Shown here: positions 1 to 64,000 of the stretch, in pieces | How the letters are laid out: every line of letters begins with the position of its first letter | Numbering within the stretch: position 1 is the first letter of the stretch | DNA from: Paracoccaceae bacterium | GTDB lineage: Bacteria; Pseudomonadota; Alphaproteobacteria; Rhodobacterales; Rhodobacteraceae | Reading direction: 5' to 3' | NCBI GenBank assembly: GCA_030750975.1 | Contig: JASMHC010000014.1 | Coordinates: forward strand, 124,001 to 188,000 | Length of the DNA: 64,000 bases | Translations under genes and position numbers: made by a program | Notes under the pieces: generated by a model | What the model saw: the letters and a program-made list of their open reading frames with translations, nothing else | Told to the model about the DNA's origin: nothing | Databases searched by the model: none

Positions 1-441
1 CTGGATGCGCTGGCCCGTTTCCCGCTTTGGACCGCAGGCAAGGATTTCGATCACGGTACCGGCCACGGCGTTGGCGCGTTTCTCAGCGTGCATGAAGGGC
101 CTCAGCGCCTGTCGCGCGTGTCCGAGGTGAAGCTGCAAGAGGGGATGATCCTGTCCAATGAGCCGGGCTATTACCGCGAGGGGGCGTTTGGCATCCGGAT
201 TGAAAACCTGATCGTCGTGCAGAAAGCCCCGGATATGGACGGGGCGGATGATCGCGACATGCTGGGCTTCAAGAACCTGACATGGGTGCCGATCGACAGG
301 CGATTGATCGCGACGTCAATCTTGTCACCGGCCGAGCGAACATGGATAAACACCTATCACCAACAGGTACGCGACAAGATATCACCCCTGCTTTCGCCAA
401 AGGCAGCGCTATGGTTACGTCAAGCCACCGAAGCGCTTTGA
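1..441 (+). CDS. pepP: Xaa-Pro aminopeptidase (aminopeptidase P), C-terminal part
   Basis: M24B metallopeptidase that removes an N-terminal residue preceding proline; cytoplasmic. The reading frame is open from base 1, so the N-terminus lies outside the window; 146 residues are visible. They contain the catalytic-fold motif HGTGHGVG (visible residues 18-25), the metal-ligand glutamate in SNEPGYY (Glu54) and the last ligand in GIRIENL (Glu68), which is the order expected in the pita-bread fold. The tail after that is ordinary aminopeptidase P C-terminal sequence. The gene stops about 60 bp before a DUF427 gene on the same strand. Family assignment is firm; exact substrate preference cannot be read here. 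Confidence 0.93.
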   Translation: MDALARFPLWTAGKDFDHGTGHGVGAFLSVHEGPQRLSRVSEVKLQEGMILSNEPGYYREGAFGIRIENLIVVQKAPDMDGADDRDMLGFKNLTWVPIDRRLIATSILSPAERTWINTYHQQVRDKISPLLSPKAALWLRQATEAL

Positions 442-499
442 CACAAACCTGTCACACGCCTTGTGCAATCTGCATGGGACCGCCGGGAAAGGAACAAGA

Positions 500-844
500 A
501 TGAGCAAGCAAATCCGTATCCGCAAGGCCGACGGCATCTGGGTTGTCCGTGCCGCGGGCGCCGTTATCGCCGAAAGCGCCAATGCGTTGGAACTGATGGA
601 AAACGGGTATGACGGCGTGATCTATTTCCCGCGCAAGGACGTTGCCATGGCCGTTCTGGACGAAACCAGCCACAAGACCCATTGCCCGCACAAGGGGGAT
701 GCGTCGTATTTCAACGTGGTCGGCACCAATCGGACGATTGAAAACGGTGCCTGGAGCTATGAGACCCCGCTTGAGCAGGCCGGTGACATCGCAAGTCATA
801 TCGCCTTTGTTGCGGGCGAATTCGTGCAGATCGAACAGCTTTGA
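500..844 (+). CDS. DUF427 domain protein
   Basis: A 114-residue cytoplasmic protein of the DUF427 family, whose members have a small beta-rich fold and no settled biochemical role. The family-like core is visible: a start with RIRKADGIWVVRAAG, a central SHKTHCPHKGDASYF stretch and WSYETP near the C-terminus. The start at 500 was chosen over an in-frame upstream codon at 461 because a purine-rich GGGAAAGGAAC sits just before it and homologous proteins begin at about this point. It follows pepP closely on the same strand and ends facing the convergent ClC gene. Confidence 0.85.
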   Translation: MSKQIRIRKADGIWVVRAAGAVIAESANALELMENGYDGVIYFPRKDVAMAVLDETSHKTHCPHKGDASYFNVVGTNRTIENGAWSYETPLEQAGDIASHIAFVAGEFVQIEQL

Positions 845-925
845 TGCGTGTCCAAACCCGCGAAACCTGCTGATGGGGCGGGCTTTTCATAATCAACCTG
901 CGGCGCGGGGACATCTCGAAATGCT

Positions 926-2563
926 TCAGGAATGCTCTTCCCGCGCCGTGGCCGCCAGGGCGCGGTTATAGGCCTTCAACGCATCAACCTGAAACAGCAC
1001 CCCGACAATATCCGGCGTCTCGCCCTCTGAGGCCGAGATCACCGGCACCCAATCGGTCTGGAACCGGTCGAGGATCGGCATCGCCTCGGCCAGGGTCGAG
1101 CCGGGGCGCAGCGCATAGCCGTTCTTGACCTTTTCCCAAAGCAGATTCTGATCGAGATGGCGGCAATCCTCCATATCGCACATCACCGAGCGCACGGTGT
1201 ACATTTGCAGCAGATAGGCCTGCGGTCCGGCGGCGATCTGGATGTTGCGGCGCATCAGCTGGGTCAAGAAAAACGATTTGTGGTTCAACGAGGCCGACAC
1301 AGCGGTCGAGGTTGACACCGCCAGCATCACCGCAAGGCCCGCCTGCCAGTCGCCCGTCATCTCGAATATGATCAGGATGGTCGACAGGGGCGACCCCAGT
1401 ACCGAAGCCGCCACCGCCCCCATGCCTGCCAGCGCATAAAGCGTCTCGCCGCCCGAGGTGAAGGCAGGGAAGGTCGCCACCGCCACATGGCCGAAGGTCA
1501 ACCCGGTCAGCGCCCCCAGCATCAGCGAGGGCGAAAAGATGCCGCCGCCCATGCGCCCGGCAAGGGTGATGGTCACTGCGACCGCCTTGAAAATCGCGAA
1601 GTTCAGCGCTTCCCATGCGGGCAGTTCACCGGTCAGGGCCTTGCTGGTGGTTTCATAGCCGACCCCGATAATATGCGGATAGATCATCGCCAGATGGCCC
1701 AGAAGCGCCCCGGCGATCATCGGCCGGATCCAGATGGGCAGGCGCAAGCCGAATTGCACCCGGTTGCCCCAGCTATCGGCATGGTAGACAGCCATCATCA
1801 GCAGGGTCGCAACGATGCCGCTGACGATCCCCAGCATGGCAAAGGCGGGCAGCTCGATATAGAAATCCAGCGCATTGGTTTGCGGCAGGGAAAACTCGGT
1901 CACATCGCCGAAACGCAGCCGGTTCACCACCGTACCCGCGACCGAGGCGATGACAATCGGCGCGAATGACCGGATCGCAAAGTGGCGCATCACCACCTCT
2001 TGCGCGAATATCGCACCGGCGATTGGGGTGTTGAAACTGGCCGAAACGGCGGCGGCCACGGCGCAGCCCATCAGGTCGCGCCCTGTCACCCCGTCAAGCC
2101 GCGCGCGGGTGACGATCCAGCTTGAGATCAGGGCCGCGATATGCACCACCGGCCCTTCCCGTCCGCTCGACCCGCCCGAGGACAGGGTGATCAGCGAGGC
2201 AATGGCCGACACGACACCCTCTTTATGTTCGATCCGCCCGTCGCGGATGGCCGCCCCTTCGATCACATCAGCCACCGAGCGCACCCGCCCGTCGCGGGTG
2301 AAAACCTGCATCAGGATGCCCACCGCCAGCCCGCCCAATGTCGGGATGCCGATGATCCAGTACCAGCCCAAGGCCCTGACAAAGCTTTCGATCACGGTCA
2401 GATCGGGATTGCCGTAAAAGGTGGATTGCAGGGTTTCGACCCCCAGCCGGAACCCGACCGCTGCCGCGCCGCCGCAAATTCCGATCAGCAGCGCAAGCAG
2501 CCAGAAGCGCAGCAAGAGGCTTGCGCGTTCCACCAAATGCTTGCTGTCAAACTCTGCTGCCAC
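926..2563 (-). CDS. ClC-family chloride channel or chloride/proton antiporter
   Basis: A 545-residue inner-membrane ClC protein. The ClC selectivity-region motif GREGP is at residues 134-138 and the second motif GGIFSPSLMLGA at about 340, with many hydrophobic helices across residues 15-430. A C-terminal soluble tail of about 110 residues looks like a CBS region (a MYTVRSVM-type beginning and VPVI...GVLF near the end), but it seems to hold little more than one complete CBS unit. The residue that separates channels from antiporters was not resolved, so ion coupling is left open. It is divergent from the FAD-linked dehydrogenase gene with a 78-bp gap. Confidence 0.92.
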   Translation of the reverse strand: MAAEFDSKHLVERASLLLRFWLLALLIGICGGAAAVGFRLGVETLQSTFYGNPDLTVIESFVRALGWYWIIGIPTLGGLAVGILMQVFTRDGRVRSVADVIEGAAIRDGRIEHKEGVVSAIASLITLSSGGSSGREGPVVHIAALISSWIVTRARLDGVTGRDLMGCAVAAAVSASFNTPIAGAIFAQEVVMRHFAIRSFAPIVIASVAGTVVNRLRFGDVTEFSLPQTNALDFYIELPAFAMLGIVSGIVATLLMMAVYHADSWGNRVQFGLRLPIWIRPMIAGALLGHLAMIYPHIIGVGYETTSKALTGELPAWEALNFAIFKAVAVTITLAGRMGGGIFSPSLMLGALTGLTFGHVAVATFPAFTSGGETLYALAGMGAVAASVLGSPLSTILIIFEMTGDWQAGLAVMLAVSTSTAVSASLNHKSFFLTQLMRRNIQIAAGPQAYLLQMYTVRSVMCDMEDCRHLDQNLLWEKVKNGYALRPGSTLAEAMPILDRFQTDWVPVISASEGETPDIVGVLFQVDALKAYNRALAATAREEHS

Positions 2564-2641
2564 CCCGTGTCCCTTCGGGCCTTGTATTTTTCTGTCGCGT
2601 CCCGTTTGCTGGCCCCGTGACCCTGATCAAGCGAGACCCAG

Positions 2642-4015
2642 ATGAGCATCCCCGACGCCCTTGCCGCCCTTTCGTCATTTCTAGGCGAAGGTTACTCATG
2701 CTCCAAGTCCGATTTGGATGTGCATGGCCAATCCGAGAGCTATTTCCCCCAAACCGCCCCGGATGCGGTGCTATATCCCAAATCAACCGACGAGGTTGCC
2801 GGCATTCTGCGGATCTGCGCCGAACATGGCTGCCCGGTGATCGGCTTTGGCACAGGCACATCGCTTGAGGGCCAGGCCATGGCACTGTCGGGCGGGGTTT
2901 CGGTGGATTTCTCAAAGATGGATCAGGTGCTCGAGATACGGCCCGAGGACATGATTGTCCGTGTCCAGCCCGGCTGCACCCGCGAAGCGCTGAATGTGCG
3001 CTTGCGCGACACCGGCCTGTTCTTTCCGGTCGATCCCGGGGCCAATGCCTCGCTCGGGGGGATGGCGGCCACGCGGGCCAGCGGCACGACGGCGGTGCGC
3101 TATGGCACCATGCGCGACAATGTGATCGCGCTCGAGGTCGTGCTGGCCGACGGGCGGGTGATCCGCACCGGTTCCGCCGCGCCGAAAACTTCGGCCGGGT
3201 ACGACCTGACGGGATTGTTTGTCGGATCGGAAGGCACGTTGGGGCTGATGACCGAGCTGACACTGAAACTGCAAGGCCAGCCCGAGGCCATTTCGGCGGC
3301 GGTTTGCGGCTTTGAAACCATCGGCAATGCGGTCGATGCGGTGATCGAGACGATCCAGATGGGTCTGCCCATGGCGCGGATCGAATTTCTGGATACCGAT
3401 AGCGTAAAGGCGGTGAATGCCTATTCCGGTCTGAAGATCGCCGAATGCCCGCAATTGCTGGTCGAGTTTCACGGCTCGGCCAAAGCGGTCGCCGAGCAAA
3501 GCGAGAACTTTGGCGAGATCATCGCCGATCATGGCGGATCAGGCTATGAATGGGCCACCAGGGCCGAGGATCGATCAGCCCTGTGGGCGGCGCGGCACAA
3601 TGCCTATTTCGCCATTCTGGCCTCGCGTCCCAACACGCGGGCGGTGGTGACGGATCTGTGTGTGCCAATCTCGCAACTTGCCCAGGCGGTCGAGGAGACC
3701 CGCGCCGATATTGCCGCCTCGCCCCTCGCCGGGCCGATACTGGGCCATGTGGGCGACGGGAATTTTCACGCGATTCTGCTGCTGGAAGACGGCAATGTCG
3801 AGGAACTGGCCGTGGCAAAACAGCTGGCTGACCGGATGGCCCAGCGGGCGTTGCGGCTGGGCGGGACCATCACCGGAGAGCATGGCGTCGGCGTGGGCAA
3901 GATGCCCCATATGCAGGCGGAACACGGCGACGGCTGGGCGATCATGGCCGATATCAAACGGGCGCTTGATCCGGACAATATCATGAACCCCGGCAAGATG
4001 GTGCGGTTAAACTGA
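2642..4015 (+). CDS. FAD-linked oxidase, D-lactate dehydrogenase (cytochrome)/glycolate oxidase subunit type
   Basis: A 457-residue flavoprotein of the FAD_binding_4 plus FAD-oxidase_C architecture, which oxidises D-2-hydroxy acids and passes electrons to cytochrome c or quinone. The N-terminal FAD domain (about 35-175) has the PKSTDEVAGIL start and the GFGTGTSLEGQA pyrophosphate loop. The C-terminal domain carries GHVGDGNFH (about 370) and GEHGVG (about 412), the usual metal and substrate signatures. D-lactate is the likeliest substrate by family resemblance, but glycolate and D-2-hydroxyglutarate enzymes share this layout. There is no glcEF neighbour, which favours a single-subunit dehydrogenase. 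Confidence 0.85.
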   Translation: MSIPDALAALSSFLGEGYSCSKSDLDVHGQSESYFPQTAPDAVLYPKSTDEVAGILRICAEHGCPVIGFGTGTSLEGQAMALSGGVSVDFSKMDQVLEIRPEDMIVRVQPGCTREALNVRLRDTGLFFPVDPGANASLGGMAATRASGTTAVRYGTMRDNVIALEVVLADGRVIRTGSAAPKTSAGYDLTGLFVGSEGTLGLMTELTLKLQGQPEAISAAVCGFETIGNAVDAVIETIQMGLPMARIEFLDTDSVKAVNAYSGLKIAECPQLLVEFHGSAKAVAEQSENFGEIIADHGGSGYEWATRAEDRSALWAARHNAYFAILASRPNTRAVVTDLCVPISQLAQAVEETRADIAASPLAGPILGHVGDGNFHAILLLEDGNVEELAVAKQLADRMAQRALRLGGTITGEHGVGVGKMPHMQAEHGDGWAIMADIKRALDPDNIMNPGKMVRLN

Positions 4016-4323
4016 CACCGCCCACGCGACGCGCTTTTGCCCCGCCCAGAACATCTGAGGCAGGGTGTTGGCGTTTTACATCTGGTATAAGGTGGCGGGC
4101 CCGCCGGTTGGTCGTGCTTGTCCTGCCAATACATCAGGGCTTCGCCCCAACGCACCTGTCGAATTCTGCGGTGGTCTGGCTGATCCTTCACATCCTTGCT
4201 TACGCTAGTGTCAGATCAACGGTTCTCACGATGTGCATGCGGGAAAGGTTGTACGATGTCAGACGTTAAGGCGGGGTTTGCCCACCGTACGGTGGGCGCG
4301 GGCCATCGTTTGAAGAATGCGCC
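4016..4323. other. Intergenic region between convergent genes, no gene recognised
   Basis: About 308 bp between the 3' ends of the FAD oxidase and recN. It holds an 18-bp perfect palindrome, GCCCACCGT followed by its reverse complement, at 4280-4297, which could fold as a hairpin near the recN end but has no T-run. Short minus-strand reading frames cross the region, yet none has a recognisable product or a good ribosome binding site. Confidence 0.5.
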
Positions 4324-5973
4324 CTAGCCCTGCAACAAGGCTTTTGCGGCCGTCCGCGCCGCGTCGGTCACGGTATCGCCGGAAATCATACGCGCGATTT
4401 CGTCGATCCGCTCGCCCTGGTCCAGCGCCGCAACGCTGGTCAGGGTCGTATCCTTGCTGACCGTTTTCGCCACCTGCCAATGATGCGCCCCTTGTGCCGC
4501 GACTTGTGGGGAATGAGTGACCACCAGCACCTGACTGCCCTCGGCCAGGGCCTTCAGCCGTCGGCCAACCGCATCCGCCGTGGCCCCGCCAACACCGCGG
4601 TCGATCTCGTCAAATATCATCGTCACGCCGGTGCTGTCCGAAGACAGGCAGACCTTCAGCGCCAGCAAAAAGCGGCTAAGCTCTCCGCCCGAGGCGATTT
4701 TCGCCAACGGCCCCGCCGGTGCCCCGGGGTTGGTGGCAACGGTGAAGCTGACATCGTCAATGCCCGAAGGCCCGGCTTCGGACGCGGCGACATCGGTTTG
4801 AAAAAACGCGCGGTCCATTTTCAGCGGTGCCAATTCGTCCATCACCGCCTGATCGAGCCGCGCCGCCGAGGCTTTGCGCATGGCCGACAAACCCGCCGCT
4901 GCGTTGTCAAACGCCGCTTGCGCCGTGTCGCGGGCGGCTTGCGCTTCGGCCAAACGGTCCGCGCCGTGTTCGATCCGGTCCAGCCTTGCCGACAGATCAG
5001 TCCGCAGCGCAGCCAGATCATCCGGCATGACCTGATGCTTGCGGGCCAAAGCGCGTAAAGCGAATAGTCTTTCCTCTGTGTTTTCAAGCTCTTGCGGGTT
5101 GAAGTTGAGGTTGTCCAGACAGGTCTCAACCCCTTGCTGGGCCTCGCCCAATTCGATCAGTGCCCGACCCAGTGACGCCAATGCCCCCTCAAGCTGACCT
5201 TCGGCCTTGTCCGCGGCATCTTCCAGCCAGCGCATCGCATCGCCCATCGACCCCTCGGCCCCGTCGATACCCAAAGCCCCCGCCGCGCGGGCAATGTCTT
5301 CGCGGATACGCTCGGCCGATTGCATCAGGCGGCGTTGGGTGTCCAGCGCCTCGTCCTCGCCCGGCTGGGGATCAAGGGCGGTCAATTCGCTGACCGAATG
5401 GCGCAGGAATTCCTCTTCCGCTTTCGCCTCGGCAATCTCGGCCTGCAACGCCTCTAGCGCGGCGCTCTGCTGCGACAAGGCCCGCCATGCCTCGCGTACT
5501 TGCGCCACTTGCCGGTCAAGCCCGGCAAAGGCATCCAGCAAGCTGCGGTGATGGCGCGGGTTCAGCAAACCGCGATCATCATGCTGTCCGTGCAATTCGA
5601 TCAGGGTTTCGGAAAGGGCGCGCAGCACCTCGCCCGAGCAGCGCCGGTCGTTGACCCAGGCGGTCTTGCGGCCCTCGACCGTGTTCACCCGCCGCAGAAT
5701 CAGCGTGTCGTCGCAAGCAATCCCCGCCTCGGCCAGAACCGCCCGTGCGGGGTGATTTACGGGAAGATCAAATTCGGCCGTCACCTCGCCCTGCGAGGCC
5801 CCCTTGCGCACCAGTTCGGCCCGGCCCCGCCAGCCAAGGACAAAGCCCAGACTGTCAAGAAGGATCGATTTGCCCGCGCCGGTTTCTCCGGTCAGCACGT
5901 TCAGGCCCGGCTGGAATGCCAGCTCGAGCCTGTCGATGATCAGAATGTCCCGAATTTCGAGACCCAGAAGCAT
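4324..5973 (-). CDS. recN: DNA repair protein RecN
   Basis: A 549-residue SMC-like ATPase acting in double-strand break repair. The Walker A motif GETGAGKS is at residues 29-36, the ABC signature SGGELSRF at about 428 and the Walker B region with DEIDRGVGG at about 452; between them lies a long Ala/Glu/Gln-rich coiled coil, as usual for RecN. It is the last gene of the minus-strand division/envelope cluster, 24 bp after bamD. No LexA box was seen in that short gap, so any SOS control would have to come from further upstream. Family identity is firm. Confidence 0.96.
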   Translation of the reverse strand: MLLGLEIRDILIIDRLELAFQPGLNVLTGETGAGKSILLDSLGFVLGWRGRAELVRKGASQGEVTAEFDLPVNHPARAVLAEAGIACDDTLILRRVNTVEGRKTAWVNDRRCSGEVLRALSETLIELHGQHDDRGLLNPRHHRSLLDAFAGLDRQVAQVREAWRALSQQSAALEALQAEIAEAKAEEEFLRHSVSELTALDPQPGEDEALDTQRRLMQSAERIREDIARAAGALGIDGAEGSMGDAMRWLEDAADKAEGQLEGALASLGRALIELGEAQQGVETCLDNLNFNPQELENTEERLFALRALARKHQVMPDDLAALRTDLSARLDRIEHGADRLAEAQAARDTAQAAFDNAAAGLSAMRKASAARLDQAVMDELAPLKMDRAFFQTDVAASEAGPSGIDDVSFTVATNPGAPAGPLAKIASGGELSRFLLALKVCLSSDSTGVTMIFDEIDRGVGGATADAVGRRLKALAEGSQVLVVTHSPQVAAQGAHHWQVAKTVSKDTTLTSVAALDQGERIDEIARMISGDTVTDAARTAAKALLQG

Positions 5974-5997
5974 GGCCTGCCCTCCGGTCCCGGCGGT

Positions 5998-6774
5998 TTA
6001 CAGCCCGACGCCGTGCTTGGCGAGAAGGGCCAGCGCGTCAGCGGTCCATTCATTTCCGGCAAATTCCGCCTGAAGCTTGCGGGCGGCGGCCTGCGCCTCG
6101 GCCCCCAGACCAAGGGCGAGATAGGCCTCGACCTGACGGTAGAGCGCTTCGGACTTGTGGCGGGTGGTGTCAAAATCCTGTTCGACAATCTGGAAACGGC
6201 CAATGGCAGCCTGATATTCGCCGTTTTCAAGATAATAGCGTGCCACTTCCATTTCCTTGCCCGCCAGATGGTCAAAGGCCAGATCAAAGCGGGTTTTTGC
6301 GTCTTCCACATAGTCGCTGTCGGGATAATCCTCGAACACCTTGCGCAGCTCTTGCAGCGCGTTGACGGTCAGGCCCTGATCGCGGCCAATGTCGAAAATC
6401 TGATCGTAATAGCTGAGGGCCACAAGATATTGCGCCCAGGCCGCATCTCCCCCGCGCGGGTAAAACGCCAGATAGCGTTCGGCAGCGGCGCGGCTTGATG
6501 CATATTTTCTGTCTTTTTGCAGCGCATAGGCCTGCATCACCAATCCCCGGCTTGACCATTCGGAATAGGGGAACAGCCGTTCGATTTCACCGAAGTAATT
6601 GGCGGCCCGTTCATCGCGGCCGCGTTCCAGTTCGCGTTCGCCCGCCTGATAGATCTCTTCCGCGCTCATCTCGTCCACGGAAAGGTCCTGCGTCAGCTGC
6701 ACCCGTCCGCAAGCGGCCAAAAACGCAAGTACAATCACAATTCCTGCACGGGTCAGAATTTTCGAGCCTGCCAT
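5998..6774 (-). CDS. bamD: Outer-membrane protein assembly factor BamD (lipoprotein)
   Basis: A 258-residue lipoprotein of the BAM complex that folds beta-barrel proteins into the outer membrane. The N-terminus is a lipoprotein signal with lipobox LAAC, predicted lipidated Cys22, followed by tetratricopeptide repeats with the family phrases YQAGERELERGR and ERLFPYSEWSSRG. Placement between lpxC and recN is the usual alphaproteobacterial arrangement. A minus-strand TATAAC-like -10 near 6817 could serve as its own promoter; this is only a sequence resemblance. Confidence 0.94.
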   Translation of the reverse strand: MAGSKILTRAGIVIVLAFLAACGRVQLTQDLSVDEMSAEEIYQAGERELERGRDERAANYFGEIERLFPYSEWSSRGLVMQAYALQKDRKYASSRAAAERYLAFYPRGGDAAWAQYLVALSYYDQIFDIGRDQGLTVNALQELRKVFEDYPDSDYVEDAKTRFDLAFDHLAGKEMEVARYYLENGEYQAAIGRFQIVEQDFDTTRHKSEALYRQVEAYLALGLGAEAQAAARKLQAEFAGNEWTADALALLAKHGVGL

Positions 6775-6895
6775 CGCGTGCCATTCCTCATCAATCCGGC
6801 CCGTCGCAATTCGGGCGTTATAGCGAAACGCTTTAGAATGGTCCTAGCACAGAAAAATCCGGTGCAAAATCAATTTGGCAGGAAATTGGAAAGGT

Positions 6896-7810
6896 TCACG
6901 CGACAGCGCTGATATCCGCCGCCAAAATACCGGCACCCGGCAGTTTGGATTGCTGATGTTCGTTCAGCGTGACCAGCCGCCACGCATCGCCTTGGTCATA
7001 AAGGCGGCGCAACAGGGTGTTGGTCATGGCGTGACCCGATTTATGCCCGACATAGCGGCCCAGAATGGGGCGTCCGGCAAGGGCCAGATCGCCAAGCGCG
7101 TCCAGCATTTTGTGGCGCACCGGTTCATCGCGGTGGCGCAGACCACCCGGGCTGAGCACGTGATCGCCTTCAAACACCACCGCGTTGCGCATGGTGCCGC
7201 CCAAAGCCAGACCCTGCTGACGCATTGCGTCCACATCGCCTTTGCGGCAGAAAGTGCGGCTGTCGCAAAGTTCGCGCACGAAAGCCCCGTTTTGCAGCGA
7301 CATGCTGCGGGTTTGGCGCCCGATGGCGGCTTCGTCGAAATCAATCGAAAAGCTGATTTCAAGCCGGTCCGCAGGTTCCAGACGGGCAAAGGCATCGCCA
7401 ATATCGATCTGAACGGGTTTCAGGATTTCGATAGCCTGCAACGGGTGATCAAGTTCCTTCCGGCCCGCATTGATCAGCTGACGCACGAAAGGCAGCGCCG
7501 ACCCGTCGAGAATCGGAACCTCTGGCCCGTCCAGAGTGATCAGCGCATTGTGGATGCCGCAACCGGCCAGGGCCGCCATGACATGTTCAACGGTCGAGAC
7601 CGAGACACCCTGTTCGTTCACCAGACGCGAGCAAAGCGGCGTCCGGTCAACAAGATCCCAGCGGGCGGGGAGAGTGCCATTTGCCACGTCGCTGCGGTGA
7701 AATACGATGCCGTGTCCGGCCACAGCGGGGGCGATGGTCATCACAGCAGGGCGGCCCGAATGCAATCCGGTGCCCTTGAAGGTGGTCGCGTGTCTTAGCG
7801 TCGTTTGCAA
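6896..7810 (-). CDS. lpxC: UDP-3-O-acyl-N-acetylglucosamine deacetylase LpxC
   Basis: A 304-residue zinc deacetylase catalysing the committed step of lipid A synthesis in the cytoplasm. Zinc ligands are recognisable as His76 in EHVMAAL and His233/Asp237 in HKMLDALGD; a catalytic histidine follows in GHKSGHAM (His260). The N-terminus FKGTGLHSG matches family starts. The start is a TTG codon preceded by GGGGTAG three bases upstream; no ATG fits the expected N-terminus. It lies downstream of ftsZ but after a strong terminator, so it probably has its own promoter in the 180-bp gap. Confidence 0.96.
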   Translation of the reverse strand: MQTTLRHATTFKGTGLHSGRPAVMTIAPAVAGHGIVFHRSDVANGTLPARWDLVDRTPLCSRLVNEQGVSVSTVEHVMAALAGCGIHNALITLDGPEVPILDGSALPFVRQLINAGRKELDHPLQAIEILKPVQIDIGDAFARLEPADRLEISFSIDFDEAAIGRQTRSMSLQNGAFVRELCDSRTFCRKGDVDAMRQQGLALGGTMRNAVVFEGDHVLSPGGLRHRDEPVRHKMLDALGDLALAGRPILGRYVGHKSGHAMTNTLLRRLYDQGDAWRLVTLNEHQQSKLPGAGILAADISAVA

Positions 7811-7942
7811 ATACTACCCCAGTTCCGAAGCGTCGTTCTTCCGGCAGGCTTGGTTCTAGAGATTGGGCCTGTCACGCTCAACTCAATCTTTGTAACGGAA
7901 TGAAACATCCGCCTTTCCACATAGGCAGGGTTTTGCCGAACG

Positions 7943-7967
7943 AAAAAGGCCACCCCGAAAGGTGGCC
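7943..7967 (-). terminator. Rho-independent terminator after ftsZ
   Basis: On the minus strand, GGCCACC (7961-7967) pairs with GGTGGCC (7948-7954) in a perfect 7-bp stem around a six-base loop and is followed directly by five T residues. It lies 24 bp after the ftsZ stop codon and separates ftsZ from lpxC. Confidence 0.85.
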
Positions 7968-7990
7968 CTAAATCGTTTTATTTCAGTGCC

Positions 7991-9619
7991 TTAGTTGGCC
8001 TGACGGCGCAGGAAGGCAGGGATTTCGACCCGATCATCTTCTTGCGGATAGTTATCGGCATCATCTTCGAATTGCTGTACCGGGGGCTGCTGGCGCAGGA
8101 ACTGTTCCTGCTTTTCCGCCCCTTGCTGGCCCGCCATGCGGTTGATCAACGAGTTGATTCCAAAGCGCGGCTTGGGCTCGGCCATGGGCTGTTGCTGCAT
8201 TTGCGGCTGAGGCTGCGGCTGAGCGGGCTGCGGCTGGGCACGCTGGAACATCGGTGCGGGCTGAGGTTGCGGTTGCGGCTGTTGGGCCTGCTGCTGCACC
8301 TGGGGTTCGGGCACTTTGTTGACTGCCTGATGCAGTCGTTGAAGCGTTTCGGGTGACGGGGTGCCGGGCGCGTATGCCGCAGCACTTGCGGCCGGTTGCG
8401 GCTGATAGGCCGGTTCCGGCGTATAAAGCGGCGCCGGTTCTTCGGCAAAGATATCCTCGGCCTGCTCGGCGGCGGCTTGTGCCTCTTCCTGCGCCAGACG
8501 GTCGAAGAAATTGGCGTTTTGCTCTTCCACCTCGCCCGGCTCTTCGGTTATGGCGGCGATAGGCTCGGGTTCGACATCGACACGCTGTTCGGGCTGCGGT
8601 TTCAGCGGTTCGGCCAAAGTGCGGCGCGGCACCGGGGTTTCGTGGACCATATCCGACGCATCAATGCCGGTGGCCACAACGCTGACGCGCATTTTGCCGT
8701 CCATGCTTGGATCAAGGGTCGAACCGACGATGATATTGGCGTCTGCGTCCACTTCCTCGCGGATGCGGTTGGCGGCCTCGTCCAATTCAAACAGGGTCAG
8801 ATCATGCGAACCGGTGATGTTGATCAGAACGCCCTTTGCCCCGCGCAGGCTGATTTCATCAAGCAGCGGGTTGGCGATGGCTTGTTCGGCGGCCTGAATG
8901 GCGCGTTCTTCCCCGTCGGCTTCGCCGGTCCCCATCATCGCTTTGCCCATTTCGTCCATGACAGCGCGGACATCGGCAAAGTCGAGGTTGATCAGGCCAG
9001 GGCGGACCATCAGATCGGTCACACCTTTGACACCCTGATAAAGCACGTCATCGGCCAGGCTGAACGCTTCGGTAAAGGTGGTGCGTTCGTTGGCAAGGCG
9101 GAACAGGTTCTGGTTCGGGATGATGATCAGCGTATCGACGACCTGTTGAAGCATTTCAACGCCAGCCTCGGCCTGACGCATGCGCTTGGCACCCTCGAAC
9201 TGGAACGGTTTGGTGACGACACCGACGGTCAGGACCCCAAGCTCGCGGGCAGCTTGTGCGATGATCGGGGCAGCACCCGTTCCGGTGCCCCCGCCCATAC
9301 CGGCGGTGATAAAGCACATATGCGAACCGGCCAGATGGTCGACGATCTGTTCAATGCTTTCTTCGGCGGCAGCGGCCCCCACTTCGGCACGGGCACCTGC
9401 GCCCAGACCTTCGGTGACTTTGATCCCCATCTGGATTTTATGGGCTGCGCTGTTTTGCTGAAGCGCCTGAGCGTCGGTGTTCGCCACCACGAACTCGGCC
9501 CCTTCCAGCGATTTGTCGATCATGTTGTTAACGGCATTGCCGCCTGCGCCGCCAACACCGAACACGGTGATACGGGGTTTCAACTCTTCCTGACCCGGAA
9601 GGGAGAGATTCAACGTCAT
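7991..9619 (-). CDS. ftsZ: Cell division protein FtsZ
   Basis: A 542-residue tubulin-like GTPase that forms the Z-ring at midcell. Visible features are the N-terminal nucleotide-binding [13 protein letters not shown] (21-33) and the tubulin signature [10 protein letters not shown] (109-118). A Gln/Pro-rich linker follows the GTPase core (roughly 320-510), and the protein ends in the conserved peptide [11 protein letters not shown] that binds FtsA and other partners. The start at 9619 was chosen because GGCGGAACAAGT lies just upstream and homologues begin MTLNLSLPG; the in-frame extension to 9730 is leader. The 171-bp leader holds three GANTC sites. Confidence 0.98.
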
Positions 9620-9790
9620 ACTTGTTCCGCCTGTTAAGTGACCGCTTTTGCGGGTTTTTGCTGCCTTATATCCCCGCAGAATAACGGGATTCCCTTGGAT
9701 CGTCACCCAAAAAAACGCCAATACCCACAAAATCTGGCCAGAGATTGCGGGTGATTCGCGAGATTTCGCTTAGAGTCCAATATGTTGCGG

Positions 9791-11125
9791 CTACCAGTTC
9801 TCGCGGAACCAACGCACGGCACGGCGCAAGGATCGGGCGGGATAGGATTCGGCAGGCATTTCGAAATCCCACCACTCGTCCTTGGGATGGGCGGCGAACA
9901 GACAAAGCCCGACCGAGGACGAAAACGCAGGGTCGGTGGCCGCCTGCGGCAGGCCATGAACCCGCAATGGCCGCCCAAGGCGGACCTGCGCCCCCAGAAT
10001 GCGGGTTGCCAGACCGTCAAGCCCGGGTATCTGGCTGCCCCCGCCGGTCAGGACGATTTGCTGGCTGGGCATATGGTCAAAACCCGCCACATCCAGACGT
10101 TCGCGCACCTCTTCCAGGATTTCTTCAACCCGCGGTCGCATGATGCCGATCAGCTCGGCCCGGCTGACGGTGCGGCGGTCTTTTTCCCAGTCGCCGCTGT
10201 CCCCGCCGATTTCGATCATGTCCCGGTCGTCCATTCCGGTGGCATGCACCCCGCCGCAGAAGGTTTTCACCCGCTCGGCCGTGGCATTATCAACCGACAG
10301 GCCCATGGCAATGTCGTTGGTCACATGCGCGCCGCCGATCCTGACCGAATCCGCATAAATCATGTGTTTTTTCATGAAGATGGAAATTCCGGTCGATCCG
10401 CCGCCCATGTCGATGCAGGCCGCGCCGAGTTCCTGTTCATCTTCCACCAGACAGGACACGCCTGAGACATAGGCCGACGAGGCCACTCCGGCCAGTTCAA
10501 GATCGCAGCGTTTGACGCAGTGGATTATGTTCTGGATTACCGAGTGATCGACGGTCAGCATGTGCATGTCGGTGGCCAAGGTCTGGCCCACCTGACCGCG
10601 CGGGTCGGACATGCCGCTGCGGTGGTCCAGCGCAAAATTGATCGGCTGGGCATGAATGACTTCGCGGCCATGGCCATAATCGGGGATTTCACAGGACGCC
10701 AGAACGCGGGCGATATCCTGTTCGGTCACAACCTCGTTTTCAACGTCGATCCGCCCTTCCAACCCGTATGAGCGCGGATGGGCGCCCGAGAAACAGGCAA
10801 TCACGTGATCGACGCGGATATTGGCCATTTTCTGCGCTGTCTGAACAGCCGTTCGAATGGCGCGTTCGGTTTCCGGCATGGCGTCCACTTCGCCCAGCCG
10901 GATGCCGCGCGACCGGGTGGTAGCGGCCCCGATCACCCGAAACCCCGCCTGCCCGGCCATCGAGCCGATGCCCTCGGCCTCGTGAAATGTGTCCGTACCG
11001 TCAAAGCGCAGGACAAGGCAGGCGACCTTGGATGTCCCGATGTCAAGAACCGCCACAACGCCCCGCTGGATCGCTGCCTTGCGCATCGCGCGCATGGCGC
11101 GTTGGGATTCGTAAAGTTCGCTCAT
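9791..11125 (-). CDS. ftsA: Cell division protein FtsA
   Basis: A 444-residue actin-like ATPase that tethers FtsZ to the inner membrane. The phosphate-1 loop is seen in VVAVLDIGTSKVACLV near residue 24-39 and the phosphate-2 loop in DMGGGSTGISIF near 242. The C-terminus ends in an amphipathic stretch with RRAVRWFRENW, the membrane-targeting helix. The start codon overlaps the ftsQ stop in an ATGA, so translation is coupled. Confidence 0.97.
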   Translation of the reverse strand: MSELYESQRAMRAMRKAAIQRGVVAVLDIGTSKVACLVLRFDGTDTFHEAEGIGSMAGQAGFRVIGAATTRSRGIRLGEVDAMPETERAIRTAVQTAQKMANIRVDHVIACFSGAHPRSYGLEGRIDVENEVVTEQDIARVLASCEIPDYGHGREVIHAQPINFALDHRSGMSDPRGQVGQTLATDMHMLTVDHSVIQNIIHCVKRCDLELAGVASSAYVSGVSCLVEDEQELGAACIDMGGGSTGISIFMKKHMIYADSVRIGGAHVTNDIAMGLSVDNATAERVKTFCGGVHATGMDDRDMIEIGGDSGDWEKDRRTVSRAELIGIMRPRVEEILEEVRERLDVAGFDHMPSQQIVLTGGGSQIPGLDGLATRILGAQVRLGRPLRVHGLPQAATDPAFSSSVGLCLFAAHPKDEWWDFEMPAESYPARSLRRAVRWFRENW

Positions 11126-12000
11126 CTGCTCTGGCCTTCTGTTATGGTGGCTCTTGTCTTTTTGATGTCTTCCATGACCTCCGGCGCGATGCGGATGGTC
11201 GGGCGGTCAGGGTTGCGCATGTCGATCACCTGGATATTGCGTTCCAGCAGCCCCTGCATCTGCGCCCGCGCTACCACGCGCTCCAACGCGGCGACCGCGC
11301 CGACCGGGGGCAGCATGATTTTCTGGCCACCATCCAGCACGATATCCCAGCGGCGTTGCCCAACCCGCACAAGGCCACGGATACGTCCCTTGACCGGACC
11401 GGCCGCGGCCAGCAGGCGCAGCCCTTCAACCGTGGCACGGTCCGCCCCTTCGCCCGCGATCAGCGGCAGATCGGGACGGTCGGTGCGGAAATCCAGATGC
11501 CCGACCCGCATGCCGAAAGGATCAAGCACCTCAAGCCGCCCCCCCTGACGCCAGACGACGGCGGGCTGGCGCTGGTCGATGTCGAATTGCAGGATACCAC
11601 CGGCGCGAATGCGCAAGGTGGCGTCGGCCACGGCGTCCAGTTCCATCACGCGGCTGCGCATGTCTTCGAGGTTCAGATCAAACGAGCTGATCGGGAAATC
11701 CAGCCCAATGATTTCGCGAATATCTTCGGACACTTCCACCGAGGCGCCTTCGATCGACATCAGCTTGACCATGAATTCCGGCCGCTGCTGGATCGAATCC
11801 TTCACGGAAATGTAGCTGCCGATCACCGCATCGCGGCGGGCCTGGTCAGACAGGTAAATGGCGATGGTGGCGAAGATCAGCAAAAGCGGAAGACCGGTGC
11901 GGATAAACAGCCGGAAGGCCGGTGTCAGCCACAGGCGTTCGAACCGGTAGGCCCAGCGCGACGGGGCGGGATCAAAGCGTCCGGGACTTATCGACGACAT
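11122..12000 (-). CDS. ftsQ: Cell division protein FtsQ
   Basis: A 292-residue bitopic divisome protein with a short cytoplasmic N-terminus, one membrane helix (about 30-48) and a periplasmic POTRA/FtsQ domain ([18 protein letters not shown] and onwards). It joins FtsL/FtsB to the rest of the divisome. The start at 12000 is preferred over 12027 because GGAGG lies seven bases before it. It overlaps the end of ddl by 13 bp and the start of ftsA by 4 bp, in the usual ddl-ftsQ-ftsA-ftsZ order. Confidence 0.95.
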
Positions 12001-12902
12001 GAAGAATCCTCCACAAGCCATTGGCACAGCTGGGTAAAATCCAACCCTGCCGCCAATGCCTGTTCCGGCGAAAGCGAGGTTGGCGTCATTCCGGGCTGGG
12101 TGTTGGTTTCCAGCAGGATCAGCCCGTCCAGCCCGCGCGTTTCATCCCAGCGAAAATCGGTCCGGCTGAGGCCGCGACAGCCAAGCGCCCGATGCGCGCG
12201 CAGGGCATAATCCATGCAGGCGTCAAAAATCTCTTGCGGAATATCGGCGGGCACCTCGTGACGCGATCCGCCTTCGTCATATTTGGCGTGATAATCATAC
12301 CAGCCATCGGTGATGATATCGGTCACGGTCAGCGCACGGTCGCCCAGAACCGAGCAGGTCAGCTCGCGCCCCGGCACGTATGCTTCGACCATGACGATAT
12401 CCGGCATGTCATCGGCAAGCCGGGGCGGGGTATTGGCGTCTTTGTCGACAATGTAGATGCCGACCGAACTGCCTTCGTCATTGGGCTTGGCCACATAAGG
12501 GGGCGGCATTTGATGGCGTGCCATCACCTCGGCCTTGGATGCCAGCAAACCCGCTGCCACCGGCAGGCCCGCAGCGCGAAACACGGCTTTTGAACGTTCC
12601 TTGTCCATGGCCAAAGCCGACGCCAGAACGCCGGAATGCGTATAGGGGATGCCCAACCATTCAAGGATACCCTGAACGCAGCCGTCCTCGCCCCATTTTC
12701 CGTGCAATGCGTTAAAGGCCACATCGGGTTTGATTTCCAGCAAACGCGCGGCAACATCGAGGCCGGCATCGACCTCAACGACGTTATATCCCGCATCCCG
12801 CAGGGCGTTTGCGCATTCGCGCCCGGACGATAGTGACACCTCGCGCTCAGCCGAGGGTCCGCCCATTAATACCGCCACTGTCGGGTTTGCCCTGCTCGAC
12901 AT
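11988..12902 (-). CDS. ddl: D-alanine-D-alanine ligase
   Basis: A 304-residue ATP-grasp ligase that makes the D-Ala-D-Ala dipeptide for the peptidoglycan stem. Visible family motifs are [17 protein letters not shown] at the N-terminus, [12 protein letters not shown] near residue 65, [11 protein letters not shown] in the ATP-grasp core and [11 protein letters not shown] near the C-terminus. An alternative GTG start two codons upstream (12908) is closer to a GAGG and cannot be excluded. It sits between murB and ftsQ. Confidence 0.96.
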
Positions 12903-12945
12903 ACCCACTGTGCCTCAATTCCCGGTCTTTGTGACCGATGTTTGA

Positions 12946-13875
12946 TTATTTCGTCGGGGCCGGTTCACCGACCCTCATGATCTCCCACTGTAACTCTATT
13001 CCACTGTTTTGGAAAACCTTTTTTCTGACCTTTTCGCCCAGAGATTCAAGCTCTTGCGCTGTTGCGCCGCCGGTGTTGACCAGAAAGTTCGAGTGTTTGG
13101 CGCTCATCTGTGCGCCGCCCAGGGTCGCACCGCGCATGCCTGCGTCGTCGATCACCTTCCAGGCCTTTAATTCATGGGTATCGTCATCAAGACCGGTTGA
13201 GCTGAAACCGGCGGGATTTCGAAAAGTGGACCCTGCGGTGCGGTCCTTGGTGGGTTGGGTTTCGTCGCGTTTCTTCAGTTGCGCTGCCATGCGGTCGGCC
13301 AATTCCTGCGCATCGCCTGCGGGGCCTTCGAATGTGGCCTCAACAATCACCCAGCCTTCTGGCAGATCGGTCTGGCGATAGCGGAAATTCAGATCGTCAG
13401 CGTCAAGGGTGACGATCTCGCCGCTGCGGGTGACGGCCCTGGCTTTGATGAACACATCCGCGACATAGGTGCCATAGCACCCGGCATTCATCCGCACCGC
13501 GCCGCCGATGGCGCCGGGGATGGTGCGCAGAAAGGTCAGGTCAACCCCTGCCTCGGCGGCTTTGCGGGCGACATGGGCATCAAGGGCGGCCACGCCTGCG
13601 GTGACGCGGTTGCCAGTGATTTCGATGTGGTTAAAGCCCCGGCCCATGCGGATCACAACCGCGCGAATGCCCCCATCGCGGACAATCAGATTGCTGCCGA
13701 CACCCATCGGGAAAACGGCGATGTCCTCTGGCAGGTGTTTCAGGAACCCGGCCAGATCCTCGACATCCGCGGGTTGGAAAAGCCAGTCGGCAGGCCCGCC
13801 GACCCGAAGCCATGTCAGATCAGCAAGCGAACGGTTCGGTGTCAGTTTGCCGCGAGGCGTGGGAAGATTGGTCAT
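12946..13875 (-). CDS. murB: UDP-N-acetylenolpyruvoylglucosamine reductase MurB
   Basis: A 309-residue FAD/NADPH enzyme that reduces enolpyruvyl-UDP-GlcNAc to UDP-MurNAc. The FAD domain shows [15 protein letters not shown] and [21 protein letters not shown] and [10 protein letters not shown] (catalytic serine region) are also present. The start at 13875 is preceded by AGGACG and matches family N-termini; a frame extension to 13923 lacks support. It is followed by ddl after a 43-bp gap. Confidence 0.96.
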
Positions 13876-13974
13876 TTGTCGTCCTGTTTGCGCCGGTTTA
13901 TCCAAGCAATTGCAGCTTGTCATGCCCTATCAGGCATTGCGCACAAGAAGGCGCGGCAGGGCCGATAGGCAATT

Positions 13975-14217
13975 TTAGAATTTCCCTTTGATCCAGCGCC
14001 ACAGATAAAGCACTGGCCAGCGCAGGATGCTTACACCGCCTGCAAAAACCAAAAGCCCGATCAGCGGGCCGTTTTGATAGGTCACATAGCCCAGGATCGG
14101 CACACCGACGGCAATCAGCATATAGGCCTGCGGCCAGTGGTGATGTTTGGACGGGATCAGGGCGATCACATTGGCGATGATGAACCATGCGGCGGCAAGG
14201 ATAAGCGACAGGTTCAT
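13975..14217 (-). CDS. DUF2484 small membrane protein
   Basis: An 80-residue protein with two or three hydrophobic segments (about 3-20, 28-45 and 50-66) and a basic C-terminus. It resembles the DUF2484 family, which as I recall is found next to murB in many Rhodobacteraceae; no activity is known to me. Its start overlaps the stop of the upstream APC permease by 4 bp, so the two are translationally coupled. Conservation at this site suggests an envelope-related role, which is inference only. Confidence 0.8.
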   Translation of the reverse strand: MNLSLILAAAWFIIANVIALIPSKHHHWPQAYMLIAVGVPILGYVTYQNGPLIGLLVFAGGVSILRWPVLYLWRWIKGKF

Positions 14218-15407
14218 CCGCCCGCCCCCGCTAGGTTCAGGATCAGGGCGGCTGCGGCCAGAAGGAAGCCAAAGACCGGCACGGCCATCGGCACCTGAAA
14301 CGCGGCCTCGGCCGTGGCTTTGCGCTTGATGGCAATCAGCGCAAGATTGACGATCACGAAGACCGCCAGAAGGATCGAGGATGTGGCCTCGGCCAGTGTT
14401 GCCAGATCGAGGATCAGCGCACCCGCAACCACCAGACCGCCCACCAGAAGCGTCGCAATCACCGGCGTTCCCAGCTTCGAATGCGCCCGATGGAACAGGC
14501 CCAGCGACGGGTGCCGCCGCCCCAGACCGAACAGCACGCGACTGGCCATGACGATCTGCGCAAGCACCCCGTTCAATGCGGCAAAGACGGCGATGGCCGA
14601 AAGGAACCGCGCCTCGCCGCCCTGCCCGGCCTGCCAGACCAGGGCCAATGGCTGACGGCTTTCGCCCAGTTGCCCCAGCGGAACCGCGCGGATCGCCGAC
14701 CAGCTGACCAGCGCGTAGATGGCGGTTGTGATCACCAACGACAGAAGGATCGCGCGGGGCATGGTGCGCTCGGGCCGGTCGACTTCTTCGGCCATGTTGA
14801 CGATATCTTCAAAGCCGATAAAGGCGAAAAACGCCAGAACCGCACCCGCTGTGATGCCGCCAAAGGCCATCGGCGCGGGCACGGTGATGTCCGCCGTTGC
14901 CGGTGCCGAGAACCCCGCCCAGACGACCAGCGCAAGGCCGACCACCTCGATCACCGTAAAGACCGCCGCCAATGCGAGGCTTTCCAACACACCGATAATC
15001 GCAACACCAGCCAGCAAGGCCCCGACGATCACGATCGCCAGAATTTCGGGTATCGTGACGATCGCCAGCAAATAGCCGACACCGCCTTTCAGCACGGCGG
15101 CAGCCGAGACCGTTCCGGCAGCAACGATGCACAGCCCGACGATCAGCCCCAATACCGGCAGACCAAAGCCCTTTTCAACAAAGGCCGCCTCGCCCGCGGC
15201 TTCGGGGATGCGGGTGGAAAACTCGGAATAGCTCAGCGCGGTTGGCGCGGCGATCAGCCCGGCCAGAATAAAGGACAGCGGAGCGTTCACACCCGCTTGC
15301 GCGGCAACCGCACCGACCAGAACATAGATGCCCGCACCGATCATCACGCCGGTGCCATAGGCCGTCAGCAACCCCAGACCGATCCGCCTTTTCAGGTTTT
15401 CAGACAT
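14214..15407 (-). CDS. APC-superfamily amino acid permease
   Basis: A 397-residue integral membrane transporter of the amino acid-polyamine-organocation superfamily, with about 11-12 hydrophobic helices. The first helix shows the unwound GIGLGLLTAYGTGVMIGAGIY-type region typical of the family, and FIGFEDIVNMAEEVDRPERTMPRA, the loop motif of these permeases, is present near residue 195. Substrate cannot be assigned. It lies between murC (15 bp away) and the DUF2484 gene (4-bp overlap), so it is carried inside the cell-wall operon; this is not part of the canonical dcw set. Confidence 0.88.
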   Translation of the reverse strand: MSENLKRRIGLGLLTAYGTGVMIGAGIYVLVGAVAAQAGVNAPLSFILAGLIAAPTALSYSEFSTRIPEAAGEAAFVEKGFGLPVLGLIVGLCIVAAGTVSAAAVLKGGVGYLLAIVTIPEILAIVIVGALLAGVAIIGVLESLALAAVFTVIEVVGLALVVWAGFSAPATADITVPAPMAFGGITAGAVLAFFAFIGFEDIVNMAEEVDRPERTMPRAILLSLVITTAIYALVSWSAIRAVPLGQLGESRQPLALVWQAGQGGEARFLSAIAVFAALNGVLAQIVMASRVLFGLGRRHPSLGLFHRAHSKLGTPVIATLLVGGLVVAGALILDLATLAEATSSILLAVFVIVNLALIAIKRKATAEAAFQVPMAVPVFGFLLAAAALILNLAGAGG

Positions 15408-15422
15408 GGGACACCTTTCCTG

Positions 15423-16813
<1,391 letters not shown>

Positions 16814-16817
<4 letters not shown>

Positions 16818-17920
16818 TCTTCGTCTTTCCCGCCGCGCATGCGGTCCACCAGCGCCGCCAGATCCTTGGCCGCGTCAGGGCGGCCACAGGCCAAAGCCGC
16901 CTCGGCCATCATGTTGGCCGTCTCGGGGCTTTGCAGGATTGCGGCAATTTCCGCCGAGAGTCGCTCGGCCGTCACTTCGCGCTCGGGTAACGCAATTGCC
17001 GCTCCGGCGTCAACCAATCCGCTGGCATTGGCGGTCTGGTGATCAGCGGTTGCAGCGGCAAAGGGGATCAGGATCGACGGGCGTCCGATGACCGAGATAT
17101 CGGCAACCGACGAAGCCCCGGCGCGGCTGATCACCAGTTGCGCCTCGCTCATCCGGCGGGGGATATCGGTGAAGAACGGCTGAACATCCGCCGCAATGCC
17201 CTGCCCTTCGTAGAAAAGGCGGACCCGGTCGTGATCTTCGGCCCGTGCCTGATGGGATACCCGCAGGTTCCCGCGAATGTCGTCAGGCAGGCCCGCAATC
17301 GCGGCGGGCACAATATCGGACAGGATCCGCGCCCCTTGCGAGCCGCCGATCACCAACAGGGACATCGGGTAATCCCCCGGTGCAATATAGGCCGCACCGG
17401 CACGATCCAGCACCTCTTGCCGCACGGGATTGCCAACGTGGGTGGCGCCCAGCCCTTCGGCCATATGGGTTGGCCAAGTGCCACAGGCGATCGCCTGAAC
17501 CCGCTTGGCGAACACGGCGTTAACGCGGCCCAGAACGCCGTTTTGTTCATGGATGATTTTTGGAATGCCCATGAGCCAGCCCGCTGACAAGGCGGGGATC
17601 GACGGGTAGCCGCCAAAGCCCACAATCACTTCGGGCCGGTTTTCGCGCATCTTCATCCAGGCCCCGAAAACACCGACGAGGATGCGAAAAGGCGCGGCCA
17701 ATTTGGCCAGAACACCGCCGCGTGCGAAGGTGGCACTGGGCACGACCTCGATCTCGACCGCACTGGGAAAGGCGGTCGTATAGCGCGCCCCGCGTTCATC
17801 GGTTGACAATTTCACCCGCCAGCCTTGGGCGAGCATCGCCTCGGCCAGCGACTGGGCCGGAAACATATGGCCCCCGGTCCCACCGGCGGCCATCACCAAA
17901 AGTGGTGCGTCCTGGGTCAT
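16814..17920 (-). CDS. murG: UDP-GlcNAc:lipid I GlcNAc transferase MurG
   Basis: A 368-residue peripheral membrane glycosyltransferase converting lipid I to lipid II. The GT-B donor/acceptor motifs are [10 protein letters not shown] (residues 14-23), [27 protein letters not shown] and [14 protein letters not shown]. The start at 17920 overlaps the ftsW stop (ATGA); a longer open frame to 18295 lies entirely within ftsW and is not coding. Gene order ftsW-murG-murC is canonical. Confidence 0.97.
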
Positions 17921-19086
17921 CGACGATTGCGCTTTCCAAGGATGTCGCTGATCTCGCCCTGCGGCCTTGCGCGGGTGAAGGCCAAAAGCATGCCCATCGC
18001 GGCCCCCATCGCGATAAGGGACGAACCGCCATAGCTGACAAATGGCAGGGTCATGCCCTTGGTGGGAAGCAGGCGCACGGCGACACCCATGTTGATCATC
18101 GCCTGAACCCCGAACATACACACCAGCCCGGTTCCGGCCAGACGGATGAACGCATCGCGTTCGCGCATCAGGCGCAGCAGCGACCGCATGACGATCAGCG
18201 CGTAAAGCGCGACGATCAGCAGAACCAGGATCAGGCCGTATTCCTCGGCCGCTACCGCAATGATGAAATCGGTATGCGCGTCCGGCAGGAACCATTTCAC
18301 GCTGCCCTCACCGACACCGACCCCGAACAAACCGCCCTCTTGAATGGCGTTGGTGGCATAGCCGATCTGGCTGGTCGGATCGATATCAGGCGACAGGAAA
18401 CCGTCGATACGACGGGCAAAATGCACCGAATTGTTATAGGCAAACACGCCCGCCAACGAGGCCAGCGCCCCGATGCCCAGCAACGGCAGCATCGGCGCAC
18501 CGCCGACGAAATACACCACGCCCCAGGAAAACAGCACGATACTGGCCTGACCGAAATCCGGCTGCATGACAAGGAAGCCGGAACTGATCATCGCCAGCAC
18601 CAATGACATCTGCCTGCCCGGCGGTCCGTTGATTTCAGAGGCCGAACCAATCAGCCAGGCGCTGACGACAATGAACACCGGTTTCAGAAACTCGGACGGC
18701 TGCAACGAGGTAAAGCCCAGCGAATACCACCGGTATGCCCCCTTGCCGTAATCCGTGCCGAAGAACGGCAGCAAGGCCAGAGCGATAAAGGTGATCACGA
18801 AGGCCACCGTCGACAAACGCCGCAATTGGCGCGGGTCCATCATCGAGGCGATCAGCATGACAATCAAAGCCAGCCCGCCGAAAAACGCCTGACGCTGGAC
18901 ATAGTAAAACGGCTCGAACCCGTTGCGCGCCGCCAGCGGTGGCGAAGCGGCCAGCCCAAGCAGGATACCGATACCGAAAAGGATCAGGATGCATGTGATC
19001 GTCAGTTTATCAACCGTCCGCCACCAGCGTGGAAGAACGGGATCGCCGGAATGCGCGGGAAGCGCACCATAGACCATCTCAGTCAT
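17917..19086 (-). CDS. ftsW: Peptidoglycan glycosyltransferase FtsW
   Basis: A 389-residue SEDS-family polytopic membrane protein that polymerises septal glycan with FtsI. Ten or so hydrophobic segments are visible; characteristic sequences are [21 protein letters not shown] and, near the C-terminus, [17 protein letters not shown]. It starts 127 bp from a divergent flavoprotein gene, so a promoter for the ftsW-to-ftsZ half of the cluster may lie in that gap. Confidence 0.96.
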
Positions 19087-19213
19087 GGGAATACCACCAA
19101 TCTGCCTCGTACCGCCCCTTTTCGGGGTCTATGCTGGCAGTCTAGCCAAAAACGCCTTGTCAATCCAGCTTTAATCCCTTGCCAATGCGCTGCGAACACG
19201 GCACCCCCAATAC

Positions 19214-20386
19214 ATGGAATGGGATACGATCATCATCGGCGCAGGGGCTGCGGGGCTGATCTGTGCCGCGCATGCGGGCGGGCGGGTTCTGGTGGTGGAT
19301 CACGCCAGGTCAGCAGCCGAGAAAATCCGCATCTCGGGCGGTGGGCGGTGCAACTTTACCAACCTGTATTGTACCCCTTCGAATTTCCTGTCGGAAAACC
19401 CTCATTTCTGCAAATCGGCCCTGTCACGATACACGCAATGGGATTTCATCGAACTGGTCGGCAAGCACGGGATTTCGTGGCATGAGAAAACTCTCGGGCA
19501 ATTGTTCTGCGATGGGTCTTCCAAAGAGATCATTGCGATGCTCTTGGCCGAGATGGAAACGGCGGGGGTCGAGCATCGATTGCAGACCAGCGCTTCGGAT
19601 ATCGAGCAGACAAGCGGCGGCTTTTCGCTGAAGCTGAACGGCGTTTCGGCAACTTGCCGCCACCTCGTCATCGCCACCGGCGGCAAGTCGATTCCCAAAA
19701 TGGGCGCGACCGGTTTCGGCTATGACCTGGCCCGCCAATTCGGGCTGCCGCTGACCGAAACCCGCCCCGGGCTGGTGCCGCTGACATTCTCGAATGGCGA
19801 TTTCACGGCGCTTTCCGGCACCGCCGTCTCCGCCCGCATCCGTGCGATGCGCGGTCCGTCCTTTGACGAAGCCCTGCTGTTCACCCACCGAGGCCTCTCT
19901 GGCCCTGCGATCCTGCAAATCTCGAGCTATTGGCGCGAGGGCGAAGAGATCACCATCCATCTGCGGCCCGAGCTTGATCTGTTCCAAACCCTGCGCGACC
20001 GCCGCCAAACCGATGGCAGGAAAAACCTGACAACGGTTCTGGCCGATCTGCTGCCGGCCAAATTGGTGGATCACCTTGCCCCGTCCCTTGGATTGACCGG
20101 AAACCTGGCCGACCAATCCGACGCCCGCCTACGCGACCTTGTGAACGCGCTGACCGACTGGCACGTCAAACCCACCGGTTCGGAAGGCTACCGCACCGCC
20201 GAAGTCACCCTTGGCGGGGTGTCTACGGACGCGCTTTCGTCAAAAACGATGGAAGCAAAAGACATCCCCGGCCTTTATTTCATCGGCGAGGTGGTTGATG
20301 TCACGGGCTGGCTTGGCGGGTTCAATTTCCAATGGGCCTGGTCAAGCGGTTGGGCGGCTGGGGTGGCGATAGCCATGTCTTCCTGA
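19214..20386 (+). CDS. BaiN/HI0933-family NAD(P)/FAD-dependent oxidoreductase
   Basis: A 390-residue flavoprotein of the HI0933/BaiN family. The N-terminal FAD dinucleotide fold reads IIIGAGAAGLICAAHA; ISGGGRCNFTN follows at about residue 42, which is diagnostic of this family, and the C-terminal FAD contact is in FIGEVVDVTGWLGGFNFQWAWSSG. The physiological substrate is unknown for most members. It stands on the strand opposite the flanking ftsW and murD genes and is followed 68 bp later by an L-lactate dehydrogenase gene, with which it may be co-transcribed. Confidence 0.9.
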   Translation: MEWDTIIIGAGAAGLICAAHAGGRVLVVDHARSAAEKIRISGGGRCNFTNLYCTPSNFLSENPHFCKSALSRYTQWDFIELVGKHGISWHEKTLGQLFCDGSSKEIIAMLLAEMETAGVEHRLQTSASDIEQTSGGFSLKLNGVSATCRHLVIATGGKSIPKMGATGFGYDLARQFGLPLTETRPGLVPLTFSNGDFTALSGTAVSARIRAMRGPSFDEALLFTHRGLSGPAILQISSYWREGEEITIHLRPELDLFQTLRDRRQTDGRKNLTTVLADLLPAKLVDHLAPSLGLTGNLADQSDARLRDLVNALTDWHVKPTGSEGYRTAEVTLGGVSTDALSSKTMEAKDIPGLYFIGEVVDVTGWLGGFNFQWAWSSGWAAGVAIAMSS

Positions 20387-20405
20387 CCCAGATCAAGACG
20401 CCTGA

Positions 20406-22773
<2,368 letters not shown>

Positions 22774-22789
22774 CGGAAACTCCCCTGCA

Positions 22790-22836
22790 TTTCATCTTTT
22801 CAAAAATACTTCGGGGGTCCGGGGGCTGGCCCCCGG
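22790..22836 (-). repeat. 3'-UTR repeat element, copy A (mraY-murD gap)
   Basis: Copy A of a four-copy dispersed element. In the gene sense it has an 8-bp GC hairpin (CCGGGGGC with GCCCCCGG, 22819-22836) followed by the conserved box CCCCCGAAGTATTTTTGA and then AAAGATGAAA. It begins just after the mraY stop and ends just before the murD ribosome binding site. Confidence 0.75.
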
Positions 22837-22843
22837 TCCTGCC

Positions 22844-23926
22844 CTATCGTACTTTCAATGTCGCCAGACCGACCACCGCCAAAATCAGCGCCACGATCCA
22901 GAAGCGGATCACGATGGTCGGCTCGGCCCAGCCTTTTTTCTCGTAATGATGATGGATCGGAGCCATCAGGAACACCCGCTTGCCGGTGCTTCGGAAATAG
23001 ATCACCTGAATGATCACCGACAGCGCTTCAACCACGAATATCCCGCCCACGACCGCCAGCACGATCTCGTGCTTCGTGGCCACCGCGATGGCCCCCAGCG
23101 CGCCGCCAAGGGCCAGCGAACCGGTATCGCCCATGAACACCGCCGCGGGCGGGGCGTTATACCACAAAAAGCCAAGACCGCCGCCAATCACCCCCATCAC
23201 GAAGATCAGGATTTCGCCGGTTCCGGGGACGTAATGCACCTCGAGATACTCGGTAAAGTCGACCCGCCCCACCGCATAGGCAATCACCCCCAGCGCAGCG
23301 CTGGCGATCATCACCGGCATGATGGCCAGACCGTCCAGCCCGTCGGTCAGGTTCACCGAATTGGCCGCCCCGACAATGACCACAATGGCAAAGGGGAAGA
23401 AGAACCACCCCAGATTGACCAGCGTGTCCTTGAAAATCGGCAGCGCCAGCTGATATTGCAGCCCGTCCGGGTGATAGATCGATGCCCAATACGCCGCGAT
23501 TGCCGCGATCAGCACCCCCAAAAGAATGCGAATTCGGCCCGGAACGCCTTTGCTGCTTTGCTTTGAAACCTTCGCGTAATCGTCCCAAAAACCGATTGCG
23601 CCATAGCTCATGGTGACAAACAGCACCAGCAGCACAAACGGGTTATCAAGCCGCGCCCAAAGCAGCGTCGAGGTCAGCAAGGCACCGACGATCAGCAAAC
23701 CGCCCATGGTGGGCGTGCCCGCTTTTTCGAAATGCCCGTCCGGCCCGTCCTCGCGGATCGGCTGGCCCCGGCCCTGCCGTTTACGCAGCACGTTGATCAG
23801 CGGACGGCCGAAGATAAAACCAAACAGCAACGACGTCAAAAACGCACCGCCCGCGCGGACAGTGATATAGCGGAACAGGTTGAGCATATCCCAACCAAGT
23901 CCCAAATCGGCCAGCCAATACAGCAT
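22844..23926 (-). CDS. mraY: Phospho-N-acetylmuramoyl-pentapeptide transferase MraY
   Basis: A 360-residue polytopic membrane enzyme that transfers phospho-MurNAc-pentapeptide to undecaprenyl phosphate, giving lipid I. About ten hydrophobic helices are visible. Active-site motifs: GTPTMGGLL, NLTDGLDGLA (aspartate pair) and FMGDTGSLALGG, with MAPIHHHYE near the C-terminus. It abuts murF directly (stop and start at neighbouring bases). Confidence 0.97.
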   Translation of the reverse strand: MLYWLADLGLGWDMLNLFRYITVRAGGAFLTSLLFGFIFGRPLINVLRKRQGRGQPIREDGPDGHFEKAGTPTMGGLLIVGALLTSTLLWARLDNPFVLLVLFVTMSYGAIGFWDDYAKVSKQSSKGVPGRIRILLGVLIAAIAAYWASIYHPDGLQYQLALPIFKDTLVNLGWFFFPFAIVVIVGAANSVNLTDGLDGLAIMPVMIASAALGVIAYAVGRVDFTEYLEVHYVPGTGEILIFVMGVIGGGLGFLWYNAPPAAVFMGDTGSLALGGALGAIAVATKHEIVLAVVGGIFVVEALSVIIQVIYFRSTGKRVFLMAPIHHHYEKKGWAEPTIVIRFWIVALILAVVGLATLKVR

Positions 23927-25354
23927 TCAGGCGCCCTCTTCTTCGGATTGCGGGGCGGAATGACCCAATTTTCGCAGCGCGTCAACGACAAGCGAGACTT
24001 TTGAGCCTTTCGAGCCTTTAACAAGCAAAATATCGCGGGCGTGGATCAGGCTGTGAATACGCTCGGCCATATCCGGTGCCTGTTCATACCAGCGGCCCCG
24101 CTGTGCTTCGGGCAGGTTTTGATAAAGCGCCCGCATACGCGGCCCGACGCAGTGGATCACGCTGATCGCCCCGATACTGTCCAGACCGGCAAGGGCGCGG
24201 TGCATGTCCAGCTCTTCTGTGCCAAGTTCAAGCATGTCGCCCAGCACCGCAATCCGCCGCCCCCCTTTGCGCGGCCGGGCGGCGGCAAGCACCTCAAGCG
24301 ATGCGGCCATCGAGGTGGGGTTGGCATTATAGGCATCGTCGATCAGGTCAAACGACATATCCTCATTGACCAGATCCATGATCATGCGTTCACGGGTGCC
24401 GCGGCCGGCATGGGGCGTCCAGCGCCCCAGATCGCCCAGTGCAACCGCCATATCCAGCTCCAGTTCGCGCACCACGGCAACAACCGCCAGCGCATTCAGT
24501 GCGAAATGCCGCCCCGGGGCCGAAATTTTCAGCAGCAGGGCTGTGCCGCCCGCGTCAAGCTGAACCATCGTTGTCTGATCACGCAGCGTGATATCCGTGG
24601 CACGGATATCCGCGCCCTCACCCTCGCCAAAGCTTAACACCTTGGCGGCGCATGTCCGGCCCTTGGCGCGCAGGATTGCGGCGGTACCGATATCGGCGTT
24701 GATAATCGCGGTGCCCCCTTCGTCCAGCCCCTCGAAAATCGAGGCTTTTTCATGGGCGATGCCGTCAATATTGTCGAAAGCTTCAAGATGCGCCGCCGCC
24801 ACCGTAGTCACGACCGCCACATGCGGCTTGGCCATTTGCGCCAACGGCGCGATTTCGCCGGGATTGCTCATGCCGATTTCGATCACCGCATAGGCCGTAT
24901 CGGCGGGCATCCGCGCCAATGTCAACGGCACGCCCCAGTGGTTGTTATAGCTTGCCTCGGCCACATGGGTTTTACCCTGCCCCGACAACACCTTGCGCAG
25001 CATTTCCTTGGTCGATGTTTTTCCGACCGATCCCGTCACCGCCACGATCCGCGCATTTGTGCGCGCACGTGCGGCACGGCCCAGATCTTCCAGCGCGGTC
25101 AGAACATCGCCGACAACCAAAAGCGGCGCATCCGCTGCGACACCCTTGGGTATCCGGCTGACCAATGCCGCCGCCGCGCCCTTTTCCAGGGCTTGTGCCA
25201 CGAAATCATGCCCGTCGCGCACATCCTTTAGGGCAACGAACAGGTCCCCCGGCCTAAGCGTGCGCGTGTCAATCGAAACGCCGCTGGCCTCCCAGTCGGC
25301 GGTTGATCGGCCTTGCGTTGCCGCGACCGCCTGGGACGAGGTCCAAAGGCTCAT
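23927..25354 (-). CDS. murF: UDP-MurNAc-tripeptide-D-alanyl-D-alanine ligase MurF
   Basis: A 475-residue Mur ligase that adds the D-Ala-D-Ala made by Ddl. The ATP loop is GSVGKTSTKEMLRKVL (about residue 111), followed by ASYNNHWGVPLTLARMP and DDAYNANPTSMAASLEVL, both typical of MurF. The start overlaps the murE stop by 4 bp; mraY follows with no gap. Confidence 0.97.
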   Translation of the reverse strand: MSLWTSSQAVAATQGRSTADWEASGVSIDTRTLRPGDLFVALKDVRDGHDFVAQALEKGAAAALVSRIPKGVAADAPLLVVGDVLTALEDLGRAARARTNARIVAVTGSVGKTSTKEMLRKVLSGQGKTHVAEASYNNHWGVPLTLARMPADTAYAVIEIGMSNPGEIAPLAQMAKPHVAVVTTVAAAHLEAFDNIDGIAHEKASIFEGLDEGGTAIINADIGTAAILRAKGRTCAAKVLSFGEGEGADIRATDITLRDQTTMVQLDAGGTALLLKISAPGRHFALNALAVVAVVRELELDMAVALGDLGRWTPHAGRGTRERMIMDLVNEDMSFDLIDDAYNANPTSMAASLEVLAAARPRKGGRRIAVLGDMLELGTEELDMHRALAGLDSIGAISVIHCVGPRMRALYQNLPEAQRGRWYEQAPDMAERIHSLIHARDILLVKGSKGSKVSLVVDALRKLGHSAPQSEEEGA

Positions 25355-26835
25355 GCCAGCCCCCCGTCCAGCGCGGAAACGGCCATGCTGGCCTGTTCCA
25401 CATCGTCAAAGGGCAGAACCGCGTCGCCGATGATCTGCCCGGTCTCGTGGCCCTTGCCCGCGATCAGCAGCGCGTCGCCCGGTCCCAAGGCATCCACCGC
25501 CCGCAAGATTGCCTCGGCCCGGTCCGCCACTTCGATGGCGTCAGGGGCGCCAAGCATCACGGCTGTGCGGATCACTGCCGGATCTTCGCTGCGCGGGTTG
25601 TCATCGGTGACAAAAACCAGATCGGCGTGCTCTGCCGCCGCTTCGCCCATCAGCGGGCGCTTGGTCGCATCGCGGTCTCCGCCCGCGCCCAGCACGACGA
25701 CCAGCCGTCCCATCACATGCGGGCGCAAGGCTTTCAAAGCCGTTTCAACCGCGTCGGGCGTGTGGGCGTAATCGACAAACACCGCCGCCCCGTTTTCGCG
25801 GGTCGCGGCCAGCTGCATCCGCCCGCGCACCGGAACAAGCTTGGGCAAGGCGCGAAACACCGCTTCCGCCGCGCAGCCCGAGGCAATCGCCAGCCCCGCC
25901 GCCATCATCGCGTTTTCCACCTGAAACCCGCCCATCAAAGGCAGGGTCATCTGGTGGATCTTGCCGTCATAGGCAAAGCGCAGCTCTTGCCCCGTGGCGT
26001 CAAACCGTTGCGCCAGAATGCGCAAATCAGCCTCGCGGGCACGCCCGACCGCCAGCAATTCCTTGCCCGAGGTCATCGCCACGTCCGCCATATCAACGCC
26101 CGCGTCACTGTCGATATTGATCACCGCGATCCCGTCTTCGGTCAGGACGCGGTCAAACAAGCCGGCCTTGGCGTGAAAATAGGCGTCAAAATCCGCGTGA
26201 TAATCCAGATGGTCCTGCGTCAGGTTGGTAAAGCCGGCCGCCACCAGATGCACCCCGTCCAGACGGCGCTGTTCAAGCCCGTGGCTTGAGGCCTCCATCG
26301 CCCCATGGGTCACACCGGCGCTTGCGGCACCGGCAAGGGCGCGATGTAGTGTCACCGGTTCCGGTGTCGTGTGCATCAACGGGGCTTCCCATGCGCCCTC
26401 GACCCCGGTGGTGCCGACATTGACAGCATCAAAGCCAAGCGCCTCCCATATCTGGCGGGTAAAGCTGGCGACCGAGGTTTTGCCATTGGTGCCTGTCACG
26501 GCAACCATCACATCGGGCTGCCCGCCAAACCAAAGGGCCGCCGCATAGGCCAGGGCCTGACGCGGGTCTTCGACCACGACCAGCGCGGCCTCGGTTTCGG
26601 CCAGATCATCAGCGGCAATATTTGCGCCCGCCATATTGGTCAAAACCGCCGCTGCACCGTTTTTCAGCGCGGTTGCGATAAAGCTGGCCCCATGCGCATT
26701 CACCCCGGGAAGGGCCGCAAACAGATGCCCCGGACGCACGTCCCGGCTGTCAACGGCGATCCCGGTGATGGTTACATCACGCCCGTTTCGGGCGGTCAGC
26801 CCAAGGGCGCTCAGGCTTTTTGGTTGCCAGTCCAT
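25351..26835 (-). CDS. murE: UDP-MurNAc-L-alanyl-D-glutamate-2,6-diaminopimelate ligase MurE
   Basis: A 494-residue Mur ligase. The ATP loop is GTNGKTSVASFTRQIWE at about residue 117 and MEASSHGLEQRRLDGV follows. The motif DDNPRSEDP near residue 411 is the signature for meso-diaminopimelate, so the stem peptide should carry meso-DAP, as expected for a Gram-negative. It begins 12 bp after ftsI and overlaps murF by 4 bp. Confidence 0.97.
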   Translation of the reverse strand: MDWQPKSLSALGLTARNGRDVTITGIAVDSRDVRPGHLFAALPGVNAHGASFIATALKNGAAAVLTNMAGANIAADDLAETEAALVVVEDPRQALAYAAALWFGGQPDVMVAVTGTNGKTSVASFTRQIWEALGFDAVNVGTTGVEGAWEAPLMHTTPEPVTLHRALAGAASAGVTHGAMEASSHGLEQRRLDGVHLVAAGFTNLTQDHLDYHADFDAYFHAKAGLFDRVLTEDGIAVINIDSDAGVDMADVAMTSGKELLAVGRAREADLRILAQRFDATGQELRFAYDGKIHQMTLPLMGGFQVENAMMAAGLAIASGCAAEAVFRALPKLVPVRGRMQLAATRENGAAVFVDYAHTPDAVETALKALRPHVMGRLVVVLGAGGDRDATKRPLMGEAAAEHADLVFVTDDNPRSEDPAVIRTAVMLGAPDAIEVADRAEAILRAVDALGPGDALLIAGKGHETGQIIGDAVLPFDDVEQASMAVSALDGGLA

Positions 26836-26847
26836 GGCAGTCCCCCG

Positions 26848-28632
26848 TCAGTTCGAGGCCCCTGTTACACCTGTCTGCGGCTTGGGTTCAATCTCTGGTC
26901 TTAGCCCGAGCAAGGGGGCAACGCGGGTAATGATCTCGGCCGCGATGGGAACGGCGGTCCAACCGGCGGTGCGTTTGGGTTCGATCTCGGTCGCCAGTTC
27001 CGGTTCGTCCATTGTGACGATCAGCACATATTTCGGATCATAAGCCGGAAAGACACTGGCAAAGGTCGAGATCACGCGGTCTTCATAATATCCGCCGCCG
27101 TTTTCCTTTGCCTTGTCCGCGGTGCCGGTTTTGCCGCCCACCGCGTAGCCTTCCACATCGCCGAACGTGGCCGTTCCCTCTTTCACCACAGCCCGCAACA
27201 TTTCGCGCACCTGACGCGAGGTCTCGGGGCTGATCACCCGAGGGCCGCGCTGCGGATAATCCTGCTTCAGCAATGTCGGCGTCACCCGGTAGCCGCCATT
27301 GGCCAGGGTCGCATATCCGGCGGCCAGATGCATCGGCGTGACCGAAATACCATGACCGTAAGACACTGTGATTGTTGAAATATCCTGCCAGTCACTGGGC
27401 CATTTCGGCTTGCCGCCTTTGGCTTCGACCATTTCGACGCTGGTCTTTTCGTCAAAGCCCAAGGCCCGAAGAAAATCCTGCTGACGCTCGGCGCCGATCT
27501 GAAGGGCCAAACGGGCCGTGCCGATATTGGACGACTTCTTGATAATGTCATAGACCGACAGCTCGTTGCCGTAATTCTTGAAATCGGTGATGCGGAATTT
27601 GCCCCATTTCAAGGGGCCGCGAATATCGATCATCGTGTCGGGTGTCACCAGACCAAGATCAATCGCCTGCGCGGCAGCAAAAATTTTGAAGGTCGAGCCA
27701 AGCTCGTAAACCCCCTGAACCGCACGGTTGAACAAAGGGCTGTCGGTCGGGCTGCCCGAGGTTGGCAAGGGCGGACGCTCATTGGGGTCGAAATCGGGCA
27801 GGCTGACAAGGCTGACAATCTCGCCCGTGTTCACATCCATCAAAATCGCGGCGGCGCCTTTGGCATTCATCAGCGTCATCCCACCCTGCAAAACCCGCTC
27901 GACCGCGGATTGGATCGACAAGTCGATGGTCAATTGCAGCGGCTCGCCAGCCCGGGCCGGATCGCGCAGGAAATCGTCAAAGGTTTTTTCAACACCGGCA
28001 ACGCCAACCACCTCGGCTGCGGCCACGTCTTCGCGGCCAAAGCTGGCACCGCCAAGCACATGAGCCGCCAACGATCCGTTGGGATAAAGCCGCAATTCGC
28101 GGGGGCCGAATTTCAACCCCGGCTCGCCCAGATCCTGAACCGCCTGTTTTTGTTCAGGGGAAAGCTTTTTCTTCACCCAAAGAAACTTGCGCTTGCCTGT
28201 GAACCAGCGCAGCAGGTCCTGTTCTTCCAGTTCGGGGAAAATCTCTACCAGACCTTTCGCCGCCATTTCAGGATCGACCATGTCCTGCGGGGTCGCATAA
28301 AGCGAATAGGTGTCGATATTGGTCGCCAGTATCCGCCCCTCGCGATCCACGATATTGCCGCGCTGTGCAACAATGGACGGGCCGGAATAGGATGACGTCG
28401 GTTCGCTTGCATCCGACAGGGCCAGAACCCCCATCTGGAAGGCCACCAGCCCGAACAGGCTGAGGAATGTCAGCAACAGCACAAGCAACCGGCTTTCCGC
28501 TCGGCTGCGCGAGGCATCACGCGCCTGTTCTTGGCGTGCGCGGATATTTTCACGCTCGATATCTTTGGGGTTCTGACCGGCGGCGCGGGCCTCGAGCACC
28601 AAAGCAAGCGGGCGAAGCGGTTTGCGGATCAT
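26848..28632 (-). CDS. ftsI: Peptidoglycan D,D-transpeptidase FtsI (PBP3)
   Basis: A 594-residue class B penicillin-binding protein crosslinking septal peptidoglycan. One N-terminal membrane helix (about 48-70), a pedestal region with RGNIVDREGRILATN, and the transpeptidase domain with STFK (catalytic serine, in ELGSTFKIF), SSN (KKSSNIGTA) and KTGT (GGKTGTADK). The N-terminal cytoplasmic tail is arginine-rich. The start overlaps the ftsL stop by 4 bp. Confidence 0.96.
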   Translation of the reverse strand: MIRKPLRPLALVLEARAAGQNPKDIERENIRARQEQARDASRSRAESRLLVLLLTFLSLFGLVAFQMGVLALSDASEPTSSYSGPSIVAQRGNIVDREGRILATNIDTYSLYATPQDMVDPEMAAKGLVEIFPELEEQDLLRWFTGKRKFLWVKKKLSPEQKQAVQDLGEPGLKFGPRELRLYPNGSLAAHVLGGASFGREDVAAAEVVGVAGVEKTFDDFLRDPARAGEPLQLTIDLSIQSAVERVLQGGMTLMNAKGAAAILMDVNTGEIVSLVSLPDFDPNERPPLPTSGSPTDSPLFNRAVQGVYELGSTFKIFAAAQAIDLGLVTPDTMIDIRGPLKWGKFRITDFKNYGNELSVYDIIKKSSNIGTARLALQIGAERQQDFLRALGFDEKTSVEMVEAKGGKPKWPSDWQDISTITVSYGHGISVTPMHLAAGYATLANGGYRVTPTLLKQDYPQRGPRVISPETSRQVREMLRAVVKEGTATFGDVEGYAVGGKTGTADKAKENGGGYYEDRVISTFASVFPAYDPKYVLIVTMDEPELATEIEPKRTAGWTAVPIAAEIITRVAPLLGLRPEIEPKPQTGVTGASN

Positions 28633-28964
28633 TGTGCCACCTCCAAAGCCGACAACTGCGCTGAAGGGGCCAGCGGATCAAGGCGCGGGACTTCGGTCAC
28701 ACTGCCGAATTGTTCAGGCCGCAAGGGCAAAAGCTGAAGCCGGTCAAAATTCATGTCGACCAGATCCTGCAAACGGTCCGGACGATTCAGATAGGCCCAC
28801 TCGGCATTCAAAACCGCCAAACGCGCCCTTGCATTGGCGATATCGGTTTGCAGCGATTTCGATTCGGCCAGCGCTTTTTGGGTCTCGTAATTCTCGTTAT
28901 AGGCCCAGAAGCTTTGGGCGATCACCATGCCGAATATGGCGAGATACAGAAGAATTCTCATCAC
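28629..28964 (-). CDS. ftsL: Cell division protein FtsL
   Basis: A 111-residue bitopic protein: a membrane helix at about residues 3-20 followed by a coiled-coil ([28 protein letters not shown], about 24-55) and a leucine/proline-rich tail with [12 protein letters not shown]. FtsL sequences diverge strongly, so the call rests on topology, coiled coil and position between rsmH and ftsI, with 4-bp overlaps on both sides. It is expected to work with FtsB and FtsQ. Confidence 0.88.
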
Positions 28965-29947
28965 CGTGCCCTTTTCTTCATCGGCATCCCGATCTTATTG
29001 GCGTCAACCCTGCCAGCCAGAGCCGCCGTGCGCCGCGCAACGCGCAGCTTGGCACTGCGTGAGCGCGGATTTTCCGCCAGTTCCTGATCATCCGGCCCAA
29101 TGGCTTTGCGGCCGAGCAATTCAAACTGCGGCTTGACCTCGTCCAAAGCGGGCGCATAGCGGTTTGCCCGCCCTTCCCCGCCCGAGCGCATTTGCAGGAA
29201 TCGCTTCACCATCCGGTCCTCGACCGAGTGAAAACTGACCACCGCCAGCAAACCGCCAGGTTTCAGTGCGCGTTCCGCGGCCATCAGCCCTTCGAACAAT
29301 TCCTCGTATTCGCTGTTCACCGCAATGCGCAGCGCCTGAAAGCTGCGGGTTGCCGGGTGTGACTGATGGGGCTTTGCGCGTGGCAGGCACCCCTCGACGA
29401 TCTCGGCCAAACGCAATGTGGTAGTGATCGGTTCCTGGGCGCGCGCCTTGACGATCGCCCGGGCAATCCGGCGGCTGGCGCGCTCTTCGCCGAACAGGAA
29501 CAGGATGTCCGCAATTTCGGCTTCGGTCTGTTGGTTGACAATATCGGCGGCACTTTCACCGCTCTGGCTCATCCGCATGTCCAGCGGGCCGTCTTTCATA
29601 AAGGAAAACCCGCGCTCGGCCTGATCCAGCTGCATCGAGCTGACCCCAAGGTCCAGCACCACGCCATCCAGATCCGTGGCGTAGTCATCCAGCTGCGAAA
29701 ACACCCCCTGCACCAGTTCCAGCCGCGCACCATAGTCCCCGGCCCAGGAAGCGGCCATTTCAAAGGCCAGCGGATCGCGATCCACCCCGATCACCTTGTC
29801 GGCCCCGGCATCCAGCAAGGCACGGCTATAGCCGCCCGCACCAAAAGTACCGTCCAGCCACACCCCCCCTACAGGCGAAACAGCCCGCAAAAGCGGGCGC
29901 AGCAAAACGGGAATATGGGGGGCGTCGTCCTTGGGCAGCGCGGACAT
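28961..29947 (-). CDS. rsmH: 16S rRNA (cytosine(1402)-N(4))-methyltransferase RsmH
   Basis: A 328-residue SAM-dependent methyltransferase (MraW) that modifies C1402 of 16S r[13 protein letters not shown] at the N-terminus, the SAM loop [36 protein letters not shown] and [17 protein letters not shown] are all family signatures in order. It starts 6 bp after mraZ and overlaps ftsL by 4 bp. Confidence 0.97.
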
Positions 29948-29953
29948 GGGCGG

Positions 29954-30460
29954 TTAATCCTCTCTGTCGCCGTCTAAATAGTGTGACGCATCCAGATCAG
30001 GGTCGAACTCCTCGTCGCCTTCCAGCGCCTCCTGATAGGCCGCCTCATAAGTCTCGGGCTTCCATATCTCGAAGGTTTCCCCCTGTGACGCAAAAAACGC
30101 CTGATCGGTCAGTTCGATCTTGTCGCGCAGCTTGGCTGGCAGAACCAGCCGACCGGTATCATCAACCGAAGTGTAAAGCGCATGGGTCGAATATAGCCGC
30201 TGTGCCGCTTTCCGGCGCTTGCTGGCGCGGGGCATGTCTTCGATTTCGTCATAGATTTTTTCAATTGCAGCGACGGTGAAACATTCCAGATAGTTCCGGC
30301 TTTCTCCGCCATAGACAATCACCATCTGGGGATTGCCACCTTCGGGGCAGTCGGGGTCTCCGCTGACCAGCACACGGCGAAACGCAGCCGGTATCGATAC
30401 CCGGCCCTTGTTATCCACCTTGTGGTGGCTTTCGCCTATGAACCTCAGCTTGCGGTCCAC
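29954..30460 (-). CDS. mraZ: Transcriptional regulator MraZ
   Basis: A 168-residue protein with two SpoVT-AbrB DNA-binding repeats (about 5-60 with HHKVDNKGRVSIPAAFR, and about 85-135 with DTGRLVLPAKLRD). MraZ represses the dcw operon through direct TGGGA repeats in its own leader; such repeats are present upstream here. GTG at 30460 is preferred over GTG at 30469: GAGGTGA, an excellent ribosome-site match, ends five bases before the former and overlaps the latter. First gene of the cluster. Confidence 0.95.
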   Translation of the reverse strand: MDRKLRFIGESHHKVDNKGRVSIPAAFRRVLVSGDPDCPEGGNPQMVIVYGGESRNYLECFTVAAIEKIYDEIEDMPRASKRRKAAQRLYSTHALYTSVDDTGRLVLPAKLRDKIELTDQAFFASQGETFEIWKPETYEAAYQEALEGDEEFDPDLDASHYLDGDRED

Positions 30461-30502
30461 GAACCTCACCTCTCCCCCGAATTTGACTATGCGACCCCGG
30501 GA

Positions 30503-30800
30503 AGCGAAACGGCGGATAGGGATGCTGCCACCGCCCTATCCGCCGCCCTCGTCCCGCCTTGCGGGGTGTCCAGCTGCGCGCGCCACCTGGGGGGATGTCT
30601 GCTCGCTCGCGCGCCGGATCTCTTCGTTCGATGATGCGGGTGCCTGTATGAAACCTGACTTTGGTGCCTAACGGGGTCTTTGCGCCCCTATTTGCCCGTC
30701 CTCATCTGTCATTAGGGATGACACGGGAATTGATGGTACGCAAGGGAAATTTTTGGGAATTTCAACCGGATCGGTCCAGATGGGGCAGCAAACATTGCTA
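30503..30800 (-). ncRNA. Long mraZ leader with candidate UpsM-type sRNA (5' end approximate)
   Basis: The untranslated stretch ahead of mraZ matches the position of UpsM, an sRNA released from the dcw leader in Rhodobacter sphaeroides by early termination. The hairpin that would end it is visible at 30510-30545. A weak promoter-like pair, TTAGGC and TATAGC with a 16-base spacer, sits at 30797-30824 on the minus strand. The 5' end is a guess and no sequence comparison with UpsM could be made, so this is a positional homology call. Confidence 0.45.
30506..30545 (-). terminator. Hairpin in the mraZ leader, putative terminator
   Basis: CGGCGGATAGGG (30534-30545 read on the minus strand) pairs perfectly over 12 bp with its complement at 30510-30521 across a 12-base loop. 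The stem is followed on the minus strand by TTTCGCTTC, so the T-tract is short and termination may be partial. It lies about 50 bases before the mraZ start. Confidence 0.65.
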
Positions 30801-30883
30801 TAAAATACCTGAATTTTGGCCTAATTAGTGTGCATGATCGAAGCGAATACCACATATAGACGAAATCAGCCGCCCTTCATGCG

Positions 30884-30898
30884 TCCCACAAAATCCCA
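30884..30898 (-). promoter_or_regulatory. MraZ operator pair 1 (TGGGA-N5-TGGGA)
   Basis: Read on the minus strand the site is TGGGATTTTGTGGGA: two TGGGA units with a five-base spacer, the arrangement bound by E. coli MraZ. A third, weaker unit (CGGGA) lies 11 bases further at 30905-30909. It is about 425 bp upstream of the mraZ start. Confidence 0.7.
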
Positions 30899-31008
30899 AA
30901 TTTTTCCCGAAATTGCAGGCCAGCCAAGGCCAATCGCCAATTTCAGTGGGATTTATGACCAATGGCTCACCGTGATTCGCACCCGCAAAGCCCGCATTCG
31001 CCAGTATG

Positions 31009-31023
31009 TCCCACGATTTCCCA
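31009..31023 (-). promoter_or_regulatory. MraZ operator pair 2 (TGGGA-N5-TGGGA)
   Basis: Read on the minus strand the site is TGGGAAATCGTGGGA, again two TGGGA units with exactly five bases between them. It lies 125 bp upstream of pair 1 and close to the 3' end of the mrp gene. Confidence 0.65.
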
Positions 31024-31127
31024 AAGCCTCAGGCAATCGCAACGACCCTATGACGCGAACCATTTTTGTACCACGCGCCCCAAACCGGTGCGCGCGTTGC
31101 GTCATTCATCAGATTGCGATCAAAACC

Positions 31128-32195
31128 TCAGGCCAGCCCGCGCCCGATCAGGGTTTCGGCCAAACGCGCGTAAGCCTCGGCCATCGCGCCCTCGCCCGAG
31201 GCAACCGGACGCCCCGCGTCTCCGCCTAGGCGGGTGTCAAGGTCAATGGGCAGGGCCGCCAGCAGCGGCACGCCCATCGCTTGGGCCTCATGCTCCACAC
31301 CGCCATGGCCGAAAATATGCGCCTCGTCCCCGCAGGTCGGGCACTTATAGAACGACATGTTTTCAATCATGCCATAGACGGGGATGTTCATCTTCTCGAA
31401 CATGTTGATCGCCTTCCGCGCATCAATCAGCGCCACATCCTGAGGGGTGGAAACCACGATCGCCCCGTCAAGCTCGGCCTTCTGGCCAAGGGTCAGCTGC
31501 ACATCACCGGTGCCCGGCGGCATATCCACCACCAGCACATCCAAGGGTGCCCAATCCACCTGCCCCAGCAATTGCTGTAACGCCCCCATCAGCATCGGTC
31601 CGCGCCAGATCAGCGCCTGCTTGGGATCCACCATCGAGCCGATGGACATCATCTTCACCCCGTGCGCTTCAAGCGGCACGATCCGCTCGCCATCCGGCGA
31701 CGCGCCGGGCTTTTTGCTGGTGCCCATCATCCGCGGCTGTGACGGACCATAGATATCGGCATCCAGCAATCCCACCTTGCGCCCCTGACGGGCCAGCGCC
31801 ACGGCCAGGTTTGACGACACCGTCGACTTGCCAACCCCCCCCTTGCCCGAGGCGACAGCAATTATCCGGTCCACGCCCGGCAATTGCATCGGTCCCTGCT
31901 GGGGTTTCGGATGCCCGCCGACCTTCAGATTAGGCGCTGGCTTTTCGGCCGGGCCATGGGCGGTCAGAATGGCCGAGACCGACCGAACCCCAGCAAGCTT
32001 TGCCACCCGTTGCTCGGCCGCTGCCCGAACCGGTTCCAACCCGCGCGCGGCATTGGCGTCCGGCGCTTCTATCACAAACCTGACCACGCCGCCATCAACG
32101 CTTAGCGCCCGCACCATATCGCGCGAGACCAAATCCCCGCCATCGGCAAGCGCGACAGCTTTCAGCGCGGTCAATACAGCATTCTTATCCGTCAT
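31128..32195 (-). CDS. mrp: Mrp/ApbC-type iron-sulfur carrier ATPase
   Basis: A 355-residue P-loop ATPase of the Mrp/NBP35 family that carries and delivers Fe-S clusters in the cytoplasm. An N-terminal DUF59/MIP18-like domain (about 1-80) precedes the deviant Walker A GKGGVGKSTVSSNLA (about 115-129); VDMPPGTGDVQL is the Walker B region, and the cluster-binding CxxC lies in YKCPTCGDEA. Its 3' end faces the mraZ leader; a 213-bp gap separates it from the divergent DUF1127 gene. Confidence 0.95.
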   Translation of the reverse strand: MTDKNAVLTALKAVALADGGDLVSRDMVRALSVDGGVVRFVIEAPDANAARGLEPVRAAAEQRVAKLAGVRSVSAILTAHGPAEKPAPNLKVGGHPKPQQGPMQLPGVDRIIAVASGKGGVGKSTVSSNLAVALARQGRKVGLLDADIYGPSQPRMMGTSKKPGASPDGERIVPLEAHGVKMMSIGSMVDPKQALIWRGPMLMGALQQLLGQVDWAPLDVLVVDMPPGTGDVQLTLGQKAELDGAIVVSTPQDVALIDARKAINMFEKMNIPVYGMIENMSFYKCPTCGDEAHIFGHGGVEHEAQAMGVPLLAALPIDLDTRLGGDAGRPVASGEGAMAEAYARLAETLIGRGLA

Positions 32196-32408
32196 CGGTC
32201 TGGCTCCTGAAAATTCGTTGCCACATAGGTGGGTTTTTTCGCGCCAAGGGCAAGCCCCAAGTAGCTATGCGATAGTGACCAAAAGCTATGCGTCAGGCGC
32301 ATATCGGCCTTGCCCCTTTCCGGGATTGTGCACCTGCAGCATTTCCTTATTTCTATACCAGACGCCGCCAATGAGAGCGCAAACATTTAACAATCGAAAG
32401 GTAGTCCA

Positions 32409-32627
32409 ATGGCAACCATCACCGATATCCGCACCGACGCAGGCTTTGTTGCCCGTTTCGCAGAAACCCTGAACGCCCTGTCGGCCCGCTATGCCCAGTA
32501 TCGCGTTTACCGCAGAACCCTGAACGAGCTGACAAGCCTGTCTTCGCGCGAACTGGCCGATCTGGGCCTGCACCGCTCGATGCTGCGCAATGTGGCTTAC
32601 GAAGCCGCCTACGGCATCAAAGCCTAA
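32409..32627 (+). CDS. DUF1127 protein, CcaF1-like
   Basis: A 72-residue basic protein whose C-terminal half (about 36-65) is a DUF1127 domain with LTSLSSRELADLGLHRSML. In Rhodobacter sphaeroides a DUF1127 protein encoded directly before CcsR sRNAs (CcaF1) binds RNA and affects sRNA maturation; the same arrangement occurs here, with the first hairpin only seven bases after the stop. The start has AAAGGTAG upstream. RpoH control would be expected from that model, but no convincing heat-shock promoter was found by eye. Confidence 0.88.
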   Translation: MATITDIRTDAGFVARFAETLNALSARYAQYRVYRRTLNELTSLSSRELADLGLHRSMLRNVAYEAAYGIKA

Positions 32628-32633
32628 GTCTTC

Positions 32634-32714
32634 GCCGGGTTGCTACTCCTCCTCCCTATGCAATCCGGCACTTGCGGCAGCCGCCTCCTCCCTGGCTGCC
32701 GCTGAAATACCGCA
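32634..32714 (+). ncRNA. CcsR-like sRNA unit 1 (hairpins 1 and 2)
   Basis: Hairpin 1: a 10-bp stem with one G-U pair, 32634-32643 with 32660-32669, its loop carrying CCTCCTCCC at 32648-32656. Hairpin 2: a perfect 9-bp stem, 32674-32682 with 32694-32702, with CCTCCTCCC at 32684-32692. The exposed CCUCCUCCC resembles an anti-Shine-Dalgarno sequence. Two loops per RNA is the layout reported for CcsR RNAs of Rhodobacter. A motif CCGCAGGTTAC starts after hairpin 2 at 32710. Exact RNA ends are inferred. Confidence 0.8.
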
Positions 32715-32800
32715 GGTTACAGGTCTCCTCCTCCCAATCCTGTAATCCTTCGGCATCGGCGGCGGTGTCTCCTCCTCCCTCACCGCCGCCCGCAAATTCC
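32715..32800 (+). ncRNA. CcsR-like sRNA unit 2 (hairpins 3 and 4)
   Basis: Hairpin 3: 9-bp stem with one G-U pair, 32715-32723 with 32739-32747, CCTCCTCCC at 32727-32735. Hairpin 4: perfect 10-bp GC-rich stem, 32758-32767 with 32781-32790, CCTCCTCCC at 32771-32779. It is followed at 32790-32800 by CCGCAAATTCC, a variant of the motif that closes units 1 and 3, which supports the unit boundaries. Confidence 0.8.
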
Positions 32801-32889
32801 TGTTCAGCCGGGGCGCTCCTCCTCCCTGCCTTGTCTGACAGAAACGGTGACAACGCCTTCTCCTCCCTGGCGGTGTCACCGCAGGTTAC
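32801..32889 (+). ncRNA. CcsR-like sRNA unit 3 (hairpins 5 and 6)
   Basis: Hairpin 5: stem 32805-32814 with 32828-32837, nine of ten positions paired including two G-U, CCTCCTCCC at 32818-32826. Hairpin 6: 12-bp stem with one mismatch, 32846-32857 with 32869-32880, loop motif CTCCTCCC at 32860-32867 with the first C replaced by T. The unit ends in CCGCAGGTTAC (32879-32889), identical to the motif after hairpin 2. Confidence 0.78.
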
Positions 32890-32921
32890 GAACAAGATCG
32901 CGTCAGCAATTGATCTTTCGG

Positions 32922-32961
32922 AAAAACCGGGGCGGCACCTAAAGCAGGGGCCGCCCTTTTT
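32922..32961. terminator. Bidirectional Rho-independent terminator
   Basis: An 11-bp stem with one mismatch (32930-32940 with 32946-32956) and an AAAGC loop is followed on the plus strand by TTTTT (32957-32961). On the minus strand CGG and TTTTT (32922-32926) follow the stem. It closes the DUF1127-sRNA transcript and also the convergent 84-residue gene. Confidence 0.88.
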
Positions 32962-32968
32962 CATGGCC

Positions 32969-33223
32969 TCAATGCACCAGCCGCCGGCGGCCCCGCCGCC
33001 CCGGACTGGCCGGCCAGGAACACGAAACCAGACAATCGCGGAACACCTCGGCCGAACGGGTCCGCGCCCGGTCGGGCAGGTCATCCAGCCCCCGCACCGC
33101 CGCCTCGCGCGCCGATACCCCTTCGGGCAACCCCAACACCCATTGCAGAAACTCCATCCGCGCCGCGGTCTCGCCCAGCTTCGGATCGCGCTGCAGGACC
33201 GCCCAGATTTCTTTCACTTCCAT
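32969..33223 (-). CDS. Small hypothetical protein downstream of a cobalamin riboswitch
   Basis: An 84-residue reading frame, not recognised. It is hydrophilic, has no signal peptide or membrane helix, and ends in a basic PGRRGRRRLVH tail. It has a credible GCGAGGGGC upstream of ATG and is the only frame between the riboswitch and the two-way terminator, which argues that it is real. Its control suggests a role when B12 is scarce, or in B12 or cobalt handling, but that is inference. The alternative is that it is a remnant and the riboswitch is left without a target. Confidence 0.5.
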   Translation of the reverse strand: MEVKEIWAVLQRDPKLGETAARMEFLQWVLGLPEGVSAREAAVRGLDDLPDRARTRSAEVFRDCLVSCSWPASPGRRGRRRLVH

Positions 33224-33323
33224 GACAAAGCCCCTCGCTTTGAACGCGGCGGGTGAACAACGGAAAGCGGATCAGATCTCAGCCCGCGCCCCGTCCCGCC
33301 CACCGCAGGTTGACACAAACCAA

Positions 33324-33515
33324 GGCTGGTTTCCGGGCTTGGGGCGGGCGGTCCAGCGACCCGAAACGACACCTTCCCGACCCGAGGGTCAGTGGCCTTG
33401 GCGTTTCATCCCACCCTCACCGTTGCGGGGGCAGCGCCGGATTCGCACCGGCTTCCCAATTCTCCCTCAAACGAGGGCACCTTGATGCCGGAACTGTGCC
33501 GCAGAAAACCAAGCC
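33324..33515 (-). promoter_or_regulatory. Cobalamin (AdoCbl-type) riboswitch
   Basis: The B12 box is unmistakable on the minus strand at 33422-33452: GCCGGTGCGAATCCGGC followed by GCTGCCCCCGCAAC. Closing helix P1 can form between GGCTTGGTTT (33506-33515) and AAACCAGCC (33324-33332), with GGTGCCC and CGGGAAGGTG elements between. The GC-rich stretch that follows could sequester the ribosome site of the small ORF starting at 33223. It is about 100 bp ahead of that start. Confidence 0.9.
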
Positions 33516-33543
33516 TCTCAAGCCGAAATACGACGCTTTCCTG

Positions 33544-33617
33544 TTTCTTTTGTCCGGTAAATATCTCGGGGGTGAAACCAGCCACGAAACGTGGCTGGTA
33601 AGGGGGCAGCGCCCCCT
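33544..33617 (-). repeat. 3'-UTR repeat element, copy C (after uvrD)
   Basis: Gene-sense order on the minus strand is AGGGGGC/GCCCCCT hairpin (33601-33617), a perfect 10-bp hairpin ACCAGCCACG with its complement (33577-33599), then CCCCCGAGATATTT and an A-rich end. It is the most diverged of the four copies. It lies about 60 bp after the uvrD stop and just upstream of the riboswitch. Confidence 0.65.
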
Positions 33618-33678
33618 CAGCGCCACCGCCTGAAGCGCTTCAAAATCAACCTGTCTCTTACGCTAGTCCCGAAATGCG

Positions 33679-36018
33679 TCAGAACGGCACGTCATCCGCG
33701 CCCATGATGTATTTCGCCACCACTTTCTTGGTGCCCGCCTTTTCAAAGGCGATTTCCAGCTTGTCGCCCTCAATCGCCACAATCGCCCCGTATCCAAATT
33801 TCTGGTGAAACACCCGTTCACCAATCCCGTAGGCACTGACCGCTTCAAGATCGATCACCGTGTTGCGCGGGGCCTGCGGCTGGGCAACCGGCCGGTTTCC
33901 CGCCCGTTCCTGCATCCGACGCCACCCGGGCGAGTTATACCCGTCCGCCGCCGCCGCCCGCGTCTCAACCGTCGAGGCCGCCCCGTACCCGCCGCCGTAA
34001 AGCCCCGGAGGGGTCAGCACATCGACATGGTCTTCCGGCAATTCGTCGATAAACCGCGACGGCATCGAGGATAGCCACTGCCCGAAGACCCGCCGGTTTC
34101 CGGCAAAGGAAATCGTGCACACCTCTTCGGCCCGCGTGATCCCGACATAGGCCAGCCGACGCTCTTCTTCCAACCCCTTAAGCCCGCTTTCATCCATCGA
34201 GCGCTGTGAAGGAAACAGCCCGTCTTCCCAACCCGGCAGAAACACAGCCGGAAACTCCAGCCCCTTGGCCGCATGCAGCGTCATGATGCTGACCTTTTCC
34301 CCGGCCTCGTCGCTTTCATTGTCCATGATCAGGCTGACATGTTCGAGAAAACCTTGCAGATTCTCGAAACTTTCCAGCGCCTTGACCAATTCCTTAAGGT
34401 TCTCCAGCCGCCCCGGAGCCTCGGGCGTCTTGTCGTTCTGCCACATGGTGGTATAGCCGCTTTCGTCAAGGATCACCTCGGCCAGTTCCATATGGTTCAT
34501 GCCCGCGTCACCGGTCAAACGGCCCCACCGCGCCAGATCGGTGATCAGCCTGGCCAGCTCTTTCGCCCCCTTGCCCTTGATCAGCCCCTCGTCCACGGCA
34601 ATCGCCGCGCCGTCGATCAGGGACACACCGTTTTGTCGTGCGCACATCTGAATGGTCTGCTGCGCTTTGTCGCCAAGGCCGCGCTTCGGCGTGTTCACAA
34701 TCCGCTCGAACGCCAGATCATCGGCCGGCGACACCACCAGCCGGAAATAGGCCATCGCATCGCGTATTTCCATCCGCTCGTAAAACCTTGGCCCGCCGAT
34801 CACCCGATAGGGCAGACCGATAGTCAGGAAACGGTCCTCAAAGGCCCGCATCTGGTGGCTGGCGCGGACAAGGATGGCCATTTCATCCAGCGAAACCGGC
34901 CGCATCCCCCGCGTGCCGCGCTGCATGGATTCAATTTCCTCGCCCACCCAGCGCGCTTCCTCGTCGCCATCCCAATGCCCGATCAGCCGAACCTTCTCGC
35001 CGCCCGCTTTCTCGGTGAACAGCTCTTTGCCCAACCGCCCCTTATTGCCACGGATCACCCCCGAAGCCGCCGCCAGAATATGCTCGGTCGAGCGATAATT
35101 CTGCTCGAGCCGCACAACCTTGGCACCTTTGAAATCCTTCTCGAATTTCAGGATATTGCCCACCTCGGCCCCGCGCCAGCCATAGATCGACTGGTCGTCA
35201 TCGCCGACGCAGCAAATATTCTTATGCCCCGCCGCCAACAGCCGCAGCCACAGATACTGGGCCACATTGGTGTCCTGATATTCGTCCACAAGGATAAAAC
35301 GGAACCAGCGTTGATACTGCGCCAGCACATCCTCGTGCTTTTGGAAGATCACCACCATATGCAGCAGCAGATCGCCGAAATCGACCGCGTTCAGCTCGCG
35401 CAGGCGCTGCTGATATTGCCCGTACAACTCGATGCCGCGATTGTTATAGGCCGCAGCTTCTGACGCCGGAACCTTGTCGGGCGTCCATGCGCGGTTTTTC
35501 CAATTATCGATGACACCTGCCAATTGCCGGGCCGGCCAGCGCTTGTCGTCGATATTGGCGGCCCGCACCAACTGCCTCAAAAGCCGCATGCCATCGTCCA
35601 TATCCAGTATGGTGAAGTTCGATTTCAGCCCGACTAGTTCCGCATGACGACGCAGCAGTTTCACGCAGATCGAATGAAAGGTGCCCATCCACGGCATGCC
35701 CTCGATCGCCTGCCCCAAATGCCGCCCCACGCGGGTCTTCATCTCGCGGGCGGCCTTGTTGGTAAAAGTCACCGCAAGAATTTCATTCGGCGCGGCGCGG
35801 CCCGTGTTCAGCAGATGCGCGATGCGTGTGGTCAGCGCCTTGGTTTTCCCGGTCCCCGCGCCCGCCAGCATCAGGACCGGCCCGTCAAGCGCTTCAACCG
35901 CCTCGCGCTGGGCGGCGTTCAACTCATCCAGATAGGGCGCAGGCCCGCCTCGCGCCGCCATCGCCCGCGCCGATAAAGACGCCCCTTCGAACGCATCGAA
36001 TTCATCATACTCAGTCAT
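33679..36018 (-). CDS. uvrD: ATP-dependent DNA helicase UvrD/PcrA
   Basis: A 779-residue superfamily 1A 3'-5' helicase for excision and mismatch repair. Walker A AGAGTGKTKALTTRIA is at about residues 52-67, Walker B VDEYQDTN at about 246, with QNYRSTEHIL and VSIMTLHAAKGLEFPAVF (motif V/VI region) following. The C-terminal GERVFHQKFGYGAIVAIEGDK resembles the Tudor-like tail of PcrA/UvrD. A LexA box lies 41 bp upstream of the start, so SOS induction is likely. UvrD versus PcrA naming is a convention here. Confidence 0.96.
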   Translation of the reverse strand: MTEYDEFDAFEGASLSARAMAARGGPAPYLDELNAAQREAVEALDGPVLMLAGAGTGKTKALTTRIAHLLNTGRAAPNEILAVTFTNKAAREMKTRVGRHLGQAIEGMPWMGTFHSICVKLLRRHAELVGLKSNFTILDMDDGMRLLRQLVRAANIDDKRWPARQLAGVIDNWKNRAWTPDKVPASEAAAYNNRGIELYGQYQQRLRELNAVDFGDLLLHMVVIFQKHEDVLAQYQRWFRFILVDEYQDTNVAQYLWLRLLAAGHKNICCVGDDDQSIYGWRGAEVGNILKFEKDFKGAKVVRLEQNYRSTEHILAAASGVIRGNKGRLGKELFTEKAGGEKVRLIGHWDGDEEARWVGEEIESMQRGTRGMRPVSLDEMAILVRASHQMRAFEDRFLTIGLPYRVIGGPRFYERMEIRDAMAYFRLVVSPADDLAFERIVNTPKRGLGDKAQQTIQMCARQNGVSLIDGAAIAVDEGLIKGKGAKELARLITDLARWGRLTGDAGMNHMELAEVILDESGYTTMWQNDKTPEAPGRLENLKELVKALESFENLQGFLEHVSLIMDNESDEAGEKVSIMTLHAAKGLEFPAVFLPGWEDGLFPSQRSMDESGLKGLEEERRLAYVGITRAEEVCTISFAGNRRVFGQWLSSMPSRFIDELPEDHVDVLTPPGLYGGGYGAASTVETRAAAADGYNSPGWRRMQERAGNRPVAQPQAPRNTVIDLEAVSAYGIGERVFHQKFGYGAIVAIEGDKLEIAFEKAGTKKVVAKYIMGADDVPF

Positions 36019-36058
36019 GCCCGCACCCTAACCAAGCCCGTTTCAAAAAGAAAGAGAC

Positions 36059-36073
36059 GTTCTTGCAATGTTC
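36059..36073 (-). promoter_or_regulatory. LexA (SOS) box upstream of uvrD
   Basis: The sequence GTTCTTGCAATGTTC on the plus strand is a perfect GTTC-N7-GTTC direct repeat, the recognised LexA site of alphaproteobacteria such as Rhodobacter. It lies 41-55 bp before the uvrD start codon, a normal distance for promoter overlap. The divergent hydroxy-acid dehydrogenase gene starts 118 bp away. Confidence 0.75.
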
Positions 36074-36190
36074 TTACCCGCTTCATCCTGCCAATAACAC
36101 GTCCGAGGGTGCGCCCAAATAAGCGACGTCGGCAGCGCCCCGCGATCTCAGCCTTGTTGCATTTCACGCCATTCTCAAGAACATATCCCG

Positions 36191-37324
36191 ATGAGCATCG
36201 AAACACGCTTCATGGATATCGCCGATCTCAAGGCCCGCGCCAAACGGCGCCTGCCGCATTTCGTGTGGGAATTCCTCGACAGCGGCACCGGTCAGGAACA
36301 GACCAAATCGCGCAACCGCGCCGCGCTGGATCAAGTCCTGCTGACCCCGTCCATCCTGCACGGGGAAATCACCCCCGATCTGACCGCGACATTCCTTGCC
36401 AAAACCTATGCCCTTCCCATCGGCATTGCCCCTGTGGGCATGTCCGGCCTGATCTGGCCGCGGGCCGAGCATCATCTTTCCTGCGCCGCAACCGCGCTGA
36501 ACATCCCCTATACGCTGTCCAACATGGCCGCCGAAACGCCCGAGGCCATCGGCCCGAACCTGAACGGCAACGGCTGGTTCCAGCTTTACCCGCCCCGCGA
36601 TCCGGTCATCCGCGCCGATCTGCTGAAACGCGCGCGCGACTGCGGTTTTTCAACCCTAGTCTTCACCGTTGATATCCCCGTGGCCAGCCGGCGCGAACGC
36701 CAGATCCGGTCAGGCCTGACCCAGCCGCCGAAACTCAGCCCGCGGATCATTGCCCAATCGGCCATCCGCCCCGCCTGGGCGCTTGGCATGCTGGCCCACG
36801 GCAAACCGCATATGAAAACGCTGGATGCCTATACCGCGAACAGCGGCAAACCGAATTCGCCCACGCAGCATATCGGCTATCAGATGCGCGTCGCACCCGA
36901 CTGGACCTATCTGCGTAAGCTGCGCGATCTCTGGGACGGGCCGCTGATCGTCAAGGGTGTTCTCGATCCCGCCACCATCCCCGAGCTTCAAAGCCATGGG
37001 GCCGACGCAATCTGGGTCTCGAACCATGCCGGACGCCAATTTGATGCTGCCCCGGCAACCATCGAGGTCTTGCCGCACATCCGCGCCGCCACCGATCTGC
37101 CGCTGATTTGCGACGGCGGGGCCGAAAGCGGCCTCGACATCTTGCGTGCTTTTGCGATGGGGGCGGATTTTGTCATGATGGGCCGGTCCTGGCACTATGC
37201 CATTGCCGCGCTCGGACCGCGCGGCATTGCCCATTTCGCCGGTATCGTGAAAAACGATCTGATCGCCAATATGGGCCAGCTGGGCCTAAGCCGCCCTGAT
37301 CAGGCCAAAACCCGCCTGCGTTAA
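36191..37324 (+). CDS. FMN-dependent alpha-hydroxy-acid dehydrogenase (LldD-like)
   Basis: A 377-residue FMN TIM-barrel enzyme that oxidises L-2-hydroxy acids such as L-lactate or glycolate, usually at the inner membrane. Family features: FDSGTGQE-type start (EFLDSGTGQEQTKSRN), the FMN region PIGIAPVGMSGLIWP, the substrate/catalytic motif SNHAGRQFD (histidine base and arginine) and the C-terminal DGGAESGLDILRAFAMGADFVMMGR. An in-frame ATG seven codons later (36212) is a possible alternative start. L-lactate is the commonest substrate, but specificity is not fixed by what is visible. Confidence 0.9.
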   Translation: MSIETRFMDIADLKARAKRRLPHFVWEFLDSGTGQEQTKSRNRAALDQVLLTPSILHGEITPDLTATFLAKTYALPIGIAPVGMSGLIWPRAEHHLSCAATALNIPYTLSNMAAETPEAIGPNLNGNGWFQLYPPRDPVIRADLLKRARDCGFSTLVFTVDIPVASRRERQIRSGLTQPPKLSPRIIAQSAIRPAWALGMLAHGKPHMKTLDAYTANSGKPNSPTQHIGYQMRVAPDWTYLRKLRDLWDGPLIVKGVLDPATIPELQSHGADAIWVSNHAGRQFDAAPATIEVLPHIRAATDLPLICDGGAESGLDILRAFAMGADFVMMGRSWHYAIAALGPRGIAHFAGIVKNDLIANMGQLGLSRPDQAKTRLR

Positions 37325-37782
37325 TTCGCGGTCAGGTCCTTGGGCATCGCATCATAGGCCGATTGCGCATCCACGACCGGCAGGCCGGTCTTGATCCACC
37401 CCGTCCCGCGCGGTCCGCCCAGCATCCCCTCGGCCACATCCTGAACGCGGGTGATGCCGTTTTCGGCCAGAACCTTCATCAACTGCGCGGTCCGGCTGCC
37501 GGTGCGGCAGATAATGGCAATATCCTTATCGGGGTTGCGGTCCAGAACCGCCATCAGATAGCCGCCGAATCTTTCGTCCTGCATATTCAGAAGCCACGCG
37601 CCATCCGCCACGCCGGTTGCCATCCACTCATCCGGGCGCCGCACATCGATCAGAATCAGGTTTCCCTGTTCCATCGCGGCATAGGCGTCGGTTGCGGTCA
37701 GCACATGGTCGGAAGCAAAGAGGACGGTGGGCGAAGCAGCAGCGATGGTCGCGGCAAAAAGGACATGGCGTCGGTTAAGCAT
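37321..37782 (-). CDS. Exported rhodanese-like protein
   Basis: A 153-residue protein with an N-terminal signal peptide (RRHVLFAATIAAASPTVLFAS) and a single rhodanese domain. The active-site loop reads ICRTGSRT with the catalytic cysteine near residue 97, and the domain start is LILIDVRRPDEW. It would act as a periplasmic sulfurtransferase or thiol-redox protein; substrate unknown. The stop overlaps the 3' end of the convergent hydroxy-acid dehydrogenase by 4 bp. Confidence 0.85.
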   Translation of the reverse strand: MLNRRHVLFAATIAAASPTVLFASDHVLTATDAYAAMEQGNLILIDVRRPDEWMATGVADGAWLLNMQDERFGGYLMAVLDRNPDKDIAIICRTGSRTAQLMKVLAENGITRVQDVAEGMLGGPRGTGWIKTGLPVVDAQSAYDAMPKDLTAN

Positions 37783-37970
37783 GGCAAATATTCCGTTTTT
37801 TGACTATAAGTGGATTACATGCGAGGCTCCGGCGATCAAGTCACAATAAAGCGAACCCTGTTTTGAATTCGATTCACGCGAATATTTATCGATATTTTAT
37901 TGAGTTTGGCAATTTTATCTCATATTGCTGCAAGTGCGAAATCACTTGCCCTGCCTTTCAATCCCCGGCA

Positions 37971-37982
37971 GTTAGCGCTAAC
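37971..37982. promoter_or_regulatory. Perfect palindrome GTTAGCGCTAAC upstream of pyc
   Basis: A 12-bp perfect palindrome of the LacI-family operator type (central CG, GTTA/TAAC arms), 98 bp before the pyc start codon. It sits in a 298-bp gap whose first half is A/T-rich. No LacI-type gene is in the window, so the regulator is unknown. Confidence 0.5.
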
Positions 37983-38080
37983 AGGGGCGAAGTGGAAGGC
38001 ATCGCTACGCAATCCTACGCATTGTTCATGCGCAGGAATCATCTTAATCGTGACGCCACGTCAAAACCTGGAGGCCCTCG

Positions 38081-41000
38081 ATGACCGAGTTCAACAAAAT
38101 CCTGATTGCCAACCGTGGCGAAATTGCCATTCGCGTGATGCGGGCCGCCAACGAGATGGGCAAGAAAACCGTGGCCGTCTTCGCCGAAGAGGACAAGCTG
38201 GGTTTGCACAGGTTCAAAGCGGACGAGGCCTATCGCATCGGCGAAGGCATGGGACCGGTCGCCGCCTATCTGTCGATTGACGAAATCATCCGCGTCGCCA
38301 AGGAATGCGGTGCCGATGCGATCCACCCGGGCTATGGCCTGCTGTCGGAAAACCCCGAATTCGTCGATGCCTGTGAAAAGAACGGCATCACCTTTATCGG
38401 TCCCAAGGCGGCCACCATGCGCGCACTTGGCGACAAGGCCTCGGCCCGCAAAGTGGCAATCCAGGCCGGTGTTCCGGTCATCCCCGCCACCGAGGTGCTG
38501 GGCGACGATATGGATGCGATCCGCGCCGAAGCCGCCGAAATCGGTTATCCGCTGATGCTCAAAGCCTCATGGGGCGGCGGCGGGCGCGGGATGCGCCCGA
38601 TCATGGGCGAAGACGAGGTCGAGGAAAAAGTGCTCGAAGGCCGCCGCGAAGCCGAAGCCGCCTTTGGCAATGGCGAAGGCTATCTTGAAAAGATGATCAC
38701 CCGCGCCCGCCACGTCGAGGTGCAGATCCTCGGCGACAAACACGGCGGCATGTATCACCTTTACGAACGCGATTGCTCGGTCCAGCGCCGCAACCAAAAA
38801 GTCGTCGAACGCGCCCCTGCCCCCTATCTCAGCGAAGCCCAGCGCGAAGAAATCTGCGAACTGGGCCGCAAGATCTGCGCCCATGTGAACTATGAATGCG
38901 CGGGCACGGTCGAATTCCTGATGGATATGGAAACCGGCAAGTTTTACTTCATCGAGGTGAACCCCCGCGTGCAGGTCGAACACACCGTCACCGAGGAAGT
39001 CACGGGCATCGACATCGTGCAGGCGCAAATCCTGATCGCCGAGGGCAAATCCATCGCCGAAGCCACCGGCAAGGCGTCTCAGTATGACGTGCGCCTGAAC
39101 GGCCACGCGCTGCAAACGCGGATCACAACCGAAGACCCGCAAAACAACTTCATCCCCGATTATGGCCGCATCACCGCCTATCGCTCGGCCACCGGCATGG
39201 GCATCCGTCTGGATGGTGGCACGGCTTACGCGGGCGGCGTCATCACCCGCTACTACGATTCGCTGCTGACCAAGATCACCGCCTGGGCACCAACCCCGGA
39301 CAAGGCGATTGCCCGCATGGACCGTGCCTTACGCGAATTCCGCATTCGCGGGGTCAGCACCAATATCGCCTTTGTCGAGAACCTGCTGAAACACCCGACC
39401 TTCCTGTCGAACCAATACAGCACCAAGTTTATCGACGAAACACCGGCGCTGTTCAAATTCTCCAAGCGTCGCGACCGTGGCACCAAGGTACTGACCTATA
39501 TCGCCGACATCTCGGTCAACGGCCACCCCGAGACCGAAGGCCGCGCCGAACCTGCCGCAGACCTGAAACCGGCCCGCGTGCCCGAGCTGCGCGCCGAACC
39601 GGCCTATGGCACCCGCAACCTGCTGGAAGACAAAGGCCCGCAGGCTGTCGCCGACTGGATGAAAGCACAAAAGCAACTGCTGATCACCGACACCACCATG
39701 CGCGACGGCCACCAGTCTTTGCTGGCCACCCGCATGCGCTCGATCGACATGATCAAGGTGGCGCCGGCCTATGCCGCCAACCTGCCGCAACTGTTCAGCG
39801 TCGAATGCTGGGGCGGTGCCACCTTCGACGTCGCCTACCGTTTCTTGCAGGAATGCCCATGGCAGCGCCTGCGCGACCTGCGCGCCGCCATGCCCAACAT
39901 CATGACACAAATGCTGCTGCGCGCCTCGAACGGGGTTGGCTACACAAACTATCCCGACAACGTCGTGCAGGAATTTGTACGACAGGCGGCCGAAACCGGC
40001 GTCGATGTTTTCCGCGTGTTCGACAGCCTGAACTGGGTGGAAAACATGCGCGTGGCAATGGACGCGGTTGTCGATGCAGGCAAGGTTTGCGAAGGCACCG
40101 TCTGCTACACCGGAGATATCCTGAACCCCGACCGCGCCAAGTATGACCTGAAATACTATGTCGGCATGGCCAAAGAGCTTGAGGCCGCAGGCGCCCATGT
40201 CCTTGGCATCAAGGATATGGCGGGTTTGCTGAAACCGGCGGCCGCCCGCCAGTTGTTCAAGGCACTGAAAGACGAGGTCGGCCTGCCGATCCATTTCCAC
40301 ACCCACGACACCGCCGGCATCGCCTCGGGCACCATCATCGCGGCGTCCGAAGCCGGTGTGGATGCGGTTGACTGCGCGATGGACAGCTTCTCGGGCAATA
40401 CCTCGCAGGCCACCCTCGGCACCGTGGTCGAATCGCTAAGCTTCACCGAGCGGGACACGGGGCTGGATATCGGCGCGATCCGCGAAATCTCAAACTACTT
40501 TGAGGCAGTGCGCGGCCAATACGCCGCCTTTGAAAGCGGCCTGCAAGCGCCTGCGTCCGAGGTATACCTGCACGAAATGCCCGGCGGCCAGTTTACCAAC
40601 CTCAAGGCACAGGCCCGCAGCCTCGGGCTTGAGGAACGCTGGCACGAAGTGGCGCAAGCCTATGCCGATGTGAACCAGATGTTCGGCGATATCGTCAAAG
40701 TCACCCCCTCGTCCAAGGTCGTGGGCGATATGGCCCTGATGATGGTCAGCCAGGGCCTGACACGGGCTGACGTGGAAAACCCCGAACGCGATGTCAGCTT
40801 TCCGGATTCGGTCATTGATATGATGAAGGGCAATCTTGGCCAGCCGCCGGGTGGTTTTCCCGCTCCGATCATCAGCAAGGTGCTGAAAGACGAAGTCCCC
40901 AATCTTGAACGTCCCGGCAAACACCTGCCGCCGGTCGATCTTGAACAGGTGCGGGCCGAGGTCTCGAAACAGCTTGAAGGCAAGACGGTCGATGACGAGG

Positions 41001-41521
41001 ATCTGAACGGCTATCTGATGTATCCCAAGGTGTTCCTTGATTACATGGGCCGCCACCGCACCTATGGACCGGTCCGCACCCTGCCGACCCGCACATTCTT
41101 TTACGGCATGGAACCGGGCGAAGAGATCACAGCCGAAATCGACCCGGGCAAGACATTGGAAATCCGCCTGCAAGCCATCGGCGAAACCAATGATGACGGC
41201 GAGGTGAAAGTGTTCTTCGAACTCAACGGCCAGCCGCGCACCATCCGCGTGCCGAACCGCAAGATCAAGGCGACCACGGCGGCCCGCCCGAAAGCGGAAG
41301 CGGGCAACGCCAACCATATCGGCGCCCCGATGCCGGGTGTTGTCGCCAGCGTGGCGGTTACGGCGGGCCAACAGGTGCACGAAGGCGATCTGCTGCTGAC
41401 CATCGAAGCGATGAAGATGGAGACGGGCTTGCATGCCGAACGCGATGCGGTGGTGAAAGCGGTCCACATCCAACCGGGCGGCCAGATCGACGCCAAGGAC
41501 CTGCTGATCGAACTGGACTAG
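38081..41521 (+). CDS. pyc: Pyruvate carboxylase
   Basis: A 1146-residue biotin enzyme carboxylating pyruvate to oxaloacetate, of normal length for the single-chain form. Biotin carboxylase domain at about 1-450 (KILIANRGEIAIRVMRAA; KASWGGGGRGMR; FIEVNPRVQVEHTVTE). Carboxyltransferase domain at about 525-810 (TTMRDGHQSLLATR; IHFHTHDTAG). Then an allosteric/linker region, and a biotinyl domain ending with EAMKMET, whose lysine carries biotin. It stands alone, with a rho-independent terminator 28 bp downstream and a LacI-type palindrome upstream. Confidence 0.98.
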   Translation: MTEFNKILIANRGEIAIRVMRAANEMGKKTVAVFAEEDKLGLHRFKADEAYRIGEGMGPVAAYLSIDEIIRVAKECGADAIHPGYGLLSENPEFVDACEKNGITFIGPKAATMRALGDKASARKVAIQAGVPVIPATEVLGDDMDAIRAEAAEIGYPLMLKASWGGGGRGMRPIMGEDEVEEKVLEGRREAEAAFGNGEGYLEKMITRARHVEVQILGDKHGGMYHLYERDCSVQRRNQKVVERAPAPYLSEAQREEICELGRKICAHVNYECAGTVEFLMDMETGKFYFIEVNPRVQVEHTVTEEVTGIDIVQAQILIAEGKSIAEATGKASQYDVRLNGHALQTRITTEDPQNNFIPDYGRITAYRSATGMGIRLDGGTAYAGGVITRYYDSLLTKITAWAPTPDKAIARMDRALREFRIRGVSTNIAFVENLLKHPTFLSNQYSTKFIDETPALFKFSKRRDRGTKVLTYIADISVNGHPETEGRAEPAADLKPARVPELRAEPAYGTRNLLEDKGPQAVADWMKAQKQLLITDTTMRDGHQSLLATRMRSIDMIKVAPAYAANLPQLFSVECWGGATFDVAYRFLQECPWQRLRDLRAAMPNIMTQMLLRASNGVGYTNYPDNVVQEFVRQAAETGVDVFRVFDSLNWVENMRVAMDAVVDAGKVCEGTVCYTGDILNPDRAKYDLKYYVGMAKELEAAGAHVLGIKDMAGLLKPAAARQLFKALKDEVGLPIHFHTHDTAGIASGTIIAASEAGVDAVDCAMDSFSGNTSQATLGTVVESLSFTERDTGLDIGAIREISNYFEAVRGQYAAFESGLQAPASEVYLHEMPGGQFTNLKAQARSLGLEERWHEVAQAYADVNQMFGDIVKVTPSSKVVGDMALMMVSQGLTRADVENPERDVSFPDSVIDMMKGNLGQPPGGFPAPIISKVLKDEVPNLERPGKHLPPVDLEQVRAEVSKQLEGKTVDDEDLNGYLMYPKVFLDYMGRHRTYGPVRTLPTRTFFYGMEPGEEITAEIDPGKTLEIRLQAIGETNDDGEVKVFFELNGQPRTIRVPNRKIKATTAARPKAEAGNANHIGAPMPGVVASVAVTAGQQVHEGDLLLTIEAMKMETGLHAERDAVVKAVHIQPGGQIDAKDLLIELD

Positions 41522-41549
41522 ACCGGCGCGACGAACCCGACACTAAATT

Positions 41550-41572
41550 TGGGGGATACCCCCCCATTTTTT
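41550..41572 (+). terminator. Rho-independent terminator after pyc
   Basis: TGGGGG (41550-41555) pairs with CCCCCA (41561-41566) and is followed by six T residues (41567-41572). It lies 28 bp after the pyc stop codon. Confidence 0.8.
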
Positions 41573-41629
41573 CGTGGCCAAATCTGCTTTGTCATGTCTT
41601 TCTGGGCAGCAAAAACCATGAGGCCCGCC

Positions 41630-42451
41630 ATGACCGACTTTGCCCATAAGGTCATCATTCTGACCGATATCCACATCACCAAGCCCGGCCGGACGATCAT
41701 TGGGCTGGACCCGACCGAACGGTTGCGGGCCTGTCTTGACCATGCCGCCCGCGCCCATCCGGACGCCGCCGCGCTGGTGGTGATGGGCGATCTGACCCAT
41801 CACGGCGTCAAGCCGGAATACGAGCAGTTGCAAACCTCGCTTGCCGATCTGCCATGGCCGGTGCATCTGATGCTTGGCAATCACGATTTACGGGCGAAGT
41901 TTCTTGAAAGCTTCCCCGAAACACCGCTTGATCCCAACGGGTTCGTGCAACAGGTTGTGCCGGTCGGCGATCACTTCCTGATCCTGCTCGACAGCCACGA
42001 TTCGCAAACCCTGCCCTTCCACGGCGGGCATTACTGCGATGACCGCCTTGACTGGCTGCGGGCACAGCTTGACGGCAAACCCCCTGGCAGCTGCATTCTG
42101 GCCATTCACCATCCGCCATTCCAGACCGGCTTTCCCGGCATGGACCTGATCGGGCTGGAAAACCGCGACGCGCTGAACCAGCTGATTGCCGAGCATGACG
42201 CCGTGGCCATGACCCTTGCAGGCCATATTCACAGAACCATGTGGGGCGTCGCGGGGGGCAAGCCTTGCGCGGTTCTGAAAAGTTCGTGCCATCAGGCGCC
42301 GATTGATCTGGTCTCTGAAAACTCGTCTCTCAGCATTGACGAACCGGGGGCATACGGCTTGCTGATCCTCGGCACCGGCGGGGCGGTTCTGCTGACCGAG
42401 GATGTCGGACTGCCCTCGGCGGATGTGACGGAAGACGCCTCAAGCAAGTGA
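41630..42451 (+). CDS. Metallophosphoesterase, cyclic-nucleotide phosphodiesterase-like
   Basis: A 273-residue calcineurin-like phosphoesterase of the CpdA/GpdQ type. Metal-binding motifs appear in order: ILTDIHITK (Asp and His), VVMGDLTHHG, MLGNHDLR, then IHHPPF and LAGHIH near residue 200. These proteins hydrolyse phosphodiesters such as cAMP or glycerophosphodiesters; the substrate is not determined here. The start at 41630 has GAGG six bases upstream; upstream in-frame codons at 41594 and 41618 are weaker. Confidence 0.88.
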   Translation: MTDFAHKVIILTDIHITKPGRTIIGLDPTERLRACLDHAARAHPDAAALVVMGDLTHHGVKPEYEQLQTSLADLPWPVHLMLGNHDLRAKFLESFPETPLDPNGFVQQVVPVGDHFLILLDSHDSQTLPFHGGHYCDDRLDWLRAQLDGKPPGSCILAIHHPPFQTGFPGMDLIGLENRDALNQLIAEHDAVAMTLAGHIHRTMWGVAGGKPCAVLKSSCHQAPIDLVSENSSLSIDEPGAYGLLILGTGGAVLLTEDVGLPSADVTEDASSK

Positions 42452-42534
42452 TCCGGCGGCGGTTCCGGTGGGTTGGGGTCGCAAATACCCCAAGCAGAGC
42501 CATCGGCCCCGCAGGCCCGTTTCAGCAATGGATA

Positions 42535-43461
42535 TCAGGGCGCCAACGGCCCGTCGCGATAGGGCCAAAGCGCCGCCAGCGCGACCTCGTGCACCGGCGT
42601 TGCAAGCTTGTGCTTTTCCGCCTGCCTTAGAATTTCGCCCGAGAACCAGTCCAGCTCGAGCCGTTTGCCATTCAGCAAATCCGTGCACATCGAGGCGCGG
42701 ACCTGCCCGTCGATATGTTCGTAATAGGCGAATTGCTGATCTGCCAGATCCGGCGGCAGGCTCGGGCAAACCGCAAGGGCAACAGCCGAGGCTTCTTCGA
42801 TTGCACGGCGCATCAGGGCTTTGGTTTTCTCATGGTCATTAATCTCGCCAATCGTCAGCCGCGTCAGCGTCGTCACCGCCGAAGTCGCCGCCAGCAACAC
42901 GAATTTCGACCACAGCGCCGCCTCGATATCAGGCTCGATCCTTGGATGTGTTCCGGCCAGCGTCAACGCATCAAAAAGCGGCTGCTCAAAGGTTTTGCCC
43001 GCCGGCGACAGCGCCCCGAAACTCAGCGTGTCCTTGGTGTCGGTATGCTTTATCCGCCCGGGCGCTTCGATATAACCCGGGATCCACGCCGCCCCGCCAA
43101 GCACGCGGTCGTCGCCATAGATGCCCGCCGCCACAGTCGGGGCCGAAATGCCATTCTGGAAGGTCGCAATACAGGTATCGGCGCCGATCATCGGCCGGGC
43201 CTGGATCAGTGCCGCGTCCAGATCGTAGTTTTTAACAAAGACCAGAACATAATCGACCGTGCCCACTGTGGCAGGATCATCCGTGGCCGCGATGCCGGTC
43301 AGGTGCACGTCCCCATTCGGACTGTCGATATAAAGCCCGTCGGTCTGAATGGCGCGTAAATGCGCCCCGCGTGCAATCAATGTGACATCGACCCCGGCAA
43401 CGGACAAACGCCCTCCGAAATATCCGCCCAGCGCCCCTGCCCCCATTATCGCGATCTTCAT
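42535..43461 (-). CDS. 2-dehydropantoate 2-reductase family protein
   Basis: A 308-residue ketopantoate reductase (ApbA/PanE) family protein. The NADP-binding N-terminus reads KIAIMGAGALGGYFGGRL, FVKNYDLDAAL follows near residue 76, and the C-terminal helical domain includes KFVLLAATSAVTTLTR and the substrate-region SMCTDLLNGKRLELDWFSG. PanE would supply pantoate for CoA, but many roseobacters carry several paralogues with unknown hydroxyacid substrates, so the gene symbol is withheld. The start at 43461 has AGGGGA upstream; the frame extends further to 43566 without support. Confidence 0.85.
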   Translation of the reverse strand: MKIAIMGAGALGGYFGGRLSVAGVDVTLIARGAHLRAIQTDGLYIDSPNGDVHLTGIAATDDPATVGTVDYVLVFVKNYDLDAALIQARPMIGADTCIATFQNGISAPTVAAGIYGDDRVLGGAAWIPGYIEAPGRIKHTDTKDTLSFGALSPAGKTFEQPLFDALTLAGTHPRIEPDIEAALWSKFVLLAATSAVTTLTRLTIGEINDHEKTKALMRRAIEEASAVALAVCPSLPPDLADQQFAYYEHIDGQVRASMCTDLLNGKRLELDWFSGEILRQAEKHKLATPVHEVALAALWPYRDGPLAP

Positions 43462-43579
43462 AGAAATCCCCTTTGCCATGGTCCGGCCCATCCTGCCCGC
43501 GCAGGATTTTTTCGCAATGCCGAAATTTCCTCTTGCACCCCGCGCAAGGTCTTTATACATCCCCACACACCCAAGGAAT

Positions 43580-43654
43580 GCGGGCGTAGCTCAGGGGTAG
43601 AGCGCAACCTTGCCAAGGTTGATGTCGTGAGTTCGAATCTCATCGCCCGCTCCA
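43580..43654 (+). tRNA. tRNA-Gly (GCC), copy 1
   Basis: A 75-base cloverleaf including an encoded CCA. Acceptor arm GCGGGCG with CGCCCGC, anticodon GCC at 43612-43614 in the loop CTTGCCAAG, and the T-loop GTTCGAATC. The discriminator base is T. Confidence 0.97.
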
Positions 43655-43675
43655 TTGGACCGAAATGACTGAAGC

Positions 43676-43750
43676 GCGGGCGTAGCTCAGGGGTAGAGCG
43701 CAACCTTGCCAAGGTTGATGTCGTGAGTTCGAATCTCATCGCCCGCTCCA
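43676..43750 (+). tRNA. tRNA-Gly (GCC), copy 2
   Basis: Identical in sequence to the first copy, 21 bp further on; anticodon GCC at 43708-43710 and CCA encoded at 43748-43750. It ends one base before the stop codon of the convergent GtrA gene. Confidence 0.97.
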
Positions 43751-43751
43751 G

Positions 43752-44141
43752 TCAGGTCCCGTCCCCCAAAGCCCAGCGGTTCGAGATCAGATAAACCGTG
43801 GCTGCGGCAATGCCGACGGCCAGCACGACAAACCAGATCGACTCGGTCCCGGTGACAAGAACACATGCCAGCACAACCGCATTGTTGATCCCGTAACCCA
43901 AAAGCGCGGTCAGTGCGAAACGTGGCACCGCCTGCCTGTGATCGCGGTCCGAGCGGAAGGTAAAATGGTAATGGCCCAGATAGGACCAGCCGAACGCCAC
44001 CAGAAACCCGATTGCATTGGACAGAAAGATCGACGGGGCAAAGACCCGATCCACAATCGCCGCGACCGCAATATGGATCAGCGACGCCCCAATCCCGACC
44101 AGCCCGAAAATGGCCAGTTTGCGCAGCTTGTCAGCCGTCAT
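43752..44141 (-). CDS. GtrA-family membrane protein
   Basis: A 129-residue protein with four hydrophobic segments, matching the GtrA/DPMS family, thought to help flip or present polyprenyl-linked sugars. Typical phrases are KLAIFGLVGIGASLIH and FGWSYLGHYHFTFRS. The start at 44141 overlaps the end of the GT2 gene by 11 bp. Together with the GT2 and GT39 genes it forms a three-gene minus-strand operon for sugar transfer onto an envelope lipid or glycan. Confidence 0.88.
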   Translation of the reverse strand: MTADKLRKLAIFGLVGIGASLIHIAVAAIVDRVFAPSIFLSNAIGFLVAFGWSYLGHYHFTFRSDRDHRQAVPRFALTALLGYGINNAVVLACVLVTGTESIWFVVLAVGIAAATVYLISNRWALGDGT

Positions 44142-45105
44142 CCGATCCGCCTCTGGCCGGGATATGCAGGTCTTCGGCAATCACGAATGACGGGCGGCGT
44201 TTGACCTCGGAATAGACCCGGCCAAGATATTCGCCCAGAATGCCGATCCCCAGCACCTGAATGCCGCCAAGAAACAGCACCACCGTAATCATCGAGGCAT
44301 AGCCCGGCGTGTCGGCCCCGAAGATCAGGGTGCTGATGACGATATAGCTGGCGTAAAGAAAGGCCAGCATGGAAATCAGCGCCCCCAGATAGGTCCACAT
44401 GATCAGCGGTACCTCGGAAAAGCTGGTGATCCCCTCGACCGCAAACCGCCAAAGCTTCCAGCCGGAAAACTTGCTTCTGCCGACGCTGCGCCGTTCGCGT
44501 TTATAATCGATGAAGACCGGTTCGAATCCGACCCAGGCAAATATCCCCTTCATGAAGCGGCGGTTTTCGGGCAATTGGTTGACCGCTTCGACCACGCGGC
44601 GATCCATCAGGCGGAAATCCCCGACATTATAGGGAATTTCAATCGACGAAATCTGATTGTGCAAACGATAAAACCACTGGGCCGATTTGCGCTTCAGCGG
44701 ACCGTCCTCGGACCGGTCGGTGCGGCGGCCAAGCACCACCTTGGCCCCTTTGCGCCAATGCGCAATCATCTGAGCGATCAATTCCGGCGGGTCTTGCAGA
44801 TCAGCGTCCATCACCACCACCGCATCATCATCGACATGGGCCAGACCGGCGGTCAGCGCTGCCTCTTTGCCGAAATTCCGTGACAAGCACAAAAGCTGCA
44901 CATCCACCGGCCAATCGGCCGCCGCAATCGCCTGCACCGTCGCGTCCCGGCTGCCGTCATTGACGAAAACCAGCCTCGGGGTCAGGCCCGATGCGCGGAT
45001 ATCATCAAATACCGGTGTCATGACCCGCAGGAAAACGGGGATGGCGTCTTCTTCGTTATAGGCGGGGACAATGATGGCCAGTGTCTGATCAGCGGTCTGT
45101 GTCAT
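44131..45105 (-). CDS. Family 2 glycosyltransferase (GtrB/DPM1-like)
   Basis: A 324-residue membrane-anchored glycosyltransferase that probably charges a polyprenyl phosphate with a sugar. The GT-A fold starts IIVPAYNEEDAIPVFL, FVNDGSRDAT and VVMDADLQDPPELI (DxD-like region) follow, and two C-terminal hydrophobic helices (about 235-300) anchor it. Nine bases separate it from the upstream GT39 gene. The product sugar is not known. Confidence 0.92.
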   Translation of the reverse strand: MTQTADQTLAIIVPAYNEEDAIPVFLRVMTPVFDDIRASGLTPRLVFVNDGSRDATVQAIAAADWPVDVQLLCLSRNFGKEAALTAGLAHVDDDAVVVMDADLQDPPELIAQMIAHWRKGAKVVLGRRTDRSEDGPLKRKSAQWFYRLHNQISSIEIPYNVGDFRLMDRRVVEAVNQLPENRRFMKGIFAWVGFEPVFIDYKRERRSVGRSKFSGWKLWRFAVEGITSFSEVPLIMWTYLGALISMLAFLYASYIVISTLIFGADTPGYASMITVVLFLGGIQVLGIGILGEYLGRVYSEVKRRPSFVIAEDLHIPARGGSDDG

Positions 45106-45114
45106 ATGCCTGTT

Positions 45115-46746
45115 CTAGCCGCCCGCGCGGGACCATTCCAGCAAATAGACGTTTTGCATCACCCCGTCGGCGTTGAAATTGCGCGCCGAAACCGTCGCAA
45201 GCACCGAGACATCCGCGTCGTCCAGAAGCGCTGTAAACTGCTTAAGCTCGGGCATGGTCAGCACGATGAACCCCTCGGGATTGTCGTTCAAGACCTGCGC
45301 GAAATCGCCGGTTCCGATCTCGTGGATCGGGTTGTCCACGGGGCGCGAGGCATAAAAGGACAGGCTGGGCTCGCGATATTCGCCCGTAAAGACCGGGGCG
45401 TTTTCCGGCGCGTTCTGTCGAAGCGCAATTCCCAGTGGTTTCGACAATTTCGCCAGCGTCTCGATCTCGCGCAAGCCGCCCCAGTAAAGGACCTGCATCA
45501 CCGCCAGACTGGCCAGCGCAAGCACCGGAACCGACCGAAGCGAGACCGGATAAAGCCAGGGCAAGGCGGCCATTCCGGCAAATCCGATCACGCTGAGCAT
45601 CACCAGCATTTGCGAGGTCGAGGCGGTGAACTGCATGGCCGCCCAAAGCAGGGCCAGAAGGATCACGCCGTAAAAGACCGCCGACAGGATAAGCCCGCCG
45701 AAGGTGCGTTTCCCGGCCTTTTCGTCCGCCAGCCAGGCACCGATGGCAACGGCCATCGGGGAAAAAACCGGAAAAATGTAATGCGGCAGCTTGGTCGCGG
45801 CGAGCGAGAAAGCGACGAATAACGGGATGAACCAGCTTAGCAATATCACCCGTTCGCGGCGCGCCATGCCTCGGAACAGGTGCCGGACCGCGCCGGGCAG
45901 CCAGGCCGTCCAGGGCAGCATGCCCAGCAGGATCACCGGAATATAGATCGGCAGATACAGCAGGAACCCCAGCACCCCTTGCCCGCCATGCCCCTCCATC
46001 GGGGCCAGGGCGCGGCCGATGATATGGATGCCGATCACCTGCCCTGCCAGATTGCCTCCGGTCGAGAAATTGGCAGGCAGGAACCACAAAAGAAAACCGG
46101 CGATCGCAACAATGCCGCCCGCCGCAAGGGCGAAGAAGCCTTTCCAACCGGGACGGTCCGAGGCGGGCAGGAAGACCCATACCCCCAAGGCCAGCCCGCC
46201 GATCAGGACCGGCCCGACCGGTCCCTTGACCAGCAAAGTCACCAGCCCGCCAAATGTGAACCACAGCCACAGCCAAAACGATACACGCCTGTCCTGCAAC
46301 ATCCGCACCATGGCCCAGACGGCTATGGCGCAGCCCAACACAAGATAGGCGTCCAGCATCGCCGCTGCGCCCAGATAGATCGACAGGAAGGTGGTGGCGA
46401 AAACGATCATCGCCGCTTCGCCCGCCTTCCGGCCAAACAGCATCGCGCCAGTCCGGCCGGTCAGCCATGCGGACAGCGCCAAAGCGGGGGCCGAAAAGAA
46501 CCGTGCGGCGAATTCGGTTTCGCCAAAGATTTGCGACGCCAGCCCCATCAGCCAGAAGCCGAATGGCGGTTTATGACCGAAAAACGCGCCGTTGAATTGC
46601 GGCAATAGCAGATTGCCCGCCTCAAACATCTCGATACCGGTGCGGGCATAATAGGCCTCGTCCCAGTCCCAAAGCTGGGTGGCCGGCATCAAGGCCCATA
46701 GCAGCACCATCAACCCGCCGAGAAAAAGCGCTTCGTTCCGCGTCAT
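45115..46746 (-). CDS. Family 39 (ArnT/PMT-like) glycosyltransferase
   Basis: A 543-residue polytopic protein of the ArnT/PMT class, which transfers a sugar from a polyprenyl-phosphate donor to lipid A or another periplasmic acceptor. The conserved first periplasmic loop reads WDWDEAYYARTG with the Asp-Glu pair, followed by FGHKPPFGFWLMG. About 11 membrane helices fill residues 5-400 and a soluble periplasmic domain ends the protein. The start at 46746 has AAAGGACG upstream. The paired GT2 and GtrA genes would supply its donor. Confidence 0.9.
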   Translation of the reverse strand: MTRNEALFLGGLMVLLWALMPATQLWDWDEAYYARTGIEMFEAGNLLLPQFNGAFFGHKPPFGFWLMGLASQIFGETEFAARFFSAPALALSAWLTGRTGAMLFGRKAGEAAMIVFATTFLSIYLGAAAMLDAYLVLGCAIAVWAMVRMLQDRRVSFWLWLWFTFGGLVTLLVKGPVGPVLIGGLALGVWVFLPASDRPGWKGFFALAAGGIVAIAGFLLWFLPANFSTGGNLAGQVIGIHIIGRALAPMEGHGGQGVLGFLLYLPIYIPVILLGMLPWTAWLPGAVRHLFRGMARRERVILLSWFIPLFVAFSLAATKLPHYIFPVFSPMAVAIGAWLADEKAGKRTFGGLILSAVFYGVILLALLWAAMQFTASTSQMLVMLSVIGFAGMAALPWLYPVSLRSVPVLALASLAVMQVLYWGGLREIETLAKLSKPLGIALRQNAPENAPVFTGEYREPSLSFYASRPVDNPIHEIGTGDFAQVLNDNPEGFIVLTMPELKQFTALLDDADVSVLATVSARNFNADGVMQNVYLLEWSRAGG

Positions 46747-46874
46747 AATCGTCCTTTCGCTTGTGACACGACCAACACCACGAGTTGCACCCGAAAAGCA
46801 AGGCCCAACCGCTTCCCCCTTGGAAACCGGAGCGCCGCTGCCTATAAGCGGCGTGACCAAGCGCGGAGGATGTT

Positions 46875-47462
46875 ATGCGCAAAGCTTCGATCAGCCGGAA
46901 AACGGCGGAAACCGGTATCTCGGTCGAGATCAATCTCGATGGGACGGGTCTTTATGACAACCAGACCGGTGTTGGCTTTTTTGACCACATGCTGGACCAG
47001 CTGTCGCGCCATTCGCTGATTGATTTCACCATCCGCGCCAAGGGTGACTATCACATCGACGACCACCACACAGTTGAAGATACGGGCATCGCCCTGGGTC
47101 AGGCGCTGGTGCAGGCTTTGGGCGACAAGAAGGGGATCCGGCGCTATGGGTCGTGTCATCTGGCGATGGATGACGCGCAGGTGCGCTGTGCGCTGGATCT
47201 GTCGGCGCGGCCCTATCTGATCTGCAATCTCGACCTGCCATCGCAAAAGATCGGCACCTTTGATACCGAGTTGGTGCGCGAGTTTTTTCAGGCCCTCAGC
47301 ACCCATGGCGGGATCACCCTGCATATTGATCAGTTGCACGGGTTCAACAGCCACCACATCGTTGAGGCGGCGTTCAAAGCGGTGGCGCGGGCGCTGCGCG
47401 AGGCGGTTGAGACCGATCCGCGCAAGACCGATGCAATCCCGTCAACCAAGGGTGCTTTGTAA
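46875..47462 (+). CDS. hisB: Imidazoleglycerol-phosphate dehydratase HisB
   Basis: A 195-residue Mn-dependent dehydratase for the sixth step of histidine synthesis. The metal-binding histidine clusters are seen in [27 protein letters not shown] and [13 protein letters not shown]. Monofunctional form, without the phosphatase half of the enterobacterial enzyme. First gene of the local his set and divergent from the glycosyltransferase operon. Confidence 0.97.
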
Positions 47463-47468
47463 TTTCGA

Positions 47469-47541
47469 AGGGGCTTTGCCCCTCCGACCGGGCGGGGGGC
47501 CAGCCCCCCGCACCCCCCGAAGTATTTTGAAAAAGATGAAA
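47469..47541 (+). repeat. 3'-UTR repeat element, copy B (hisB-hisH gap)
   Basis: Gene-sense order: hairpin AGGGGC/GCCCCT (47469-47483), hairpin GCGGGGGGC/GCCCCCCGC (47492-47511), then CCCCCCGAAGTATTTTGA and AAAGATGAAA. It starts right after the hisB stop and ends just before the hisH ribosome site. Confidence 0.75.
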
Positions 47542-47549
47542 GCAGGACG

Positions 47550-48188
47550 ATGCTGACGGCCATCATTGACTATGAAAGCGGCAATCTGCATTCGGCCGAA
47601 AAGGCCTTTCAGCGCATGGCCGCCGAAGCGGATGGCGGCACGGTTGTGGTGACATCGGACGCGGATGTGGTGGCCAGAGCCGACCGGATTGTGTTGCCCG
47701 GTGACGGGGCCTTTCCGCATTGCTCGGCATCGTTGCGCGGGCATAAGGGCCTTCACGAGGCGATGGTTGAGGCGGTCATCGGCAAGGGCCGCCCGTTTTT
47801 GGGAATTTGCGTCGGGATGCAGCTTTTGGCCACCACCGGCCATGAATATGAAAAGACCCAAGGGCTGGGCTGGATCGGGGGCGATGTCGAGCGGATCGTG
47901 CCTGCCGACGGATCATTGAAAGTGCCGCATATGGGGTGGAATGATCTGGTGATAGATCATCCCCATCCGGTGCTGGACGGGATCAAAACCGGCCAGCATG
48001 CCTATTTCGTGCATTCCTATCAGTTTCATGTGACCGATAAGGCGCACCGGCTGGCCCATGTGGATTACGCGGGCGATGTCACCGCAATCGTCGGGCGCGA
48101 CAATATCGTTGGCACCCAGTTTCATCCCGAGAAAAGCCAGGCCACCGGGCTGCGGCTGATCGGGAATTTCCTTAGATGGAAGGCCTAG
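47550..48188 (+). CDS. hisH: Imidazole glycerol phosphate synthase subunit HisH
   Basis: A 212-residue class I glutamine amidotransferase that feeds ammonia to HisF. The nucleophile is in [11 protein letters not shown] (cysteine near residue 87), the oxyanion region is [11 protein letters not shown] and the catalytic His/Glu lie in QFHPEKSQ. Its partner hisF is 2 kb downstream on the same strand. Confidence 0.97.
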
Positions 48189-48271
48189 AGCGTCCTGCCA
48201 AAACCTGAGCCACGGGTTTGTGGCAGGGCACCCACAACCATTGATGGAGCGTGCAGCGCCTTGGGCGGGGC

Positions 48272-48664
48272 TTACTCAACCCGCGTCCAGACGCCTCCGT
48301 CACGGCAGACCACCAGCACGCAGCCCTGCACGGTCAGCGTATCTCCGTTCAGTTTCAGCTTGCCGGCATAGGTTTGATCGCGGTCGGGCGAATAGACTTT
48401 GCCGCCCCCGTAAGTCCCGCCATTGCGCGGTTTCATATCCCAGATCATCAGCCGCCCGATATTCGGGCTGGCATATTCATTACCGCTGCTGTCAAAGCTT
48501 TTGATCAATGTGCCGCAAATGCCGCCATCGCAGGCTTCGATCCGGATTTGGCCGGAATTGCCATTGTCATCGGGGATTGTGGCCCAGATACCATAGATCG
48601 GATCGGCCAGCGCCTGACCGGCAACAAGCACCGCCGCAGCGGCGGCCAGAAGTGTCTTTTTCAT
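48272..48664 (-). CDS. DUF2147 exported protein
   Basis: A 130-residue protein with an alanine-rich signal peptide (KKTLLAAAAAVLVAGQALA, cleavage after about residue 21) and a DUF2147 domain: GIWATI at the start, four cysteines in two CxxxxC-like patterns (EACDGGICG, GCVLVVC) and VWTRVE at the end. Function unknown; periplasmic location inferred. It interrupts the his genes on the opposite strand. Confidence 0.85.
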   Translation of the reverse strand: MKKTLLAAAAAVLVAGQALADPIYGIWATIPDDNGNSGQIRIEACDGGICGTLIKSFDSSGNEYASPNIGRLMIWDMKPRNGGTYGGGKVYSPDRDQTYAGKLKLNGDTLTVQGCVLVVCRDGGVWTRVE

Positions 48665-48904
48665 GATTTATCCTCCCGTATTGGGGAAAGTCTTCCCCCA
48701 TTTCGGATTTCGATCAAGGTTGACGCAAGCGTTTCGCGCCTGACTTGACGTAAAGTTTGGGGGGAAATGCTCGGAACCCATCGATGTTGAGGGTGTTTCG
48801 ATGCAATCTGCTTTGCTGAATGGTCTTGAAACATTTTTGGGTCGCGTTGCATTCCGAGCTGGCCCATGCATAAGGGCGGCATGTGACATTGAAAGGGCCG
48901 TGCC

Positions 48905-49627
48905 ATGATCCTCTATCCCGCTATCGACCTGAAAGACGGCAACGCTGTGCGCCTCGTGCATGGGGATATGGGGCGCGAAACCGTGTTCAACGAAAACCCC
49001 GCCGCGCAGGCACTGGAGTTCGTCAAAGCGGGCAGCGAATGGCTGCATCTGGTGGATCTGAACGGCGCTTTTGCCGGAGAGCCGGTGAATGCCGCGCCGG
49101 TTGAGGCAATCCTTGACCAGTGCGACGTGCCCGCGCAGTTGGGCGGCGGCATCCGCGATATGGCGACGATTGAGCGCTGGATCGGCAAGGGCCTGGCCCG
49201 CGTGATCCTTGGCACGGTGGCGGTGGAAAACCCCGATCTGGTGCGCGAAGCGGCGAAGGAATTCCCCGGCAAGGTCGCCGTGGGCATCGACGCCCGCAAT
49301 GGCCGCGTGGCCACCAAGGGCTGGGCCGAGGAAACCGACGTGATGGTCACTGACCTTGCAAAATCATTCGAGGACGCGGGCGTCGCCGCCATCATCTACA
49401 CCGACATCAACCGCGACGGCGCGATGCAAGGCCCGAATATCGAGGCGACCGCCGATCTGGCTCGCGCAGTCTCGATCCCCGTGATCGCCAGCGGCGGGGT
49501 GTCCTCGCTCGCCGACCTGATCGCCCTGCGCGATTGTGGAGCCGCGTTGAACGGCGCCATCTCAGGCCGTGCGCTCTATGACGGGGCGATTGATTTGAAA
49601 CAGGCGCTCGATGCGCTCAAATCCTAG
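48905..49627 (+). CDS. hisA: Phosphoribosylformimino-5-aminoimidazole carboxamide ribotide isomerase HisA
   Basis: A 240-residue TIM-barrel isomerase. The two phosphate-binding halves are visible: [20 protein letters not shown] with catalytic aspartate at the start, GGGIRDM near residue 80, [13 protein letters not shown] near 162 and [13 protein letters not shown] near 193. Its 3' end overlaps the convergent membrane-protein gene by 11 bp. Confidence 0.97.
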
Positions 49628-50093
49628 GCGGTACGGTCTCTCGCCATTCGCGCCAAAGCCGCATTATCCCAAGGTTCATCGGCAATGACACCGCCCAGAA
49701 CTTGACCCAGGTGGCAATCACATGCGGCCAAACCCCGCCCTGACCGGTCAGCAGGCGGATCGTATAGAAATTCTCAACATAGTCCGCCGCCACCGCCACC
49801 CAAAGCAGCCCCAGCATCCAAACCCGCGCCTGCCCCTGCCAATAGCGCCGCACCAAAAGGGTGATCACCACGCCATAATAGGCGGGAAAGATCATGTCCC
49901 ACAAGCGCACCGCGCGCAGATGCGCCGCGATATCCGCTTGGGAATACGCCGCCAATGCCCGCTCGATCTGACCGGGAAAGATCAGAAAATCAAGGCTGCG
50001 CCACAAAGGAAACGTGGCGAAATAGGCCAGCGAAAACACCAGATAGGCAAGCCCGAGGACGGTGGCGAAGGTCAGCAAGTGAAATCGTGTCAT
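49617..50093 (-). CDS. Hypothetical four-helix membrane protein
   Basis: A 158-residue protein, not recognised. It has four hydrophobic segments (roughly 4-28, 68-83, 92-108 and 128-147), many aromatic residues and the distinctive [14 protein letters not shown] between helices 3 and 4. An in-frame GTG three codons upstream (50102) is less likely than ATG at 50093. It lies between hisA and hisF on the opposite strand, with no functional hint from context. Confidence 0.7.
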
Positions 50094-50249
50094 ACCCCGC
50101 ACCTAGCGCCGCTTGCCCGATCGGCAAGCCGTGCCAAGGCTGCGGCATGATCCGCAAAATCCTCTACCTGATCCTCTTCTCTTGTCCTGTGGCTGTTGTG
50201 TAAATAACTGCCTCTTCCCCTGCCCCGAAATCCGTCGTAAACCCCGCCT

Positions 50250-51023
50250 ATGTTGAAAACCCGCATCATCCCCTGCCTTGATGTCGCCGACGGCCGTGTG
50301 GTCAAGGGCGTGAATTTCGTTGGCCTGCGCGATGCAGGCGATCCGGTTGAGGCGGCCAAAGCCTATGACGCCGCCGGTGCGGACGAGCTTTGCTTTCTCG
50401 ACATCCACGCGACCCACGAAAACCGTGGCACCATGTTCGATCTGGTCCAGCGCACCGCCGAGCAATGCTATATCCCGCTGACGGTCGGCGGCGGTGTCCG
50501 CACCAGCCAAGATGTGCGCAACCTGCTGCTGGCAGGCGCGGATAAGGTCAGCTTCAATTCCGCTGCCGTCGCCGACCCCGACGTGATCGCCCGCGCCGCC
50601 GACCAGTTCGGCAGCCAATGCATTGTCTGCGCCATCGACGCAAAAACCGTCGAACCCGGCCGTTGGGAGATTTTCACCCACGGGGGCCGCAAACCCACCG
50701 GCATCGACGCCGTTGAATTCGCAAGGACCGTCACCGCCAAGGGGGCCGGAGAAATCCTGCTCACCTCGATGGACCGCGACGGCACCCGTGCGGGCTTTAA
50801 TCTGCCCTTGACCAAAGCCATCTCGGACGCGGTCAACGTCCCCGTCATCGCCAGCGGAGGCGTCGGCACGCTCGATCACCTCGTCGAGGGCGTCACCAAG
50901 GGCGGCGCGTCCGCCGTGCTGGCCGCCTCGATCTTCCACTTCGGCGATTTCACCATCCGCGAGGCCAAGGAACACATGGCCGCCGCCGGCATCGATATGA
51001 GGCTTGAAGATGCATACTCTTGA
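50250..51023 (+). CDS. hisF: Imidazole glycerol phosphate synthase subunit HisF
   Basis: A 257-residue TIM-barrel cyclase partner of HisH. Catalytic aspartates are in [19 protein letters not shown] (N-terminal) and [25 protein letters not shown] and [13 protein letters not shown] are the phosphate loops. It overlaps hisE by 14 bp, so the two are coupled. Confidence 0.97.
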
Positions 51024-51318
51024 TAAGCTGGCCCAGACCATCGCCACCCGTGCCACTGCCGATCCCGACAGCAGTTGGACGGCAAAGCTTCTGGCCAAAG
51101 GTCCCGAGAAATGCGCCGAAAAATTCGGCGAAGAAGCGGTTGAGGCGATCATCGAAGCGATCAAGGACGACAAGGCCAAGCTGACATCCGAGGCCGCAGA
51201 CGTGCTGTTCCACCTGCTGGTGATGCTTCAGGCGCGCGATGTGCCTTTCAGCGACGTCCTCAAAGAACTGGACCGCCGCGAAGGCACCAGCGGGATTGCC
51301 GAAAAAGCTGCGCGCTGA
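51010..51318 (+). CDS. hisE: Phosphoribosyl-ATP pyrophosphatase HisE
   Basis: A 102-residue all-alpha MazG-like pyrophosphatase for step two of histidine synthesis. The motifs [20 protein letters not shown] and [13 protein letters not shown] provide the metal-binding acidic residues. The start is taken as ATG at 51010, two codons after a TTG at 51004 that also fits. It is a stand-alone HisE, not fused to HisI. Confidence 0.96.
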
Positions 51319-51576
51319 CCCCGCGCGGACCAAATTCCGGCAGGGCATTACATTACGGGGTTTGTATCGGTTGAAATCGGTGGGCCCACCTAAGTAAGGC
51401 TTGTCGCCGGACAGGGTTTCCCCCGCACTTTCCGATCTTCCAGTGTTTGGCTGGGTCCCCTAAGCATCCTCGCTTTCGCTAGCCGTTGGACCTGATAAGC
51501 CTTTTTGACGTCGGGAAACGTTATCCCGCCAAAGGATTAACCAATCCACACCGCTGCGTTCGCAGCTGCGTCTGCA
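51319..51576. other. Intergenic region after hisE, no gene recognised
   Basis: About 258 bp between hisE and repeat copy D. Small inverted repeats are present (CGGGA...TCCCG near 51514-51530 and GCTGCG...CGCAGC near 51553-51568), but none has a T-run. No reading frame here has a credible start or product. Confidence 0.5.
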
Positions 51577-51650
51577 TTTCATCTTTTCAACAAATACTTT
51601 GGGGGTGAACCCAGCCGCGACCCGCGGCTGGGGAGGGGGTGAAACCCCCT
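51577..51650 (-). repeat. 3'-UTR repeat element, copy D (after the SIMPL gene)
   Basis: Gene-sense order on the minus strand: AGGGGGT/ACCCCCT hairpin (51634-51650), a perfect 10-bp hairpin CCCAGCCGCG with its complement (51610-51632), then CCCCCAAAGTATTTGTTGA and AAAGATGAAA. It starts about 30 bp after the SIMPL stop. Confidence 0.75.
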
Positions 51651-51679
51651 TTCCCGGTCCGGGCCAACGGCCCGGAGCC

Positions 51680-52354
51680 TCAGTCAAACGCGATTTCCAA
51701 AGTGACGGATTGCGACAGGCTGGTTTCTCCTGCCGCTACTTCCAAAACATCGACGCTGCGCGCCTCGGCCATCGCCATCAGCGGCACCGGTCCGCCATAG
51801 CCTGCGCCGTTTTCACTGATCGACAGAATATCGCCCAGTTGCACACCGGCCGCGGCGGCATAATCCTTCGCCTTGCCCAGCGCATCCTTCACAGCCGCCT
51901 GCCGCGCCTCGGACCGCAACGCGCCGTCATCCTGCAAGCCAAGGGTAAATCCGCTGAACCGGTTTCCGCCGACCTCGGTCACAACGGAAAGCACTTCGCC
52001 GATGCGGTCCAGATCGCGCAGGATCACGGTCATGCTGATCGACGCGGTAAAGCCCGTGATCCGTGATCTGTTGCCCGAATAATCCCAATCCGGGTTCAGC
52101 GACACGCGGCCGGTCTGGATATCCTTGTCTTCCAGCCCTTCCGCCCGCAACGAGGCCAGCATCGCATTCGCGTCGCCCACTGCCGCATTCATCGCGTCTT
52201 TCGCATCGCGCTCGCTCCGGCTTACACCCAGCGACATCCGGGCCATGTCCGGCACCGCCGACACATTTCCCTGACCGGTGACGGTCAGCGTCCCCGCGCC
52301 TGCCAGTCCCGTGCTGGAGAACAGAAACAGAAGAACAACAAAAATCCGGCGCAT
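51680..52354 (-). CDS. SIMPL (DUF541) domain exported protein
   Basis: A 224-residue protein with a signal peptide (about 1-20, RIFVVLLFLFSSTGLAGA) and a SIMPL domain starting LTVTGQGNVSAVPDMARMSLGV. Periplasmic or surface location is expected; members have been linked to oxidative stress and protein interactions, with no enzyme activity that I can assign. The start at 52354 has AGGAGA six bases upstream; a frame extension to 52384 is disfavoured. It is followed by repeat copy D. Confidence 0.87.
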   Translation of the reverse strand: MRRIFVVLLFLFSSTGLAGAGTLTVTGQGNVSAVPDMARMSLGVSRSERDAKDAMNAAVGDANAMLASLRAEGLEDKDIQTGRVSLNPDWDYSGNRSRITGFTASISMTVILRDLDRIGEVLSVVTEVGGNRFSGFTLGLQDDGALRSEARQAAVKDALGKAKDYAAAAGVQLGDILSISENGAGYGGPVPLMAMAEARSVDVLEVAAGETSLSQSVTLEIAFD

Positions 52355-52515
52355 GATCGGTCTCCTACAAAGATTTCTGCGCAAGTTTCCGCGACATTTC
52401 AGACCATTGCAAGAATGCGCACCGCGGCCCCTTTGCCTAAGCAGTTTCCTGCTGTAAAACCCGCTACGTCCGGGCAGGACAGGCTCCGGCGTGTTGCCGG
52501 TTCAGGATACAGGTC

Positions 52516-55356
<2,841 letters not shown>

Positions 55357-55427
55357 TTTGCGCATTCAAACCGCCTTGTTCGCGCAGATCAGTTGATGAA
55401 GGCGCAATCCGCGCCTAATCTGCGCAT

Positions 55428-55883
55428 ATGCTTGATGATACCGACAAACGCCTGTTGGCCGCGCTGCAAAAGAACGGCCATCTGACATCGCACGAGCTGG
55501 GCGAAGTTCTTAACCTGTCGCCCAGCCAGGCCGGCCGGCGGCGGCAGAGGCTTGAGACCGAGGGCTATATCACCCATTTCACCGCCCGTCTTGACCCTGA
55601 AAAGATCGACCTGCATGTACAGGCCTTCGTGCAAATCCAAATGGTCACACATGCGCAGGATCAGGTGCGCAGCCTGACCACCCTGCTGCAAACCCGCCCC
55701 GAGGTGGTCAGCGTGTGGACGATGACCGGCGAAGCGGATTACCTGTTGCGGGTGTATTGTGCCGACCTGAAAGCGCTGAACCGTCTGATCCACGAGGTCC
55801 TGCTGTCGCATCCGGTTGTCGCGCGGGTGCAAAGCCAGATCGTGATGGACCAGATCAAACAGGACGCGCCACTGCCGCTTTGA
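55428..55883 (+). CDS. Lrp/AsnC-family transcriptional regulator
   Basis: A 151-residue regulator with an N-terminal winged helix-turn-helix (LDDTDKRLLAALQKNGHLTSHELGEVLNLSPSQAGRRRQRLE, about 2-45) and a C-terminal RAM effector domain (about 65-140, with VSVWTMTGEADYLLRVYCADLKAL). It probably senses an amino acid. The neighbour on the same strand is a Kef-type antiporter 110 bp away; a regulatory link is possible but not shown. Confidence 0.93.
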   Translation: MLDDTDKRLLAALQKNGHLTSHELGEVLNLSPSQAGRRRQRLETEGYITHFTARLDPEKIDLHVQAFVQIQMVTHAQDQVRSLTTLLQTRPEVVSVWTMTGEADYLLRVYCADLKALNRLIHEVLLSHPVVARVQSQIVMDQIKQDAPLPL

Positions 55884-55993
55884 GCCGCGGATAACGAAAC
55901 CCTTGGCGTATTTCGTATTTTCCGCGCCTAACGCCCTTGTCCAAAGCCCGTCCGCACCCCATCATATCCCAAGCGCAAACAGGACCGGACATC

Positions 55994-57865
55994 ATGGAAG
56001 CATTCCTTTACCAGGCTACGATATTTCTGGGCGCGGCCGTCATCGCCGTACCCATCGCCGCACGGCTTGGTTTGGGATCGGTGCTGGGCTATCTGGCGGC
56101 GGGGATCATCATTGGGCCGGTTCTCGGGCTGGTCGGGGCGGAAATCATCGACCTTCAGCACTTTGCCGAATTCGGCGTGGTGATGATGCTGTTTCTGATC
56201 GGTCTCGAACTGGACCCCCGGGCGCTTTGGGCGATGCGTCACAGCCTGATCGGGCTGGGCGGGTTGCAGATTCTTCTGACCGCTGCCGCTGTCACGCTTG
56301 TGGCCAGAAACCTCGGGCTGGAATGGGAAACCTCGGTCGCGGTTGGTTTTATTCTGGCGCTGTCGTCAACCGCTATCGTGCTGCAAACCATGAGCGAAAA
56401 GGGCCTGATGCAGACCCAGGGCGGGCGCAGTACCTTTTCGGTTCTGTTGACGCAAGACATCGCGGTGATCCCGATCCTTGCCTTTATGCCCCTTCTGGCA
56501 ATCGCCGCGTTTTCGCCGCAAGCCACCGCCGGGTCGGGGCATGAGGACGGCTATGGCTCGCTCAGCCTGGTTGAGGGGCTGCCGGGCTGGGGGGTGACGC
56601 TGGTCACGCTTGGCGCGGTGGCCGCAGTTATCCTGGCCGGGGTTTACCTGATCGGGCCGGTCTTTCGCTTCATCCATGCCAGCCGCCTGCGCGAGATGTA
56701 TACCGCGCTGGCGCTCGGGATCGTCGTTGGCATCGCCTTTTTGATGAACCTTGTCGGCCTGTCGCCGGCGCTTGGCACGTTTCTTGCGGGCGTGGTTCTG
56801 GCCAATAGCGAATTCCGGCACGAGCTGGAAAGTGACCTTGAGCCGTTCAAGGGCCTGCTGTTGGGCCTGTTCTTCATCACCGTCGGCGCGGGCATCAACT
56901 TTACCGCGTTTTTCGGCGATCCGTTCACCATCCTCGGCCTTGCGCTGTTGCTGATCGTCATCAAGGGCGTGATCCTGTTCTGCCTGGCCTTTGCCTTCCG
57001 GCTGCACGGGCGCGACAAATGGCTGTTCACGCTGGGGTTGGCTCAGGCCGGTGAATTCGGCTTTGTGCTGATTTCGTTTTCCTTGCAACAAAGCGTGCTG
57101 AGCAACGAAATTGGCGAAACCCTGCTTTTGGTGATCACCACAACTATGCTGATCACACCGCTTCTGTTCATCCTGCTTGACTGGATCAGCAGACGGTCCG
57201 CCGAGCGCGGCGAAACGCAGGACGCCGATGAGATTGATCATCAGGGTCCGGTGATCATCGCGGGCATTGGCCGTTTCGGGCAAATCGTCAACCGTCTGGC
57301 CCAGTCGGCCGGAGTGCAGACGGTGGTTCTGGACCATGACATCAAAACCATCGAGCTGATGCGCAAATTCGGCTTCAAGGGCTTCTTCGGAGACCCCACC
57401 CGACACGAGCTTCTGCACGCCGCCGGTCTGCACGAAGCGCGGGTGCTGGTGGTGGCGCTGGATGACCGCAATGCGACGACTCAGCTGGTCAAATACGCGC
57501 GGCAAGAGCGGCCCGATCTGCATATCATCGCCCGCGCCCGTGACCGGACCCATGTGTTTGAGCTTTATCAGGCTGGCGGCAATGACATCATCCGCGAAAT
57601 GTTCGACAGCTCATTGCGGGCTGGGCGCTATGTGCTGGAAAACACCGGAATGAACGAATTCGAGGCAGCCAAGGCCGAAAAGATCTTCTTTGATCACGAC
57701 CGGGCGATGGTGCGCGAACTGGCCTCGGTCTGGAAACCGGGTGTGCCTGCCGCCGACAATCCGGAATATATCGACCTCGCCCGCCAGCTTGAACGCGCCA
57801 TGGAAACCGCGCTGATGGAGCTGACCGAGGAAATCGAGCTGGAAAGCGAAAACCGCCCCGATTGA
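55994..57865 (+). CDS. Kef-type K+/H+ antiporter (CPA2 with TrkA-N domain)
   Basis: A 623-residue inner-membrane cation:proton antiporter. About 12 helices (residues 5-390) carry the CPA2 features LGLGSVLGYLAAGIIIGPVLG and LIGLELDPRALW; LAQAGEFGFVLISF is the conserved late helix. A cytosolic TrkA-N/RCK domain starts at about 417 with VIIAGIGRFGQIVNRLA and an acidic mononucleotide-binding turn VVLDHD. The start at 55994 fits the family N-terminus MEAFLYQATIFLG; an open extension upstream to 55937 lacks support. Glutathione gating as in KefB/KefC cannot be inferred. Confidence 0.92.
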   Translation: MEAFLYQATIFLGAAVIAVPIAARLGLGSVLGYLAAGIIIGPVLGLVGAEIIDLQHFAEFGVVMMLFLIGLELDPRALWAMRHSLIGLGGLQILLTAAAVTLVARNLGLEWETSVAVGFILALSSTAIVLQTMSEKGLMQTQGGRSTFSVLLTQDIAVIPILAFMPLLAIAAFSPQATAGSGHEDGYGSLSLVEGLPGWGVTLVTLGAVAAVILAGVYLIGPVFRFIHASRLREMYTALALGIVVGIAFLMNLVGLSPALGTFLAGVVLANSEFRHELESDLEPFKGLLLGLFFITVGAGINFTAFFGDPFTILGLALLLIVIKGVILFCLAFAFRLHGRDKWLFTLGLAQAGEFGFVLISFSLQQSVLSNEIGETLLLVITTTMLITPLLFILLDWISRRSAERGETQDADEIDHQGPVIIAGIGRFGQIVNRLAQSAGVQTVVLDHDIKTIELMRKFGFKGFFGDPTRHELLHAAGLHEARVLVVALDDRNATTQLVKYARQERPDLHIIARARDRTHVFELYQAGGNDIIREMFDSSLRAGRYVLENTGMNEFEAAKAEKIFFDHDRAMVRELASVWKPGVPAADNPEYIDLARQLERAMETALMELTEEIELESENRPD

Positions 57866-57924
57866 TGCGCATCGAACCTGGCCTGTGTTAAAAGCCGGGT
57901 TCGAAACACTTCCGGGGCGGTTTT
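57849..57924. terminator. Compound two-way terminator between antiporter and carD
   Basis: An outer perfect 12-bp stem AAAACCGCCCCG (57849-57860) with its complement (57913-57924) encloses an inner 10-bp stem (57873-57882 with 57894-57903, one G-U pair). The outer arm ends in TTTT on both strands, so it can serve both converging genes. Its left arm overlaps the antiporter stop region. Confidence 0.65.
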
Positions 57925-57949
57925 ACAATTTCAGTGATGGCTGCCGCGA

Positions 57950-58459
57950 TCAGGCGGCGCGTGACATCAGCACTTCGTCAACCTTTTGCGCGGCCGCGGC
58001 TTCATCGCCGCCGCCAACAGCCGCAACTTCGCGGGTCAGACGCTCAAGCGCGGCCTCGTAAAGCTGCCGTTCGGAATAGCTTTGTTCGCGCTGGTCGTCG
58101 GCGCGGTGCAGATCGCGGACCACCTCGGCAATGGCGATCAGATCGCCCGAGTTGATCTTCTGTTCATATTCCTGCGCGCGGCGCGACCACATGGCGCGTT
58201 TCACCTTGGCCTTGCCCTTCAACGTGGTCAAAGCCCGGTCCACCACATCAGGGCTGGACAGCGAACGCATGCCGATTTCGACCGCTTTGTTGGTCGGAAC
58301 GCGCAAGGTCATTTTGTCTTTCTCGAACGAGATGACAAACAGTTCCAACGAGATACCGGCGATTTCCTGCTCTTCAATCGAGATGATCTTGCCAACGCCA
58401 TGCGCCGGGTAAACCACGAATTCGTTGGGCCGGAAATCGGGTTTCTTTGCTTTACTCAT
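57950..58459 (-). CDS. carD: CarD-family transcriptional regulator
   Basis: A 169-residue CarD/CdnL-type protein that binds RNA polymerase and stabilises open promoter complexes. The N-terminal RNAP-interaction domain starts FRPNEFVVYPAHGVGKI; the C-terminal helical DNA-binding part has RALTTLKGKAKVKRAMWSRRAQEYEQKI. The start at 58459 has GGGAAGA upstream; the frame runs on to 58531 through the terminator in its leader and is not used. Conserved neighbour of fdxA in Rhodobacteraceae, as I recall. Confidence 0.94.
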   Translation of the reverse strand: MSKAKKPDFRPNEFVVYPAHGVGKIISIEEQEIAGISLELFVISFEKDKMTLRVPTNKAVEIGMRSLSSPDVVDRALTTLKGKAKVKRAMWSRRAQEYEQKINSGDLIAIAEVVRDLHRADDQREQSYSERQLYEAALERLTREVAAVGGGDEAAAAQKVDEVLMSRAA

Positions 58460-58507
58460 ATAGTCTTCCCCATATTGCCCGTCTTTCAGGGCAGCAATTA
58501 AGACGTC

Positions 58508-58548
58508 AAAAAAACCAACCCCCGGGAACAAGGCCCCGGGCAGGCGGT
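58508..58548 (-). terminator. Terminator-like hairpin between fdxA and carD
   Basis: On the minus strand CCCGGG (58535-58540) pairs with CCCGGG (58521-58526) around GCCTTGTT; weaker outer pairing AACC/GGTT extends it. Seven T residues follow at 58508-58514. It lies about 150 bp after fdxA and only about 50 bp before carD. Confidence 0.7.
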
Positions 58549-58695
58549 TTTATGAAAGGTCAGTGTTTGTAACTCAAATATATCACAAAAACGGCATTGG
58601 TGAAAGATGCCCTGTTTTTGGGCAAAACTTTAGTTTTCACGGGTTTTCAAGCGCTTACCCGAATTTTCGCAGCTTACGTAAAGGAAAGCGTCGAA

Positions 58696-59034
58696 TCAGC
58701 TTCCCTCGCCCGGCGCTTCCGAGAAGTATTTTTCAAGCTTGCCGGTTTCACCGTCTTTTTCGGCCGCATCGGGTAGCGGATCCTTGCGTTCAAGGATCAC
58801 CGGCCATAGTTCTGAATACTTGCGGTTAAAATCAACCCAAATGTCCATACCCGGTTCCGTATCGGGCCGGATCGCATCCGCGGGGCATTCCGGTTCGCAG
58901 ACACCGCAATCGATGCATTCATCCGGATGGATGACCAGCATGTTTTCGCCTTCGTAGAAACAGTCTACGGGGCAGACTTCCACACAGTCGGTGTATTTGC
59001 AGGCGATGCAGTTATCCAGCACGACATAGGTCAT
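58696..59034 (-). CDS. fdxA: Seven-iron ferredoxin FdxA
   Basis: A 112-residue ferredoxin with one 3Fe-4S and one 4Fe-4S cluster. The N-terminal cluster ligands are in [18 protein letters not shown] and the second set in [12 protein letters not shown], the pattern of the Azotobacter-type FdI family. The C-terminal extension ends with a Gly/Glu tail. It acts as a cytoplasmic electron carrier; redox partners are not indicated. Confidence 0.96.
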
Positions 59035-59065
59035 TTCACACCTCTTGAACGGCTTGTCCGCCAGC

Positions 59066-59183
59066 TAAAGCGTTTCGCCCTTTATTTGAGACACTGGCAC
59101 CAAGGTGAAATGCGCGAAACTTATTGATATTGTGCGCGTTTCAAGAGCAACTTCGCGTCTCAGGTTAATCTCGAAACGCTTTA
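59066..59183. repeat. MITE-like palindromic element upstream of fdxA
   Basis: A 118-bp segment with 27-bp imperfect terminal inverted repeats (59066-59092 and 59157-59183). The outer 12 bases are perfect (TAAAGCGTTTCG and CGAAACGCTTTA) and the inner ends share TGAGAC/GTCTCA. A second, inner inverted pair (GAAATGCGC near 59108 and GCGCGTTTC near 59134) is nested inside. No coding capacity. A related half-site CGAAACGCTTTAG occurs at 6824-6836 upstream of bamD. Confidence 0.6.
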
Positions 59184-59198
59184 ATCCAAGCCGCTGCA

Positions 59199-59585
59199 TC
59201 AATCAAGCGTGTCACGTTGCATCAGGTCAAACTTTCGCCGATCCCGCTTGGTTGGACGCCCCTTTTCCGGCTGCATCGCCGCCCGAGGACTTTCTTCCCG
59301 TTCCGGTGTCAAGTCCTCATATAGCATTTGCGCTTCGGGTGCCGGACCGCGCCGCGTGCCGATGGCGGTGATGCGGATCACGCGAATCTGTTTGGCCTGG
59401 GGAAAGGTCAGAACGTCCCCTGGTCCGACAGAATACGAGGCTTTGCCAATCCGGTTTCCATTGACCCGGCAATGACCGCCTGTAACCAGCTTGGCCGAAA
59501 GACCACGGGTCTTGAAGAACCGCGCCTGCCAAAGCCATTTGTCGATACGCATGGTGGGGCGCGGATATCCAGTTTCCGAATTCAT
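59199..59585 (-). CDS. S4-domain RNA-binding protein, Hsp15-like
   Basis: A 128-residue protein with an S4 domain (about 12-60: RIDKWLWQARFFKTRGLSAKLVTGGHCRVNG) and a basic C-terminal tail (GRPTKRDRRKFD), like Hsp15 (HslR), which rescues stalled 50S subunits with peptidyl-tRNA. The start at 59585 overlaps the PIN gene stop in an ATGA; an internal ATG at 59552 is the alternative native start, which could matter because the upstream PIN gene looks inserted. Confidence 0.88.
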   Translation of the reverse strand: MNSETGYPRPTMRIDKWLWQARFFKTRGLSAKLVTGGHCRVNGNRIGKASYSVGPGDVLTFPQAKQIRVIRITAIGTRRGPAPEAQMLYEDLTPEREESPRAAMQPEKGRPTKRDRRKFDLMQRDTLD

Positions 59586-60037
59586 AGCTTTGTTTGATGG
59601 CGGATGTTTTCGACATTCATACCCAATTCCGAAAGCTTTCCAAACAGGGCGAAATCAACCGTCAATATCTTTGCTCTTTCCGCTCTCATCATCATGATCC
59701 CGGTATCGGTCAGACCAAATCGCAAAAATGCGGATACTGAGACTATTTCTCTACTGGAAACAGGTATTTCCACTGATTTCTCAACAAATTTAACAAACGT
59801 GGACACCAAAGCGGACGTGGCAGAACTGCGTTTTGGAATTCCGAGTAGATTTGATGTTTCCGTCAGAATGTGAGGCGTTGTCAGAAAACCACCGACCCCT
59901 TCAAGTGAACTGACCAGATAATCAAAATCAGTTGGAGCGAAATTTCCGACCGGTTTGCGGTTTCCAATCCAGTCAGGGTGAGAAGCCCCAACCAACATCA
60001 GAACCAGAAGGTTTGTATCAATCAGCGCCCGTGTCAA
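59582..60037 (-). CDS. PIN-domain protein
   Basis: A 151-residue PIN-fold protein. The four conserved acidic positions of PIN nucleases are visible: Asp7 (LIDTN), Glu60 (ILTETSN), Asp111 (GLTDTGIM) and Asp128 (KILTVDFALF). Many PIN proteins are toxin RNases that cleave tRNA or mRNA. It overlaps the upstream 101-residue gene by 4 bp and the downstream S4 gene by 4 bp. GC content is clearly lower than in neighbouring genes (about 45% by eye), which suggests recent acquisition. Toxin activity is inference. Confidence 0.78.
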   Translation of the reverse strand: MTRALIDTNLLVLMLVGASHPDWIGNRKPVGNFAPTDFDYLVSSLEGVGGFLTTPHILTETSNLLGIPKRSSATSALVSTFVKFVEKSVEIPVSSREIVSVSAFLRFGLTDTGIMMMRAERAKILTVDFALFGKLSELGMNVENIRHQTKL

Positions 60038-60339
60038 ACATCTTCCATTTTCAGAAGCATCCCAGTTTCATCGGAAATTCTGAAAACGCGCGCCTCTCTG
60101 ATAGGGGTAATTTCCTGGTCCGCGAGAAAGGCAAGAGCATTTTGGCTGGGTTGCCGAATTTTCATACGCCCTACATCAAACCCGATCGTAACAAGCCAGT
60201 AGCCTTCCGTTTCGTCATAGTCCAATTCTTCAAGAAGAACGTTTTCAACGACTTGATCTGCAAAGAATTCATCAAAAAACGCCTTGGCGCGTGAAATTGC
60301 ATCGCTTGCCGACAAATTTTTTGCGTCTGCAACTGCCAT
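60034..60339 (-). CDS. Hypothetical protein paired with the PIN gene
   Basis: A 101-residue acidic protein, not recognised. It begins with a helical SASDAISRAKAFFDEFF segment, then a probable beta-rich part (ENVLLEELDYDETEGYWLVTIGFD) and a second helix around QNALAFLADQ. No DNA-binding motif of the usual antitoxin types (RHH, AbrB, Phd) is visible. Its stop overlaps the PIN start, and it shares the low GC content. It might be a partner or inhibitor of the PIN protein, by position only. Confidence 0.7.
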   Translation of the reverse strand: MAVADAKNLSASDAISRAKAFFDEFFADQVVENVLLEELDYDETEGYWLVTIGFDVGRMKIRQPSQNALAFLADQEITPIREARVFRISDETGMLLKMEDV

Positions 60340-60378
60340 TTCACACTCCTCGGTCTCGAATAAAGCCGATCTTAATTA

Positions 60379-63144
60379 CTACTTGGTAAATTTAACTCCT
60401 GACAGCGCCGCCGCAAAAGGGTTGTCGGGGTCGATGGCTTTTTCCTTTTTCGGCGGGCGGGCCGAGAAGTTTTTCGCCTTGTTGCCCCCGTCACGACGCG
60501 GGCCTTTGCCCTTGGCTTTGCCACGTGGTTTGTCACCTTGGCCACGGCCCTGCCCGCGAGGCTTGCCGCCCTGACGGTTGGGGGCTTTGCGGCCCCATGT
60601 GAAGGTGAAGAAAATCTCGACCTCCGGCTCGGCGGTTTCGGCTTCCGTCGCGTCTGACGTAACCTCTTCGCTTTGCGCTTCGGGGTTCGGCTTGTCCGCC
60701 GGGGTCTCATCGGTTTTGGCCTCGTCAGCAGCGGCTTCTTCAGCCGCTTCGGCAGGCGCCTCGGCCTTGACCTTCGGGCGTTCCCCACGTTCGGCCTTAT
60801 AGCCCAGACCTTCCATCAGATCGGCAAACTGTTCCAGTGTCATACCGGTGATCGACAGCATGTCGGCCTTGGCCTCGAACCCGCCACGGCTGTCTTCGAC
60901 CCGCAGCATATCGGCCAGACGTTCCAGCATATCAATGCGGATCGCACGTTGCCCCGCTTCGCGATAGCCCGCCATCGCGGCATAGCCCGCCGGATGCCCT
61001 TCACCCTTGGGCACCGTCACCAGACCCGGAGGCGGTGCTTCTGGGAAATCCTCAAGCCCTTGCGCCAGCGACCACAGCAGCAGGCGCAGACGGGTTGGGG
61101 CCGGTTTCAGCAACAAGGGCATGAAAATCGTGAACTGACCGAAACGCACCCCGTGTTTGCGCAACGCGCCACGGGCGTCCTGATCCAGCTCTTTCACCTC
61201 GTTGGCCACATCCGCACGCGGCAGAATGCCCAGCGCCTCGACCATGCGGAAGGCAAAACCACGGGCCAGGCCGGTCAGCTCTTCGTCTTTCGAAAGCGCC
61301 AGTATCGGCTCGAACAGGGCGGCCACTTTGCGGTCCATGAAATGCTGCAAGCGGCGCTCGACCTTTTGGGCCACATCCGCGCCCGCTTCGTCATCGACGA
61401 AAACCTCGATCCGGGGTTTGAGAACCTCGTCACTTTTGACCAGCTTGCCGACCGCTTGGGTGCCCCACATCAGCCCGCCCTGATCGGTAAAGTCGATCTC
61501 GGTATCCGGCGCGTTATAGAACCGGTCCGCCCGCAGGTGGAAATGCGGCGCCAATGCCTGAAGGCTGGCCTGTTTCAGTGTCTTGGCTTCCTGACCCGAT
61601 GCGTCTTTATCCTGACGGAACCGGAACCCTTCGAGACGACCGACGAATTCCCCTTCGACGGTCACTTCTCCGTTCTCATTAACTTCGGCCAAAAGGGCCT
61701 CCTTCTGCTTCAACCGCCGCAACAGAACGCTGGTGCGCCGGTCAACAAATCTTTGGGTCAGCCGCTCGTGCAGCGCATCTGACAGGCGGTCTTCTACTAC
61801 GCGGGTTTCATTCCGCCAATGGCTTTCGTCATCCAGCCAGCCCTTTCGCTGCGCGACATATGTCCACGTCCGAATATAGGCCAGCCGTTTTGACAGCGTG
61901 TCGATATCCCCGTGGGTTTTGTCAATCCGCTTGACCTGACGGGCGAACCAATCATCAGGCACTGTGCCACCTTGGTGCAGGTAATTGAATAACGTGCCCA
62001 AAAGACCGGCATGTTCGGCTTGGCTGATGCCACGGAAATCGGGGATGCGGCAGACATCCCACAGCAGCTTGACCGAGGCCCCGTCACTGGCGCGGGCCAA
62101 TATCTCGGCGTCCTGGGACAAGGCCTTCAGGGCGGTCAGATCATCAGCCTCGCGGGCTTTGGTCAGCAACTCGTCATCGGGCGATTGTTCGAGCGTGTGG
62201 ATCAGCCGGTCTATGCTGCCGAATTGCAGCGCCGAATTGCGCCATTGCAGTTTTTTGATCGGGGTGAAGCGGTGCGACATGATGGCGTCGGCCACCTCAT
62301 CGGGCAAAGGGGGGGCCTCACCGGTCACGCCAAACGTGCCGTGGCTCATCCCCCGCCCTGCACGGCCTGCGATCTGGGCAAGCTCATTGGGGGCCAAGGG
62401 CCGCATCCGCCGCCCGTCGAATTTCGTCAGCGAGGAAAAGGCCACATGGTTGATATCAAGGTTCAGCCCCATACCGATGGCATCGGTGGCCACCAGATAA
62501 TCCACATCGCCGTTCTGATACAGCTCGACCTGCGCATTTCGGGTGCGTGGAGACAAAGCCCCCATCACCACCGCCGCCCCGCCCTTCTGGCGGCGCAGAA
62601 GCTCGGCGATGGCATAGACGTTATCGACCGAGAACCCGACAATCGCGGATCGGGGTTGCATCCGGCTGATCTTTTTCGCCCCGCCATAGGACAGCTCGGA
62701 CATGCGGTCGCGGCGGATATATTCAACGCCGGGCACCAAGGCCGAAATGGCACCTCGCATCGTGTCAGAGCCAAGGAACAGCGTTTCATGCGTTCCCCGT
62801 GCCCGCAGTAACCGGTCGGTGAACACATGGCCGCGTTCGGGATCGGCGCAAAGCTGGATTTCGTCGATGGCCAGAAAATCGGTGCCCATGCCTTCGGGCA
62901 TCGCCTCAACCGTGCAGACCCAATACTGGGTGCGCGGCGGCACGATCCGTTCTTCGCCCGTCACAAGCGCCACGACCGAGGGGCCACGGGCAGCAACGAT
63001 GCGGTCATAAACCTCGCGCGCAAGTAGGCGCAGCGGCAAGCCGATGATGCCCGAGCGATAGCCCAGCATCCGCTCGATCGCGTAATGGGTTTTGCCGGTA
63101 TTGGTGGGGCCGAGAACTGCCTTGATTTGTGATCTGCCGCTCAT
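60379..63144 (-). CDS. SUV3-like DEAD/H-type RNA helicase
   Basis: A 921-residue superfamily 2 helicase close to mitochondrial SUV3. Walker A GPTNTGKT at residues 12-19, Walker B DEIQ at 94-97 (AIDEIQLCADPERGHVFTDRLL), then a C-terminal RecA domain with VATDAIGMGLNLDINHV and AQIAGRAGRG (motif VI). The last 170 residues are an Ala/Glu-rich stretch followed by a Lys/Arg/Gly-rich tail, probably for RNA binding. It likely acts in RNA decay or processing. It heads a minus-strand series with the PIN pair and the Hsp15-like gene. Confidence 0.92.
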   Translation of the reverse strand: MSGRSQIKAVLGPTNTGKTHYAIERMLGYRSGIIGLPLRLLAREVYDRIVAARGPSVVALVTGEERIVPPRTQYWVCTVEAMPEGMGTDFLAIDEIQLCADPERGHVFTDRLLRARGTHETLFLGSDTMRGAISALVPGVEYIRRDRMSELSYGGAKKISRMQPRSAIVGFSVDNVYAIAELLRRQKGGAAVVMGALSPRTRNAQVELYQNGDVDYLVATDAIGMGLNLDINHVAFSSLTKFDGRRMRPLAPNELAQIAGRAGRGMSHGTFGVTGEAPPLPDEVADAIMSHRFTPIKKLQWRNSALQFGSIDRLIHTLEQSPDDELLTKAREADDLTALKALSQDAEILARASDGASVKLLWDVCRIPDFRGISQAEHAGLLGTLFNYLHQGGTVPDDWFARQVKRIDKTHGDIDTLSKRLAYIRTWTYVAQRKGWLDDESHWRNETRVVEDRLSDALHERLTQRFVDRRTSVLLRRLKQKEALLAEVNENGEVTVEGEFVGRLEGFRFRQDKDASGQEAKTLKQASLQALAPHFHLRADRFYNAPDTEIDFTDQGGLMWGTQAVGKLVKSDEVLKPRIEVFVDDEAGADVAQKVERRLQHFMDRKVAALFEPILALSKDEELTGLARGFAFRMVEALGILPRADVANEVKELDQDARGALRKHGVRFGQFTIFMPLLLKPAPTRLRLLLWSLAQGLEDFPEAPPPGLVTVPKGEGHPAGYAAMAGYREAGQRAIRIDMLERLADMLRVEDSRGGFEAKADMLSITGMTLEQFADLMEGLGYKAERGERPKVKAEAPAEAAEEAAADEAKTDETPADKPNPEAQSEEVTSDATEAETAEPEVEIFFTFTWGRKAPNRQGGKPRGQGRGQGDKPRGKAKGKGPRRDGGNKAKNFSARPPKKEKAIDPDNPFAAALSGVKFTK

Positions 63145-63303
63145 GGGGTCTGTGCTATACTCGCCTTGTCGGCAAGCCCTCTGATAACGAGCGGCAAAGG
63201 CTCGGGCGTCTTTATTTAGTGGCAGACCCTCGGCTTGTATAGGCCCGCAAGACCGACGTTGCGGAAATTACCCTTAAGGCAGGGAAATCCGGTAGTTGAT
63301 TTT

Positions 63304-63321
63304 TTTGACGTTAACGTCAAA
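63304..63321. promoter_or_regulatory. 18-bp perfect palindrome upstream of the SCP2 gene
   Basis: TTTGACGTT followed by its exact reverse complement AACGTCAAA, 52 bp before the SCP2 start. It resembles operators of MerR-type regulators of acyl-CoA and branched-chain amino acid catabolism (LiuR-like, TTnACGT...ACGTnAA), but the match is from memory. The helicase gene diverges 160 bp away. Confidence 0.5.
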
Positions 63322-63372
63322 TTGACCTCAAACACGCAGGACACCCGTAAAGGGTTTTGAAAGGAATTTGAT

Positions 63373-63663
63373 ATGAGCGACGTTTTGAACGCAGCGGTCG
63401 AGGCTTTGACAGCCAAGATGGCAGATGCCGATTTTTCAAACACCGCCAAGTTCGCCATTGAGGGCGAAGGCTCAATCGTCATCGACGGGGCTGGTGTGCG
63501 AATCGGAGACGACGAAACCGACGTGACGCTTAGTGCGGATATCGAAACATTCCAGTCGATGCTCGAGGGCGAGCTTGATCCGACCTCGGCCTTCATGACC
63601 GGCCGTCTGTCGATTGACGGCGATATGGGTGCGGCGATGCAGCTGGGCGGCGCACTCAGCTAG
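63373..63663 (+). CDS. SCP2 sterol-binding domain protein
   Basis: A 96-residue single-domain SCP2 protein that binds lipids or acyl-CoA in a hydrophobic tunnel. Typical features are EGEGSIVIDGAGVRIGD, DVTLSADIETFQSMLEGELDPTSAFMTGRLSIDGDMGAAMQLG. It has AAAGGAA upstream of the start and is followed three bases later by an alpha/beta hydrolase, so the pair probably acts on a common lipid substrate. Confidence 0.93.
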   Translation: MSDVLNAAVEALTAKMADADFSNTAKFAIEGEGSIVIDGAGVRIGDDETDVTLSADIETFQSMLEGELDPTSAFMTGRLSIDGDMGAAMQLGGALS

Positions 63664-63666
63664 GCC

Positions 63667-64000
63667 ATGCCCGATCGCGCCGAGCTTCTGAATGATCTGG
63701 CCGAAGGGCCGGAAGGTGGGGCCGCATGGTGGCTGACCGCCATCGATGGGGTGCGCGTCCGCGTCGGAGGCTGGGGGGCCGGGGCCGGCAATGGCACGAT
63801 CCTGCTTTTCCCCGGGCGCACCGAATATATCGAAAAATACGGCCGCACGGCACAGGATTTTCTGGATCGGGGTTTTGCCACTTTGGCAATTGACTGGCGC
63901 GGACAGGGCCTTGCGGATCGGCTGTTGCCGGATGTTCAGAAAGGCCATGTGGGTCAGTTCACCGATTACCAGAAAGACGTTGCTGTCCTGTTGGACCATG
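63667..64000 (+). CDS. Alpha/beta hydrolase (lysophospholipase-like), 5' part
   Basis: The first 111 residues of a serine hydrolase of the Hydrolase_4/monoacylglycerol lipase type, running off the window end. Visible are the beta-strand with LLFPGRTEYIEKYG (oxyanion-loop region) and TLAIDWRGQGLADR, the DxRGxG motif of this family. The nucleophile elbow lies beyond the window. It is translationally close to the SCP2 gene. Confidence 0.85.
   Translation, partial: MPDRAELLNDLAEGPEGGAAWWLTAIDGVRVRVGGWGAGAGNGTILLFPGRTEYIEKYGRTAQDFLDRGFATLAIDWRGQGLADRLLPDVQKGHVGQFTDYQKDVAVLLDH

Follow-up and report, generated by a model that had tools for sequence, protein, structure and literature searches.

A small gene for a DUF1127 protein is followed, in the genome studied here, by a run of stem-loops that present an anti-Shine-Dalgarno sequence, which raises the question of what kind of RNA locus this is, how many RNAs it may give rise to, what switches it on, and which mRNAs its products may act on. 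We analyzed a window of 64,000 nucleotides, by which we mean the whole stretch of DNA under study, together with the 3.19-Mb genome (22 contigs) that contains it. On the plus strand, the locus consists, in order, of a diverged palindromic box, a promoter core, the DUF1127 gene, six hairpins, and a Rho-independent terminator (Table 1), with a gap of a few nucleotides between the DUF1127 stop codon and the first stem. The neighboring gene, on the opposite strand, encodes a P-loop ATPase of the Mrp/NUBPL type. In Rhodobacter sphaeroides, the CIN1 locus is described, in PMC10253847 and PMC8625941, as ccaF1 (RSP_6037), encoding a DUF1127 protein of ∼71 amino acids, followed by the tandem CcsR1-4 RNAs, each with two CCUCCUCCC loops, and a Rho-independent terminator, all on one precursor transcript. 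Given that a short DUF1127 gene lies directly upstream of the hairpins, on the same strand and with a shared terminator, the window locus is a CIN1 locus, composed of a CcaF1-type DUF1127 gene and CcsR/cuckoo RNAs. A preliminary description of this DNA had read the hairpins as anti-Shine-Dalgarno RNAs of the CcsR/cuckoo type that follow a DUF1127 gene resembling ccaF1, and both parts hold, the gene through its PF06568 match and the hairpins through folding and the arm-swap test described below.

Table 1. Features of the CIN1 locus, in window coordinates
Feature	Position	Strand	Details
LTTR-type operator (putative), TATGCGTCAGGCGCATATCGGCCTTG	32287..32312	+	Palindrome ATGCG-N5-CGCAT; diverged copy of family box
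Conserved core promoter block, ATTGTGCACCTGCAGCATTT, with TTG of -35 and candidate RpoH-like -10, CTTATTTC	32325..32353	+	Consensus ATTGTGCAatcGCAGCATTtgccTAttTTca, 57 named loci
DUF1127 small protein gene, 72 aa, CcaF1-type	32409..32627	+	PF06568, E 3.1e-13; homologues precede the array in almost every relative sampled
Hairpin 1 (proposed unit 1, weak)	32634..32669	+	Core stem -17.1 kcal/mol; anti-Shine-Dalgarno loop CTCCTCCTCCC
Hairpin 2 (proposed unit 1, strong)	32674..32702	+	Core stem -19.8 kcal/mol
Hairpin 3 (proposed unit 2, weak)	32715..32747	+	Core stem -10.5 kcal/mol
Hairpin 4 (proposed unit 2, strong)	32758..32790	+	Core stem -21.7 kcal/mol; compensatory changes versus same-genus copy
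Hairpin 5 (proposed unit 3, weak)	32804..32838	+	Core stem -12.0 kcal/mol
Hairpin 6 (proposed unit 3, strong)	32845..32881	+	Core stem -20.5 kcal/mol; loop TCTCCTCCC, one change
Rho-independent terminator closing the operon	32921..32961	+	G+C-rich stem, then TTTTT; -23.5 kcal/mol

The loop motif CTCCTCCC occurs at 32649, 32685, 32728, 32772, 32819, and 32860, all on one strand and inside 220 bases, and nowhere else on either strand of the window; the whole genome holds 19 such sites, of which only the six of the array cluster. Folding of positions 32600 to 33000 gave -173.1 kcal/mol versus -134.1 kcal/mol for shuffled sequences (z score, -6.4), and none of 100 shuffles folded as well. Burial of the motifs, which the preliminary description had named as one outcome that would speak against it, is not what this fold shows, since all six lie unpaired in hairpin loops. 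In an arm-swap test, for which the fold was not reused to choose the stems, the 5′ arms were exchanged among the six sites; the mean energy rose from -17.6 to -8.0 kcal/mol (a mean cost of 9.6), and each native hairpin was better than all of its swaps, even though the stem arms of the window are only 23 to 27% identical, which is the chance level. The same test was passed by 324 of 357 hairpins in the arrays of relatives, with up to three swaps each. Stem 4 reads GCGGCGG/CCGCCGC in the window and GCAGCAG/CTGCTGC in a same-genus relative, a compensatory change, and together with the arm-swap result this shows that selection acts on fold and loop while the stem sequence is free to vary. The six successive stem-loops with the motif in the loop, the single change in the sixth loop, and stems that differ but stay paired, all noted in the preliminary description, are thus confirmed; of its suggestion of old duplications with compensatory change, the compensatory part is seen against the same-genus copy, but arms at chance identity cannot show the duplications. 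A chance or low-complexity origin from C-rich repeats without function can be dismissed, because, although replication slippage can create C-rich tandem motifs and some relatives (e.g., G176) do carry recent tandem copies, the arm-swap test already refutes it, the diverged arms pairing site specifically, and neither the family-wide conservation nor the fold z score of -6.4 fits it.

In a cuckoo RNA, between two and four neighboring hairpins carry CCUCCUCCC in their loops on stems of variable sequence, and the array has these features, with the grouping into pairs inferred from hairpin strength and spacing. According to PMC3927594, hairpins of this kind in Rhizobiales are represented by SmelA075/SmelA099 and were linked to a two-loop RNA of R. 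sphaeroides, and the same loop family is named alpha-r14 or cuckoo RNAs in PMC10746234. The preliminary description had proposed a covariance search with the CcsR/cuckoo models; both CcsR1 and ar14 do match the window, all below the gathering scores. The Rfam model CcsR1 (RF02791) matches all three hairpin pairs, at 32628-32707 (26.8 bits), 32723-32794 (23.9 bits), and 32802-32887 (28.5 bits, against a gathering score of 65.3), and ar14 (RF02344) reaches 51.5 bits across hairpins 1 to 3 against 58.8. Given that the arrays of R. capsulatus, R. aestuarii, and Ruegeria pomeroyi also stay below the RF02791 gathering score (best, 62.7 bits), this reflects narrow models rather than doubtful membership. 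The window locus thus resembles CIN1 of R. sphaeroides in its DUF1127 gene, its tandem CCUCCUCCC hairpin RNAs, its terminator, and the recognition of all three pairs by the CcsR1 model, but it differs in having six loops instead of eight, stems of unrelated sequence, and CcsR1 scores of only 24 to 28 bits.

The array had been described as expanded, a view that the family does not bear out. At least two such loops at a spacing of 20 to 50 nucleotides were found in 211 of 247 sampled family genomes. We further fetched 80 named loci with the DUF1127 protein profile alone, the named matches belonging to Rhodobacteraceae-type genera except for one record, and in 75 of these 80 Rhodobacterales loci the array lies directly downstream of the gene (4 to 24 hairpins; median, 6). 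Together with the family relatives, these matches indicate that the window belongs to a Rhodobacterales genome. Examples are R. capsulatus (8 hairpins), Ruegeria pomeroyi (6), and Primorskyibacter flagellatus (24), and relatives beyond the named loci range from 2 to 25. Six hairpins are thus the family median, CcsR1-4 of R. sphaeroides implies eight, and relatives have up to 24 or 25; the window array is a typical, average-sized member of a known family. The two largest arrays, L083 (G176; 25 hairpins) and L182 (P. flagellatus; 24 hairpins), contain near-identical tandem copies of a multihairpin unit, suggesting that they were amplified recently. Other individual loci depart from the common layout: a single genome (G014) holds two CIN1 loci (L021 and L037), and in another (L066, from G139) a three-hairpin array precedes the best DUF1127 match instead of following it. 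One record bears the name Nocardioides marinus (L177), yet its CIN1 locus, promoter box included, is typical of Rhodobacterales, pointing to a mislabelled or contaminated assembly.

The exposed CCUCCUCCC loop would pair with G-rich Shine-Dalgarno sequences and thereby block translation or destabilize the mRNA, and GGGAGGA is such a sequence, complementary to UCCUCCC in the loop. GGGAGGA placed 3 to 10 nucleotides before an ATG occurs at 37 places in the genome, versus 5 for the reversed pattern. Among the genes at annotated sites, 14 of 30 encode ABC or TRAP transporter components (11 binding proteins and 3 membrane proteins), versus 1 of 20 for the single control Shine-Dalgarno sequence compared, AAAGGAG (Fisher P, ∼0.001; annotated sites, 30 of 37 and 20 of 42, respectively). 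A SoxA-type cytochrome, two CoA-transferase subunits, and an aldehyde dehydrogenase are also encoded behind GGGAGGA. These matching sites point to ABC and TRAP uptake systems as the main predicted targets, as in rhizobia, where ABC transporters are the predicted targets of NfeR1 (PMC10746234), although a bias of transporter genes toward G-rich Shine-Dalgarno sites may have other causes. The idea that each unit serves different G-rich targets finds no support, as the units vary in their stems but hardly in their loops. Within the window, GGGAGGA also precedes a DUF2147 gene (48662-48677, minus strand), a candidate target of the array.

Instead of acting on such mRNAs, the hairpins could serve chiefly in cis: as a 3′ untranslated region that protects the DUF1127 mRNA or binds protein, or as a sponge that takes up the DUF1127 protein. 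The array is nearly always codirectional with and immediately downstream of the DUF1127 gene, and CcaF1 is described as an RNA-binding protein that acts on the RNAs of its own operon (PMC10253847), as such a role would have it. We nevertheless regard it as improbable, since it leaves unexplained both the strict conservation of the anti-Shine-Dalgarno loop amid drifting stems and the published activity of CcsR and NfeR1 in trans, together with the fact that such RNAs stand alone in Rhizobiales.

How the array divides into RNAs can be judged from the family as a whole. In 51 arrays, the linkers had medians of 6 nucleotides from a weak to a strong hairpin and 29.5 nucleotides from a strong to a weak one (P = 5e-27), the long linkers being somewhat inflated by degenerate hairpins that were missed. 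Hairpin strength alternates along the arrays, with 231 of 281 interior hairpins being local energy extrema when 180 are expected and 2,000 permutations never exceeded 208; the number of hairpins is even in 35 of the 51 arrays, and the last hairpin is stronger than its predecessor in 43. This family-wide alternation and the linker pattern favor three two-loop RNAs as the most likely content of the window array, as had been proposed. In the window itself, the energies (-17, -20, -10, -22, -12, and -20 kcal/mol) follow the same course, with a small contrast between hairpins 1 and 2, and the linkers between the six core stems measure 4, 12, 10, 13, and 6 nucleotides; the first three agree with the earlier estimate, which had put the last two at ∼12 and 4. 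The motif CCGCA..TT.C, which had been read as a mark of the units, is indeed present after hairpins 2, 4, and 6, but it is local to the window: in the arrays of 50 relatives (19,440 nucleotides) it matched once against 0.55 matches expected, and we rejected it as a general unit boundary. Nor were the strong-to-weak linkers A+T rich, as would be typical of RNase E sites (A+T, 0.44 versus 0.52). Two three-loop RNAs of the NfeR1/alpha-r14 type (hairpins 1 to 3 and 4 to 6), or one six-loop RNA, appear rather unlikely in comparison. Such a division would fit the score of the three-loop ar14 model across hairpins 1 to 3, which is above any CcsR1 match, and the triplets present in some relatives, such as the 25-hairpin array built of weak-medium-strong triplets, but strong hairpins at positions 2, 4, and 6 and longer linkers after hairpins 2 and 4 than elsewhere in the array argue against it.

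In R. sphaeroides, the precursor is cleaved by RNase E with the help of the DUF1127 protein. By analogy, one transcript would run from about 32326 through the DUF1127 gene and the six hairpins to 32961, and RNase E, helped by the DUF1127 protein, would cut it into the mRNA and probably three CcsR/cuckoo RNAs, each made up of a weaker first hairpin and a strong, GC-rich second one. We have good confidence in this overall reading of the locus as a CIN1 operon extending from that promoter to the terminator, processed to probably three two-loop RNAs, and directed at transporter mRNAs. The common weak-strong grammar, in arrays of up to ∼25 hairpins, predicts processed units and can be tested.

Upstream of the gene, a motif search without a prior model recovered the box tATGCA.TTgCTGCAT.GCaGCATTG in ∼44 of 47 upstream regions, mostly 100 to 165 nucleotides before the start codon. 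Each of the 75 named array loci has it within five mismatches, and outside these promoters the sequences examined contain few near-matches; a degenerate pattern run over the window's own genome gave mostly chance matches. Behind the box stands ATTGTGCAnncGCAGCAT, followed by a CCTATnTT-like -10 element. Part of the box, TGCA-N6-GCAT, occurs in 41 of 47 and 73 of 80 promoters but only 27 times in 846 kb of background, and it equals the LsrB site that was defined in the NfeR1 promoter by gel shift and mutation, LsrB being the activator of this cuckoo RNA in Sinorhizobium meliloti (PMC10746234). Overlapping this site, TGCATGGCAGCATTG matches the 15-mer VtlR box CAATGCAGCCATGCA (PMC12595884) at 14 of 15 positions on the reverse strand. 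The window copy occupies the place that the intact box has in a same-genus relative and differs from the family box, TATGCAnTTnCTGCATrGCrGCATTG, at 7 of 24 defined positions; it reads TATGCG TCAGG CGCATA, with TGCG-N6-GCAT instead of TGCA-N6-GCAT, so that both arms have changed and the palindrome is kept. Two stand-alone two-loop RNAs (L231 and L232, from G380 and G045) have no recognized box and carry TTGCATCGCACCATTT upstream of a TTGACA-type promoter, a partly similar sequence too weak to count as a counterpart of the box.

A clear LsrB/VtlR homologue is encoded in the same genome. The product of the LysR gene at G000:C1:42881-43849 is similar over its full length to Agrobacterium tumefaciens LsrB (PDB 9hh1, identified as such in PMC11975290), with 253 bits compared with 111 bits for the next chain, and its DNA-binding region is identical to that of LsrB at 49 of 64 positions, versus 29 for the next LysR protein of the genome. 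It also shares 48 to 50% identity with LysR-type regulators whose genes immediately follow trxB in two other alphaproteobacteria, and 34 of the 36 family genomes sampled encode an LsrB homologue. The trxB-lsrB operon described for LsrB, a regulator reported from Rhizobiales only (PMC11975290), is absent from this genome, where trxB lies elsewhere, beside an Lrp-type gene, and the box was not found at the homologue's own gene. The redox cysteine pairs of Agrobacterium LsrB (C144/C273 and C236/C244) are absent in eight Rhodobacterales homologues, which have from none to two cysteines at other places, so the signal sensed may differ. A second candidate, the LysR-type gene divergent from a DUF1127 gene on contig C10 of the genome (L144), was rejected as regulator of the array, as there is no promoter box there and its similarity to LsrB is much lower.

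CcsR RNAs are induced by singlet oxygen or heat, and a promoter site for an LsrB/VtlR-type regulator could explain this stress induction. The promoter carries what resembles the site of a stress regulator thought to be confined to another order, a probable new link for a locus of this kind. There is an even or slightly better prospect that an LsrB/VtlR-type LysR protein bound at 32287-32312 activates transcription, possibly with an RpoH-type RNA polymerase. Whether such a regulator, nearly universal in the Rhodobacterales family, controls its CIN1 operons, so that a circuit of LysR protein, anti-Shine-Dalgarno RNA, and transporter mRNA would predate the split of the two orders and the window operator would have drifted symmetrically, is an evenly balanced proposition. 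A tentative alternative is that another regulator binds the box or that RpoHI/RpoHII alone drive the locus. An RpoHI/RpoHII promoter has been assigned at the same place in R. sphaeroides (PMC10253847), the core promoter contains a CCTATnTT-like -10, and LsrB has been described as unique to Rhizobiales; the TTG-N17-CTTATTTC arrangement of the window resembles a sigma32-type promoter only loosely, and the family core is compatible with, but no proof of, an RpoHI/RpoHII promoter. A sigma factor, however, leaves unexplained a 26-bp box upstream of the -35 element that is found at 75 of 75 named array loci and contains the published LsrB site, and another regulator has to contend with an LsrB homologue in 34 of 36 genomes whose DNA-binding domain is near identical.

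Besides CIN1 of R. sphaeroides, two other systems come close to the locus. NfeR1/alpha-r14 of Sinorhizobium and relatives shares the adjacent CCUCCUCCC hairpins, the variable stems, and the predicted ABC transporter targets, and its LsrB site, TGCA-N6-GCAT (PMC10746234), recurs in the promoters of most named relatives of the locus, the window copy being TGCG-N6-GCAT, but it is a three-hairpin sRNA gene of its own with a sigma70 promoter and NtrC repression, while the window has a DUF1127 operon with another promoter core. In the VtlR/LsrB regulon of Brucella and Agrobacterium, a LysR regulator with the box CAATGCAGCCATGCA governs DUF1127 genes as well as sRNAs directed at transporter mRNAs (PMC12595884, PMC7486931), but these are separate units there and one operon here, and the Rhodobacterales regulator lacks the redox cysteine pairs. 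If LsrB/VtlR control of CIN1 is true, the growth of tandem arrays to as many as ∼25 hairpins would amount to dosage control of the circuit.

Two further RNA features were observed in the window, a cobalamin riboswitch (RF00174, 122 bits) at 33307-33499 on the minus strand, beside an 84-amino-acid frame at 32969-33223 on the same strand, and two tandem tRNA genes at 43580-43651 and 43676-43747 on the plus strand, with identical Rfam scores.
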